Assembly: GCA_902557935.1 (NCBI GenBank)
Contig: CACECJ010000001.1
Coordinates: 124,001 to 188,000 of the forward strand
Length of the DNA stretch: 64,000 nt
Origin: an uncultured Pelagibacteraceae bacterium
GTDB lineage: Bacteria; Pseudomonadota; Alphaproteobacteria; Pelagibacterales; Pelagibacteraceae
Direction: 5' to 3'
Shown here: one piece after another, positions 1 through 64,000 of the stretch
How the letters are laid out: each line of letters starts with the position of its first letter
Position numbering within the stretch: position 1 is the first letter of the stretch
Program-made: the position numbers and the translations under genes
The notes under the pieces: generated by a model
Told to the model about the DNA's origin: nothing
The model's input: the letters and a program-made list of their open reading frames with translations, nothing else
Database searches by the model: none

Positions 1-914
1 ATATTTTATTTACCTTAATCATAGTTTGTTTGGCAAACTATTTTTATGAACTAAGTTCTATTTTCTATAATTCATTATTAATTCATTCAGCGGATAAACA
101 ACATGTGGGAAAGGTGTCTGGTTTTGCTTTTGCGCTGGGGTATTTAGGTGGCATTATTACACTTATTTTGACCATTATTTTATTAATTCAATCAAATTAT
201 TTAATCGATTTAGATCAAAAAATTAATTTTAGATCCACTGCCATTTTTGTAGCCCTTTGGTTTCTCATTTTTTCCTATCCACTATTAAGTCAAACAAAAT
301 ATAAAAAAGTTGAACCAAACAAAAAAAAATCAAATAGTTTAAAAAAGATTCTTTGGAATAATGGTCTAACTAACACAACTCGTTTTTTGTTTGCACGGCT
401 ACTTTATGCTGATGGTTTAAATACCATTTTTGTCATGGGAGGTATTTTTGCTGTTGGGGTATTTAAACTATCAATAAATGAACTTTTAATGATGTCTGTT
501 TTAATGAATGTTGCTGCTTTAATAGGTGCTAGTTTTGGTGGATATTTCAATGATAAATATAATTCAAAAAAAACAATTTCCTTTTCCTTGATATGTCTTA
601 TTTTCTTCTCCATTTTAATCATTTTTACACAGTCAAAAATTAGTTTTTTTATTTTTTCATTTTTCTTGGGATTATTTATAGGACCAATACAATCAGCTAG
701 TAGGGTCATGATAACTAAATTAACAAAAATTGAGGATCAGAATAAAGCCTTTGGTTTATTTGCTACTTCTGGAAAGCTAACGTCTTTTTTTGGCCCATTT
801 TTAGTAGGAACCATTACTTTCATAACTGAAAATCAAAGGATAGGTTTTGCCTCAGTTCTTTTACTGCTCTTTTTTGGATGGATCATATTGCATAGAACCA
901 AGGGATTAAAATAA
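1..914 (+). CDS. MFS transporter, UMF1/Atg22-like, 5' end probably outside the window
   Basis: ORF 30..914 starts at an unlikely TTG; multi-TM protein; reading frame appears to continue to the window edge. Confidence 0.6.
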   Translation, partial: ILFTLIIVCLANYFYELSSIFYNSLLIHSADKQHVGKVSGFAFALGYLGGIITLILTIILLIQSNYLIDLDQKINFRSTAIFVALWFLIFSYPLLSQTKYKKVEPNKKKSNSLKKILWNNGLTNTTRFLFARLLYADGLNTIFVMGGIFAVGVFKLSINELLMMSVLMNVAALIGASFGGYFNDKYNSKKTISFSLICLIFFSILIIFTQSKISFFIFSFFLGLFIGPIQSASRVMITKLTKIEDQNKAFGLFATSGKLTSFFGPFLVGTITFITENQRIGFASVLLLLFFGWIILHRTKGLK

Positions 915-1534
915 TGTTTATACACAGAGGATTAATTGAAAAAAACTTTAGAGAAAATCATATTACTTCATTTAAAGAGTGTATAAAAAAAAAGTTTAAT
1001 ATTGAGACTGATATTCACTTTACCCAAAACAATACACCCATTTGCTTTCATGATTATAGCTTAAGAAGGTTATTCAATATCAGAAAAAAAACTAGAACAA
1101 TTCTTGATAAGAATTTAAAAAAATACAAGATAACAAAACTATGTGATCTTTTAAAAATTTTAACTGTAAATACAAAAGTGTTAGTTGAGATTAAGCCTCT
1201 GCTTAGGAAAAATACTTTAAATCGATTGCTTGAAACATGTAATGGTTTTAAGAAGAATGTTTATTTTATTTCTTTTAAAGAAAGCAATCTAGTCAAGATT
1301 AGAGGCATCACAAAAGATTTTAAACTTGGTTTAATATTACATAGTCATCGAAAAAATGGTAAAATTAACCAAAAACTAAATAAAAATCATATTAATTTCC
1401 TTGTTTTTCATACTCAATTTTTATTTATTTCCAAAATAAAAAAAATAAAAAAAAAAAAATATTTTTACACATTTAAAAATATAAGAATGAATGAAGCTAA
1501 ATCAAATTATATTATTGAAAATATCATAAAATAA
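914..1534 (+). CDS. Glycerophosphodiester phosphodiesterase family protein
   Basis: N-terminal HRG, then ETD and HD motifs (FIHRG...NIETDIHFTQNNTPICFHDYSLRR) typical of GDPD. Confidence 0.75.
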   Translation: MFIHRGLIEKNFRENHITSFKECIKKKFNIETDIHFTQNNTPICFHDYSLRRLFNIRKKTRTILDKNLKKYKITKLCDLLKILTVNTKVLVEIKPLLRKNTLNRLLETCNGFKKNVYFISFKESNLVKIRGITKDFKLGLILHSHRKNGKINQKLNKNHINFLVFHTQFLFISKIKKIKKKKYFYTFKNIRMNEAKSNYIIENIIK

Positions 1535-1764
1535 TGAAAATAATATTCTCTAAAACAGTTCAATTCAATGAGATAAACTCATTTTCTTTATCGTTGTATG
1601 GCCACATTATTTAAGCTCCTTAGGGAAGATAAAATAATAAATCTTTTTTAATATTTTTTTTAGTTTAAACATAAGTTATCAGAACATCTAATTATTAAGC
1701 CTATATTACAAAATATTTAATCTTTTATTAAAGAGGATTATATTTTTAAATATTAAATTAAGTA

Positions 1765-1786
1765 GGAGAGTTCTGTTGCCAGGTGC
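1765..1786. repeat. Copy A of 22-nt imperfect direct repeat GGAGAGTTCTGTTGCCAGGTGC
   Basis: 19/22 identical to 2037..2058, with a 13-nt perfect core GTTCTGTTGCCAG. Confidence 0.7.
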
Positions 1787-2002
1787 TTAATATTTCTTTT
1801 TTTTACCTTTAGTTAATATTTGAGAAATTTTTTCCCAATTAGCAATTAAACTTCCGATAGAAAAAATTGCTAAGCCGTGATGTGAAGCAAAATCATCAAA
1901 TTCATGGAGTCCAAGTTCTGCACCTATTTCTATCAGAGCAGAACATAATAATATTCCATAAGTGAATAATGCTAATTTAGGATTTTTTTTAAAATCAATC
2001 AT
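1787..2002 (-). CDS. Small hypothetical membrane-associated protein (71 aa)
   Basis: Intact ORF with a hydrophobic segment and Lys-rich C-terminus; no family recognised. Confidence 0.5.
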   Translation of the reverse strand: MIDFKKNPKLALFTYGILLCSALIEIGAELGLHEFDDFASHHGLAIFSIGSLIANWEKISQILTKGKKKKY

Positions 2003-2036
2003 GCTTGATTATTTATCATTCTTAATTGTAGTGCAA

Positions 2037-2058
2037 GGTGCGTTCTGTTGCCAGTTGC
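2037..2058. repeat. Copy B of 22-nt imperfect direct repeat GGTGCGTTCTGTTGCCAGTTGC
   Basis: Paired with 1765..1786; GC-rich island in AT-rich intergenic DNA. Confidence 0.7.
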
Positions 2059-2207
2059 CGCGGACAGAAAAAAACTCATTTATTGTCATATAAAATATGG
2101 GAAGACTAGAAGACAACTAGAAGATAGAGACGTAAAATAAATTATTTTTACTTATTTAAAACACTTGTGTATTAATATATTAACAATAACAACAAAAACA
2201 ACGACGT

Positions 2208-2293
2208 GCCCTCGTGGTGAAATTGGTAGACACAAAGGACTTAAAATCCTTGCCCTTTTGGGAGTGCCAGTTCGAGTCTGGCCGAGGGCACCA
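2208..2293 (+). tRNA. tRNA-Leu(UAA)
   Basis: GCCCTCG/CGAGGGC acceptor stem, GTTCGAGTC T-arm, anticodon loop CTTAAAA, encoded CCA. Confidence 0.95.
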
Positions 2294-2340
2294 CAAAAGT
2301 AAGTCTAAATTTAGTTATAATTATATTTATAATTATCGTT

Positions 2341-3354
2341 ATGATAACTCAAAAAAATATAGTCAGATATAAGCTATTAAAAAGAAATGATATTAAAAGT
2401 CTTTTAAAATCAATTAATGAAAATAAAAAAATTAATTATTTAAATCTAAGCTCAGCAAAAACACTAAAAGAATGGATTTGGCAATATAAACTTCTGCCCT
2501 CTGCCAAGTCATATTGTTACTTAGCTAAATACAAAAAAAAAATAATTGGATATTATCACATTCCAGTTTTCAAATTTAGAATAAATAAAGAGAATTATCT
2601 TATTGGAAATGCCCAAGATGTTGGAGTAATAAATAATTTTAGAAGAAAAGGTATTTTCAAAGAACTTTCTAACTTTGCCTTGAAAGATATTTCAAATAAA
2701 ATTGATTTAATTTATACATTTCCAAATAAGTATAGTATTCAAAATTTTATTAAAAATAAATTTTCTTTAATAAAAACTTTATCAATTTTTTTTAAACCAA
2801 ATCTATTCTTTTTGAGCAAAAAGACTCCTCTTGAGAAAAAAGATAAAATTCTAGTACTTTCAAAATTGAATAATGAATTATTAAATTTATTTAAGAAGTT
2901 TAGTTTAAATCATCAGCTACATTTAATAAGGGATAAAAGATTTCTAAATTGGAGATATTTAAATACACCTAAAGGAAAAATAAAGATTGCATTACTTAAA
3001 AGCAAAGGAGAGATTAAATCTGCGATTTTCTACAGGTATAAAGTTGTTTTTGGATTAAGATTTATTATTATTTTAGATTACGCTTTTAAAGAAAATTCTA
3101 AATATTTTTCGTTATTAATTAATAATTTAAATAAATTTTTAAATTTAAAAGATGAAAAAAAAAATTTAGGATTTATTATTTCTGGTCTTTCCAATGACAT
3201 TAATAAGACTTTTAGTAACGATTTTTATAAATTACCTTTATTTTTAACTCCAAGAAAAATTTTACTATTATCAAAAGTTTTCAACAATAAAATTAATAAA
3301 GATTTAAAAAATAAATCTTGGTTGGTGACACTTGGTGACTGGGATATTTTTTAG
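2341..3354 (+). CDS. GNAT-like acetyltransferase
   Basis: Central segment DVGVINNFRRKGIFKEL resembles a GNAT acetyl-CoA binding motif. Confidence 0.55.
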   Translation: MITQKNIVRYKLLKRNDIKSLLKSINENKKINYLNLSSAKTLKEWIWQYKLLPSAKSYCYLAKYKKKIIGYYHIPVFKFRINKENYLIGNAQDVGVINNFRRKGIFKELSNFALKDISNKIDLIYTFPNKYSIQNFIKNKFSLIKTLSIFFKPNLFFLSKKTPLEKKDKILVLSKLNNELLNLFKKFSLNHQLHLIRDKRFLNWRYLNTPKGKIKIALLKSKGEIKSAIFYRYKVVFGLRFIIILDYAFKENSKYFSLLINNLNKFLNLKDEKKNLGFIISGLSNDINKTFSNDFYKLPLFLTPRKILLLSKVFNNKINKDLKNKSWLVTLGDWDIF

Positions 3355-3392
3355 GTATTGATTTTTTAATTTTTAAAAGTTAACAATAATTT

Positions 3393-4259
3393 ATGGACAA
3401 AATACCTTTTTACTTCTCTGTAGATTTTGAAGATTATTACCATGACAAAAGAAGAGATTTAGGTCACAACAATCCTTTGTTTAAAATAAAGTCACTTTGG
3501 AAAAGTTACGAGATAATTAACAATTATTGTAATAAATATCTTAATTCAAAAAAGATTACATTTTTTACAACTGGAATAGTTGCGAAAGAAGCTAAAGATT
3601 TAATTAGAAAGATATCCGATGATGGACATGAAGTTGCCTGTCACTACAATTATCATGACAGCATTCATAAATCAGATAGAAAAAATCTTATAAATAATTT
3701 AGAAATTGCAATTGAAAACATTACCAATGCAACTGGTATACCGCCTAAAGGTTTCAGAGCTCCAAATTTCGATATACTCCCCAGTGACGAATGGGCTTAC
3801 GAGGAAATTTCAAAAAGATTTGAATATGACTCCAGTTTTATAACAAATTTACCTTTAAAAAAAATATGTCCAAATAGTAAGTTATCTTTTAAAAACTCAG
3901 AATTGAGGGAATTTTTTATTTTTTCACGAAATTTTTTAACTAAAAAATTTAAGTTACGATCTGGTGGAACTTTTTTAAAATTATTTCCAGCAAGTTTTAC
4001 TATTAATACTATGAAAGAGTCATTCAACAAAGGTCATTTTGTAATATTATATATGCATCCTTATGAATTTCTTTCCGACGGTGAATTTATGATACCTTTT
4101 AAAGATTTTAACAAATACTATTTTCCAAAAAATGTTATAAAGTATTTTAGACAAATACAGTGGCACAAAGTTGGAAATCATTCTATTGAAAGTAAGATTA
4201 AAAAGATAACATCAGTTTTTGATCATCAGGGACCAATGAAAAATATTTTAATACAATAA
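3393..4259 (+). CDS. Polysaccharide deacetylase family protein
   Basis: FSVDFEDYYHD, FFTTGIVAKEAKDLIRKISDDGHEVACHYNYHDSIH and GFRAPNFDI motifs of NodB-like deacetylases. Confidence 0.85.
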   Translation: MDKIPFYFSVDFEDYYHDKRRDLGHNNPLFKIKSLWKSYEIINNYCNKYLNSKKITFFTTGIVAKEAKDLIRKISDDGHEVACHYNYHDSIHKSDRKNLINNLEIAIENITNATGIPPKGFRAPNFDILPSDEWAYEEISKRFEYDSSFITNLPLKKICPNSKLSFKNSELREFFIFSRNFLTKKFKLRSGGTFLKLFPASFTINTMKESFNKGHFVILYMHPYEFLSDGEFMIPFKDFNKYYFPKNVIKYFRQIQWHKVGNHSIESKIKKITSVFDHQGPMKNILIQ

Positions 4260-5024
4260 ATGTACAAAATTCATTTTGTTTTCGATAACAGCAATAAAGC
4301 TAAAAATTTAAAAAGAATATCTTTAAAAAAATACCATAATTACAAACCATCAAAAAGCGATGTAATTGTAGTAGCTGGAGGTGATGGCTTTATGCTTAAA
4401 ACTTTAAAAAAATATCACAGATTTAATAAACCGTTTTATGGAGTTAATTGTGGTTCCTATGGTTTTTTAATGAATAAATACTTGGATAAAGATTTACAAA
4501 AAAAAATTAAAAGATCTAAACAAACAATTATCAACCCATTAGATCTCATAGCTACTAACAAAAACAATATTAATAAAAAAATAATTGCTATTAACGAGGT
4601 TTCTCTTTTTAGACAAAGTCGTCAGACTGCATCTTTATGTTTAAAAGTCGGAAAAAAGATAATTTTAAAAAATTTAATTGGTGATGGTGTTCTTATAAGT
4701 ACACCAGCTGGCAGTACAGCTTATAATCTATCGGTTGACGGTCCGATCTTATCTCTTAATTCAAAAAAACTTGCAATAACCCCAATAAGTCCATTTAGAC
4801 CTCGCAGGTGGAAAGGTAAATCAGTATCGGATAAATCAAATATTTCAATTAGAAATTTAAATTCAAAAAAAAGGCCAGTCGCAGCAGTTGCTGATAATTT
4901 TGAAATTAGAAATGTAAAAAAATTAAATATAAAAATTAACAAACTAATAAAAATTAAACTTTTATACGATAAGAGCAGATCTTTAATAAAACGTATTAAA
5001 GTTGAGCAATTAAGAAAAAAATAA
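4260..5024 (+). CDS. nadK: NAD kinase
   Basis: VVAGGDGFMLKTL, NCGSYGFLMN and GDGVLISTPAGSTAYNLSVDGPIL motifs. Confidence 0.9.
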   Translation: MYKIHFVFDNSNKAKNLKRISLKKYHNYKPSKSDVIVVAGGDGFMLKTLKKYHRFNKPFYGVNCGSYGFLMNKYLDKDLQKKIKRSKQTIINPLDLIATNKNNINKKIIAINEVSLFRQSRQTASLCLKVGKKIILKNLIGDGVLISTPAGSTAYNLSVDGPILSLNSKKLAITPISPFRPRRWKGKSVSDKSNISIRNLNSKKRPVAAVADNFEIRNVKKLNIKINKLIKIKLLYDKSRSLIKRIKVEQLRKK

Positions 5025-5031
5025 AATTAGC

Positions 5032-5107
5032 TGGTGCCCTCACACGGACTCGAACCGCGAACCTATTGATTACAAATCAATTGCTCTACCAATTGAGCTA
5101 TGAGGGC
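5032..5107 (-). tRNA. tRNA-Thr(UGU)
   Basis: Reverse complement gives GCCCTCA...TGAGGGC acceptor, anticodon TGT in TTGATTTGTAATCAA, encoded CCA. Confidence 0.95.
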
Positions 5108-5163
5108 TAATTCATCTCTTTTAAATAAATTTACAAAAAAAACAATATAAATTAAATGTTATT

Positions 5164-5907
5164 TCATCTTATCGAGTGAAAAATGTGATGGCAAACTACT
5201 GAAACAGTGTTTGAAATATTTAAACTTTCAATATTTTTGTTCATATTCACCTTAAATCTAAAATCAGAGTTCTCTAAAGTTTTTGCTTTAATTCCATATC
5301 CTTCAGACCCAAATAGAAGAACATTTTTGCCTTTCCAGTTATGTAAGGTAAAATCTTTTGTTGCAGTTACATCAAAAGCGCTTATCCAAAAATCTTTGGT
5401 CTTTAAAAATTTCAACGACGTATTCAAATTTGAAACTTTAAAAATTCTAACATGTTCTGCACCTCCACTGGCGCTTTTATATAGTAGTTTGCTTTTAGAT
5501 GGATAGGCACGTTCTTTTACAATTATACCATCAATGTTAAAGGCTACTGCACTTCTAATTATCGAACCGATGTTTCTGGGATCAGTGACTTGATCTAATG
5601 CTAATAAATTTAAATTACTTTTATTGTTTTCTTGCACAAATTCTTTAAGAGTAATCTCTTCTAATTGTTCAATTTCAGCAATAAGCCCTTGATGAGCTGT
5701 TTCATCTTTTCCGCATAAATTATCTAGTTCTCTTTTGGACTTGTAAAAAACGTTAACTGATTTTAACAAATTCAAAGATTGATTTTCTCTATTTATTTTT
5801 TTCTTTGCATCTTCTGTCAAAAAAACTCTTTCAACCCTTCTTAAGGGGTTTTTGAGAGCCTCTAAAACCGCGTGTTTCCCAACTATTAAAAAAGTCGATT
5901 TTTTCAT
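5164..5907 (-). CDS. rlmB: TrmH-family rRNA 2'-O-ribose methyltransferase (RlmB-like)
   Basis: LLALDQVTDPRNIGSIIRSAVAFNIDGII, LLFGSEGYGI and ESLNISNTVSV SPOUT motifs. Confidence 0.88.
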   Translation of the reverse strand: MKKSTFLIVGKHAVLEALKNPLRRVERVFLTEDAKKKINRENQSLNLLKSVNVFYKSKRELDNLCGKDETAHQGLIAEIEQLEEITLKEFVQENNKSNLNLLALDQVTDPRNIGSIIRSAVAFNIDGIIVKERAYPSKSKLLYKSASGGAEHVRIFKVSNLNTSLKFLKTKDFWISAFDVTATKDFTLHNWKGKNVLLFGSEGYGIKAKTLENSDFRFKVNMNKNIESLNISNTVSVVCHHIFHSIR

Positions 5908-5961
5908 GATTTTTATACGATATTTTCAAATTACTAGCATATTTTAAGGCAAAATGATTTA

Positions 5962-5989
5962 TTGCATTTATTTGATAAATGCTTATAAA
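5962..5989 (+). promoter_or_regulatory. Putative sigma70 promoter for the tRNA-Tyr/tRNA-Gly/tuf unit
   Basis: TTGCAT, 16-nt spacer, TATAAA, located upstream of tRNA-Tyr. Confidence 0.5.
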
Positions 5990-6042
5990 ACGCTTGTTGT
6001 TAAATGCTTATTAAGTTAGTGGGTATCCCCACAATAGAATTA

Positions 6043-6128
6043 GGAGGGGTACCAAAGCGGTCAAATGGGGCGGGCTGTAAACCCGTTGACTTCGGTCTTC
6101 GAAAGTTCGAATCTTTCCCCCTCCACCA
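6043..6128 (+). tRNA. tRNA-Tyr(GUA)
   Basis: GGAGGGG acceptor, long variable arm, anticodon GTA in GGGCTGTAAACCC, CCA end. Confidence 0.95.
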
Positions 6129-6173
6129 AACTTACAAGTGTTTACAATAAAGGGCGTGATAAGTTTGGATATT

Positions 6174-6247
6174 GCGGGTGTAGTTCAATGGTAGAACGCT
6201 AGCCTTCCAAGCTGGATGTAAGGGTTCGATTCCCTTTACCCGCTCCA
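6174..6247 (+). tRNA. tRNA-Gly(UCC)
   Basis: GCGGGTG...acceptor, anticodon TCC, GGTTCGATTCC T-arm, CCA end. Confidence 0.95.
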
Positions 6248-6281
6248 AAATTAAAAATTAAAAAAAGTGAGGAAAAAATAG

Positions 6282-7481
6282 ATGTCAAAAGAAAAGTTTA
6301 ACCGAAATAAACCACATTGTAACATTGGTACAATCGGACACGTAGACCATGGAAAAACAACATTAACAGCAGCTATTACAAAAGTGTTATCAGAAGCTGG
6401 AGGATCAAGCTCCGCAAATTTTGTAGCTTACGATCAAATTGATAAAGCTCCAGAGGAAAAAGAAAGAGGAATTACGATTTCAACTGCACACGTTGAATAT
6501 GAAACTGAAAAAAGACACTATGCTCACGTAGACTGTCCAGGTCACGCTGACTATGTAAAAAATATGATTACAGGTGCAGCTCAAATGGATGGAGCAATCC
6601 TGGTAGTAAACGCAGCTGATGGGCCTATGCCACAAACAAGAGAGCATATTCTTTTGGCTCGACAAGTTGGTGTACCTGCCATTGTTGTTTTTTTAAATAA
6701 AATAGATACTGTAAAAGATAAAGAGTTAGTTGATTTAGTTGAAGAGGAAATAAGAGAATTACTTACATCCTATAAATTTCCAGGCGACAAAATTCCAATA
6801 GTAAAAGGCTCAGCATTGAACGCTGTAGAAGGAAAAGATGAAGCGACTGGCAAAAACGCAATTATGGAATTAATGAAAGCAGTTGATGAAACTATTCCTC
6901 AACCTGATAGACCAAAAGATAAACCTTTCTTAATGCCAGTCGAAGACGTATTCTCTATATCTGGAAGAGGTACAGTTGTGACTGGAAGAGTTGAGTCTGG
7001 TGTTATTAAAGTTGGAGAGGAAATTGAAATAGTGGGTATTAGAGATACGAAAAAATCTGTTTGTACCGGTGTTGAAATGTTTAGAAAACTTTTAGATAGC
7101 GGTGAAGCAGGAGATAACATTGGCGCTCTTTTAAGAGGTGTTGAAAGAGATGATGTTGAAAGAGGTCAAGTACTTTGTAAACCTGGTTCAATCACACCCC
7201 ATACCGAATTTGAATGTCAGGCATATATTTTGAAAAAAGAAGAAGGCGGTAGACACACTCCTTTCTTTACAAAATACAGACCCCAATTCTATTTTAGAAC
7301 TACTGATGTAACCGGGGAAGTAACATTACCATCTGGAACAGAAATGGTAATGCCAGGTGATGACGGTAAATTTACTGTGAAATTAATTACTCCAATTGCA
7401 ATGAGTGAAAACTTAAACTTTGCGATAAGAGAAGGTGGAAAAACAGTAGGAGCTGGAGTAGTAACTAAAATAGTTAAATAA
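6282..7481 (+). CDS. tuf: Elongation factor Tu
   Basis: [35 protein letters not shown] and NKID motifs; full length. Confidence 0.98.
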
Positions 7482-7487
7482 ACGCTT

Positions 7488-7563
7488 AGGAGCGTAGTTC
7501 AATTGGTAGAGCGCCGGTCTCCAAAACCGGAGGTTGTGGGTTCGAGTCCCTCCGCTCCTGCCA
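7488..7563 (+). tRNA. tRNA-Trp(CCA)
   Basis: AGGAGCG/CGCTCCT acceptor, anticodon loop CTCCAAA, CCA end. Confidence 0.95.
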
Positions 7564-7578
7564 AACTTAGAAAGTATT

Positions 7579-7770
7579 ATGAAAAACCCTTTAAAATTTA
7601 TTCAAGAAGTAAAGCAAGAAACTTTTAGAATTTCCTGGCCTACGAAAAAAGATACTATGATGGGCGCCATAATGGTATTTGCTTTAGCATCGATAGCAGC
7701 AATATTTTTTTTAATTTTAGATCAAATTTTAAGGTTTTTGTTAAATCTTGTACTAACTGTTAATTTTTAA
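7579..7770 (+). CDS. secE: Preprotein translocase subunit SecE
   Basis: MKNPLKFIQEVKQETFRISWPTKKDT plus one TM; start moved inside the ORF call because ORF 7534 overlaps tRNA-Trp. Confidence 0.92.
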   Translation: MKNPLKFIQEVKQETFRISWPTKKDTMMGAIMVFALASIAAIFFLILDQILRFLLNLVLTVNF

Positions 7771-7772
7771 AT

Positions 7773-8297
7773 ATGAATTGGTATATTGTGCAAGCTTACT
7801 CTGGTTTTGAAAAAAAAGTTGTAGAGTCAATTAAGGACGAATTAAAGAAGCATAAATTATCTGAAAAACTCGAAGAGATAATAGTTCCCACTCATCAAGT
7901 TACAGAAGTGAAAAAAGGCAAAAGAACAAAACGAGAGAAAAAATTTTTTCCAGGTTATGTTTTAGTAAAGCTTGATCTTACCAAACAAATATATCATTTG
8001 ATAAAAAACCTTCAAAAGGTAAGTGGATTTTTAGGTTCAGTCGACAAACCGACCCCTATTTCAGATAATGAAATAAAAAGAATTCTAGGACAGGTTACAG
8101 AAAATGCAGTTTCTCAAAAAACAGGCATAAGTTTTGAGATAGGTGAGAAAGTTAAGGTATGCGATGGTCCTTTTGCCTCTTTTAATGGATTAATTGAGGA
8201 AATTGATGAAGAAAAATCTAGACTTAAAGTGTCAGTTTCTATATTTGGTAGAGCTACACCAGTAGATTTAGAATTTAATCAAGTGGAGAAAAATTAA
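7773..8297 (+). CDS. nusG: Transcription antitermination factor NusG
   Basis: WYIVQAYSGFEKKV, FPGYVLV, KOW segment. Confidence 0.97.
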   Translation: MNWYIVQAYSGFEKKVVESIKDELKKHKLSEKLEEIIVPTHQVTEVKKGKRTKREKKFFPGYVLVKLDLTKQIYHLIKNLQKVSGFLGSVDKPTPISDNEIKRILGQVTENAVSQKTGISFEIGEKVKVCDGPFASFNGLIEEIDEEKSRLKVSVSIFGRATPVDLEFNQVEKN

Positions 8298-8723
8298 ATG
8301 GCAAAAGAGATCACAGGGTATGTAAAACTTCAAATTAAAGGAGGTCAAGCAAATCCAGCACCTCCAGTTGGACCTGCTTTGGGCCAAAGAGGAATTAACA
8401 TAATGGAATTTTGTAAAGCGTTTAACGAGAAGACGAAAGCTTTTATGGGAAAACCTGTACCTGTAGTAATAACAGTCTATAAAGATAAAAAATTTGATTT
8501 TATTATTAAATCACCTCCGGCATCTCATTTTATCAGAGAGGCAGCAAAGTTAAAAAGTGGGTCAAGTGAGCCAGGAAGAGTAGTAGCAGGATCGATTACG
8601 ATGAAACAAGCCGAAGCGATTGCAAAAGAAAAAATGAAGGACCTTAATGCTTTTGATATTAAAGAGGCGACTAAAATAATTTGTGGATCAGCTAGATCAA
8701 TGGGTATTGAAGTAAAAGAATAA
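8298..8723 (+). CDS. rplK: 50S ribosomal protein L11
   Basis: [29 protein letters not shown]. Confidence 0.98.
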
Positions 8724-9409
8724 TGATAAAAAGATCAAAAAGATATAAAAATTTAAAGAAAACAATTGAGAAAGAAAAAAAGCTTTCTGTTAAGGATGTC
8801 TTAGAGTTAATTAAAAAAAATTCTAATGCAAAATTTGATGAGTCAATTGATGTATCCTTAAGAATAAACCTAAAACAATCTAAAGGGGGCGATCTAAGTC
8901 TAAGAACAGTCGTGAAGCTACCCAATGGTTCAGGAAAAAAAGAAAAAATAGCTGTTCTTTGTGAGCCTGATAAAACTTCTGATGCTAAAAAAAGTGGAGC
9001 AGATATTTTTGGCTCAGATGATTTGATAGAAAAAATTGCTTCTGGAAAATTTAATTTCACTAAATTAATTTGTACACCTGCAATGATGGGAAAAATAGGT
9101 AAACATGGAAAAGTTTTAGGACCAAAGGGTTTAATGCCTAATCCAAAACTTGGAACAGTTTCTGCCGATATAATTAAAGCTGTGAATGACATTAAAACTG
9201 GTTTAATTGAAATAAGAAACGATAAAGACGGAAATTTAGCCTCTACTATTGGAAGAAAAAGTTATTCAACTGAGAATCTTTTAGAGAATTTCAATCATTT
9301 TATAGATAGCATTAAAAAAGAAAAGCCCGATACAATTAAAGGTGAGTTCATAAAGAATACTTTTATAACATCAACTATGGGTATTTCTTATAAGGTAGGA
9401 GCAAGATAA
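8723..9409 (+). CDS. rplA: 50S ribosomal protein L1
   Basis: GKHGKVLGPKGLMPNPKLGTV. Confidence 0.98.
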   Translation: MIKRSKRYKNLKKTIEKEKKLSVKDVLELIKKNSNAKFDESIDVSLRINLKQSKGGDLSLRTVVKLPNGSGKKEKIAVLCEPDKTSDAKKSGADIFGSDDLIEKIASGKFNFTKLICTPAMMGKIGKHGKVLGPKGLMPNPKLGTVSADIIKAVNDIKTGLIEIRNDKDGNLASTIGRKSYSTENLLENFNHFIDSIKKEKPDTIKGEFIKNTFITSTMGISYKVGAR

Positions 9410-9413
9410 TCTT

Positions 9414-9926
9414 ATGATGAGTAAAGACGCTAAAAAAAGCTACGTAGAAGAGATGAAAAAAAACTTTAATGCCAATGAATCAGTAATGATAGCGCAATAT
9501 CAAGGATTAAACGTAAACGAGCTTGATGCACTTAGAAAAGAACTTAGAGAAAAAGGAATATTATTCAAAATTACAAAAAATAGAATTACTAAAATCGCTA
9601 TCAAAGAAACTCCAAAAAAAGATCTTGAAAAATATTTCGTAGGCCCCACAGCTGCAGCTATATCTTCTGATCCTATTTCAACAGCAAAAATTTTAACAAA
9701 ATTTTCTAAATCAAATAACAAACTAAAAATCGTTGCAGGATTCATGGATGGCAAGGTTTTAGACGAAAAAGAGGTGTCTATAATAGCCACACTTCCATCT
9801 TTAGAGGAGGCGAGGGCTAAAATTGTAGGTATTTTGGCCTCACCTGCGCAAAAATTAGTGAGTATTTTACTTGCACCTGGCTCAAAAATTGCTAATTTAG
9901 CGCGCGCAAAGAGTTTAAAAAACTAA
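9414..9926 (+). CDS. rplJ: 50S ribosomal protein L10
   Basis: L10 fold; position between L1 and L7/L12. Confidence 0.96.
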   Translation: MMSKDAKKSYVEEMKKNFNANESVMIAQYQGLNVNELDALRKELREKGILFKITKNRITKIAIKETPKKDLEKYFVGPTAAAISSDPISTAKILTKFSKSNNKLKIVAGFMDGKVLDEKEVSIIATLPSLEEARAKIVGILASPAQKLVSILLAPGSKIANLARAKSLKN

Positions 9927-9941
9927 TTCATAGGATACACA

Positions 9942-10313
9942 ATGGCAGATTTAAATAAAATTATAGACGAGCTTTCAACTTTGACTGTAGTAGAAGCTGC
10001 GGAGCTTTCAAAACAACTAGAGGAAAAATGGGGAGTTACGGCAGCAGCTCCAGTAGCAGCAGCACCAGCAGGAGGTGCAGCAGCACCAGCAGGTGAAGAA
10101 AAGTCAGAATTTTCACTTTTTTTAACGGCAGCTGGAGATAAAAAAATTAATGTTATCAAAGAGGTCAGGGCAATTACTGGTTTAGGATTAAAAGAGGCTA
10201 AAGATTTGGTAGAGGGTGCACCAAAAGAGATTAAAAGCGGTGTAGCCAAAAAAGATGCTGAAGAATTTAAGAAAAAACTTGAAGCAGCCGGAGCCAAAAT
10301 AGAATTAAAGTAA
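9942..10313 (+). CDS. rplL: 50S ribosomal protein L7/L12
   Basis: Ala-rich hinge; [28 protein letters not shown]. Confidence 0.98.
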
Positions 10314-10330
10314 ATAAAATTTAAGGCGTA

Positions 10331-10368
10331 ATTTTATTGTAAGCTGATCCTTGCAATAAAATTTTTTT
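10331..10368 (+). terminator. Intrinsic terminator/attenuator-like hairpin between rplL and rpoB
   Basis: ATTTTATTGTAAG-CTGATC-CTTGCAATAAAAT (13 bp, one G-U) followed directly by a T-tract. Confidence 0.85.
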
Positions 10369-10375
10369 ATATTTG

Positions 10376-13300
10376 ATGCAATTATCTTTTACTCAAAAGA
10401 AAAATATTAGAAGAAACTTTGGAAAACTTGTAGAAGGTTTATCAATACCAAATCTTATTGAAGTTCAAAAGAATTCTTATAACGAATTTTTAGAATCAAA
10501 ATCACTTAATGAACAATTATCGGATTTATCAAAAGGTATTGATAAAGTATTCAAAAGTATTTTTCCGATCGAAGATGGTAATGATAAATCTACACTAGAA
10601 TACATTTCATATAAATTAGAAAAACCAAAATTTGATGTAATAGAGTGTAAACAAAGAAGTCTATCATATTCGGCATCCCTAAAGGCTAACTTGAGATTAG
10701 TAGTTTATGATATTGATGCAGAAAATAACACTAAACAAATTTTATCGGCAAAAGAGCAAGAAGTCTTCATAGGTGATTTACCTTTGATGACTCCAAGCGC
10801 AACGTTTATAACAAATGGTGTAGAGAGAGTAGTAGTCAACCAAATGCATAGAAGTCCTGGAGTTTTTTTTGATCATGATAAAGGCAAAACTCATGCTAGC
10901 GGTAAACTTCTTTTTAACTGCAGAATTATACCTAGCAGAGGTTCTTGGTTAGATTTTGAATTTGATCCAAAAGATATTTTATATTTTAGAATTGACAGAA
11001 AGAAAAAACTTCCCATTACTACAATATTGTTCGCTCTTGGATATTCCAAAGAAAAAATTATTGAAACGTTTTATACCACAAATAAATTCACATATGACTC
11101 TACCAATAAAAATTGGGTGACAGATTTTGATCCAGAAAATTTTAAAAGACCGATAAAACTGTCTTTTGACTTGATAGACGCAAAAAATAGTAAAAAAGTT
11201 TTATCAAAGGGAGAAAAGTTAAATATAGTTATCGCAAGAAAACTTTTTGAAAAAGGCTTAAAGACAATTTGTGTAGCAAACGAATATTTAATCGGAAGAT
11301 ATCTGGCAAAAGAAGTAAAAGATAAAAATGGTGAAATTATAGTTGGAACAGGATTTGATATTACCGAAGAACAATTGAGTAAGATTATTAATCAAGAAGA
11401 AAGAAACCTTTTTGTAGCGAACATTGATCCAATAAATAAAGGCCCATATATTCTTGAAACTTTGAAAATAGAAAAAAATTTTAATAAAGCGGATGCTTTA
11501 AATGATATTTATAAAGTATTACGTCCAGGTGAGGCGCCATCTTTAGAAATAGCTGAAGAAATATTTAATAATCTTTACTTTAAAAAAGAAAGGTATGATT
11601 TATCAGAAGTTGGTAGGGTTAAATTAAATTCAAAATTAAATTTAAACACTAGCTCAAAAAAAACGATCCTAGATACAAATGATATAGTATCAATTATAAA
11701 ATTTATGTTAGATTTAAGAGACGGAAAAGGGGAAGTCGATGATATTGATCATCTCGGAAATAGAAGAGTGAGATCAGTAGGCGAATTAGTGGAAAATCAA
11801 TTTAGAATAGGTTTACTAAGAATGGAAAGAACTGTTAAAGAAAAAATGTCTACTTTCTTAGAAATTGAGTCTGCGATGCCTCAAGATTTGATAAACGCTA
11901 AACCAATAACAACTTCTTTGAAAGATTTTTTTGCAACTTCTCAACTCTCGCAATTCATGGACCAAACAAATCCATTATCAGAGATTACTCATAAGAGAAG
12001 AGTTTCTGCATTAGGACCAGGCGGACTTACAAGAGAAAGAGCTGGTTTTGAGGTAAGAGATGTCCATCCAACTCATTATGGAAGAATTTGTCCAATTGAG
12101 ACTCCGGAGGGCCCAAACATAGGTTTAATTAACAGTTTAGCCACTTATTGTAGAGTAAACAAGTTTGGTTATATAGAAAGTCCCTATAAAAAAGTTCTTA
12201 ACGGAAAAGTAACTCAAGAAATAAAATATTTATCAGCAATCGAAGAAGAAAAATATACAATTGCTCAGGCCAATTCTAGCTTAAATAAAGATGGTTCATT
12301 TACGGAGGAACTGGTTGCTTGTAGAAAAAATTTAAATTTTGAATTAGCAAATAGAGATAATATTGATTTTATAGACGTTTCTCCAAAACAATTAGTTTCA
12401 GTGGCAGCAGCTTTAATTCCTTTTCTAGAAAATGATGATGCTAACCGAGCATTAATGGGATCCAACATGATGCGTCAGGCTGTTCCTTTACTTAAACCGG
12501 AGTCACCTTTAGTTGGTACAGGAATTGAGTCAGATGTAGCTTTGGACTCTGGTGTAACAATCGTTGCAAAGAGAAATGGTTTAGTAGACAAAATTGATGG
12601 TAAGAGAATAGTTGTAAAAGCCACAGAAGTTACAGATTTATCACAATCAGCTGTAGATATATATAATTTATCTAAATTTCAAAGGTCTAATCAAAATACT
12701 TGTATTAATCAAAAACCACTGGTTAAAGTTGGAGACAAAATTAAAAAAGGGGATATTATTGCCGATGGACCTGCAACAAAACTAGGGGAACTTGCACTTG
12801 GTAAAAATGTTACCGTAGCATTCATGCCGTGGCAAGGGTACAATTTTGAAGACTCAATATTAATTTCTGAGAGGTGTGTGACCGATGATGTGTTTACTTC
12901 AGTACATATAGAAGAGTACGAGTCTATGGCACGAGATACAAAATTGGGAGCTGAAGAAATAACAAGAGATATTCCAAATGTAAGTGAAGAAAGTTTAAGA
13001 AATTTAGATGAGTCTGGGATCGTGTATGTAGGAGCCGAGGTGAAACCTGGAGACATATTGGTTGGAAAAGTAACACCTAAAAGCGAAACATCCTCTAGTC
13101 CTGAAGAAAAGCTTTTAAGATCCATTTTTGGAGAAAAGGCCACTGATGTAAGAGATTCATCACTTAAATTACCCTCAGGAAGCGCAGGAGTTGTTATTGA
13201 TGTAAGAGTTTTTAATAGACATGGTATAGAAAAAGATGAGCGCTCTATCGCAATAGAAAGGGCGGAAATAGAGTCCGTCCAAGAAGATAAAAAAGTTGAG

Positions 13301-14467
13301 GAAGAAATATTAAACAGAAATATAAAGTTAAGAGCTATCGATCTATTGAACGGACAAAGTATCAATAAACAATTTAAGGATTTGAAAACAGGAACAACGC
13401 TAAACAAAAATGATTTAGAAAGTTTCTCTCTGAAAGATGTATGGAAGATTTCATTCCAAAAAGATGAAATAAACGCAAATTTAGAAAAATTAAAAAATCA
13501 ATTTGATAATGCATCTAGCGATATAACGATAAGATTTGAAGATAAAGTCTCAAAAATTCAGCAAGGAGATGATTTACTTCCGACAGTTATGAAGGTAGTG
13601 AAGGTATTTGTTGCTGTAAAAAGAAGACTGATGCCTGGAGACAAAATGGCAGGACGACATGGAAATAAGGGTGTAGTTAGTAAAATAGTGCCAGTTGAAG
13701 ACATGCCTTACATGGAGAGCGGTAAACCAGTTGATATCGTATTAAATCCCCTTGGTGTTCCAAGTAGAATGAATGTTGGACAAATTTTAGAAACTCACCT
13801 GGGTTGGTCTTGTTCAGAACTTGGTGATCAAATTAAAAAACATTTAAAAAACTTTGATAAAGAGATCGAAAGTATAAAAAATAAACTAAAAGATATTTAT
13901 GGAGAGAAATATTATAACGATGTTATCTCAAAATTATCTAATAAAGAAGTTGCAGAGTTAGTTCAAAATATTTCTAATGGTGTGCCTATAGCCACCCCGG
14001 TATTTGATGGAGCTAGTACTAAAGATATTACAGAAATGTTAAACTTAGCTAAACTTCCTAATAGTGGTCAGACGCATTTATGGAATGGTCAAACAGGCGA
14101 GAGATTTGATCGACCTGTTACTGTTGGTATTATTTATATGTTAAAACTAAATCATTTAGTTGAAGACAAAATTCACGCTAGATCTACCGGCCCTTACAGT
14201 TTAGTTACTCAACAACCTTTAGGTGGTAAGGCTCAACTAGGTGGACAAAGATTTGGAGAAATGGAAGTGTGGGCTTTAGAGGCTTATGGTGCTTCTTACA
14301 CGTTACAAGAAATTTTGACTGTTAAGTCAGATGATGTTGCGGGAAGAACAAAAGTTTACGAAACTATAGTTAAAGGCAACAATAATTTTGAGTCTGGTGT
14401 CCCTGAGTCATTCAACGTTTTAGTAAAAGAAATAAGAGCTTTAGGATTAAATATTGAATTAAATTAA
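10376..14467 (+). CDS. rpoB: RNA polymerase subunit beta
   Basis: [67 protein letters not shown] at 10376 preferred over TTG 10373. Confidence 0.98.
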
Positions 14468-14469
14468 AT

Positions 14470-17400
14470 ATGGAAAAAAATATTACAAAAAATTTTGATA
14501 ATCAAAATATACAAGAAAACAATTTTGACAGTATAAAGATAACTCTAGCAAGTCCTGAAAAGATCAAATCTTGGTCATACGGTGAAATAAAAAAACCAGA
14601 AACAATTAACTATAGAACATTTAGACCAGAAAAAGATGGGCTATTTTGCTCAAGAATCTTCGGACCAGTTAAAGATTATGAATGCTTATGCGGTAAATAT
14701 AAAAGAATGAAATTTAGAGGGATAATTTGTGAAAAATGTGGTGTTGAGGTAACAAAATCTAATGTTAGAAGAGAAAGAATGGGCCATATTGATCTTGCAT
14801 GTCCAGTAGCCCATATTTGGTTTTTGAAATCACTACCTAGCAGAATATCTTTAGCTATAGACATGAAACTTAAAGAGGTTGAAAAAGTTTTATATTTTGA
14901 GAGTTTTATTGTAATTGAACCTGGTTTAACGACTTTAAAAAAAGGTCAATTGATATCAGAGGAGGGTTTGCTTAAAGCACAAGAGGAATTCGGAGAGGAT
15001 GCATTTTCTGCAGGTATTGGAGCTGAGGCAGTAAGAGAAATTCTTGTTAACCTGGATCTTAAAAAAGAACAAAAAAAATTAAGAGACGCATTAAAAGAGA
15101 TTAAATCTAAGGTAACTGAGGAAAGAACTATAAAAAGATTGAAATTAATCGAGTCATTTATTTCATCAGGAAACAAGCCTGAGTGGATGATTTTAACTTC
15201 AGTGCCAGTTATTCCGCCAGAATTAAGACCTTTAGTTCCACTTGATGGAGGTAGATTTGCAACTTCTGACTTAAATGATTTGTATAGAAGAGTAATAAAT
15301 AGAAATAATAGATTAAAAAGATTATTAGATTTAAAAGCACCAGATATAATTGTGAGAAATGAAAAAAGAATGCTTCAAGAGTCAGTTGATGCATTATTTG
15401 ACAATGGAAGAAGAGGAAGAGTAATAACTGGTACCGGCAAAAGACCATTAAAATCTTTGGCCGAGATGCTCAAGGGTAAACAGGGAAGATTTAGACAAAA
15501 TTTATTAGGAAAAAGAGTTGATTACTCTGGAAGATCAGTAATAGTTGTTGGGCCGGAGTTAAAACTTCATCAATGTGGTTTACCAAAAAAAATGGCATTA
15601 GAGTTATTCAAACCTTTTTTATATGCCAGATTAGATAAACTTGGATTAGCGACAACTATTAAACAGGCCAAGAGACTTGTTGAAAAAGAAAAGAGTGAGG
15701 TTTGGGACTCTCTTGAACATATTATCAGAGAACATCCGATTTTATTGAATAGGGCCCCAACTCTTCATAGATTGGGAGTGCAAGCATTTGAAGCAAAATT
15801 AATAGAGGGTAATGCAATTGAACTTCATCCGCTTGTATGTGCTGCTTTTAACGCAGACTTTGATGGTGATCAAATGGCCGTACATATTCCTTTAAGTTTA
15901 GAAGCACAACTTGAGGCAAGAGTATTAATGATGTCAACTAATAATATTTTGAGTCCCTCAAATGGAAAACCAATAATTGTACCAAGTCAGGATATTGTTT
16001 TAGGTATATATTACCTTTCACAGGCAGCAGATAATGAAAAAGAAACTAAAGGTATTTTTTCAAGCGTTGAGGAAATAGAGCAAGCTCTCGAAAATAAATC
16101 GATAAGCTTGCACTCTAAGATTATATCTACATTTAGAACCATTGATAACGACGGACATGAAGTGATAGAAAAATATACAAGTACAGCTGGAAGATTTTTA
16201 CTTTCAAATATTTTACCTCAAAATAAGAATATTAAATTTAGCTTAGTTAATAAACTCTTAACTAAAAAAAACGTATCAGAAGTTATAGATACAATTTTTA
16301 GATATTGTGGACAAAAAGAGACTGTAATTTTTTGTGACAGAATAAAAACACTTGGTTTTAAACATGCTTTCAAGGCCGGAATTTCTTTTGGAAAAGATGA
16401 TTTAATAATTCCAAAAACAAAAGAAAACTTAATTAATAATACTAAAAAACAAATAGAAGAATTCGAGAAACAATATTCTGATGGACTAATAACAAGAGGG
16501 GAAAAATATAATAAAGTAGTTGATATTTGGTCAAAATGCACTGACACAGTCGCTAACGAGATGATGAAAGAAATTTCATCTGCAGAAAAAACTTATGACA
16601 ATGATAGAATTGAAACAAATTCAGTGTTTATGATGGCTGACTCTGGAGCAAGAGGATCTCAAGCTCAAATGAAACAGTTAGCAGGTATGAGAGGACTAAT
16701 TGCAAAACCTTCAGGTGAAATTATAGAAACGCCAATTATTTCAAATTTTAAAGAAGGGCTTACTGTATTAGAATACTTTAACTCCACTCATGGAGCAAGA
16801 AAAGGTCTTGCTGATACAGCTTTAAAAACAGCTAACTCTGGATATTTAACAAGAAGATTATGTGATGTTGCGCAAGATGTTCAAATTACTAAAAAAGAGT
16901 GCGACTGCAAAACGAAATCTTCAGTAACTATTTCTGAAATAATTGAAGGTGGAAATATTTTAGTAAGTTTATCAGAACGGGTTTTGGGTAGAGTTATAGC
17001 AGAAAATATAAAAAATCCTGTAACTGGTGAAGTTATTATTAAAAAAGAAAAATTAATAGATGAAAATGATTGTGAAAAAATTGATGCTGCAGGTGTAAAA
17101 TCAGTAAATGTTTATTCAGTAATTACCTGTGGTTCTACTAGAGGTGTTTGTGCAATGAGTTATGGAAGAGATTTAGCTAGAGGTAAGCTTGTTAGTGTTG
17201 GTGAAGCTGTAGGAATGATCGCTGCACAATCGATAGGAGAACCAGGAACACAATTAACTATGAGAACGTTCCACGTTGGTGGCACAGCTCAAATTAAAGA
17301 AGAATCTCAAATTATTTCTCAAACTAAAGGAAAACTTAATATCATTAATAAAAATCTTATTGAAGACTCAAAAAAGAATATAATTGTTATGGGTAGAAAT

Positions 17401-18654
17401 ACACAATTAAGTATTGAAGATGAAAACGGGAGACAATTAGCAATCTATAAAGTTAACTATGGGTCAAAATTATTTTTTAAAGATGGAGATACAATTGATA
17501 AAGGAAAAAAAATAGCAGAATGGGATCCATACACTTTACCAGTAATCGCAGAAACTGGAGGAATAGTTAATTATATGGATCTAATGGAAGGAAGTTCTTT
17601 AACTGAAACTCTAGACGATGCAACAGGTTTATCATCTAAGTCTGTAACAGATTGGAAATCCTCTTCTAAAAACTCTGAACTAAAACCAAGAATAACACTT
17701 AGAAATGAAAAAGGTGAGATAATTAAAAAAGCTGATGGAAATGAAGCTAGATACTATCTTGTTCCTGATACAATTTTATCTGTTAAAGACGGTCAAAAAA
17801 TATCTGCAGGAGATGTTCTTGCTAGACTACCAAAAGAAACTTCAAAAACAAAAGACATAACGGGAGGATTACCAAGAGTCGCTGAATTATTTGAGGCAAG
17901 AAGGCCTAAAGATAGTGCGATAATTGCTGAAAATGATGGAGTTATTCAATTTGGAAAAGAAGTAAGAGGTAAACAAAAAGTATCAATTGTATCCTCGAAT
18001 GGAGAAACATCTAACTATCTTATTCCTAAAGGCAAACACGTAAACTTTAATCAAGGTGAGAAGATTAAAAAAGGAGAGTACCTATTAGATGGTAGTCCAG
18101 CTCCACACGACATATTAAGAATTTTAGGTGTAGAAAAATTAACGGAGTATTTTGTCACTGAAGTTCAAGAAGTATATAGACTTCAAGGAGTGGTAATTAA
18201 TGACAAGCATATAGAGACAATTGTCCGACAAATGCTAAAACGTGTTGAAGTTAAGGATCCAGGAGACTCAGATCTTTTAGTTGGAGAAGTTATTGACCTA
18301 CTCGAAATAAATAATATTAATGATAAATTAAGAGAGGAAAAGCAGAAACCAGCAACTTTTGAACGAGTGCTTTTAGGTATTACTAAAGCATCTCTTCAAA
18401 CTAATTCATTTATATCAGCCGCTTCATTCCAAGAAACAACAAGAGTATTAACTGATGCCTCAATAAAAGGAAAAACTGATACATTGGAAGGCCTTAAAGA
18501 GAATGTGATAGTTGGAAGACTGGTTCCAGCTGGAACAGGTTTAACAAAAATTGAGTGGGATAAACAAGCTAGAGAGCAAGATAAAGCAAGATTAGAAGAA
18601 TTAAAAAAACAGGAGCTAAAAGCCACAGCTACAGCGCCTGAACAGACAGTATAA
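14470..18654 (+). CDS. rpoC: RNA polymerase subunit beta'
   Basis: [12 protein letters not shown] catalytic loop; zinc-binding CLCGKYK...CEKCGVE. Confidence 0.98.
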
Positions 18655-18678
18655 TAGTTCATCAAAATTCAAAAAATA

Positions 18679-18706
18679 TTGACATTTGTAAATTCAATGT
18701 TAGTTT
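18679..18706 (+). promoter_or_regulatory. Possible promoter upstream of rpsL
   Basis: Perfect TTGACA at 18679..18684; weak -10 (TAGTTT) with 16-nt spacing. Confidence 0.35.
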
Positions 18707-18727
18707 ACGGCACATTTTGAATGTTAG

Positions 18728-18781
18728 AAGTAAGGTCTATTATAACCTTAAACACTAACTAAAATAACTCCGATCTTACTT
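18728..18781 (+). promoter_or_regulatory. Possible structured 5' leader of rpsL
   Basis: AAGTAAGGTC pairs with GATCTTACTT (10 bp, one G-U) across a 34-nt loop; ends 18 nt before the ATG. Confidence 0.4.
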
Positions 18782-18799
18782 TCAATTCAAAATAATATT

Positions 18800-19171
18800 A
18801 TGCCAACAATTAATCAGTTGATTAAAAAAAGTAGAGTTAAGCCTATTGCCAGAAACAAGGTACCTGCGCTTGAAAAACAGCCACTGAAAAGGGGTGTTTG
18901 TGTTAAAGTTTATACGACAACTCCAAAAAAACCTAACTCTGCTTTAAGAAAAGTAGCAAGAGTAAGATTGTCTAATGGATTTGAAGTTACAGCCTATATT
19001 CCAGGGGAGGGCCACAACCTTCAGGAACACTCAGTTGTTCTGCTAAGAGGTGGAAGAGTTAAAGATTTACCCGGTGTTAGATATCATATTTTAAGAGGAA
19101 ATCTAGATACCCAAGGTGTAGCAAATCGAAAACAAAGAAGATCATTGTACGGAGCTAAAAAACCAAAATAA
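18800..19171 (+). CDS. rpsL: 30S ribosomal protein S12
   Basis: [60 protein letters not shown]. Confidence 0.98.
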
Positions 19172-19177
19172 TTATTT

Positions 19178-19648
19178 ATGTCCAGAAAAAGAAAAGCTCC
19201 AGTGAGAAAAGTTTATCCTGATCCAAGATATCACTCTCAAGTAATTTCAAAATTTATTAATTCAATTATGTATGATGGTAAAAGATCAACTGCAGAAAAA
19301 ATTTTATACGATGCGCTTGATAAAATAAAATCTAAAAATAACGAAGACCCTTTAAAAATTTTTAATACTGCTATAGGAAATGTAAAACCTAATTTAGAAT
19401 GCAGATCAAGGAGAGTTGGTGGAGCTACCTACCAAGTCCCGGTTGAAGTAAAACCAAAAAGAGCTCAAGCCTTAGCACTTAGATGGATTATGGATGCAAC
19501 ACGAAAAAGAAAAAATAAAACTATGGCTGATAAACTCTTTGCAGAAATTTTAGATGCTTCTCAGAACAAAGGATCAGCAATAAAAAAAAGAGAGGATACA
19601 CATAAAATGGCAGAGGCTAACAAAGCTTTTGCTCACTTTAGGTGGTAA
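19178..19648 (+). CDS. rpsG: 30S ribosomal protein S7
   Basis: [27 protein letters not shown]. Confidence 0.98.
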
Positions 19649-19654
19649 AAATAA

Positions 19655-21727
19655 ATGGCTAACTATACTTTAGATAAATATAGAAACATTGGTATCATGG
19701 CTCACATTGACGCCGGTAAAACAACTACAACAGAAAGAATTTTATATTACACTGGTAAGAGTCATAAAATAGGCGAAGTTCATGATGGAGCAGCTACAAT
19801 GGATTGGATGGAGCAAGAACAAGAAAGAGGAATAACAATTACTTCAGCTGCCACTACGTGTTTTTGGAGAGATCATAGAATAAACATTATAGATACACCT
19901 GGTCACGTTGATTTTACAATTGAAGTAGAAAGATCACTTAAAGTTCTCGATGGAGCTGTGGCGGTATTTGACGGAGTTGCTGGTGTTGAGCCGCAGTCTG
20001 AAACTGTTTGGAGACAAGCAGATAAATATAAAGTGCCAAGAATTTGTTTTGTAAATAAATTGGATAGAACTGGAGCAGACTTTTATCGATGTGTTGACAT
20101 GATCAAGGATAGATTAGGCTGTAAACCACTACCTTTACAACTTCCAATTGGATCTGAAGCAGACCTCAAAGGAGTGATTGACTTAGTTAAAATGAAAGGA
20201 ATCGTTTGGCAGAATGAAGACCTGGGAGCAAAATGGGAATATGTAGATATACCTCAAGATTTAAAAGAGAAAGCAGATAAATATAGAAAAGATCTTGTTG
20301 AAACTGCTGTAGAGGAAGATGAAAAACTTATGGAGTCTTATTTAGAGGGAAAAGAACCATCGGAGGCCGATTTAATCAAATGTATACGAAAAGGAACTTT
20401 AGCATTTAATTTTGTACCAATATTAACCGGTTCTGCATTTAAGAATAAAGGTGTTCAACCATTACTTGATGCTGTAATTGATTATTTACCTAGTCCCAGC
20501 GACTTAAAATCAATTGAAGGTACAAAAGTAGGATCAGAAGAAAAAGTTCAAATGAAATTTGATGAAAAAGAGAACTTCTCAGCTCTAGCTTTTAAAGTTG
20601 CAAATGACCCATTTGTTGGTTCACTAACTTTCATTCGAATTTATTCTGGAACATTGAACGCAGGCACATCAATTCTCAACTCCTCTAAAGATAAAGATGA
20701 AAGAATAGGCAGAATGCTTTTAATGCATGCAAATAGTAGGGAGGATATTAAAAAAGCTAGTGCTGGAGATATTGTTGCACTAGCTGGTCTTAAACATACA
20801 ATAACGGGTCATACTTTATGTGACTCAAAAAATCCAATTTTACTTGAGCCTATGGAGTTTCCAGATCCAGTTATAGAAATTGCAGTAGAACCTAAAACAA
20901 AAGGTGATCAGGAAAAAATGGGAGAGGCTTTAGCACGATTAGCTAAAGAAGATCCATCTTTCAGGGTATCTTCTGATGAGGAGTCTGGTCAAACTATAAT
21001 TAAAGGTATGGGAGAATTACATTTAGATATCATTGTAGATAGAATGAAAAGAGAATTTAAAGTTGAAGCAAATATAGGCGCACCACAGGTCGCTTACAGG
21101 GAAACAATATTAGGTACTGCTGAAATGGAATATATTCATAAAAAACAAAGTGGAGGTGCAGGTCAATTCGCCAAAGTCAAATTAAGCGTAGAGCCACTGG
21201 ATGCCGGTAAAGGAAGAGAAGTAGAAAATTTAATCAAAGGCGGATCGATACCAAAAGAGTTTATTCCAGGTGTTGAAAAAGGAGTTGAAAGTGTATCTGA
21301 CAGCGGTATTTTAGCTGGTTTTCCAATTATTGATTATAAAGTTAAAATTCTAGATGGTTTACATCATGATGTAGACTCTAGTGTCTTAGCTTTTGAAATC
21401 GCTAGTAGAATGTGTTTTAGAGAGGCTTGCCAAAAAGCTACTCTTAAATTATTAGAGCCAATGATGAAAGTCGAGGTCGTAACACCTGAGGAATTTATGG
21501 GTGACGTTATTGGAGATTTAAATAGTAGACGAGGTCAAGTTGGTTCAACTGAACCTAGGGGTAATGCAACAGCTATTAATGCTGTAGTCCCTCTTGCTAA
21601 TATGTTTGGATATATCAATAACTTAAGATCATCTACTCAAGGTAGAGCTCAATATACTATGCAATTTAGCCATTATGATAAAGTGCCACAAAATGTTCAA
21701 GATGAGGTAACAAAAAAATTAGCTTAA
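19655..21727 (+). CDS. fusA: Elongation factor G
   Basis: [45 protein letters not shown]. Confidence 0.98.
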
Positions 21728-21730
21728 TTT

Positions 21731-22039
21731 ATGGAAAATCAAAATATTAGAATACATTTAAAAGCTTATGATAACAAAATCCTTGATTTATCGACCGAGG
21801 AAATAGTTAATACTGCTAAAAGAACTGGAGCTCAAGTTAAAGGTCCTATCCCTCTGCCTACACGTATTGAAAGATATACAGTTTTAAGGTCACCACATAT
21901 TGATAAAAAAAGTAGAGAACAGTTCGAGTCAAGAACGCACAAAAGATTAATTGATATAATTGAACCAACGCCACAAACAGTTGAAGCATTAATGAAGTTA
22001 GATTTAGCATCTGGTGTGGATATAGAAATAAAAATATAA
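21731..22039 (+). CDS. rpsJ: 30S ribosomal protein S10
   Basis: IRIHLKAYD...[29 protein letters not shown]. Confidence 0.98.
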
Positions 22040-22044
22040 AATTT

Positions 22045-22749
22045 ATGAGTATTGGACTTATAGGAACAAAAATAGGAATGACACGAGAATTTATAGAGAC
22101 TGGTCAGTCAGTCCCAGTCACAGTTATAAAAGTCGAAAAAGGGAGAGTATTAGATGTTATTACTAAAGATAAGCGAGGATATGATGCAATAAAAGTTGGC
22201 TTTTTTAAAATAAAAAATTCAAAGCTTACAAAACAAATGAAAGGTTATTTTGCAAAAAAAAATACTGAGCCTAAAAAAGTTTTGAAAGAGTTCCGAATAT
22301 CAAATAATCAACAATTTAAAGAGGGAAACGAAGTAGGAATAGAAATATTTAAAGACAAAAAGTTTTTAGATGTAAAATCAAAAACTATAGGAAAAGGTTT
22401 TGCTGGTGTTATGAAAAGATGGAATTTTGGAGGCTTGAGAGCTTCTCACGGTGTTTCAGTTTCTCACAGATCACATGGATCTACAGGACAGAGACAAGAT
22501 CCAGGAAAAGTTTTTAAAGGAAAAAAAATGGCTGGTCACATGGGTGATAAAAAGAGAACTATACTTAATCTTGAAATCGTAAAATCAGATTTGGAAAATA
22601 GCTTAATATACTTGAAAGGATCAATACCGGGCTCTAAAAATTCAATCGTTTATTTAAGAGAGTCTATCAAAAATGTTTCTAGAAAAACTATTAAAGAGAA
22701 ACATGAAGCTAAAGCTAAAGCTGTAGCTGCAAAGAAAGGTAAAAAATAA
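22045..22749 (+). CDS. rplC: 50S ribosomal protein L3
   Basis: [47 protein letters not shown]. Confidence 0.97.
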
Positions 22750-23385
22750 ATGAAATTTCCTTTGCTAAATATTGATGGGTCAAAAGCAGATTCCATTGAA
22801 ATTTCTGATAAACTTGTGAAATTAAAGATTAATTACAAATTAATTAAGTTTGTAATTGACTGGCAGCTAAATCATTCGAAACCAAGATTAGCTAAAACAA
22901 AACAAAGAAATCAAATTAAAGGTTCGACAAAAAAAATAGTTGCTCAAAAAGGTAGTGGAGGTGCTAGACACGCAAGTAGAAAGGCCCCTATATTTGTTGG
23001 AGGCGGCGTAGCTCATGGTCCGAAGGGTGCTAATTATAAGATTAAGAAGATAAATAAAAAAGTTAGAAAACTTGCTTTAGCACAAACTTTATCTAAAAAA
23101 ACGTCTGACAAGAGCCTTTATATCCTTGCAGATGTAAAAAAAGAGGTTAAAAAAACTAAAGAATTCAACAAATTTCTAGACAAAAACAATCTTTCTAATG
23201 CGCTGATAATTTCTGATAAGGACACTCTCAAGAATATCAATAAATCAGCTAGAAATATCAAAAATTTAAAATTAATTGATGATGAAGGCACAAACGTATA
23301 CGACCTACTTAAATATAAAAATGTAATAATAACATCTTCGTCAGCACAAAAAATTCAACAACGGATTCTTAATGAAAAAAATTAA
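22750..23385 (+). CDS. rplD: 50S ribosomal protein L4
   Basis: KQRNQIKGSTKKIVAQKGSGGARHASRKAPIFVGGGVAHGPKG. Confidence 0.97.
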   Translation: MKFPLLNIDGSKADSIEISDKLVKLKINYKLIKFVIDWQLNHSKPRLAKTKQRNQIKGSTKKIVAQKGSGGARHASRKAPIFVGGGVAHGPKGANYKIKKINKKVRKLALAQTLSKKTSDKSLYILADVKKEVKKTKEFNKFLDKNNLSNALIISDKDTLKNINKSARNIKNLKLIDDEGTNVYDLLKYKNVIITSSSAQKIQQRILNEKN

Positions 23386-23665
23386 TTACATAGACTCAAT
23401 TATTAATCCAATAATTACTGAAAAAGCTACTATTTTATCAGAACAGAATAAAACGGTTTTTAAAGTTCACGAAAAAGCTAATAAAAAAATAATTAAAAAA
23501 AATATCGAAAAACTTTTTAAAGTTAATGTAGTTAAAATAAATATAATTAACCAAAAAGCAAAACTAAAGATGAAACAGGGAAAAAAATCTTTAAAAAGTG
23601 GTTACAAAAAAGCTGTAGTCACATTAAAAAAAGGTCAAAGTATTGATCTTACAACTGGAATTTAA
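23372..23665 (+). CDS. rplW: 50S ribosomal protein L23
   Basis: IINPIITEKATILSEQNKTVFKV; synteny. Confidence 0.95.
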   Translation: MKKINYIDSIINPIITEKATILSEQNKTVFKVHEKANKKIIKKNIEKLFKVNVVKINIINQKAKLKMKQGKKSLKSGYKKAVVTLKKGQSIDLTTGI

Positions 23666-23667
23666 TT

Positions 23668-24501
23668 ATGGCTCTAAAAACTTTTAAACCTTACACTAAA
23701 TCTACCAGAGGCACTGTCGTAATAGATAAATCTAATTTATGGAAAGGTACTCCATATAAACCTTTAACAAAAGGCCAAAATTTTACAGGCGGAAGAAATA
23801 ATAATGGAAGAATAACCTCAAGACATATTGGAGGTGGATCAAAACATAAATATAGAATTATTGATTTTTATAGAAAGAAAAAAAATATTTCAGCAACAGT
23901 AGATAGAATTGAATACGACCCTAACAGAACTTCATATATTGCACTAGTGACTTATGAAGATAAAGAAAAATCTTATATTATCTGCCCACAAGGACTTAAT
24001 ATAGGAGATAAAATCGAAGCAGGAAAAAATGTTGAACTAAAAGTTGGGAACTCACTTGAGTTAAAAGATATTCCTCCCGGTACATCAATTCATAACGTTG
24101 AATTAATCCCCGGCAATGGAGCAAAGCTAGCAAGATCAGCTGGCGCATCAGTTACCTTATCTGGTTATGATGGTGATTACGCAATTTTAAAATTATCCTC
24201 AGGTGAAACTAGAAAAGTAAGAAACACTTGTTCTGCAACTATAGGAGTAGTATCAAATCCTGATCAAAAAAATATCAAAATTGGAAAAGCTGGTAGAAAT
24301 AGATGGAGAGGTAAAAGACCTCAAACTAGAGGTGTAGCTATGAATCCCGTTGATCACCCTCACGGTGGTGGTGAAGGTAAAACTTCAGGCGGAAGAAGCC
24401 CTGTCTCTCCTTGGGGACAATCTGCTAAAGGTTTAAAGACAAGAAGACCTAAAAGAAGTGATAAATTTATTATCACAAGAAGAAAGAAAAGGAATAAATA
24501 A
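23668..24501 (+). CDS. rplB: 50S ribosomal protein L2
   Basis: [31 protein letters not shown]. Confidence 0.98.
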
Positions 24502-24818
24502 TGACTAGATCAATCTGGAAAGGGCCTTTTGTGCACCCGAGTTTACTAAAAAAAATTGATAAAATTAAGGATACAAGTAATAAAAAACCTATAAAAACTT
24601 GGTCAAGAAATTCAACAATTATTCCTGATTTTGTAGGCCATAGCTTTATGATACATAACGGAAAAACTTTTATTCCGATAACAATTTCAGAAGAAATGGT
24701 TGGTCATAAATTAGGTGAATTTGCTCCGACTAGAACTTTTAAAGGACATACACCAGCTGATAAAAAAGCTGCTGCTACAGCATCTGCTGAAAAAACAGAC
24801 TCAAAGGATAAAAAATAA
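24501..24818 (+). CDS. rpsS: 30S ribosomal protein S19
   Basis: [33 protein letters not shown]. Confidence 0.98.
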
Positions 24819-25177
24819 TGGATAAAAACAATTTATTGGTAAAAGCTATTAACAAAAATGTAAGAACAAGCCCAAGAAAACTTGCATTAGTCTGCAATTT
24901 TATCAAAGGAAAAAAAGCCGATGTAGCACTAAAAGATTTAGAATTTACACGAAAAAAAGTAGCTAAAGATGTTAGCAAAACTGTTAAATCAGCTATCTCA
25001 AATGCAGAAAATAATTATCAGTTTGACATTGACAATCTTTTTGTAAAGGAGGCTTACGTCGGAAAATCTTTAGTAATGAAAAGATATAGACCTAGAGCTA
25101 AAGGGAGAGCAAGTCCAATAAAAAAACCTTATAGCAGGATTACAATTGTGCTAGAGGAAAAGAAAGCGAGTAAATAA
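24818..25177 (+). CDS. rplV: 50S ribosomal protein L22
   Basis: [46 protein letters not shown]. Confidence 0.97.
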
Positions 25178-25863
25178 TGGGACAAAAAATAAATCCAATA
25201 GGTTTACGACTAGGAATTAATAGAGGGTGGGACTCTACCTGGTTTGCTAAAAAAAAAGATTTTGGAAAATATTTAATTGAAGATTTTAAAATAAGAAAAT
25301 ATATTAAAAAGAACATAGTAAATTCAGGTGTTTCTGAAATTATCATAGAGAGATCATCAAAAAAATGTACGGTTTCTATTCATACATCTAGGCCAGGGTT
25401 TGTAATAGGAAAAAAGGGAGCCGATATTGAAAAAATTAAAAAAAATATAATGAAAATAACAGATGGTGACGTTACAGTTAATATAAAAGAAATCAAAAAA
25501 CCAGAACTTAACTCGAATTTAGTAGCTGAAAATATTGCTCAACAATTAGTTAAAAGAGTTGCATATAGAAGAGCAATGAAAAGAGCAATGCAATCTGCAA
25601 TGAGATTAAACGCTAAAGGAATTAAAGTTATGTTAAGCGGAAGACTTGCTGGTAACGAAATAGCAAGGACAGAGTGGTTAAGAGAGGGAAGTATACCTTC
25701 ACACACTCTAAGAGCAGATATTGATTATGGATTTGCTGAAGCTTTAACGACCTATGGAATAATTGGAGTTAAAGTTTGGATTTATAAAGGTGAATTAATG
25801 GCCAAAGATGTTGAAAAAGAAAAAAAAGAAAAGGTAAAAAATGCTACAGCCAGTCAGAACTAA
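25177..25863 (+). CDS. rpsC: 30S ribosomal protein S3
   Basis: [26 protein letters not shown] domain. Confidence 0.98.
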
Positions 25864-26245
25864 ATTTAGAAAAGCTTTTAAAGGCAGGATACATGGAAAA
25901 GCTTCAAGAGCTGTAAAATTAAATTATGGACAGTATGGATTAAAAGCGGTAGAGCCTGAGAGAATAATTGGGAAACAAATTGAGGCAGCAAGGGTTGCTT
26001 TGACAAGATATATGAAGAGAACAGGAAAAGTTTGGACCAGAATATTTCCAAATATACCAGTGTCTAAAAAACCTACAGAAGTTAGAATGGGTAAAGGAAA
26101 AGGATCACCTGAATATTATGCTTGTAGAGTAAAACCAGGAAGAATAATTTTTGAAGTTGATGGTGTAAGCGAGGATGTTGCTAGAATTGCGCTTTATAAG
26201 GCCTCAGCAAAACTTCCTATAAAAACAAAATTTATAAAAAGATAA
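25841..26245 (+). CDS. rplP: 50S ribosomal protein L16
   Basis: [46 protein letters not shown]; overlaps the rpsC 3' end. Confidence 0.97.
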
Positions 26246-26249
26246 CTTT

Positions 26250-26435
26250 ATGGTAAAAAAAGAAGAAAAAAAATTAACTAAAGATCAAGCCGAAAAAAAA
26301 ATCTTATCTCTCAAAAAAGATTTATTTAATATAAGATTTAAAAAAATAAATAATCAGATAAGCAATTCGGCTCAATACAACGAAATAAAAAAAAGTATAG
26401 CGAGGCTATATACAACTATTAAAAATACAAAATGA
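26250..26435 (+). CDS. rpmC: 50S ribosomal protein L29
   Basis: Small L29-like ORF between L16 and S17. Confidence 0.88.
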
Positions 26436-26662
26436 CAAAAAAAATTTTAAAAGGTTTAGTTGTGAGTGCAAAAAATAATAAAACTATTGTTGTTGAAGTT
26501 ACTAGAAAGTTTAAACATCCATTTTATGAAAAAGTAATAAAAAGGTCAAAAAAATATCATGCTCATGATGAGAAAAATAAATTTAAAGAGGGTCAAGTAG
26601 TTAAAATTATAGAGAGCAAACCATTCTCAAAAAAGAAAACTTGGGAAGTAATTGAAAAATGA
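26432..26662 (+). CDS. rpsQ: 30S ribosomal protein S17
   Basis: [42 protein letters not shown]. Confidence 0.97.
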
Positions 26663-27027
26663 TACAAATACAAACAGAATTATCTGTGGCAGACAATACT
26701 GGAGCTAAAAGAGTCGAGTGCATTAAAGTGCTTGGAGGCTCCAAACGTAGGTATGCTTCAGTTGGAGATCTAATAGTTATAAGTGTCAAAGATGCTATAC
26801 CGAAGGGAAAAGTGAAAAAGGGAGCAGTTCATAAAGCTGTGGTAGTAAGAACAAGAAAAGAAATCTTTCGTGATGATGGCTCCAAAGTTCAATTTGACAC
26901 AAACGCAGTCGTCCTTACAGATGACAAAGGTGAACCTATTGGCACAAGAATATTTGGCCCTGTGACTAGAGAATTAAGGTCTAGAGGTCATACAAAAATA
27001 ATTTCATTGGCACCGGAGGTTTTATAA
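26659..27027 (+). CDS. rplN: 50S ribosomal protein L14
   Basis: [37 protein letters not shown]. Confidence 0.98.
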
Positions 27028-27028
27028 A

Positions 27029-27280
27029 ATGGTTTTTAAAAAAGGAATTCAGGTGAGAGTAATATGCGGAAAAGATAAAGGTAAAAACGGAGAAATATTA
27101 GAAATAAATAGAAAATTAAAGAAAGTAAAAATTAAATCGATTAATATGGTTAAAAAACATTTAAAACCAACAAAAGAAAATAAAGGTGGCATTATTTCAA
27201 AAGAAAATTATATACATATTTCAAATATAAAAAATTTAGATGAAAAGAAAAAAGACAAAAAAACAATAGGTAAAAAATGA
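27029..27280 (+). CDS. rplX: 50S ribosomal protein L24
   Basis: KOW motif GKDKGKNGEILEINRKLKKVKIKSINMVKKHLKP. Confidence 0.95.
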   Translation: MVFKKGIQVRVICGKDKGKNGEILEINRKLKKVKIKSINMVKKHLKPTKENKGGIISKENYIHISNIKNLDEKKKDKKTIGKK

Positions 27281-27828
27281 CACCAAGATTAAAAGAAATT
27301 TATAAAAAAGAAATAATTTCAAAATTATTAACTAAATTATCTGTGAAAAATAAACATCAAGTACCAAGAATAGAAAAAATTATTTTAAATATGGGACTAG
27401 GAGAAGACGCATCTGACGGAAAAAAACTAAAATCTTGTGTAGATGATTTGGCTCTAATTTCTGGTCAAAAACCAGTTATTACAAAGTTTAAAAAATCTAT
27501 ATCTAATTTTAAAACCAGAAAAGGATCAAATGCAGGTGTAAAAGTAACATTAAGATCAAACAAAATGTACGAATTTATTGATAGATTAGTAAACATTGCA
27601 TTACCAAGAATAAAGGACTTTAGGGGACTTTCTTCTAAGGGTGTCGATATTTCTAATAATTATTCTTTTGGAGTAAAAGAGCACATAATTTTTCCAGAGG
27701 TAAATTTTGATAAAGTTGATAAAATTCGTGGTTTAGATATTACCATAGTAACTACAAGTGAAAGTAAAATGGGGACAATAGAGCTGTTGAAAGAATTTAA
27801 TTTTCCGATAACTAATAAAAAAAATTGA
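27277..27828 (+). CDS. rplE: 50S ribosomal protein L5
   Basis: VPRIEKIILNMGLGEA-like segment; GQKPVITKFKKSISNFKTR; LPRIKDFRGLSSKG. Confidence 0.97.
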   Translation: MTPRLKEIYKKEIISKLLTKLSVKNKHQVPRIEKIILNMGLGEDASDGKKLKSCVDDLALISGQKPVITKFKKSISNFKTRKGSNAGVKVTLRSNKMYEFIDRLVNIALPRIKDFRGLSSKGVDISNNYSFGVKEHIIFPEVNFDKVDKIRGLDITIVTTSESKMGTIELLKEFNFPITNKKN

Positions 27829-27834
27829 GGACAT

Positions 27835-28140
27835 ATGGCAAAAACTAGCGCAATACAAAAAAATTTAAAAAGAATTAAACTGGTGAAGAGATATGCCAAA
27901 AAAAGAGCTGCACTAAAAAAAATAATTAATAACAAAAAATTGGAACTTTCTGAAAGATTTCAAGCTCAACTAAAATTAAACAAGTTACCAAAGAATTCAT
28001 CCAAAATAAGAATTAGAAATAGGTGCGAGGTCTCTGGAAGACCTCACGGAGTTTATAGAAAATTAAAAATATCAAGAATTGCGCTAAGAGATATGGCTTC
28101 CTCTGGTAAAATTCCTGGAATAACAAAATCAAGCTGGTAA
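27835..28140 (+). CDS. rpsN: 30S ribosomal protein S14
   Basis: [45 protein letters not shown]. Confidence 0.97.
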
Positions 28141-28150
28141 GGAGAATAAT

Positions 28151-28549
28151 ATGACATTTACAGATCCTATAGGAGACATGTTTTCTAGAATAAGAAATGG
28201 TCAGATGCGATTATTAAATTCAATTGAAATACCATCATCAAATTTCAGAAAAAATATCTTAGAAATTTTAAAAAAAGAGGGTTACATAAAAGATTACTTT
28301 ATTGAAAAATCAGAAAATAATAAAATAAGTTTAAAAATATCATTAAAATATTTCGAAGGGGATCCAGTGATAAAAGAGATTAAAAGAATTTCAAAACCAG
28401 GCCGAAGGGTATATTCTAGAGCCACGAGTATTCCAAAAGTAATGAACGGGTTGGGCTTGGCTATACTTTCTACCCCTAAAGGAGTGATGAGTGACGCTGA
28501 AGCAAGAAAAAAAAATGTTGGTGGAGAAATAATTTGTAGGGTTTTTTAA
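28151..28549 (+). CDS. rpsH: 30S ribosomal protein S8
   Basis: TDPIGDMFSRIRNGQ; GLGLAILSTPKGVMSDAEARKKNVGGEIICRVF. Confidence 0.97.
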   Translation: MTFTDPIGDMFSRIRNGQMRLLNSIEIPSSNFRKNILEILKKEGYIKDYFIEKSENNKISLKISLKYFEGDPVIKEIKRISKPGRRVYSRATSIPKVMNGLGLAILSTPKGVMSDAEARKKNVGGEIICRVF

Positions 28550-29091
28550 TGTCAAAAATTGGAAAAAAAAACATAGTTTTACCAAAAGAGTCTTCAATTA
28601 AAATTGAAGGTTCAGACCTAACTATAACAGGACCTAAAGGAACTAAAAAGCTAACTATTAATGATAAAATATTCTCATCAAAAATAGATGGTAATGCATT
28701 TCAACTAATTCCAACAAGTAAAACAGTTGATAAAAAAACTACGGTTATGTGGGGAACATACAGAAGTTTAATTAATAACGCTGTAACTGGTGTAACCGCA
28801 GGCCATGAAAAAGTGTTGGAACTCAGTGGCGTAGGTTTTAGAGCAAATCTCAAAGGAGATGTTTTAAATTTACAACTAGGATTTAGTCACGATATTAACT
28901 TTAATTTTCCAAAAGAAATTAAAATTACCGTTGAAAAACAAACGATAATAAAGATAGTTGGTGTTGATAAAGAGCTTGTGTCCAAAATTGCTGCAGATAT
29001 AAAAAGTCTTAAACCCGTAGAGCCTTATAAAGCTAAAGGTATTAAAGAAAAAGGTCAGTTTGTGCTTAGAAAAGAAGGTAAGAAAAAATAA
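28549..29091 (+). CDS. rplF: 50S ribosomal protein L6
   Basis: [39 protein letters not shown]. Confidence 0.97.
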
Positions 29092-29444
29092 TGAAAAAAT
29101 TTAATAAAAAAATTAAAAGAAGGCTCAGAAATAGAAAGAGAATTAAGAAATTGTCTACAAATAAATTAAGAATATCAGTTAATAAATCTTTAAAAAATCT
29201 TTCTGCTCAAATAATAGATGATAAACTTAATAAAACTTTGGTTTCGGCTTCATCGATTGAAAAAGAATTAAGATTAAAAAAATCAAATAAAATAAGCAAA
29301 TCAACTTTGTTAGGTGAAATGCTTGCAAAAAGAGCAAAAGAAAAAAAAATTACAGAAGTTTATTTTGATAGGGGTGAGTATAAATATCACGGAAGAGTTA
29401 AAGTATTTGCTGAAACTCTTAGGAAAAACGGATTAAAATTTTAA
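29091..29444 (+). CDS. rplR: 50S ribosomal protein L18
   Basis: [53 protein letters not shown]. Confidence 0.96.
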
Positions 29445-29445
29445 T

Positions 29446-29964
29446 ATGGCTGATAATAAAAAAATTGAGTCAGATATAAAGGAAAAATTAGTTGCTATTA
29501 ATAGAATAACTAAAGTAGTTAAAGGTGGCCGTAGGTTTGGATTTGCCGCACTTGTTGTTGTAGGTAACCAAAAAGGTTCTATAGGTATTGGGCAAGGAAA
29601 ATCTAAGCAAGTTCCAGATGCAATAAAAAAAGCAACTGAGGTAGCTAAAAGAAATCTAATTAAAATACCTTTAAAAGAGGGAAGGACCCTTCATCATGAT
29701 GTAAAAGGTAAAAACGGATCAGGTAAAGTTTTTTTAAGAGCTGCCCCTTCGGGAACTGGAATAATCGCTGGAGGTGCAATCAGATCAGTTTGTGAAGTAT
29801 TAGGTATTCAAGATGTAGTTGCAAAATCTTTAGGTTCTGCCAATCCGCATAATGTGCTTAAAGCATGTGTTAATGGCCTTAAATCTCAAAATTCCCCTAA
29901 AATATTGTCAGCTATAAGGGGAAAAAAAATTTCTGATATCGTTTTAAAAAGAGAGACAGAATAA
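29446..29964 (+). CDS. rpsE: 30S ribosomal protein S5
   Basis: [41 protein letters not shown]. Confidence 0.98.
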
Positions 29965-30416
29965 TGCAATTAAATAATCTAACAAAAATTAATAAGAAAA
30001 AAATCCGTGTAGGTAGAGGTATCGGATCTGGAAAAGGCAAAACATCGTCTAGAGGGCACAAAGGGCAAAAATCAAGATCAGGCGTTTCTATAAAAAGTTT
30101 TGAGGGTGGCCAAATGCCTTTGTATAGAAGATTACCTAAACGGGGATTTAAATCTTTAAATGAAAACAAGATCGCAATTTTAAACCTTTCAAAAATTCAA
30201 AATATTTTTGAAAAAAGCAAAAATAAACTTCAAAACATTTTAGATTTAAAAATTTTAAAAGAAAAAAAATTGGTTAATAAAAAATTTATTAAATTAAAGG
30301 TTTTAGGATCAGGAGAAATTAAAAAAAATATTCAAATTACCGCACATTTTGCATCAAAAACAGCTCTAGAAAAAGTTGAAAAAGCTGGTGGAAAATTAAA
30401 CATTTTAAAAAAGTAA
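29964..30416 (+). CDS. rplO: 50S ribosomal protein L15
   Basis: [51 protein letters not shown]. Confidence 0.97.
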   Translation: MQLNNLTKINKKKIRVGRGIGSGKGKTSSRGHKGQKSRSGVSIKSFEGGQMPLYRRLPKRGFKSLNENKIAILNLSKIQNIFEKSKNKLQNILDLKILKEKKLVNKKFIKLKVLGSGEIKKNIQITAHFASKTALEKVEKAGGKLNILKK

Positions 30417-30425
30417 ATTCATCTA

Positions 30426-31730
30426 ATGTCTAATGAAACTCTAAATAACCCAGGCGCTTTTAGTCAAGCAAAAGATTTAAAAAATAGAATATTTTTTACA
30501 ATTCTTATTTTAATGATTTATAGATTAGGCACTTATGTGCCTTTATCTGGAATCGATCCTGTAGCATTAAAAGAAATTATGGCTTCTAGTCAAAAGGGTT
30601 TACTTGGGATGTTTAATATGTTCTCAGGGGGAGCAGTCACCAGAATGGCTATATTTGCCTTAGGTATCATGCCATACATTTCGTCGGCAATTATTGTTCA
30701 GTTATTAACTGGAGTTTCAGACTATTTTAAAAGTCTTAAAGAACAAGGTGAGATTGGAAGAAAAAAAATTACTCAAATAACTAGATATGGAACAGTATTA
30801 ATTGCTTTTCTTCAAGGTTACGGAGTTTCAGTTGGACTTGAAAATGCAGGAAACCTTGTAATAGAACCAGGAATGTCTTTCAGGCTTATGACAACTATTT
30901 CATTGGTTGCCGGGACAACTTTTTTAATGTGGCTAGGTGAACAGATTACATTAAGAGGAGTAGGTAATGGAATTTCTTTGATCATCTTTTCTGGTATTGT
31001 AGCTGAAATACCGCGAGCTTTAGCATCCACATTTGAACTTGGTAGAACAGGAGCATTATCAGCATTAATGATTGTAGGAATTTTTATTTTAGTTATTCTC
31101 ACAGTTTTATTTATCGTTTTCTTTGAGAGAGCAATGCGTAAAATTTTAATAAATTATCCTAAGAGACAAGTTGGAAACAAAATGTATGGGGGTGAGTCCT
31201 CACATTTACCGCTTAAAATAAATACGGCAGGTGTCATCCCAGCAATTTTTGCATCAGCTTTATTATTGTTACCTGTAACTATTTCAAACTTTGGTTTTGC
31301 TGAGTCTGATACTTTTATAAAGATCTCATCGATGTTCACACAAGGTCAACCTCTATATATGTTATTATATGCATCAGGCATTATATTTTTTGCCTTTTTT
31401 TATACATCAATCGTTTTTAATCCTAAAGAGACTTCAGAAAATCTTAGAAAATACGGTGGTTATATCCCAGGAATAAGACCTGGAGAAAGAACTGCAGAGT
31501 ATATCGAAACTATTTTGACAAGACTTACTACTGTTGGAGCTTTATATTTAACTTTTGTATGTTTGATGCCTGAATTTTTAATTGCAAACTATCCTATACC
31601 TTTTTATTTAGGGGGAACATCAATATTGATTGTTGTAGTCGTAGCGATGGATACTGTTACACAAGTTCAAACCAGGCTCATGAGTTCACAGTATGAGTCA
31701 TTAATAAAAAAAACAAAATTTGGCAAATAA
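30426..31730 (+). CDS. secY: Preprotein translocase subunit SecY
   Basis: IFFTILILMIYRLGTYVPLSGID; GIMPYISSAIIVQLL; GVGNGISLIIFSGIVA. Confidence 0.98.
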   Translation: MSNETLNNPGAFSQAKDLKNRIFFTILILMIYRLGTYVPLSGIDPVALKEIMASSQKGLLGMFNMFSGGAVTRMAIFALGIMPYISSAIIVQLLTGVSDYFKSLKEQGEIGRKKITQITRYGTVLIAFLQGYGVSVGLENAGNLVIEPGMSFRLMTTISLVAGTTFLMWLGEQITLRGVGNGISLIIFSGIVAEIPRALASTFELGRTGALSALMIVGIFILVILTVLFIVFFERAMRKILINYPKRQVGNKMYGGESSHLPLKINTAGVIPAIFASALLLLPVTISNFGFAESDTFIKISSMFTQGQPLYMLLYASGIIFFAFFYTSIVFNPKETSENLRKYGGYIPGIRPGERTAEYIETILTRLTTVGALYLTFVCLMPEFLIANYPIPFYLGGTSILIVVVVAMDTVTQVQTRLMSSQYESLIKKTKFGK

Positions 31731-31746
31731 TATCGGCAAGTAATAA

Positions 31747-32319
31747 ATGAATATAGTAATATTTGGTCCTCCTGGTGCTGGAAAAGGAACTCAATCTAAA
31801 TTCATAGTAAATAAATTTAAACTTCATCAATTATCAACTGGAGATTTATTGAGAAATGAAATTGCAAATAAGACAAACTTAGGATCAAAAATTTCTTCAA
31901 TAATAAATTCTGGAGAGTTAGTTTCAGACGAAATTGTTGGTAATTTAATAGAAAAATTTATTTCTAATGGTCTTTACAAAAACAAAATTATTTTTGATGG
32001 TTACCCAAGAACTTTAATTCAAGCGAAAAACTTAGATTTTCTTTTAAAAAAATATGATCAAAAAATAGATATTGTCTTAAAATTATCTGTAAGTTTAAAT
32101 ACAGTTAAAAAAAGAATTTTAGAAAGACAAACTCAAGAAAATCGCGGCGATGATAATGAAGAAGTAGCCGTAAAAAGGTTTAAAACTTATGAAAACTCAT
32201 CTAAAGATTTATTGGACTATTACGAGAGATCAGATTTACTTAAAGTTATAAATGGTGAGGCAGGTATATCTGAAATTAGTACTGAAATTAGCGACTTAAT
32301 TGAAGGTATCAAGGGTTGA
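31747..32319 (+). CDS. adk: Adenylate kinase
   Basis: GPPGAGKGTQSKFI; HQLSTGDLLRNEI; FDGYPRTL. Confidence 0.97.
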   Translation: MNIVIFGPPGAGKGTQSKFIVNKFKLHQLSTGDLLRNEIANKTNLGSKISSIINSGELVSDEIVGNLIEKFISNGLYKNKIIFDGYPRTLIQAKNLDFLLKKYDQKIDIVLKLSVSLNTVKKRILERQTQENRGDDNEEVAVKRFKTYENSSKDLLDYYERSDLLKVINGEAGISEISTEISDLIEGIKG

Positions 32320-32371
32320 CTTTAAATGATTACACAATATAAATACGCAGTAAACTTAAAATCATAAACTT

Positions 32372-32755
32372 ATGGCTCGTATAGCAGGAATCAACATTCC
32401 ACAGAACAAAATAGTCAGTATCGCTTTAACATACATACATGGAATAGGCATTCATTCATCCAAGAAAATTTGTGGTAAATTAGAAATTCCGTCTACAAAA
32501 AGAGTAAACGAATTGACAGAAGATCAAATTTTAAAAATTAGAGAATATATTGATGCTAATCATAAGGTTGAAGGAGACTTGAGAAGAGAGGTATCTGTAA
32601 ATATTAAAAGGTTAGTTGATTTAGCTTGTTATAGGGGTACACGACATAAAAAAAAACTTCCTGTACGAGGGCAGAGAACACAATGTAACGCTAGAACCAG
32701 AAAAGGTAAAGCAATAGCTATCGCAGGAAAAAAATTAACTCCTTTGAAGAAATAA
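32372..32755 (+). CDS. rpsM: 30S ribosomal protein S13
   Basis: [52 protein letters not shown]. Confidence 0.98.
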
Positions 32756-32761
32756 ATTTTA

Positions 32762-33208
32762 ATGAATAAAAAAAACGAAAAAGTTATCAAAAAAAGCGAA
32801 ACAAAAAAAATTGAAACAAAAAAAGTAAGTAATTTTAAAAAAAAAAAGAAAATTAAAAAGAATATTACCGCTGGTATTGCATACGTATACTCAACATTTA
32901 ATAACACTATTATTTCTATCGCAGATGAAAATGGTAATGTAGTTTCTTGGTCTTCTGCAGGTGCTAAAGGTTTTAAAGGTTCTAGAAAATCAACTCCATA
33001 TGCTGCACAAGTTGCTGCAGACGATGCTGGAGCAAAAGCTTTTGAACAAGGATTAAGAACTTTAACAGTTCAAGTCAAAGGTCCGGGATCTGGACGTGAA
33101 ACAGCTTTAAGATCTTTACAATCAAGAGGATTTAAAATCGTGTCGATAAGAGACACAACACCAATGCCACACAATGGTGCAAGACCACCAAAAAGAAGGA
33201 GAGTATAA
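32762..33208 (+). CDS. rpsK: 30S ribosomal protein S11 with Lys-rich N-terminal extension
   Basis: Core [18 protein letters not shown]...[23 protein letters not shown]-type S11; about 35 residues of Lys-rich N-terminus. Confidence 0.96.
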
Positions 33209-34242
33209 TGCAATCTACTACTAATATTATTGATAAAAATTGGAAAGCTTTAATTAAACCAAATAAATTAGATATAACTAGCAATGATGATAAAACTGTA
33301 GCAAAAGTTGTTGCCGAACCTTTAGAAAAAGGTTTTGGACAAACGATTGGAAATTCTTTAAGAAGAATTTTACTTTCATCTATACAAGGTGCAGCTGTAA
33401 CGGCCATTCAAATTGATGGGGTATTACATGAATTTTCCTCAATTAAAGGTGTGAGAGAAGATGTTACCGATATAGTTTTGAACGTAAAAAATTTAGCTAT
33501 CAAATCTTCATCTTCAAGTGCAAAAAAGATTATTCTTGATATCAAAGGTCCTAAAGAGGTTAAAGCAAAAGATATTACTTTAGTTCCAGAAATAGAAATT
33601 TTAAATCCAGAACAAACTATTTGTAATTTAGATGAAAAAACACATTTTCATATGGAATTGATGGTAAGTACAGGTAAAGGATATGTTCAAGCTCCAAAAA
33701 ACAAGTCTGAAGAAAGTCCCTTAGGATTGATTTCAATAGACTCTTTATTTAGTCCAGTAAAAAAGGTTTCTTTTTCTGTAGAAAATACCAGAGCTGGAAG
33801 TGCACTTGATTATGATAAATTGATAATGACCGTTGAAACAAACGGGACCGTTGATGCAGAAGATGCTATTGCCTATTCAGCAAGAATCTTTCAAGATCAA
33901 CTGTCAATGTTTGTGAACTTTGAAGATCCACAAGAAATAGTTAAAGAAATAAAATCCTCAGAGCCTGAATTTAATAAAAATCTTCTTAAAAGAGTTGAGG
34001 AATTGGAGTTATCGGTAAGATCAATGAATTGTTTGAAAAATGATAATATAATCTATATCGGTGATTTAGTACAAAAAACTGAGCCAGAAATGTTAAGAAC
34101 ACCAAATTTTGGAAGAAAATCTCTTAACGAAATAAAAGAGGTTCTTAATACAATGTCTTTATATTTAGGAATGGAAATACCAAATTGGCCACCAGATAAC
34201 ATAGCAGAGCTATCAAAAAAACTTGAGGAAAATAACTACTAA
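33208..34242 (+). CDS. rpoA: RNA polymerase subunit alpha
   Basis: [48 protein letters not shown]. Confidence 0.98.
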
Positions 34243-34691
34243 TGAGACACGGAATTGGATATAGAAAACTTAATAAAACATCAGAGCATCGAAAAGCATT
34301 ATTTAAAAATATGTTAAATTCTTTGATCAAATACGAGCAAATTATTACAACTCTACCAAAAGCTAAAGAACTTAAACCCCAAATAGACAAACTAATAACT
34401 TTAGGAAAAAAAAAAGATTTAAATAATAAAAAAAGATTATTTTCTAAACTACAAGATAAGAAATCAGTTACAAAATTATTCGACGAATTATCGAAGAGAT
34501 ATAATACAAGAAAAGGTGGTTACTCTAGAGTTCTTAAAGCAGGATTTAGGACAGGAGATGATGCTCCAATGGCAGTTATTGAATTAGTTGACAGAAACCC
34601 TGAAGCAAAAAAAATTGATAAACCTAAAAAAGTTGAAACAAAAGATAAATCAAAAGAACCTCAAGAGAAACAAAAAGTAGCAAGTAAATAA
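34242..34691 (+). CDS. rplQ: 50S ribosomal protein L17 with Lys-rich C-terminal tail
   Basis: [46 protein letters not shown]. Confidence 0.97.
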
Positions 34692-34701
34692 TTAAAGCTT
34701 C

Positions 34702-35601
34702 ATGGTCAAATCTTTTATCGTTGACGATAATTTTAATGATTCTCGTCTAGACAAATGGTTCAAAATTAATGTGATAAGTCTACCACATTCCTTAATAGAA
34801 AAAATTATAAGACAGAACAAAATCAAAGTTAATAAAAAAAAAACTAAGTCATCATATAGATTACAAACTGGAGACTTGATTGAAATTTATGATATTTCTA
34901 AATTCAAACCTACTGATAATAAAAAAAAGATCAAGTATTTGCCAAAAAAAAAAGAAATCGGGATTTATAATGAATATGTTATAGAAGATAACGAAAATTT
35001 TGTAGTTTTAAATAAACCATCAGGTATTCCAGTCCAATCAGGTACAAAATCATTTAAAAACATTATAGATATATTAAAAAACTCTGAATATTTCGAAAAT
35101 TCAAAACCTTTCATTGTCCATAGATTAGATAAAGAAACATCTGGAGTTTTGATAATTGCTAAAAATAGAAGATACGCTCAGTTATTTACTTCACTTTTTA
35201 GGATAAGGAAAATTCATAAAACCTATTTAGCGTTAGTGTATGGAAAAGTTGACGACTCTATAAAAGTGATGAAAGATAATTTAGTTTATTATGAAAATAA
35301 TAAAAAAATTTCTCAAAAGGCAATATCAAATATTAAAATCATCAAGTCGAACGAAGGTTATTCTTACTTAGAGTTAAATCCAATTACTGGAAGAAAGCAT
35401 CAATTAAGAAAACAGTTACTTAATATTGGTTTTCCAATAATAGGAGACGATAAATATTTCTTAAGTGATAGAAAAAGATTAAAAATAAAAAATCTTATGT
35501 TACATGCATATAAAATAAAATTTATGATTAACAATACTCAATATAATTTCAAAGCAAAATACAACAAACCATTTGAAGATTTTCTTAAAAAAAATATCTA
35601 A
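34702..35601 (+). CDS. RluA-family 23S rRNA pseudouridine synthase (RluC-like)
   Basis: S4-like N-terminus; FIVHRLDKETSGVLIIAKN catalytic motif. Confidence 0.9.
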   Translation: MVKSFIVDDNFNDSRLDKWFKINVISLPHSLIEKIIRQNKIKVNKKKTKSSYRLQTGDLIEIYDISKFKPTDNKKKIKYLPKKKEIGIYNEYVIEDNENFVVLNKPSGIPVQSGTKSFKNIIDILKNSEYFENSKPFIVHRLDKETSGVLIIAKNRRYAQLFTSLFRIRKIHKTYLALVYGKVDDSIKVMKDNLVYYENNKKISQKAISNIKIIKSNEGYSYLELNPITGRKHQLRKQLLNIGFPIIGDDKYFLSDRKRLKIKNLMLHAYKIKFMINNTQYNFKAKYNKPFEDFLKKNI

Positions 35602-36209
35602 ATATTGTTAATATTATTTATAAAAATATTTGCTAAACTTATTTCAAATTTCTTAGGTTTTATTGAAATTAATTTAAAAATAGAAGTAACCTTTTTATTA
35701 TCTAAACCACAAGGAATAATTTTTAAATATTGATTTAAATTATTTGATATATTTATTGAACAACCATGATAAGCAACCCATCGAGATACTCTGATACCTA
35801 TTGCTGCAATTTTTTTATCTTTAACCCATATGCCTATATTTTTCTTATCTTTTTTAGATTTAATTTTAAAGCTTTTTAAAAATTGTATTATACTTTCTTC
35901 TATTGAATTAATAAATTTTCTTATATCCCTCTTTCTTTTGTTCAAGTCGATGACAAAGTAAATTATTTTTTGACCAGGGTTGTGCAATGTAATTTTGCCT
36001 CCTCTATTTGATTTAACTATTTTAATTTTTTTATCTATTACATCTTTTTTGTTAAAACTCACCCCGGCGCTATAAGTGGTTGGATGCTCTAGGATCCATA
36101 ATAATTCTCTATTTGTACCATTTTTAACTTCCTCAACTCTTTTATTGAGATAAAGCATTGCCATTTTATAGGGTATGCGTTTTTTACTAATTTTAATTTC
36201 TATACTCAT
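35598..36209 (-). CDS. lipB: Lipoyl(octanoyl) transferase
   Basis: LWILEHPTTYSAG; RGGKITLHNPGQKIIYFVIDL; KIAAIGIRVSRWVAYHGCSINI. Confidence 0.93.
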   Translation of the reverse strand: MSIEIKISKKRIPYKMAMLYLNKRVEEVKNGTNRELLWILEHPTTYSAGVSFNKKDVIDKKIKIVKSNRGGKITLHNPGQKIIYFVIDLNKRKRDIRKFINSIEESIIQFLKSFKIKSKKDKKNIGIWVKDKKIAAIGIRVSRWVAYHGCSINISNNLNQYLKIIPCGLDNKKVTSIFKLISIKPKKFEISLANIFINNINNI

Positions 36210-36269
36210 TTAATTTGAATTTTATCATTATATAGACTAATAGTCTCAAAAAAACTTAAAGAGGTATTT

Positions 36270-37649
36270 ATGACTTTACCAAAAACAACAGAGGCAAAAA
36301 AAGTCAATTTGGATTTTAATAAAGAATTTATCAATACTTTTACTCAAAATATTGAGAGCAGAAATGTTGAATTTATCAATCAAACACTAAAAGATTTGCA
36401 CGAGGCAGATGTTGCTAATTTAATTGAAAATTTAAATCCTGATACAAGAAACAAATTAATTGAAATTGAGTCGTTTAATATTGATCCTGAAATTTTTATT
36501 GAATTAAACGAGTCAATTCAAAGTGAAGTTTTACAATTACTTTCAATAGAATCTCTTATTAAAATAATAAAAAGATTAGAGTCAGATAATGCTATTAAAA
36601 TTCTTGAAAATCTATCAAAAGAAATAAAAGAAAAAGTTTTAGAAAAACTTCCCCCAAAAGATAAATTTTTACTTCAAGAGGGATTAAGTTACCCTGAAGA
36701 CTCAGCAGCAAGAATAATGCAAAGAGAATTTACAGCAGTTCCAAGTAATTGGACTGTGGGGCAAACTATAGATTATTTAAGAGAAAACAAAGATTTACCT
36801 GAAGAATTCTTAGAAATATTTATCGTTGATAATGATTTTAAACCAATTGGGACTGTTCCTTCATCAAGAGTGTTAAGGACATCTAGAGATTTAAAAATGA
36901 ACTCTATAATGAGAGAAATGCCAGTCTTAATTTCTGTCAATATGGATAAAGAAGAAGTTGGTCTTACTTTTGAGAATTATAACTTAGTCTCCGCAGGAGT
37001 AGTAAATAAAGAAAATAAATTAGTTGGAATGATTACAGCTGATGATGTTGTAACAGTTGTTCAAGAAGAAGCAGAGGAAGATGCTTTACGTTTAGCAGGT
37101 GTTGGTGATGAGGAAATCACCGATAGCGTTATGTTAAAAACAAAAAGAAGATTCAATTGGTTACTATTAAATTTATTCACAGCTTTACTTGCCACTTGGG
37201 TTATAAGCTTTTTTGGTGCTTCAATTGAACAAATGGTAGCCTTAGCTTTTCTTATGCCAATAGTTGCATCAATGGGAGGAAACGCTGGGATGCAAACTTT
37301 GGCAGTTACTATTCGAGCAATAGCTACTAAAGAGTTATCAAAAAGTAATTTTAATAAAGTAGTTGGTAAGGAATTTCTAATAGGCATATTGAATGGGATA
37401 ATTTTTGCAATAATAACTGCGGTAATAGTACAATTATGGTTTAAAGAATTAAATCTCTCACTTTTGATTGGCATTTCAATGATCTTGAATATGATTGTTG
37501 CAGGATTGTTTGGTATTTTAGTCCCAGTATCATTAAAAAAATTAAATATTGACCCCGCTTTAGCTTCTAGTGTTTTTGTTACAACTATTACAGATGTTAT
37601 TGGATTTCTTTCTTTTCTAGGATTAGGATCTTTTTATTTTTTAAATTAG
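36270..37649 (+). CDS. mgtE: Magnesium transporter MgtE
   Basis: MgtE N domain, CBS region and FLMPIVASMGGNAGMQTLAV TM motif. Confidence 0.95.
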   Translation: MTLPKTTEAKKVNLDFNKEFINTFTQNIESRNVEFINQTLKDLHEADVANLIENLNPDTRNKLIEIESFNIDPEIFIELNESIQSEVLQLLSIESLIKIIKRLESDNAIKILENLSKEIKEKVLEKLPPKDKFLLQEGLSYPEDSAARIMQREFTAVPSNWTVGQTIDYLRENKDLPEEFLEIFIVDNDFKPIGTVPSSRVLRTSRDLKMNSIMREMPVLISVNMDKEEVGLTFENYNLVSAGVVNKENKLVGMITADDVVTVVQEEAEEDALRLAGVGDEEITDSVMLKTKRRFNWLLLNLFTALLATWVISFFGASIEQMVALAFLMPIVASMGGNAGMQTLAVTIRAIATKELSKSNFNKVVGKEFLIGILNGIIFAIITAVIVQLWFKELNLSLLIGISMILNMIVAGLFGILVPVSLKKLNIDPALASSVFVTTITDVIGFLSFLGLGSFYFLN

Positions 37650-38461
37650 ATATTATCAATTAATCTAACGTTTTTAATATAGTAGGCAATAAATAGGTTG
37701 AATTTTTTGCTTTGTCTTTTAATTTTTTTAAAATTTTTAGTATTATAATTTTCTAAATAATCTATTTTACTCACACCTAAATTTTTCAAGTCTTTTTTAA
37801 TTTTATTTAGATTAAATAAATTATAATTTTTTTTAATTTTTTTCTTTAAATTATGTAAATAATAGTAAATGTTAGATGCAATCTTCATTTGATTTTCATC
37901 AAGATTTGAATTTCTTGTTGAGAAAGCTACGCCATTATTTTCTCTTATAGTTTTACATTCAATAATCTTAGATTTAATCTTTCTTTTTTTAATATGTTTT
38001 TTTATTAGATACAATTGTTGATAATCTTTTTTCCCTAAAAAAATATATTTAGGTTTAATTATTTCTAAAAATCTATTAACTACATTTAAAACACCTTCAA
38101 AATGACCTCTTCTGAATCTACCGCATAATTTTTTTGATAATTTATCTAAGTAAACTTTTTCCTTTGGTTTAAATCCGTATATGTCTTTAAATGTGGGAAT
38201 ATATAAGTAATTAATTCTTAATTTTTTTAGCTTTTTTAAGTCTGTCGTCGTACTTCTTGGATAGGATTTAAAATCACTTTTTTTATTGAATTGTTTAGGA
38301 TTTACAAAAATTGAGACTAAAGTTTTAAACTGAGATTTCTTAGATTTTTTGATCAATGAAATATGCCCTTTATGTAATCCGCCCATCGTAGGTACAAATG
38401 ATATCCCTTTAGTTTTTAAGATCTCTTTCTGAAGTGAATGTTTATCTTTAAATATTTTCAT
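37646..38461 (-). CDS. panC: Pantothenate synthetase
   Basis: FVPTMGGLHKGHISLIKKSK; SIFVNPKQF; LCGRFRRGHFEGVLNVVNRF; FLGKKDYQQL. Confidence 0.93.
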   Translation of the reverse strand: MKIFKDKHSLQKEILKTKGISFVPTMGGLHKGHISLIKKSKKSQFKTLVSIFVNPKQFNKKSDFKSYPRSTTTDLKKLKKLRINYLYIPTFKDIYGFKPKEKVYLDKLSKKLCGRFRRGHFEGVLNVVNRFLEIIKPKYIFLGKKDYQQLYLIKKHIKKRKIKSKIIECKTIRENNGVAFSTRNSNLDENQMKIASNIYYYLHNLKKKIKKNYNLFNLNKIKKDLKNLGVSKIDYLENYNTKNFKKIKRQSKKFNLFIAYYIKNVRLIDNI

Positions 38462-38499
38462 TTCTATAAAGCAATGATAATAACTATTATAAGAATCAT

Positions 38500-39315
38500 A
38501 TGATAAAACAAGCCATTATTCCATTAGCAGGATTAGGGACTAGAATGCTTCCTTTGACAAGTGTGATACCTAAAGAGTTAATGCCAATCAATGGTAAACC
38601 AAATTTACAATATATATTAGACGAATGTATTGATGCAGGTGTAAAGGAATTTATCTTTATAATCTCAAAAAAAAAACTATCAATAAAAAAATATTTTTTT
38701 AATGACAATTTTTATAAGAAAATATTAAAGAAAAAAAAAGATAAAAGATTATTTGAAGAGTATAAAAAAATTAAAAGATATCAAAAAATGATTAAATTTG
38801 TTTATCAAAATAAACCTAGAGGAACAGGGGACGCAGTTTTAAAATGTAAAAAATTTATTAAAAATAAATATTTTTTAATGTTATTACCTGACGACTTAAT
38901 AACAAGAAAAAACTGTTCTAAAGAAATGATACAATTACATAAAAAAACTAATGGATCTATAATTGCCACAAAAAGAGTAGAAAGAAAAACAGTTTCAAGA
39001 TGGGGAATTTTATCAATCAAAAATAAAAAAAAAAATTACTTTCAAATTAAAGATGTAGTAGAGAAACCAAGCATCAAAAAAGCACCTTCAAATTTCGCAA
39101 TTATTGGAAGATATATACTAACGACAAAAATTTTTAATGAAATTAAAAAATTAAAACCAGGTCAAGGTGGAGAGATACATATTACTGACGCAATTAGAAG
39201 GTTAATTAAAAAAGAAAATAAATTTTATGGAAATATTTTTACAGGTAAATATTTAGATTGTGGTACTTTAAGTGGATATATTAATTCAGGTATTCAAATA
39301 TTTAAGAGGAAATAA
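38500..39315 (+). CDS. galU: UTP-glucose-1-phosphate uridylyltransferase
   Basis: AIIPLAGLGTRMLPLTSVIPKELMPI; VEKPSIKKAPSNFAIIGRYIL. Confidence 0.94.
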   Translation: MIKQAIIPLAGLGTRMLPLTSVIPKELMPINGKPNLQYILDECIDAGVKEFIFIISKKKLSIKKYFFNDNFYKKILKKKKDKRLFEEYKKIKRYQKMIKFVYQNKPRGTGDAVLKCKKFIKNKYFLMLLPDDLITRKNCSKEMIQLHKKTNGSIIATKRVERKTVSRWGILSIKNKKKNYFQIKDVVEKPSIKKAPSNFAIIGRYILTTKIFNEIKKLKPGQGGEIHITDAIRRLIKKENKFYGNIFTGKYLDCGTLSGYINSGIQIFKRK

Positions 39316-40620
39316 ATGAAACTATGTATGATAGGCACTGGCTACGTTGGATTAGTAAGTGGTGTTTGCTTTGCAGACATAGGCAATCAAGTCGTATGTG
39401 TTGATAAAGATAAAACTAAAATAGATAAACTTAATTTTGGTGTCTCCCCAATCTATGAGCCAGGGTTAGACGAATTAATAAAAAAAAATTTTTTAGCTAA
39501 ACGCCTTTCGTTTACTACAAATATGAATAAAGCTATTAGTAAGTCAGATATAATTTTTATATGTGTGGGAACACCTACAAGAAAAGGATCAATCAAAGTT
39601 GATTTATCTTTTGTTAATAAATGTACAAAAGAAATATTTAAATATTCAAAAAGAAAAAAAATTATTGTAACCAAGTCTACTGTTCCAGTAGGAACAGGCG
39701 ATGAAATTGAAAAAATTTTAAAAAAAAAGAAAAAACTTTTTACAGTAATCTCTAATCCTGAATTCTTAAGAGAAGGAGAAGCAATACGTGATTTTAGATA
39801 TCCTGATAGAATCGTAATAGGATCCAACGAAAAAAAAGCCTTTAACACTATGAGAAAACTTTATGCACCATTAATTAATAAAGGCTCAAAATTTTTTACT
39901 ACTTCAAGAAGAGGAGCTGAACTAATAAAGTATGCATCAAATGCTTTTCTTGCAACCAAAATTACTTTTATAAATGAACTTGCTAATTTGTGTGAAAAAA
40001 CAGGAGTAAATATAGAAGATATCTCTTTAGGAATGGGTTCTGATAGCAGAATAGGCGGTAGATTTTTACGAGCTGGCCCAGCTTATGGTGGGTCATGTTT
40101 TCCGAAAGATACTAAAGGACTTGTTTCAGCAGCAGATAAATTTAATATAAACCTATCTGTTGTTAAATCAGTTATTAAATCAAATCAAGAAAGATCAAAT
40201 TTACTAACTCAAAGAATTCATAAAATTTTAGGCTCAAATATAAGAAATAAAAAAATTTCTTTTTTAGGCGTTACATTTAAACCAAATACTGACGATATGA
40301 GAGATTCTTCTAGTCTCAAAATGATTCCTTATCTTTGTAAAAAGGGTGCAAAAGTTAGGTATTACGATCCATCTGGAGAAAAGAATGAGTTTAAAAAGAT
40401 TAAAAACTGCAATTACAGAAACAATATAAAATCTAGTTGTAATGGTGCAGATTTAATAGTTTTACTCACCGAATGGGATGAATTTAAATCAATAGATTTC
40501 AAAAAAGTTGTTAAAAATACTAAATTTAAAGTGTTTGATTTAAGAAACCTTTATTCTGCTGAAGAAATGAAAAAAAATAAGATCAAATATTACTCTGTTG
40601 GCAGACCAGACGCTAATTAA
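39316..40620 (+). CDS. UDP-glucose 6-dehydrogenase
   Basis: MIGTGYVGLVSGVCFADIGNQVVCVDKD; NPEFLREGEAIRDF; AGPAYGGSCFPKDTKGL. Confidence 0.95.
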   Translation: MKLCMIGTGYVGLVSGVCFADIGNQVVCVDKDKTKIDKLNFGVSPIYEPGLDELIKKNFLAKRLSFTTNMNKAISKSDIIFICVGTPTRKGSIKVDLSFVNKCTKEIFKYSKRKKIIVTKSTVPVGTGDEIEKILKKKKKLFTVISNPEFLREGEAIRDFRYPDRIVIGSNEKKAFNTMRKLYAPLINKGSKFFTTSRRGAELIKYASNAFLATKITFINELANLCEKTGVNIEDISLGMGSDSRIGGRFLRAGPAYGGSCFPKDTKGLVSAADKFNINLSVVKSVIKSNQERSNLLTQRIHKILGSNIRNKKISFLGVTFKPNTDDMRDSSSLKMIPYLCKKGAKVRYYDPSGEKNEFKKIKNCNYRNNIKSSCNGADLIVLLTEWDEFKSIDFKKVVKNTKFKVFDLRNLYSAEEMKKNKIKYYSVGRPDAN

Positions 40621-41077
40621 GTTCAAATATAGCGTCAACTTCTACAGCAACTCCTAAAGGTAAACTATTTACACTTACTGCAGCTCTTGTATGTTCACCT
40701 TTTTTTTCAAAAATTTTAGCTATTATATCTGATGCACCATTTATAATTTTAGGCTGATCTTTAAAATCATCTGCTGAGTTGACGTAACCAGTTAGTTTCA
40801 CACAAGTTTTAATTTTATTAAGATCTCCATCACAAGCTTTTTTAACGTGCGCGATTATACTCAATCCACATCTTTCAGCGGCCATATAACCCTGTTCTAA
40901 ATTTAAATCTTTACCTATTTTACCGGTGATAAGTTTTGCATTTTTATCTATTGATACTTGTCCAGATATAAATAGTAATTTTCCAACAATTTTAGTGGCA
41001 ACGTATGCACCAACTGGTCCTTTTGGATCAGGTAAAATAATATTTAATTTTTTAAGATTATCATCGATAATACTCAT
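40613..41077 (-). CDS. RidA/YjgF-family protein
   Basis: GPVGAYVATKIVGKLLFISGQVSID; C-terminal HTRAAVSVNSLPLGVAVEVDAIFEL. Confidence 0.9.
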   Translation of the reverse strand: MSIIDDNLKKLNIILPDPKGPVGAYVATKIVGKLLFISGQVSIDKNAKLITGKIGKDLNLEQGYMAAERCGLSIIAHVKKACDGDLNKIKTCVKLTGYVNSADDFKDQPKIINGASDIIAKIFEKKGEHTRAAVSVNSLPLGVAVEVDAIFELN

Positions 41078-41079
41078 TT

Positions 41080-41292
41080 TTATTTACTCAATTTTTTCTT
41101 AACCCAATCAGTAAGTTTTGAGTCTGTATTAAGTTTTTTTGATCCTTTCTTACCTAGATCAATACTTTTATCTTTTACACATTTAGACCATTCAATTGGT
41201 TTATCAATCAAATCTTTGCACTTTTTTTCATCAGAAAATAAATTTGTTACGAAAAAAATATTTAAAAAGATAATTAAGATTATGTATTTCAT
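41080..41292 (-). CDS. Small putative secreted Lys-rich protein (70 aa)
   Basis: Hydrophobic signal-like N-terminus then charged DEKKCKDLIDKPIEWSKCVKDKS; two Cys in the mature part. Confidence 0.6.
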   Translation of the reverse strand: MKYIILIIFLNIFFVTNLFSDEKKCKDLIDKPIEWSKCVKDKSIDLGKKGSKKLNTDSKLTDWVKKKLSK

Positions 41293-43856
41293 TTTTTACG
41301 ACCTTTCTTTTTAGTTTTATCGTATTCTTTTCTTTTTTCAATTAATATAAGCGCCTCTTCCATAGTAAGATCATTTGGATCTTTTTCTTCTGGGATGGTT
41401 GCATTAAGAGATTTATATTTTATGTAGGGTCCATATTGACCTTTCATAATTCTCACTGGTTTTTTATCCTCTGGATGTTCACCAAGATCTTTTATTAATG
41501 AAGAGGAAATTCTCCCCGGCTTAGCTTCAGCTATTAATGTTATTGCCCGATTGATTCCAATAGAAAAAAGATCTTCAATATTTTCAAGTCTTGCAGATTT
41601 GTTTTCACATTTAAGATAAGGACCAAATCTTCCAGAATTTAATGTTATATCCTGACCATTATCAGGATGTTGTCCTAATACTTTAGGAAGAGAGCATAAA
41701 TATTTTGCTTTATTTAAATCAACACTGTCAACATCTATACCTTTTGGAATTGATACATTTTGAAGATGTTCATTCTCATTTTTTTTCTTTCTGCCTTTTT
41801 TCTTTTTTGTTTCTAATTCATCTTTTTCTTTTTCATATTGTAAGTAGGGACCGAATCTACCATTCTTTAAATAAATGTCTTTACCTTTTTCGTTTTGACC
41901 TAGTAATTTAGGTTCTGCTAAGTTATATTGAGCTGCAGCTTTGGCTTTAGATAAAGGTCTAGTAAATTTGCACTCTGGATAATTTGAACATCCTATAAAA
42001 GCACCACCTCTAAAACTATTTTTTAGACTTAGTTCTCCATTGGAACACAACTTACATTTTCGATCGATTGCGTCTTTATCATCTCTTTCAAAAATTAAAG
42101 CCCCTAAACTTTCATTTAATAAGTCTAATACTTCTCTAGTTCTCTTTTCTTTAACTTTTCCCACATTTTCATAAAAATCTTTCCAAAAATTATTCAAAAC
42201 TTGAACCCATTCAATCTTACCACTAGTGATTTCATCTAACTGATTTTCTAGGTCTGCAGTAAAATTATAATCTACGTATTTAGAGAATAATTTCTCTAAA
42301 AAAGCTGAAATTAGCTTGCCTCTATCAGTTGGATTAAACCTTTTATTAATCAATTCCACATAATTTCTAGTTGATAATACTGAAATAATACTAGCGTAAG
42401 TGGAGGGTCTACCAATGCCTAACTCCTCCATTTTTTTTACTAAACTAGCTTCAGAGTAACGTGGCGGTGGATCTGTAAAGTGCTGTTCATCATGTAATTT
42501 AAGTATGCTAATTTCTTCACCAACTTTGACTTCAGGCAAAATATTTTTTGCATCTTCGTCAGTTTCTTGAACTTGATAAATTTTAAGAAATCCATCAAAT
42601 TTTACTACTGAGCCGCTAGCTCTAAAATTAATTTTATTATCAATTGACGAAATAATTATCGTATTTCTATCAAATTCTGCTGGTGTCATTTGAGATGATA
42701 AGGCTCTACTCCAAATTAATTCATAGAGTTTAAATTGATCTGCGTTTACATATTTTTTGATGTCAGAGGGTTTTCTACTTATATTAGTTGGTCTAATTGC
42801 TTCATGAGCTTCTTGAGCGTTCTTTGCTTTTTTTCCAGTATAACTATTCGGTGCCTCTGGCAAATATTTATCACCATAATCATCAGTAATGAATTTCCTA
42901 AAATCTTCAATTGCTTCTTTTGAAATATTAGTCCCATCAGTTCTCATATAAGTAATTAATCCGGTAGTTTCACCCTCGATATCTACTCCTTGATACAGTC
43001 GTTGTGCAATTTGCATTGTTCTGGAAGCTCCAAAACCAAATCGTCCTGAAGCAGTTTGCTGTAAGGTAGAAGTGGTAAAAGGGGCTAGGGGATTACGTCT
43101 AAACACTTTTGTGTTTACATCTGTAATTTTAAATTTTGTTTTATTGATTACATTAACTGCTTTTTGTATTTCTTCTTTATTTTTGAAAGTAAATTTTTCT
43201 ATTTTTTCTCCATTAAATAAACTTAATTTTGAAAAAATATTTTTATTATTTTTATTTGTAAAGTCTGACGTAATAGTCCAATATTCATCTGGTTTAAATA
43301 ATTCTATTTCTTTTTCTCTTTCAGTTATAAGCTTTAAGGCTACAGATTGAACTCTTCCTGCTGATTTTGATCCAGGTAATTTGGTCCAAAGAATTGGAGA
43401 GATATTAAATCCAACAAGATAATCTAACGCTCGTCTAGCTAAGTAAGCTTCGACTAAAGGCAAATGGATTTGTCTTGGATTTTTTATAGCATCAAGTATT
43501 GCTTTTTTAGTAATTTCATTAAAGACAACTCTTTCTAAATTTTTATCTTTGAGTAGTTTCTTTTTTTCCAGAACTTCTTTAACGTGCCAAGCTATAGCTT
43601 CACCTTCACGATCTGGGTCCGTTGCTAAAATAATCTTATCTGAGTCTTCAGCAGCATTCGTAATTTCTTTTAAATATTTTTTTGAAAAAGAATCAATTTC
43701 CCACTCCATTTGAAATTTATTTTCTGGATCGACCGATCCATTTTTTGAGGGCAAATCTCTTATATGACCATAACTTGCTAAAACTAAATAATCTTTTCCT
43801 AAATATTTATTTATTGTTTTTGCTTTAGCTGGACTTTCAACAATTACTAAGTTCAT
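41289..43856 (-). CDS. topA: DNA topoisomerase I
   Basis: MNLVIVESPAKAKTINKYLGKDYLVLASYGHIRDLP; ATDPDREGEAIAWH; zinc-finger repeats; internal ATG preferred over ORF start 43892. Confidence 0.96.
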   Translation of the reverse strand: MNLVIVESPAKAKTINKYLGKDYLVLASYGHIRDLPSKNGSVDPENKFQMEWEIDSFSKKYLKEITNAAEDSDKIILATDPDREGEAIAWHVKEVLEKKKLLKDKNLERVVFNEITKKAILDAIKNPRQIHLPLVEAYLARRALDYLVGFNISPILWTKLPGSKSAGRVQSVALKLITEREKEIELFKPDEYWTITSDFTNKNNKNIFSKLSLFNGEKIEKFTFKNKEEIQKAVNVINKTKFKITDVNTKVFRRNPLAPFTTSTLQQTASGRFGFGASRTMQIAQRLYQGVDIEGETTGLITYMRTDGTNISKEAIEDFRKFITDDYGDKYLPEAPNSYTGKKAKNAQEAHEAIRPTNISRKPSDIKKYVNADQFKLYELIWSRALSSQMTPAEFDRNTIIISSIDNKINFRASGSVVKFDGFLKIYQVQETDEDAKNILPEVKVGEEISILKLHDEQHFTDPPPRYSEASLVKKMEELGIGRPSTYASIISVLSTRNYVELINKRFNPTDRGKLISAFLEKLFSKYVDYNFTADLENQLDEITSGKIEWVQVLNNFWKDFYENVGKVKEKRTREVLDLLNESLGALIFERDDKDAIDRKCKLCSNGELSLKNSFRGGAFIGCSNYPECKFTRPLSKAKAAAQYNLAEPKLLGQNEKGKDIYLKNGRFGPYLQYEKEKDELETKKKKGRKKKNENEHLQNVSIPKGIDVDSVDLNKAKYLCSLPKVLGQHPDNGQDITLNSGRFGPYLKCENKSARLENIEDLFSIGINRAITLIAEAKPGRISSSLIKDLGEHPEDKKPVRIMKGQYGPYIKYKSLNATIPEEKDPNDLTMEEALILIEKRKEYDKTKKKGRKK

Positions 43857-43924
43857 TAATTGTTTATTTTCAAAATTAAACGAGTTTGTCAAATTTATTA
43901 TTTAAAAACTAGAAAAGACAGCAA

Positions 43925-44506
43925 TTATAACTTAATTTTATTTTCTGTAGAACTTTTAAGTCTTAAAATATTTTCTTTATGGGTAAAAAGAATCATCACA
44001 AAAAAAATAAAAAGTATTAGGATATTGTTATTTATTTCGTAAAAATATGCATAGAGAAAAACTATTAACGAAGAAATCATTGAAGATAATGATGCAAATC
44101 TAAATAATAACGATAAAGAAATCCACGCTATAATAAAAATTAAAAAAAATTTATTAGATAAAGCTAAAATTACTCCAAGGTAAGTTGCTACACCTTTTCC
44201 TCCTTTAAATTTTAACCAAACAGGAAAAATATGTCCGATGAAACAAATTAATGCAGATAGAGAGGTTAAGTCTTCAAAATAAAATATCGTTATATAAACT
44301 GAAATATATCCTTTAAATAAATCAAGAGCTAACGTAGTTATTGCGAGAAATTTATTTCCAGTTCTAAGCACATTTGTAGTTCCGATATTGCCAGAGCCAA
44401 CAGTTCTAATATCTTTTTTTAGAAATATCCTAGTTAAGAGTAATCCAAATGGTATTGATCCCAAAAGGTATGAGTAAATTGCTACAATAATTAAATCCAT
44501 GTCCAT
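43925..44506 (-). CDS. plsY: Glycerol-3-phosphate acyltransferase PlsY
   Basis: YLLGSIPFGLLLTR; GSGNIGTTNVLRTG; FKGGKGVATYLGV. Confidence 0.95.
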   Translation of the reverse strand: MDMDLIIVAIYSYLLGSIPFGLLLTRIFLKKDIRTVGSGNIGTTNVLRTGNKFLAITTLALDLFKGYISVYITIFYFEDLTSLSALICFIGHIFPVWLKFKGGKGVATYLGVILALSNKFFLIFIIAWISLSLLFRFASLSSMISSLIVFLYAYFYEINNNILILFIFFVMILFTHKENILRLKSSTENKIKL

Positions 44507-45786
44507 TAGTTCGAATATACTACCTCGCCTTGAAGCAAAGTCATTTTCACTTTACCTTGTAATTTTCTATTTTCAATCGCAGTATTTTTTGATTTTGATT
44601 TAAGTTCTTCAGCTTTCACTACCCATGGTTTTTCCAGATCAAATATACAAATATCTGCGTCCGATCCTTCTTTAAGGGATCCTTTATCTATTTTTAGTAT
44701 CTTAGCTGGATTAATCGTTAAGCACTTGATTATTTTTTCCAAAGGCAATGACTCATTATGGTAAAGCTCTAAAGATAAAGATAGCAATGTCTCTATACCG
44801 ATAGAACCTGTCGCTGCTTGTGCAAACGGAAGTCTTTTACTTTCCTCATCTTCAGGAATGTGATCTGATACAATTACATTAATGAGATCATTCTTTATTC
44901 CTTCTATTAATGAAAGCCTATCCTCCTCGCTTCTAAGAGGGGGAGATAACTTCAAAAAAGTTCTAAATTCCCCGATATCATTTTGATTTAACGATAAATT
45001 GTTAATAGAAACCCCTGTGCTGAATTTTATTCCATTAGATTTATTTTTTTTTATAACATTAAGAGAATTTTTTGAGGAAATTTGATTAATATGATATCTG
45101 CAAGGAAATTCACTTAACAAAGATAAATCCCTTTCAATAATAATCTTTTCAGCAATATCTGAGACTCCTTGTAAACCTAATCTTGTTGCCACTTCGCCCT
45201 GATGAATGCATGAATTTTTAGCTAATTCATAATCCTCGGCGTGTTGCATAATCAGAACATCAATGTCTGAAGCATAATTCATTATTCTAGACATCAATTC
45301 TGAATTTTGGATAGTTTTATTAACATCACTAAACCCAATAATTCCTCTTACTTTTAACAAACCAAATTCAGTCATCTGATTACCCTCCATCTGTCTAGTA
45401 ATCGAAGCACATGGAAAAAGATTTACCTTAGCTTTATCTCTACCCCTTCTAATTATAAAGTCCACCATAGATACGTTGTCTATAACTGGCTTAGTATTTG
45501 GCATAGTTACAATTGAAGTTACTCCACCTGCCAAAGCTGCTTGGCTTAATGTTCTAAAATTTTCTTTATATTCAAAGCCAGGCTCTCCAACAAAAGCTTT
45601 CATATCAACTAATCCAGGAATAGCTACTAGGCCTTTCAAATCAATTTTTTCTGCTGATTTAGATGTACCTAATTTTTTTCCAATGGATTTTATTTTTCCT
45701 TTTTCATCGATAACTATATTTCCTATTTCATCCATCTTTTGAGATGGGTCGATAATTCTCACATTTGTCAAAATTTTTTCTTTCAT
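44506..45786 (-). CDS. Dihydroorotase-like protein, probably non-catalytic (PyrX/PyrC'-type)
   Basis: Amidohydrolase fold (LVAIPGLVD..., VTSIVTMPNTKPVID) but HxH replaced (DMKAFVGEPG); adjacent to pyrB. Confidence 0.85.
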   Translation of the reverse strand: MKEKILTNVRIIDPSQKMDEIGNIVIDEKGKIKSIGKKLGTSKSAEKIDLKGLVAIPGLVDMKAFVGEPGFEYKENFRTLSQAALAGGVTSIVTMPNTKPVIDNVSMVDFIIRRGRDKAKVNLFPCASITRQMEGNQMTEFGLLKVRGIIGFSDVNKTIQNSELMSRIMNYASDIDVLIMQHAEDYELAKNSCIHQGEVATRLGLQGVSDIAEKIIIERDLSLLSEFPCRYHINQISSKNSLNVIKKNKSNGIKFSTGVSINNLSLNQNDIGEFRTFLKLSPPLRSEEDRLSLIEGIKNDLINVIVSDHIPEDEESKRLPFAQAATGSIGIETLLSLSLELYHNESLPLEKIIKCLTINPAKILKIDKGSLKEGSDADICIFDLEKPWVVKAEELKSKSKNTAIENRKLQGKVKMTLLQGEVVYSN

Positions 45787-46731
45787 TTATTTACAGTACA
45801 ATTTTAAACATGCCATCCTAACAGCTACACCTAATTCAACTTGTTCTTTCACGAGACTAACATTTATGTCATCTGCTAATTTAGTATCAATCTCAACACC
45901 TCTGTTCATTGGACCAGGGTGCATTAGTAAAGCATCTTTTTTTGCAAACTTTAGTTTTTCTGGCGTTAGTCCAAAAAATTCGTAATATTCTCTCTTTGAT
46001 GGAAGAAAAGATCCCTGCATTCTTTCATTTTGCAATCTTAACATCATAACAATATCACACCCATCTAATCCTTTTTTCATATCGGTAAATGATTTAACAC
46101 CTAAGTTATCTATCCCTTTGGGCATTAAAGTCTTTGGTGCAATGACATTTACTTCTGCACCCAACATATTCATTAAATAAATGTTAGACCTAGCAACTCT
46201 TGAATGAAGAATGTCTCCGCATATTGCAATTTTTAATCCCTCAATGTTACCTTTTCTATTAATAATTGTTAAAGCATCAAGTAAGGCTTGTGTGGGGTGT
46301 TCTCTCCTTCCATCACCTGCATTGATGACCGTACAATTTACTTTTTGTGAAAGAAGATTTGGTGCACCCGAGTCTTGATGTCTTATAACAATAATGTCAG
46401 GATGCATGGCATTTAATGTCATGGCAGTGTCAATTAATGTTTCACCTTTTTTTAATGCAGAATTACCCATATTCATCGTCATTACGTCCGCTCCTAGTCT
46501 TTTTCCAGCTAAATCAAATGAACTCTGTGTCCTTGTAGAAGGTTCAAAAAATAAGTTTATTTGAGTTTTTCCCCTAAGGACATCTAGTTTTTTAGAACTT
46601 CCTCTATTTAATTTTATGAAGGATTTTGCCTCATTTAAAATCTCTTTTGCCTCGAGAACTGATAAATTTTGAATACCTAATAGATGTTTGGGAGTGTTTT
46701 TAATAGCTGTAACTTTTTTTTCAGTTGCCAT
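45787..46731 (-). CDS. pyrB: Aspartate carbamoyltransferase catalytic subunit
   Basis: [48 protein letters not shown] at 46731 preferred over TTG 46740. Confidence 0.96.
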
Positions 46732-46766
46732 TAAAATCAACTCTATAGGCCTTTTACTATATTATA

Positions 46767-47231
46767 TCAAGTATTTTTTTTATGATAATAATCTAGAATC
46801 CCTTGAAGTATAAATTGAGCAGAATTCTCGTCTAATTTCTTCACTTTTTTTGATGAATTAATTGCTAAATCATTAGATAGATTAAAGGCTCCCTGGCTAG
46901 ATAGTCTCTCATCCCATAAAGTGATATTTTCTGTAATATCTTTTGAAAGATTTTTAGCTAGATCTTTAGCTGATTGTGAAGAAGGCCCTTCCGTTCCATC
47001 CATATTAATTGGATTACCTATGACTATTCCGTCTATGTCATATTCTTTGACAATTTTCTTAATTTGATCAACTAGGTCTCTATAATTTTCTTTAATAATC
47101 GAGGTGTATGGTGTAGCTACAATTTTATTTTCATCTGATAGAGCTATTCCTATTCTTTTGCCGCCAGGATCAATACCTATTAATCTTGATTTTTTCTTGG
47201 TTTTTTCAATAAATACGTCAATATCGAGCAT
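46767..47231 (-). CDS. ruvX: Holliday junction resolvase-like YqgF/RuvX
   Basis: RLIGIDPGGKRIGIALSDE; IVIGNPINMDGTEGPSSQ; LWDERLSSQGA. Confidence 0.93.
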   Translation of the reverse strand: MLDIDVFIEKTKKKSRLIGIDPGGKRIGIALSDENKIVATPYTSIIKENYRDLVDQIKKIVKEYDIDGIVIGNPINMDGTEGPSSQSAKDLAKNLSKDITENITLWDERLSSQGAFNLSNDLAINSSKKVKKLDENSAQFILQGILDYYHKKNT

Positions 47232-47282
47232 GAAATTTACCTAATTTGTGATAAAACACATTTAAATTAACTTATTGCACAA

Positions 47283-47569
47283 ATGTCCTTAGATAAAGAG
47301 AAAATTAAACATGTAGCAAAATTAGCTCGAATTTCAGTTGATGAAGCTAAAGTAGATAGCTTAACCAAAGATTTAAACTCAATTTTCAAGTTTATTGAAC
47401 AATTAAATGAACTGAATACTGATAAAGTTGAACCATTAACATCGATTTTAAACCAGTCTTTGAGATCAAGGAAAGACGAAATCAGTGATGGCAAAATAAG
47501 AGAAAAAATTCTTAAAAATTCTCCAAAAAAAAATGAAGAGTTTTTTGTAGTTCCAAAGGTGATTGAATA

Positions 47570-47570
<1 letters not shown>
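47283..47570 (+). CDS. gatC: Glutamyl/aspartyl-tRNA amidotransferase subunit C
   Basis: [41 protein letters not shown]. Confidence 0.94.
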
Positions 47571-49023
<1,453 letters not shown>

Positions 49024-49027
<4 letters not shown>

Positions 49028-50493
49028 GCAAAGAAAAATTTGATTATTTTATAAATGGTGAGAAAGGGAAGTATGAAGTAGTTATAGGTTTAGAAGTTCA
49101 TGCTCAAGTCCTTTCTAATTCTAAACTTTTTTCAGGCTCCTCAACTAAATTCGGAGCTGATCCTAACAAACAAGTAAGTTTAATTGACTCTGCTTTTCCC
49201 GGAATGTTACCAGTTATCAATGAGGAGTGCGTGAAACAAGCTGTAAGAACAGGCTTAGGTTTAAATGCAAAAATAAACAATTATTCAGTATTCGATAGAA
49301 AAAATTATTTTTATGCAGATCTTCCACAGGGCTACCAGATTTCCCAATATAAAAATCCTATTGTTGGTGAAGGAAAAGTTTTACTGGATATGCCTTATGG
49401 TTCAAAAGAAATTGGCATTGAAAGGCTTCATTTAGAACAGGACGCAGGTAAAAGTATCCATGATATGGATCCTTCAAGCACCTATGTTGATTTAAATCGT
49501 TCTGGAATAGCTTTAATGGAAATCGTTAGCAAACCCCATCTTCGTTCGCCCGATGAAGTAAATGCTTACATAAAAAAATTAAGAACCATTATGAGATACT
49601 TGGGCACATGTGATGGCAATATGCAAGAAGGTTCATTAAGAGCAGATGTAAATGTATCAGTAAGAAAAGTAGGCGATAAAAATTTCGGCACAAGATGTGA
49701 AATTAAAAATGTAAATTCAATTAAATTTATGCAAATGGCGATTGAATATGAGGCTCATCGACAGGTTGAATTACTAGAGGATGGAAAAGAGATAGATCAA
49801 GAAACAAGATTATTTGATACAAAAAAAAATGAAACAAGATCAATGAGATCAAAAGAAGATGCTCACGATTATAGATACTTTCCTGATCCAGATCTTTTAC
49901 CATTAAAACTTGAACAAAAATTAATTGATGATTTAAAAAAATCTTTGCCTGAGTTGCCAGATAATAAGAAGGAGAGATTTATTCAAGAATATGGGCTTAA
50001 CTCATACGAAGCAAACGTATTGGTTTCCGAAAAAGAAATCTCTGATTATTATGAGGAAGTTGCAAAATTATCTGACAAAAAACTAGCAGCTACATGGATG
50101 ATGGGTGATTTATTTGCAATGCTCAACGACAAAGGACTTAATATTTCTAACTCACCAATTTCTGCTAAAAATTTTGCTGAGTTAGTACAATCAATTAAAT
50201 CTGGAGAGATTTCAGGAAGAATAGCAAAAGAAGTTTTCGAAATTATGGTTGAAAGCGGTGATAACCCAAAAAAAATCATAGAGTCAAAAGGGATGAAACA
50301 ACAAAGCGATCCTAAAGAATTAGAGAAAATAATTAATGAAATACTATCAAAAAATAAAGATAAAGTTGAACAATATAAAGCTGGAAAAGAAAAATTGTTT
50401 GGTTTTTTTGTTGGACAGGTTATGAAATTATCTGGTGGGAAAGCAAACCCTCAATTGACAAATGAAATTCTAAAAAAACTTTTAAAAGGCTAA
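49024..50493 (+). CDS. gatB: Glutamyl/aspartyl-tRNA amidotransferase subunit B
   Basis: [46 protein letters not shown] overlaps the gatA stop. Confidence 0.97.
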
Positions 50494-50495
50494 TT

Positions 50496-51149
50496 ATGCC
50501 TAAGAAATTAGATTTAACTGAAAATCTTGAAAAATACATTATTGATCATTCAGAATCTTTAACTGATGTTCAGAAAGAGATAATTCAATATAATATAAGT
50601 CTTGGTGATCAACAGAGATTACAGATTTCAGTTTCTCAAGCACAATTTCTACAAACATTAATTAAGATTTCTAATATTAAAAAGATTTTAGAAATAGGAA
50701 GTTTTACAGGTTTTAGCGCTTTATCAATGGCCTTAGCCCTTCCATCTGATGGTCTTCTAATTAGCTTAGATAAAAGTCCTGAATTCAGTATTAAAGCACA
50801 ATCATTTTATAAAAAAGCAAATGAAAAAAAAATAAAGCAAATTGTAAAACCTGCTACTGAAAGCCTTAATGAATTGAAAGACTCTAGTCAAAGATTTGAT
50901 TTAATTTTTATTGATGCTGATAAGGAAAATTACCTTAAATACTATGAAGCATCTATGGATCTTATTAATAAAAATGGACTTATTGTTATAGATAATGTTT
51001 TATGGCACGGAGAAGTAATTGATAATACGAAAAATGATAAATTTACAAATATTATAAGGGAATTTAATACACACATTAAGAAAGATAGTAGAGTTACAAA
51101 AAATATTATTCCAATAGGTGATGGACTTACAATTTGTATTAAAAAATAA
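50496..51149 (+). CDS. Class I SAM O-methyltransferase (CCoAOMT-like)
   Basis: KKILEIGSFTGFSALSMALALP; DLIFIDADKENYLKYYE; GLIVIDNVLWHGEV. Confidence 0.88.
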   Translation: MPKKLDLTENLEKYIIDHSESLTDVQKEIIQYNISLGDQQRLQISVSQAQFLQTLIKISNIKKILEIGSFTGFSALSMALALPSDGLLISLDKSPEFSIKAQSFYKKANEKKIKQIVKPATESLNELKDSSQRFDLIFIDADKENYLKYYEASMDLINKNGLIVIDNVLWHGEVIDNTKNDKFTNIIREFNTHIKKDSRVTKNIIPIGDGLTICIKK

Positions 51150-52054
51150 TGTATACAATTTTTGGTTTTTATAAGTTTAAAAAGATTAAATTTTTGAAAA
51201 AATATAAAGCTTTATTTCAAAAAGAAATTTTAAAAAATAATGTGAGGGGCACAATAATTTTATCAGCAGAGGGCATAAATGGAACAATTGCAGGCAAAAA
51301 AGATGATATTAGCAAAATAATAAAGATTATAAAAAGACAATATCGGTTGAAGGATTTTGATAGTAAGAATATTTCTGAGAGTCTTTTTCAACCATACCAC
51401 AAAGGTAAAATAAAAATCAAAAATGAAGTTGTTCCATTGGGTTTAAAAATAAACCCAAAGAATAAAAAACTTAATAGATATGTTTCTGGAAAGTCATGGA
51501 ATAAACTTATTTCAAATAAAGAAACTTTAGTTATAGACGCTAGAAAACCATTTGAATATGAAGTGGGCACATTTAAAAATTCTATAAATCCAAATATTCA
51601 AAATTTTAGAGATTTTCCAAAATATTTAAAAAAAGTTGATAAAGCTAAAGCTGTAGCAATGTTCTGTACAGGAGGAATTAGATGCGAAAAGGCTTCCATA
51701 TTTTTAAAAAGAAAAGGCTTTAAAAATGTTTTTCAATTAAAAGGAGGAATACTTAATTATTTGAAAAAAACTGAGAGGAAAGACAGTCTATGGAAAGGAG
51801 AATGTTTTGTTTTTGATAATAGAGTATCTCTTAAACACAAATTAAAACAAGGAACTTACTCTGTATGCAGTGGATGTCGAATGACTTTTTCAATAAAAGA
51901 TAAAAAATCTTATAAATATGAAGAGGGTGTTTCGTGCCCAAGGTGTTATGACACACTCTCAAATTCACAAAAAACAAGATTTCGTATGAGGCAAAATCAA
52001 ATTAATCTTGCTAAAAAAGATGGAAGAAAGCATAAATTTCAAAAGGAATATTAA
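51149..52054 (+). CDS. trhO: Rhodanese-related tRNA uridine hydroxylase (TrhO/UPF0176)
   Basis: GTIILSAEGINGTIAG; DARKPFEYEVGTF; MFCTGGIRCEKA. Confidence 0.9.
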   Translation: MYTIFGFYKFKKIKFLKKYKALFQKEILKNNVRGTIILSAEGINGTIAGKKDDISKIIKIIKRQYRLKDFDSKNISESLFQPYHKGKIKIKNEVVPLGLKINPKNKKLNRYVSGKSWNKLISNKETLVIDARKPFEYEVGTFKNSINPNIQNFRDFPKYLKKVDKAKAVAMFCTGGIRCEKASIFLKRKGFKNVFQLKGGILNYLKKTERKDSLWKGECFVFDNRVSLKHKLKQGTYSVCSGCRMTFSIKDKKSYKYEEGVSCPRCYDTLSNSQKTRFRMRQNQINLAKKDGRKHKFQKEY

Positions 52055-52056
52055 TT

Positions 52057-53418
52057 ATGGATTTGACTAAAGGTTCAATATGGCAACTCTTAAGAAAAGT
52101 GACCATACCTGCAAGCACAGGATCCCTATTTCAAACTTTTTATAATCTAGTCGATACTTATTTTGCAGGTAGAATTTCACCAGAAGCGTTAGCAGCTATT
52201 GCAAAATCATGGCCAATATACTTCATAGCAATAGCTGTTGCGGTCGGTATTGGAGCCGGAACTACAGCTCTAATCAGTAATTCAATTGGAGCCAAGGAAG
52301 ATAGAAAAGCCTCAATGTACGTTGCTCAGTCAATAGTATTAGCAATCGTAATTTCAATTTTCGTAACTTTATTTGGCTTAAATTTTTCTGATGAACTTTT
52401 GAAAATTATGGGCTCTACTGAAGAAAGTATAATTCTAACACGCGAATATTTAGATATTATTTTTTTTGGAGCTATCATTGTATTAGTTCAACTATCTTTG
52501 AACGGAACTTTAAATGCCCAAGGTGATACAAAAAGTTATAGAAATGTTTTGATTGTTACCTTTTTCTTAAATATTTTTTTAAATCCATTATTTATTTTTG
52601 GTTATGGATTTATACCAGCATTTGGAATTGCTGGTTTAGCTATCGCTACGCTTGTTTCTCAGTGTATCGGCTTAATATATTTAGCTAATAAAGTTTATTG
52701 CTGTAAATTAAAAAAATTCCTTTATCTAGAATGCTTCAAACCAAAAATTGAGTACTTAAGCTCTCTCTTCAAACAATCAGTGCCAATAATGTTTACTATG
52801 TTGATGATAATGTTTGGAGTATTCAATATTTTCTATTTTGTTGGTCAGTTTGGAGAATTAGCTACAGCGGGTTATGGTACTGCTGTAAGAATAGAACAAG
52901 TTTTATTGTTACCAGTCATAGGTTTAAATACTGCTGTTTTATCAATTGCAGGTCAAAATTTTGGAGCAAAAATGTATTTCAGAGTAAAAGAAGTATATGG
53001 AAAAGCTCTGTTGTTCGGTTCAGGATTTATGGTATTAGCAGGTATATTTGTTTATTTAACTTCAGAAATTATAATATCTTTTTTTACTAATGATTTAGAA
53101 GTAATCCGAAGAGGTGCACTTTACTTACAGGTAGCAGCTTTAATTGGGCCAGTGTATCCAGTTTTCTTTATTACCTCTGCTTTATTCCAGGCACTTAAAA
53201 GACCAATTTTTAGTTTGTACATGACAATTCTAAGACTAACGTTAATACCATTTATGTCGTTATGGTATGTAATAAATATTAGAAATGGTGAATATCAAGA
53301 TATTTTTTATACGATTTTAGTAACAAATTGGATGATGGGATTAGTTGTATTAACTTTCGTACCATTTTTTTTAAAGAGAGTATTTAAGATTTCTTTAAAA
53401 AAATTACTTGTATTCTAG
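52057..53418 (+). CDS. MATE family efflux transporter
   Basis: LLRKVTIPASTGSLFQTFYNLVDTYFAGRISPEALAAIA; 12-TM pattern. Confidence 0.92.
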   Translation: MDLTKGSIWQLLRKVTIPASTGSLFQTFYNLVDTYFAGRISPEALAAIAKSWPIYFIAIAVAVGIGAGTTALISNSIGAKEDRKASMYVAQSIVLAIVISIFVTLFGLNFSDELLKIMGSTEESIILTREYLDIIFFGAIIVLVQLSLNGTLNAQGDTKSYRNVLIVTFFLNIFLNPLFIFGYGFIPAFGIAGLAIATLVSQCIGLIYLANKVYCCKLKKFLYLECFKPKIEYLSSLFKQSVPIMFTMLMIMFGVFNIFYFVGQFGELATAGYGTAVRIEQVLLLPVIGLNTAVLSIAGQNFGAKMYFRVKEVYGKALLFGSGFMVLAGIFVYLTSEIIISFFTNDLEVIRRGALYLQVAALIGPVYPVFFITSALFQALKRPIFSLYMTILRLTLIPFMSLWYVINIRNGEYQDIFYTILVTNWMMGLVVLTFVPFFLKRVFKISLKKLLVF

Positions 53419-54138
53419 TTTATTCTCTAATTTTCTTACAAAATAGGATACTATTAGGATTAGCACCAGGTATTCTAGAATTAAAAAAGTATAAATTTCT
53501 AAGGGCCTGTAAGTCGTGGTGACCAGCTCATTAGCTTTTCTTGTTAAATCTCCTATACCTATAATTGACACTAGAGAGGACATTTTTAAAACATAAACAA
53601 ATTGATTTCCCATGGCTGGTAATACAACTTTAATCGCTTGCGGAAGAATTACTAATCTCATCTTTCTCCAGAAATCCATTCCTAAAGACTCTGATACTTC
53701 ATGTTGACCTTTTGAAATTGAATTAATTCCTGCTCTAAAAATTTCTGCTTGAAACGCACTCTCACTAATAGTCAAAGCTATTATACCAGAAACAAATGGT
53801 GAGAAACTTACACCGACCATTATTGGAAGGCCGTAATAAATCCAAAGAATTAAAACTAATAAAGGGATGGCTCTAACAATTTCTACGTATGTTATGTTAA
53901 AATAAGTTAAGAATTTATTATTAGACAATGAAGGCAGAGTAACTATCAAACCGATAATCATTGCAAGAATTATTGAAACTACTGAAATATAAATCGTAGT
54001 TGTAATTCCGCTGATTAAAAATTTTAGATTAGTTAAACCATCTATATTATCTGGACTTAGTATGTACCAACCCCATTCATAGTTAGAACTACATCCTTGA
54101 AGCAAAAATAGAATAGAAATTATTTTTAAAAATTTCAC
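53404..54138 (-). CDS. Amino-acid-type ABC transporter permease (HisM family) with lipobox-like N-terminus
   Basis: GITTTIYISVVSIILAMIIGL; IVRAIPLLVLILWIYYGLP; ISESAFQAEIFRAGINSISKGQHEVSESLGM. Confidence 0.92.
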   Translation of the reverse strand: MKFLKIISILFLLQGCSSNYEWGWYILSPDNIDGLTNLKFLISGITTTIYISVVSIILAMIIGLIVTLPSLSNNKFLTYFNITYVEIVRAIPLLVLILWIYYGLPIMVGVSFSPFVSGIIALTISESAFQAEIFRAGINSISKGQHEVSESLGMDFWRKMRLVILPQAIKVVLPAMGNQFVYVLKMSSLVSIIGIGDLTRKANELVTTTYRPLEIYTFLILEYLVLILIVSYFVRKLENKLEYK

Positions 54139-54179
54139 TAATCGACTATAATTGTAAATGGGAGGTATTGAAACTTAAA

Positions 54180-54950
54180 TTATAAGCTTTTAAGATCGTA
54201 CTTTGCCAGTAAAGTTTTAAAAAATCCAGATGATTGTTTTTTCTTAATCCAATTGCTGACGTAATCATTCCATACTTTATCACCCTTTGGAACCATCATG
54301 GCTAAAAATGCTGGATTTTTTCCTCCATCAGGAACTATAGCTAATTGGGGATATTTAATAACTAGTTTGTTTGCTTCTGTTGAACTTGTAATATTTCCAT
54401 CAGCTCTACCTGCTAAAACTTCTTGGAAATCTCTTGCAGGAGCTTCAACTGATTGAAGTTTTGATTTTGGAAAAAATTCTTTTGCTTTTTCTTCTTGAGA
54501 TGTACCTAACGTTGTAGCTATTGTAACTCTACTATTGTTTAAAGACTCCCAAGTTGAAAACTTTTTTAAATTCTTTTTTAAAACAAGTGGCACTGTTGCA
54601 TACTTGTAATACGTAGCGGTAAACCCAGCTACTTCTGCTCTTTTTGGTGTTTTGGTTACACTTGTCGATATATCGTATCTATCGGCTGTTATTCCTGCAA
54701 CAATAGTTTTCCATTCTGCAGGCACAAACTTCACTTTTACGCCCAAATCTTTAGCTAATTCATTCATCACATCAATATCAAATCCTTTGTACTTGTTTGT
54801 CTTCGGATCTTTCATTGACATTGGATCCCAGTCTCCAGTCGTACCAACTCTTAACTCTCCACTTTGTTTAATTGAGTCTAGCTTAGATGCTGCTTGAGCA
54901 CCTGTTGCTACAAGTAATACTAATAATATTGAAAAAATTTTTTTAATCAC
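54180..54950 (-). CDS. ABC transporter substrate-binding protein, family 3 (PheC-like)
   Basis: Signal peptide; [17 protein letters not shown]...[27 protein letters not shown]. Confidence 0.9.
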
Positions 54951-55025
54951 GTTATGTTATTAGCTAATCTCTCTCTTTTTTTCGATTTGCAATTTGACCC
55001 ACTTTAACAACCTTCTGAAAAGGGG

Positions 55026-55055
55026 TTGACTGATAGGCAGTTTATCAGCTATAAA
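55026..55055 (+). promoter_or_regulatory. Putative umuDC promoter
   Basis: TTGACT, 18-nt spacer, TATAAA. Confidence 0.6.
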
Positions 55056-55070
55056 GAACAAAACAAGAAC
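55056..55070. promoter_or_regulatory. Putative alphaproteobacterial SOS/LexA box
   Basis: GAAC-AAAACAA-GAAC, i.e. GTTC-N7-GTTC on the minus strand, directly after the -10 element. Confidence 0.75.
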
Positions 55071-55074
55071 ATTT

Positions 55075-55470
55075 ATGAAGTTAACAATACCTTATTATTT
55101 ACACAAAGTGGGAGCTGGTTTTCCTTCTCCGGCAACAGATTATATTGAGGACGACATAGATCTAAACTCTCATCTCATAACAAATGCACCAGCTACTTTC
55201 ATTATTAGAGTACAAGGTAAATCTATGACTAATGTGGGTATATATGATGGAGATCTATTAATAGTAGATAAAAGTTTAAGTCCAAAAAATTTCTCCACTG
55301 TTATAGCAAATATCAACGAAGAACTTGTAGTCAAAACTCTGGTTAAAAGTAAGGGCAACAACTACTTAACATCAGGTTCAAAAAACACATCGGATCGAAT
55401 TAATTTAACAGATAATCCAGAAATAATAATTTGGGGAGTAGTAACATATGTCATACACAAACAGCAGTAG
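55075..55470 (+). CDS. umuD: UmuD-like translesion polymerase accessory protein (S24 peptidase)
   Basis: [43 protein letters not shown]; Lys in VVKTL. Confidence 0.9.
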
Positions 55471-56725
55471 AAAAAAAATTGCATTAATTGACTGTAATTC
55501 ATTTTATGTTTCCTGCGAAAGATTATTTAATCCTAAAATACAAAATGTACCAGTTGTAGTGCTATCTAATAATGATGGATGTGTAATATCAAGATCTACT
55601 GAAGCAAAAAAACTTGGAATAAGAATGGGAGAACCATATTTTAAAGTTAAAGATTTAGTTAAAAAGAATAACGTTCAGATATTTTCCTCAAACTATGCAT
55701 TATATGGAGACCTTTCTAGACGAGTGATGAAAGTTTTAAAAGGTTTTACTGATAAAATTGAAATCTATTCTATAGACGAAGCATTTTTAGATTTATCGCA
55801 TATCAAAGATGAACAAGTTGAAGAATATGGAAAACAAATAAGAGAAAGAGTTTTAAAATGGACGGGAATACCAACAAGTGTAGGAATTTCAAATACAAAA
55901 ACTTTAGGTAAAGTTGCAAATCACATTGCTAAAAAAAATAAAGCAGGAGTGATATTTCTAAAAGAAAATATTGATAATATACTAAAAGATTTTGATATTG
56001 CAGATGTATGGGGAGTTGGAAGACAGTTATCAAAACTATATATTAAAAATGGAATAGACAATGCTTATAAGCTAAAAAATATTTCAAACACATGGGTTAA
56101 GAAAAGTACTAATGTTTTAGGTGCAAAAACAGTAATGGAATTAAGAGGAATTCCTTGTATAGATTTAGAAACTGAGGAAACAAGAAGAAAAAGCTGTTGT
56201 GTATCAAGATCGTTTGGAAAAAAAGTTGAGAGTTTAGATAAATTAAAAGAGTCTATAACTACTCATTGTTTAAATGCAGCAGAAAAAATAAGAACAGAAA
56301 AACAAACTACGAGAGCCGTCACTATATTTATAAGAACAAGTCCATTTGATAAAAATAGAAAATACTATTCAAATTCTATTACTATTGAATTGCCGGTGGC
56401 AACCAATAACAGTATTGAACTTGTAAAAACTGCAATTAGCGGACTGGGAAAGATTTATAAATACGGTTATTTCTATCAAAAAGCTGGAGTTATTTTATCG
56501 AAGCTTAGAGACGCTTCTGAAAAAGAGCTAAATTTATTAGCACCAATTTTAGAGAATAAATCTCAAACATTAATGAGAGCAATCGATTTTACCAATGCAA
56601 AATATGGACGAAATGCAATCAGCATAGCTCAAGCTGGTATAAGTAATGATTGGAAAATGAGAAGAGAACACTCATCTAGAATAGATACAGCTTCATTTGA
56701 CTTCCTGCCTAAAATAAATATATAA
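55448..56725 (+). CDS. umuC: Y-family DNA polymerase V catalytic subunit
   Basis: [52 protein letters not shown]. Confidence 0.95.
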
Positions 56726-56730
56726 TTTAT

Positions 56731-56794
56731 ATAAGGGGTGTCATAAAGACTGAGATCATACCCAAAGAACCTGACCGGTAATTCAGTAAGGGAT
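56731..56794 (+). ncRNA. TPP riboswitch (THI element), compact form
   Basis: GGGGTGTC...GACTGAGATCATACCC..GAACCTGACCGGTAATTCAGTAAGGGA matches the thi-box conserved segments in order. Confidence 0.9.
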
Positions 56795-56796
56795 AA

Positions 56797-58248
56797 ATGA
56801 AAGATATATACCTATCAACACAAACAACGCTAACTATTACTCTAGTGGTGGGCGCTTTTTTTATCGCCTTAGGTTATATAAATTTAAAAAAAATTTCAGA
56901 TAATAAAAGCCACATAATTGGTGACAGAAAAGAGAGTGTTTTTTCATTAACAACGAGTTTATCAGCATCTGCCTTGGGAGCTTGGATATTATTCGGACCA
57001 GCTTCAGCAGCAACTTGGGGAGGGATAGGGGCAGTAATTGGATATGCGTTAGGCACAGCTGCACCTATGCTATTTTTACTAAATTTTGGACCGAAAATAA
57101 GGAGAGAGTTTCCTAACGGGATGTCTTTAACTGAGTTTATTAAAAGAAGATTTGGGACAGGAATTTTAAAGATAATGTTAATCTTAATTCTATTTTATTT
57201 GACAATTTTTTTGATAGCAGAAGTCACAGCAATAGCTTTTTTAATAAATTTAATCTCAAAAACACCTTTATGGATAACATCTGGACTAACTTTAATCATA
57301 TGTCTTTTATATATATTAAGAGGTGGATTTAAACTTTCAATTATTACAGATAAATATCAATTTATAATAATTTTAAGCATAATATTATTTTCTATATTTT
57401 TAATTTTAGGAAATTTAGAAATAAATAGTTATGATATGATTAAAAAAAATTCTGCAAAACTTGTAAGTAAAAATTATATTCCAAATTACACTGCTGGATT
57501 GACATTTTTTATTGCTGTAGCAGCAACAAACTTATTTCACCAGGGTAATTGGCAACGTGTCTTTGCTGCAAAAAATAATTTTATTTTAAAAAAAAGTTTA
57601 ATTTACTCATCAATTATATCTTTTTTGATTGTTTTTTGGATGGGCTACACAGGTCTGATATCTTTTTCACTTGATCCTAAAATAAAACCTGATTTAGCTT
57701 TTTTTAAAATAATGTTATCTTATGATAATGTTTTAATAATTGTATCTATTTTAATTTTAGCCCTAGCTTTAACATTAAGTACAACTGATACATTAATAAA
57801 CGCTATTTCAAGTTTAATAATTATTGATGGAAAAGAACTAAATAAATTTTTAAGTGGTAGAGAAATAAAAGATAAATCCAATAAATTAATTTTATTATTA
57901 TGTGTTATTGTTTTTATTTTTGCTTCTAAAGGCTACAGCATCTTATATTTGTTCTTATTTGCAGATCTTCTATGTTGTGCAGCAGTTGTAACAATATTCT
58001 ATGGATTTTTTAAGAAAAAAATTAACACAAGATTGTCTTTAACATCAATTATTCTTGGTTTAAGCTCAGGTTTATTATTTTTCCCAAGTCAAAATTTTCA
58101 ATCAAGTCTTTTAGTAGGTAATATTATGTCTATAGAAAATTTTAGTCCAATTGTCTTATCAAACTTATTATTTATTTCGTTTTTTGTAGCTATAATTGTA
58201 CCACTTGTAATAATCACAACTCACTCTTTACGTAATTCATTAAGATAG
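56797..58248 (+). CDS. thiV: Sodium:solute symporter family transporter, putative thiamine-precursor (HMP) transporter, ThiV-like
   Basis: SSS-type TM protein; TPP riboswitch directly upstream; symbol by analogy to SAR11 ThiV. Confidence 0.75.
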   Translation: MKDIYLSTQTTLTITLVVGAFFIALGYINLKKISDNKSHIIGDRKESVFSLTTSLSASALGAWILFGPASAATWGGIGAVIGYALGTAAPMLFLLNFGPKIRREFPNGMSLTEFIKRRFGTGILKIMLILILFYLTIFLIAEVTAIAFLINLISKTPLWITSGLTLIICLLYILRGGFKLSIITDKYQFIIILSIILFSIFLILGNLEINSYDMIKKNSAKLVSKNYIPNYTAGLTFFIAVAATNLFHQGNWQRVFAAKNNFILKKSLIYSSIISFLIVFWMGYTGLISFSLDPKIKPDLAFFKIMLSYDNVLIIVSILILALALTLSTTDTLINAISSLIIIDGKELNKFLSGREIKDKSNKLILLLCVIVFIFASKGYSILYLFLFADLLCCAAVVTIFYGFFKKKINTRLSLTSIILGLSSGLLFFPSQNFQSSLLVGNIMSIENFSPIVLSNLLFISFFVAIIVPLVIITTHSLRNSLR

Positions 58249-59093
58249 ATAGACACAGCTATCCAAATTATTAAGAAACCAAAAAACTTTTCTAAGGTTA
58301 GAATCTCATCAAAATAAGTTATTCCCAAAAGAAATTGTGATGTTGGAGTTAAAAACAAAATCATACTTGCCGGACCGATTCCAATTATCTTAAAACCTAA
58401 AGTATATAAAAAGAGAGGTACCAAAGTCATAAATCCTGACCAAAATAAATAAAAAGATAAAAGAGGTTCTTTATAAGAAAAAACATTTAAGTTTAAATTT
58501 ATTAAATAAATAAATAATGCAATTGCTATAGGAGATATTAGCAATGTTTCTATCAACAGACCTATATCTGATGAAACTTTAATTTTTTTTCTTATTAATC
58601 CATAAATACTAAAAGTTATTGCAACAGTAAGACCAATCCAAGGTAATTCACCAAGTTTTATTAAAAAGTAAAATAAAGAAATTACTACTAATATTACCGC
58701 AATAAATTGATTTCTATTTAGTTTTTCTTTTAAAAATACTCTTCCTAAAAATACACTTATTATTGGGTAGATATAATATCCTAAACTTGAGTCTAATAAT
58801 TTATTTACACTGACGGCATAAAGCCAAGTTCCCCAATTTATACTTACCAATAAACCTGATAAAAAAAGCAATAATTGATTTTTTCTCTTTTTAAAAATTT
58901 GATTAAATTCTGGCCACTTTTTATAAAAACTTGTTGTCAGAATTAAAAGAACAGCTGTCCAAATTGTTCTGTGAACAGTTAATTCAATAAATGATGCAAA
59001 AGATACAAATTTGAAAAAAATAGTACCTACAACACCCCACCAAAGAGATGCAAAAGCAGCATAAAAAATTCCTGATAATTGTTTTTGTTGCAT
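58221..59093 (-). CDS. EamA/RarD-type DMT transporter
   Basis: GIFYAAFASLWWGVVGTIFFKFVSFAS; W-rich RarD-like TM pattern (INWGTWLYAV). Confidence 0.82.
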   Translation of the reverse strand: MQQKQLSGIFYAAFASLWWGVVGTIFFKFVSFASFIELTVHRTIWTAVLLILTTSFYKKWPEFNQIFKKRKNQLLLFLSGLLVSINWGTWLYAVSVNKLLDSSLGYYIYPIISVFLGRVFLKEKLNRNQFIAVILVVISLFYFLIKLGELPWIGLTVAITFSIYGLIRKKIKVSSDIGLLIETLLISPIAIALFIYLINLNLNVFSYKEPLLSFYLFWSGFMTLVPLFLYTLGFKIIGIGPASMILFLTPTSQFLLGITYFDEILTLEKFFGFLIIWIAVSIYLNELRKE

Positions 59094-59148
59094 TACAAAT
59101 TTGGTGCAATATAAGTTAATTTTCTTTATAAAGATACGTAAAGCTTGT

Positions 59149-59243
59149 GGTGAGATGGGTGAGTTGGTTTAAACCAGGAGTTTGCTAAACTTCCGTAGTA
59201 TTTAACTATGCTACCGAGGGTTCGAATCCCTCTCTCACCGCCA
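59149..59243 (+). tRNA. tRNA-Ser(GCU)
   Basis: GGTGAGA/TCTCACC acceptor, anticodon loop TTGCTAA, long variable arm, CCA end. Confidence 0.94.
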
Positions 59244-59244
59244 A

Positions 59245-61500
59245 TTAGTTAAAATAACTATCTATTTGAACAGGTTCTTTTCTTAAAATGTATTTATAAA
59301 CATTAATATTTTCTAGAACTCGTTGAACGTAATTTCTAGTTTCTTCGAATCTTATTTGTTCAATCCAATTAATGTAAGAAATTTGACCTTTAGAAGGGTC
59401 TCCATTTACTCTCCTCCAAGTTTTTACCCTATTTGGACCTGCATTGTATGCTGCAATAGCAAACGGGAAAACACCATTATAATCATTAAGCAATTCATTA
59501 AAATAATATGAACCAAGTTGAATGTTGTATTCTGGATCTGTTGTTAGTCGACTAATACTGTAAGGTAGTTTTGCTTGTTTAGCTACAATCTTTGCGGTGT
59601 ATTTCATTAACTGCATCATTCCTCTAGCTCCAGCCCAACTATTTGCTTTCCTGTCAAATTCACTCTCTTGTCTGATTATTGCAAGAATTATTTCTTGTTT
59701 AGGCATCTGTTTATTATTCACGACTTTTGGAGTAGCAATAACTGGATAATTGTATTTATTCAAAAATCTTTTTTCATAGGATGCTTTTTTTGATATTTGT
59801 ATTGCAAAATCGTATCTTTCAACAGATGTAGATAATTCTGCTGCTAAAACTTCACTCCCTTTTTCAATATTTAGATCAGCTAAATGTTTAAGAATATCTT
59901 TGGCATATTGGCTTGCGTCAAGTTCATGTAGCAGAATAACGTGTTTAATAAGTTTATTTTTTTTAAACTCTTTTTCATAATCCTTGTTAAAATTACTTTG
60001 ATCATTTAATTCAAAATTCCCACCCGGATTAATTTTATTAAACGCCAGTTGTCCATAATAAGTCATTGGAAATTTTGCAGCTTCAGAAAAAAATTTATTA
60101 GCAGTTTCCTTTTCATTTAACTTTTCATACGACTCTCCTAACCAATATGCTCCTCTAGCTAAGCTTATCGGATATCCTACATTATTGTAAAAATTTTGAA
60201 AATGATTAATTGCATACTCAGGAGATTTTAAAAAAGTTAAAGCTATCCAACCCGATAGCCATTCAGCTTCTGCAAATGACGGACCAGATGATAGAGAGTG
60301 TTCACTAGCTACTTTATATGCTGTCTTATATCTTTTTTTATAAATTAGACTTCTTGTAACACTCTCTCTCTGTTCCCACCATTTATCAGGTCTAACCATT
60401 TGTGTCTCGGTTTTATTCGCGTTTTGATATAAAATTTCTAAAGATCCGTCTAATCGTCCTCTTCGGTTTCTCCATCTCAATCTATCAAACTCTAAACCAG
60501 GATCTTTTTTTAAATATTGAGGTACCTTTGCTATTGCATTGTCTACACCGTAAGAGTTACTCATTAAAATTTGTCTTGCATTATAAAGAGCTCTTTGATC
60601 TGTAGGTAAATACTTAAGCATTCTTTTTAAATCCCAATATTTCCTCTCCCATGCTAAATAATCAGCTCTTTTTACATGATCATCTGACGAGATAAATTTT
60701 TTAAATTTAGCTCTGTAATAACCTAAATCATTTTTTCTTATCTCAGCAGTGATCCATCCTTCTTTTACTAACTCTTTGACTTTTTCTAATTTTCCTTGTT
60801 CTAGATAGGCCTCAGCTAATTTAATTTTACCTAAACCACCTAAGGGAGGATATTTTTCAAACCAATTAATTATTGATGTAGGTGAATTATTTCTTAAATA
60901 TATTTTTTCTTCTGCTAAATATCTTATTCTGCTTATTCTTGGATAATAGTCATTTTGTTCTATAAATTTTTTATATTCACTAAATGATGCCCCATTTCTA
61001 GTGGTTTTAAGATGCATCCAAGTGATTAATTTTCTGAACTCACTATCTTTTACCTTTTGAGCACTCTTTAAAGCACTATTCCATTTTTTTTGCTTAATAA
61101 AATCAATTGTTTCTTTTGCTCTTTCAAAATCTTTTTTATTAAGAACTTTTGAACTTTTTACTTCTTTTGATGAAACTTTATATGTAATTGGTTTTTTTCT
61201 AGGGTACAGAAATGTAGATAGTACCTGTTTTTTTACTTCTTCTTTAAACTCTGTTTTTATTTCTTTTTTTTTAGAGGGCTCTTTTTTTTGTTCAACTACT
61301 GCTGGTTTAGTCTCACCTTTTTTTTCTAAAAATGGTTTTGGTGCAGGTAGATTTTTATTAATACTTTCTTGGATTTGTTTTTCTGATTTTTTAAAAATTG
61401 AAGGTTTTTTTTGCGGTAATAAGAAGTCCGTGTCTGAATAAACGATACTAATTTTCAAAATTGATAATAAAAATACTAGACTAATTAATCTATTAAGCAT
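59245..61500 (-). CDS. Soluble lytic murein transglycosylase (SLT family)
   Basis: AIIRQESEFDRKANSWAGARGMMQLM; AYNAGPNRVKTWRR; ATG 61500 begins a signal peptide (MLNRLISLVFLLSI), ORF extension to 61596 rejected. Confidence 0.92.
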   Translation of the reverse strand: MLNRLISLVFLLSILKISIVYSDTDFLLPQKKPSIFKKSEKQIQESINKNLPAPKPFLEKKGETKPAVVEQKKEPSKKKEIKTEFKEEVKKQVLSTFLYPRKKPITYKVSSKEVKSSKVLNKKDFERAKETIDFIKQKKWNSALKSAQKVKDSEFRKLITWMHLKTTRNGASFSEYKKFIEQNDYYPRISRIRYLAEEKIYLRNNSPTSIINWFEKYPPLGGLGKIKLAEAYLEQGKLEKVKELVKEGWITAEIRKNDLGYYRAKFKKFISSDDHVKRADYLAWERKYWDLKRMLKYLPTDQRALYNARQILMSNSYGVDNAIAKVPQYLKKDPGLEFDRLRWRNRRGRLDGSLEILYQNANKTETQMVRPDKWWEQRESVTRSLIYKKRYKTAYKVASEHSLSSGPSFAEAEWLSGWIALTFLKSPEYAINHFQNFYNNVGYPISLARGAYWLGESYEKLNEKETANKFFSEAAKFPMTYYGQLAFNKINPGGNFELNDQSNFNKDYEKEFKKNKLIKHVILLHELDASQYAKDILKHLADLNIEKGSEVLAAELSTSVERYDFAIQISKKASYEKRFLNKYNYPVIATPKVVNNKQMPKQEIILAIIRQESEFDRKANSWAGARGMMQLMKYTAKIVAKQAKLPYSISRLTTDPEYNIQLGSYYFNELLNDYNGVFPFAIAAYNAGPNRVKTWRRVNGDPSKGQISYINWIEQIRFEETRNYVQRVLENINVYKYILRKEPVQIDSYFN

Positions 61501-61531
61501 AAGTTTAAGGATATCTACCTTATATTGTTTT

Positions 61532-62401
61532 ATGCTTAAAGGATCAATTGTTGCATTAATAACCCCATTTAAAGATGATAATCTTGATGAAAACACCTAT
61601 AGAAGTTTAATTGATTATCACCTAAATAACGGTACTAATGGTGTAGTCCCCGGCGGCACCACCGGAGAATCTCCCACTTTATCTCATAGTGAACACAAAA
61701 AAATTATAGAGATAGCGGTTAAAGAATGTAGTGGAAAAATACCTGTGATAGCTGGGACCGGATCTAATTCAACGGATGAAGCTGTTGAACTATCTCAATA
61801 CGCAGAAAAAGCTGGTTCAGATGCATTATTAGTTGTTACACCATATTACAACAAACCAACTCAAGAGGGCTTGTACCATCATTATAAAAAGATAAATGAT
61901 AGTGTTGGAATACCAATTATAATTTATAACATTCCTTCAAGATCAGTAATAGATATGTCAGTTGAAACAATGAGTAAATTATATGAACTAAAAAACATAG
62001 CAGGTGTAAAAGATGCAACTGGTGACTTAAATAGGGTAGATCAGCAATTAAAAGCAATGGGAAAAGATTTTATTCAGCTTACTGGAAATGACGATAATGC
62101 TCTTGAGTTTAATAAAAGAGGCGGAGTAGGAGCTATTGGAGTCACAGCAAATATAGCTGCAAAAATTTCTTCTGATTTTCAGAAAGCTTGTGAGCAAAAA
62201 AGTGAAGAAGCAGAAACTTTAGATAAGCTCTTACAACCTTTACATTCAGCATTATTTATTGAAAGCAATCCATCACCTGTAAAATATGCAGCATCATTAT
62301 TAGGTATGTGCAATCCATCTGTTAGATTGCCATTAGTTGAAATTAGAGAAGAAACAAAAAAGAAAGTTTCAGAAGCACTTAAAGTAGCTAAATTACTTTA
62401 A
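61532..62401 (+). CDS. dapA: 4-hydroxy-tetrahydrodipicolinate synthase
   Basis: [44 protein letters not shown]. Confidence 0.96.
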
Positions 62402-62874
62402 TGAAACACAATGTAGCGCACGGAAGAAAAATAATTTGTTTAAATAGAAAAGCCAGTTTTAATTATTTTTTTTTAGAAACTTTAGAGGCAGGTATTTCCT
62501 TAAAAGGATCAGAAGTTAAATCACTTAGAGAGGGCAAAGGAAGCATTGCAGACTCATACGCTATAGATAATAACGGTGAATTGTTTTTAATTAATTCTCA
62601 TATTCCACTTTACAGACAATCATCTTATAACAACCATAATCCTAAAGGGGAAAGAAAACTTCTTTTAAAGAGGCGAGAAATTAATAAGTTAATAGGAAGA
62701 ATACATCAGGAAGGTTTAACTATTATTCCTATTAAGATGTATTTTGTTAAAGGTAAAGTAAAAATTGAAATTGCAGTTGCAAAAGGAAAAAAACTTTTTG
62801 ATAAAAGACAAGTAAAGAAAAAAAGAGATTGGAATAGAGAAAAAGCTAGACTTCTAAGCAGAAATAACAAATGA
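62401..62874 (+). CDS. smpB: SsrA-binding protein
   Basis: [52 protein letters not shown]. Confidence 0.97.
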
Positions 62875-63389
62875 TACATTTAAACCTAGGTTCAAATCTT
62901 AATTCTGTTTACGGATCCAGGTCTGATAATATTTCTATTGCGCTTAATTTATTAATTGAAGCAAAAATTAAAATAAAAAAAATTTCAAACTTTTACGAAA
63001 CACCATCTTACCCAAATTTAAATTTCCCTAAATTTTTAAATATTGGAATTTTAGCTTACTATGAAAGGGATTTTTTTAAACTTTTGAACGTTATTAGACT
63101 AATAGAGAAAAAAATTGGTAGAATCAAAACCAAAAAAAATGAACCACGAGTAATAGATATTGATATCATTGATTTTAATGGTCTTGTTAAAAGATCAAAT
63201 AATTTAATATTGCCTCACCCAAGAGCACATATTAGAAATTTTGTTTTATTTCCAATATTAGAAATTGATCCTAAATGGTCACATCCAATTATTAAGAAAA
63301 ATGCCCAATTTTTAATAAATAATTTAAATCAAAAATCTCGTATTGAGATTACAAGATTGTATAAAAGTGTTAAAATAAGACATGATTAA
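62871..63389 (+). CDS. folK: HPPK (2-amino-4-hydroxy-6-hydroxymethyldihydropteridine pyrophosphokinase)
   Basis: LNLGSNL...; [43 protein letters not shown]. Confidence 0.92.
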
Positions 63390-64000
63390 CAATTACGAAT
63401 TAATTAATCAAATAAAGTCATATAACAAGTTCTTAAATTCTGAATCATTAAATAAGGCTTATAAATTTGCTTTGGATGCCCACCAAAATCAAAAAAGAGA
63501 TGAGGGAGTCCCTTATATTATTCATCCCGTAGCTGTAGCTAAAATACTTACAGAATTAAAATTAGATAGCGCAACTATCACAACTGGTTTGTTGCATGAT
63601 ACAATTGAAGATACAAACGTTACTTATTCAACTGTAAAAAAAGAATTTGGAGAAGAAGTCGCTAATTTAGTTGAGGGAGTTACTAAAATATCTGCGTTAG
63701 AAAATAAAGCATCGAGCGATTCAAAGGCTGAAAATTTTAGAAAATTAATTTTGGCAACTTCCAAAGATATAAGGGTTTTACTTGTAAAACTTGCAGATAG
63801 ATTGCACAACATGAGAACTATAAAATATGTAAAAGATAAAAATAAGATAATTAGAAAAGCAAAAGAAACAATGGAAATATATGCGCCATTAGCTGATCGA
63901 ATGGGCATGAATAGAATTAGAGATGAATTAGAGGATCTTTCATTCTCAGTACTTAATAAACCTGCTAGAGATTTAATCATAGAAAGGTTAAATTTTATTA
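63382..64000 (+). CDS. RelA/SpoT (p)ppGpp synthetase/hydrolase, 3' truncated by window end
   Basis: My translation from ATG 63382: FALDAHQNQKRDEGVPYIIHPVAVAKIL...TTGLLHDTIEDT (HD domain). Not in the ORF track. Confidence 0.93.
   Translation, partial: MINNYELINQIKSYNKFLNSESLNKAYKFALDAHQNQKRDEGVPYIIHPVAVAKILTELKLDSATITTGLLHDTIEDTNVTYSTVKKEFGEEVANLVEGVTKISALENKASSDSKAENFRKLILATSKDIRVLLVKLADRLHNMRTIKYVKDKNKIIRKAKETMEIYAPLADRMGMNRIRDELEDLSFSVLNKPARDLIIERLNFI

Follow-up and report, generated by a model that had tools for sequence, protein, structure and literature searches.

Few RNA sensors have been studied as well as TPP riboswitches, in which the dinucleotide C77-G78 is treated as a near-invariant holder of the ligand's pyrophosphate. 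SAR11, a group of very abundant marine bacteria, depends on scavenged HMP. The highly conserved positions of the TPP aptamer comprise U39-A43 in J3-2, U59 and A80 in P4, G60, and C77 and G78 in J5-4; G60, C77 and G78 bind the metal that holds the pyrophosphate, and of these three only G78 touches the pyrophosphate directly (PMC3764141). A TPP riboswitch in front of SAR11 thiV is already known (PMC2704228, PMC4260697, PMC11452348). In Candidatus Pelagibacter ubique, Meyer 2009 located it in the intergenic region 786467-786574, between SAR11_0810 and SAR11_0811 (PMC2704228). Which ligand the SAR11 switch is specific for, and whether it is active, are still to be confirmed (PMC11452348).

We analysed a copy of this element in a 64,000-nucleotide stretch of Pelagibacteraceae DNA, referred to below as the window. 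With the E. coli thiM TPP riboswitch (2GDI) it shares P2, the UGAGA T-loop of J3-2, P4, the UNRN loop L5, the GGGA of J2-4, G60 and a target gene in the thiamin pathway. In contrast to a canonical TPP riboswitch, it lacks C77-G78 and the J4-5 loop, its P3 has only 3 bp, and the Shine-Dalgarno sequence lies inside P4. The Ca. Pelagibacter ubique element before SAR11_0811/thiV is the same element in the same place before the same gene family, and the HTCC1062 copy (L142) is likewise devoid of C77-G78; the window copy comes from another genus and has an A-U rather than a U-A closing pair. The HMP-PP riboswitch (thiS motif, PMC6478431) has the thiamin-precursor theme in common but is a different RNA.

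Results

A TPP-family aptamer below the Rfam gathering score

Infernal cmscan of a 211-base stretch returned an RF00059 match spanning the full model (model positions 1-105) at 45.8 bits and an E-value of 2.9e-8. It was also the sole RF00059 match in the 926,619-base genome (assembly 83% complete), with an E-value of 3.0e-8 in the genome-wide search. Because its score falls under the curated RF00059 gathering score of 54.3 bits, the aptamer is overlooked by a default Rfam scan, which reported tRNAs as its sole output for the window and did not list the TPP element. This is the rule in the order: among 252 Pelagibacterales genomes with an RF00059 match, 242 stay below 54.3 bits and 10 exceed it, whereas 124/131 genomes with a match in the class sample do. 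Routine Rfam annotation at default settings will thus overlook almost all SAR11 copies of the TPP family.

The first-pass annotation of this DNA had described a TPP riboswitch with ordered thi-box segments starting at 56731. Every segment was found in the order it gave, namely GGGGTG (56735-56740), CTGAGA (56750-56755), ACCC (56760-56763), GAACCTGA (56767-56774), GGTAAT (56777-56782) and AGGGA (56789-56793), and the RF00059 search that it proposed as a check yielded the full-model match described above, below the gathering score as this is. The element is therefore real, with the boundary moved slightly upstream, to near 56724 (Table 1). By descent it belongs to the TPP (THI-box) riboswitch family. 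The assignment to TPP as ligand is not established by this descent, since C77-G78 is missing; because a defining feature of the class was looked for and is absent, we class the element as a variant derived from the TPP family and stop short of calling it a proven TPP riboswitch.

More than 140 related loci carry the same element before the same gene. Column identity averages 95% in the P4-P5 arm versus 59% in the 5' flank, and the alignment of 80 unique variant aptamers from several genera contains 35 invariant columns while the flanks vary. Across the pairs of the structure, 1040/1040 cells hold standard pairs, compared with 57 to 60% when partners are slid by one column. The very short P3 pointed out in the first-pass annotation was recovered as a 3-bp helix. 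In the window copy the UNRN loop L5 (UAAU, 56779-56782), U59 (56772), G60 (56773) and A80 (56789) are all present, and G60 is kept in 79/80 variant aptamers. P1 is a weak helix overlapping the start codon; its complementarity (mean 4.39) is barely higher than that of permuted partners (4.11), and we make no claim for it as a regulatory helix. By free energy the aptamer folds no better than shuffled sequences do (z about +0.9), a result that can be expected when ligand and tertiary contacts hold an RNA together, yet is not support. A tandem HMP-PP riboswitch was rejected: within 56650-56860 the thiS-motif covariance model matched nothing at E-values up to 10, and the umuC coding sequence ends directly upstream.

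Table 1. Features of the variant riboswitch and the gene behind it (positions of the window).
Feature	Position	Strand	Remarks
TPP-family (THI-box) riboswitch	56724..56810	+	bounds are those of the full RF00059 model; core aptamer 56735-56793
P2, P3 and J3-2	56735..56763	+	P2 is 56735-56737 with 56761-56763; no P3a
P3, 3 bp, GTC-ATAAA-GAC	56740-56742 with 56748-56750	+	pairs covary U-A/C-G and C-G/U-A
J3-2 pyrimidine pocket TGAGA (T-loop)	56751-56755	+	CTGAGA invariant in 80/80 variant aptamers
Remodelled P4-P5 arm	56770..56791	+	canonical J5-4 dinucleotide C77-G78 absent (E. coli numbering)
P4, CCT/AGG	56770-56772 with 56789-56791	+	
G60 opposite R79	56773 opposite 56788	+	
P5: A-U, C-G, C.A, G-C, G.U	56774-56778 with 56783-56787	+	loop TAAT 56779-56782
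AAGGGA, 3' P4 strand and J2-4, probable Shine-Dalgarno	56788..56793	+	AGGGA ends 3 nt before ATG 56797
thiV-like sodium:solute symporter gene, 483 aa	56797..58248	+	Pfam SSF (PF00474) 8.4e-11, above gathering score

The P4-P5 arm lacks C77-G78

The arm of the window copy reads CCU-G-ACCGG-UAAU-UCAGU-A-AGG, and the Infernal alignment deletes the C-G dinucleotide that the model places between P5 and P4. C77-G78 is absent from 80/80 unique variant aptamers. The pair 56774-56787, which occupies the place of the canonical J4-5 internal loop, is AU in 52, UA in 26 and GU in 2 of these 80; the C.A mismatch in P5 is invariant (80/80), and P4 is separated from the loop by 6+6 nt versus 8+8 in canonical aptamers. 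The minimum-free-energy single-strand fold yields the same arm. In three copies from genus g7 (L115, L122 and L148) the corresponding segment is GATTGG-TAAT-KCAATT, with CG likewise absent. An alternative parse with a 3x3 J4-5 loop (GAC/GUR) and a shortened P5 is disfavoured, since 56774-56787 covaries as a Watson-Crick pair and the g7 copies have five consecutive pairs at that place; even under this parse the C77 position would be G and the G78 position U or A.

The dinucleotide is present in 18 canonical aptamers of the SAR11 order, and it precedes N-AGG in 29/29 parsable TPP loci of other Alphaproteobacteria. These controls were the 30 highest-scoring TPP loci, one of which (L207) was misparsed by the pattern and left uncounted, so rarer departures from CG may exist elsewhere in the class. 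CG is also kept in the f2 family (thiB-like genes), in genus g8, in L109, L110 and L160, and in each of the six ThiV-linked aptamers from non-SAR11 bacteria and g5 that were parsed and checked. Canonical TPP aptamers precede ThiV both in SAR11 (L109, L110, L138, L160 and L219) and in proteobacteria outside it (L220-L223, L225 and L226); they serve the same transporter family and, unlike the variant, all keep CG. The idea that a short P3 makes up for the reduced P4-P5 arm was rejected as an explanation, because P3 is equally short in canonical g8 aptamers and longer in the CG-less g7 copies. We found no published account of the missing C77-G78 in the literature covered.

The downstream gene encodes a ThiV-like symporter

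The window protein shares 51% identity with the thiV product of genome G066. The TPP match of G066 (786499-786587) fits the intergenic site of Meyer, and we therefore take this genome as HTCC1062 and the gene as SAR11_0811/thiV (PMC11452348). The nearest protein relatives, at 98% identity, come from single-cell and metagenome assemblies that carry the label Pelagibacteraceae; all of the best 80 matches are SAR11. In a tree of 33 SSS proteins, a branch with 100/99 support separates the SAR11 and best-matching non-SAR11 proteins from E. coli PutP, PanF and ActP and from a second SSS group. TPP riboswitches at gathering score lie upstream of seven of the fifteen related loci outside the main set, or of 7/11 when counted among non-variant relatives, and each of the seven falls on the ThiV side. 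The split and these riboswitches upstream of its relatives mark the symporter as ThiV-like and not as a proline or pantothenate transporter; this bears out the ThiV assignment of the first-pass annotation, and the nesting with proline/pantothenate transporters that it had named as contrary evidence was not seen. In fold family, riboswitch association and phylogeny the protein resembles the ThiV/SSSP symporters (PF00474), with no marked difference.

The substrate-site residues in SiaT numbering are Tyr78, an acidic residue at 139 and Phe254. Candidate substrate-site residues Y83, E142 and F247-H248 are invariant in nine SAR11 ThiV proteins. The product of 56797-58248 is probably an HMP importer, HMP being the substrate suggested by the literature, where its uptake is known only at the level of the host, HTCC7211 (PMC11452348).

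Two observations concern the surroundings of thiV. umuDC-like genes (Peptidase_S24 and IMS polymerase, window 55075-56725) end 9 bases before the GGGG of the aptamer, so that transcripts of thiV might come from an SOS-type operon or start at a promoter within umuC. On another contig, CACKXF010000001.1, two full-length thiV genes (L051 and L053) have identical upstream aptamers, which points to recent duplication or to an artefact of assembly.

The probable Shine-Dalgarno sequence lies within P4

In 114/146 variant loci AGGGA is followed by exactly 3 nt before the gene starts, and in 146/146 this gap is 2 to 5 nt; the start codon is ATG in 177/178 loci of all aptamer types. The kept 3-nt spacing makes it likely that AGGGA serves as the Shine-Dalgarno sequence, as the first-pass annotation had proposed. 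Non-SAR11 ThiV genes are arranged similarly (CGGAGGA, then about 8 nt, then ATG), and several of the canonical ThiV-linked aptamers have a P4 AGG near enough to the start to act as Shine-Dalgarno; the placement inside P4 is thus not peculiar to SAR11. The anatomy points to a translational OFF switch for thiV. With AGGG sitting in P4 and paired with CCU, the ligand-bound fold would cover the ribosome site directly, and hiding it would not need a separate expression platform.

The variant is inherited with one ThiV clade

The exact variant pattern occurs in 226/279 Pelagibacteraceae genomes that are at least 85% complete and in five of nine genera. Outside SAR11 it was not seen among the 399 genomes of a phylum sample, in which the window's own genome was the only match, and IMG/VR gave no match; spread by phage or wide horizontal transfer was rejected on these two results. 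In the ThiV tree all sampled CG-less copies form one group (99/98) and all CG-bearing SAR11 copies form another (97/96), its sister clade. The two separate groups are consistent with one loss of CG that was inherited with the gene.

Not every aptamer of the order precedes thiV. In genus g9 (L150, L151 and L152) a CG-less aptamer stands before a gene for an NMT1/THI5-like protein of 289 aa with no obvious signal peptide, a second gene family behind the variant switch; its family name would suggest a function of the pyrimidine-supply type. In genus g8 (L114 and L139) a canonical TPP aptamer precedes a gene for a non-ThiV protein of 223-225 aa with an apparent signal peptide.

Thiamin pathway of the host

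thiC was not found in the 15 Pelagibacterales genomes tested, the window's genome included. The result agrees with the known HMP auxotrophy of SAR11 (PMC11452348), on which the first-pass annotation had also drawn. The window's genome has thiE, as do the other Pelagibacteraceae tested. In 61 genomes of the window's genus (g1) no ThiL match exceeded the curated cut-off, and the weaker matches have PurM/PurL lengths. TPK was not found in the Pelagibacteraceae genomes tested; the observation on ThiL and TPK also concerns G190, G076, G065, G090, G061, G196 and G293. TMP may accumulate in the window's genus, as no ThiL above cut-off was found there, nor TPK in the members tested; loss of thiL has been reported only for subclade IIIa (PMC10030771). 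Loss of thiL as the cause of the variant was rejected, because HTCC1062 has both thiL and the variant.

Discussion

We favour, at a probability of roughly 0.8, the reading of this element as a TPP-family switch that turns off translation of a gene for HMP import and in which the phosphate site has been remodelled. The pyrimidine pocket is standard and would recognise the pyrimidine moiety as usual, while the phosphate site appears to have been rebuilt: a covarying pair closes J4-5, and C77-G78 has been lost. With the pocket kept and C77-G78 absent, the other end of the ligand would have to be contacted in a way unlike that in known TPP aptamers. The loss might also be without effect on the choice of ligand.

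What the switch senses divides this reading into two. It could be an ordinary TPP riboswitch of good affinity, whose J4-5 deletion represents streamlining that another arrangement of Mg2+ and phosphate compensates; we put this at just short of an even chance. The rest of the aptamer is canonical, SAR11 RNAs tend to be shortened (PMC2704228), and the same logical input would serve both aptamer types, because canonical SAR11 aptamers (L109, L110, L138 and L160) control the same transporter family. This has to be set against the identity of the lost bases, which rank with the most conserved positions of the class and include G78 with its direct pyrophosphate contact (PMC3764141), and against the retention of CG in 5/5 short-P3 canonical SAR11 copies, including those with a shortened 5' J4-5. 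To judge from sequence, the variant may instead have changed its ligand in most SAR11 to a pyrimidine vitamer that lacks the complete pyrophosphate (HMP, thiamin or TMP), which we consider a tentative and somewhat less probable proposal. A phosphate site lost selectively beside a fully kept pyrimidine pocket is what a change of ligand is expected to look like, but does not prove one. Such a change would also agree with fixation of the variant across several genera, with its inheritance in one ThiV clade, with the supply of pyrimidine by the genes behind it (thiV, and the NMT1/THI5-like gene in g9), and with the possible accumulation of TMP in the window's genus. HTCC1062, which has thiL together with the variant, and G190, which has the canonical form without thiL, break this last pattern, so that aptamer type and thiL are uncoupled.

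Two further explanations depart from the favoured reading altogether. Control by an intrinsic terminator, at the level of transcription and not of translation, would agree with the published proposal, phrased as thiV transcription being turned off (PMC11452348); it is nonetheless highly unlikely here, since the 3 nt that separate the end of the aptamer from the start codon leave no room between aptamer and gene for a terminator hairpin and U-run. We give still less credence to a decayed, non-functional riboswitch whose sequence persists through its overlap with the ribosome-binding site. The sub-threshold score, the loss of normally conserved bases and the weak P1 would be in keeping with decay, but 80 distinct sequences retain the 35 invariant columns beside variable flanks, the pairs of P3 and P5 covary with 100% of cells paired, and the pyrimidine pocket is invariant though it lies outside the ribosome site.

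Should the switch, read as an OFF switch for HMP import, bind TPP without the known phosphate contacts, the structural rule for this class would have to be revised. Should another vitamer gauge the B1 supply of SAR11, models of HMP uptake and B1 cycling would change. A changed ligand would make the element a natural variant within the TPP riboswitch class that has altered ligand specificity and is linked to HMP import.
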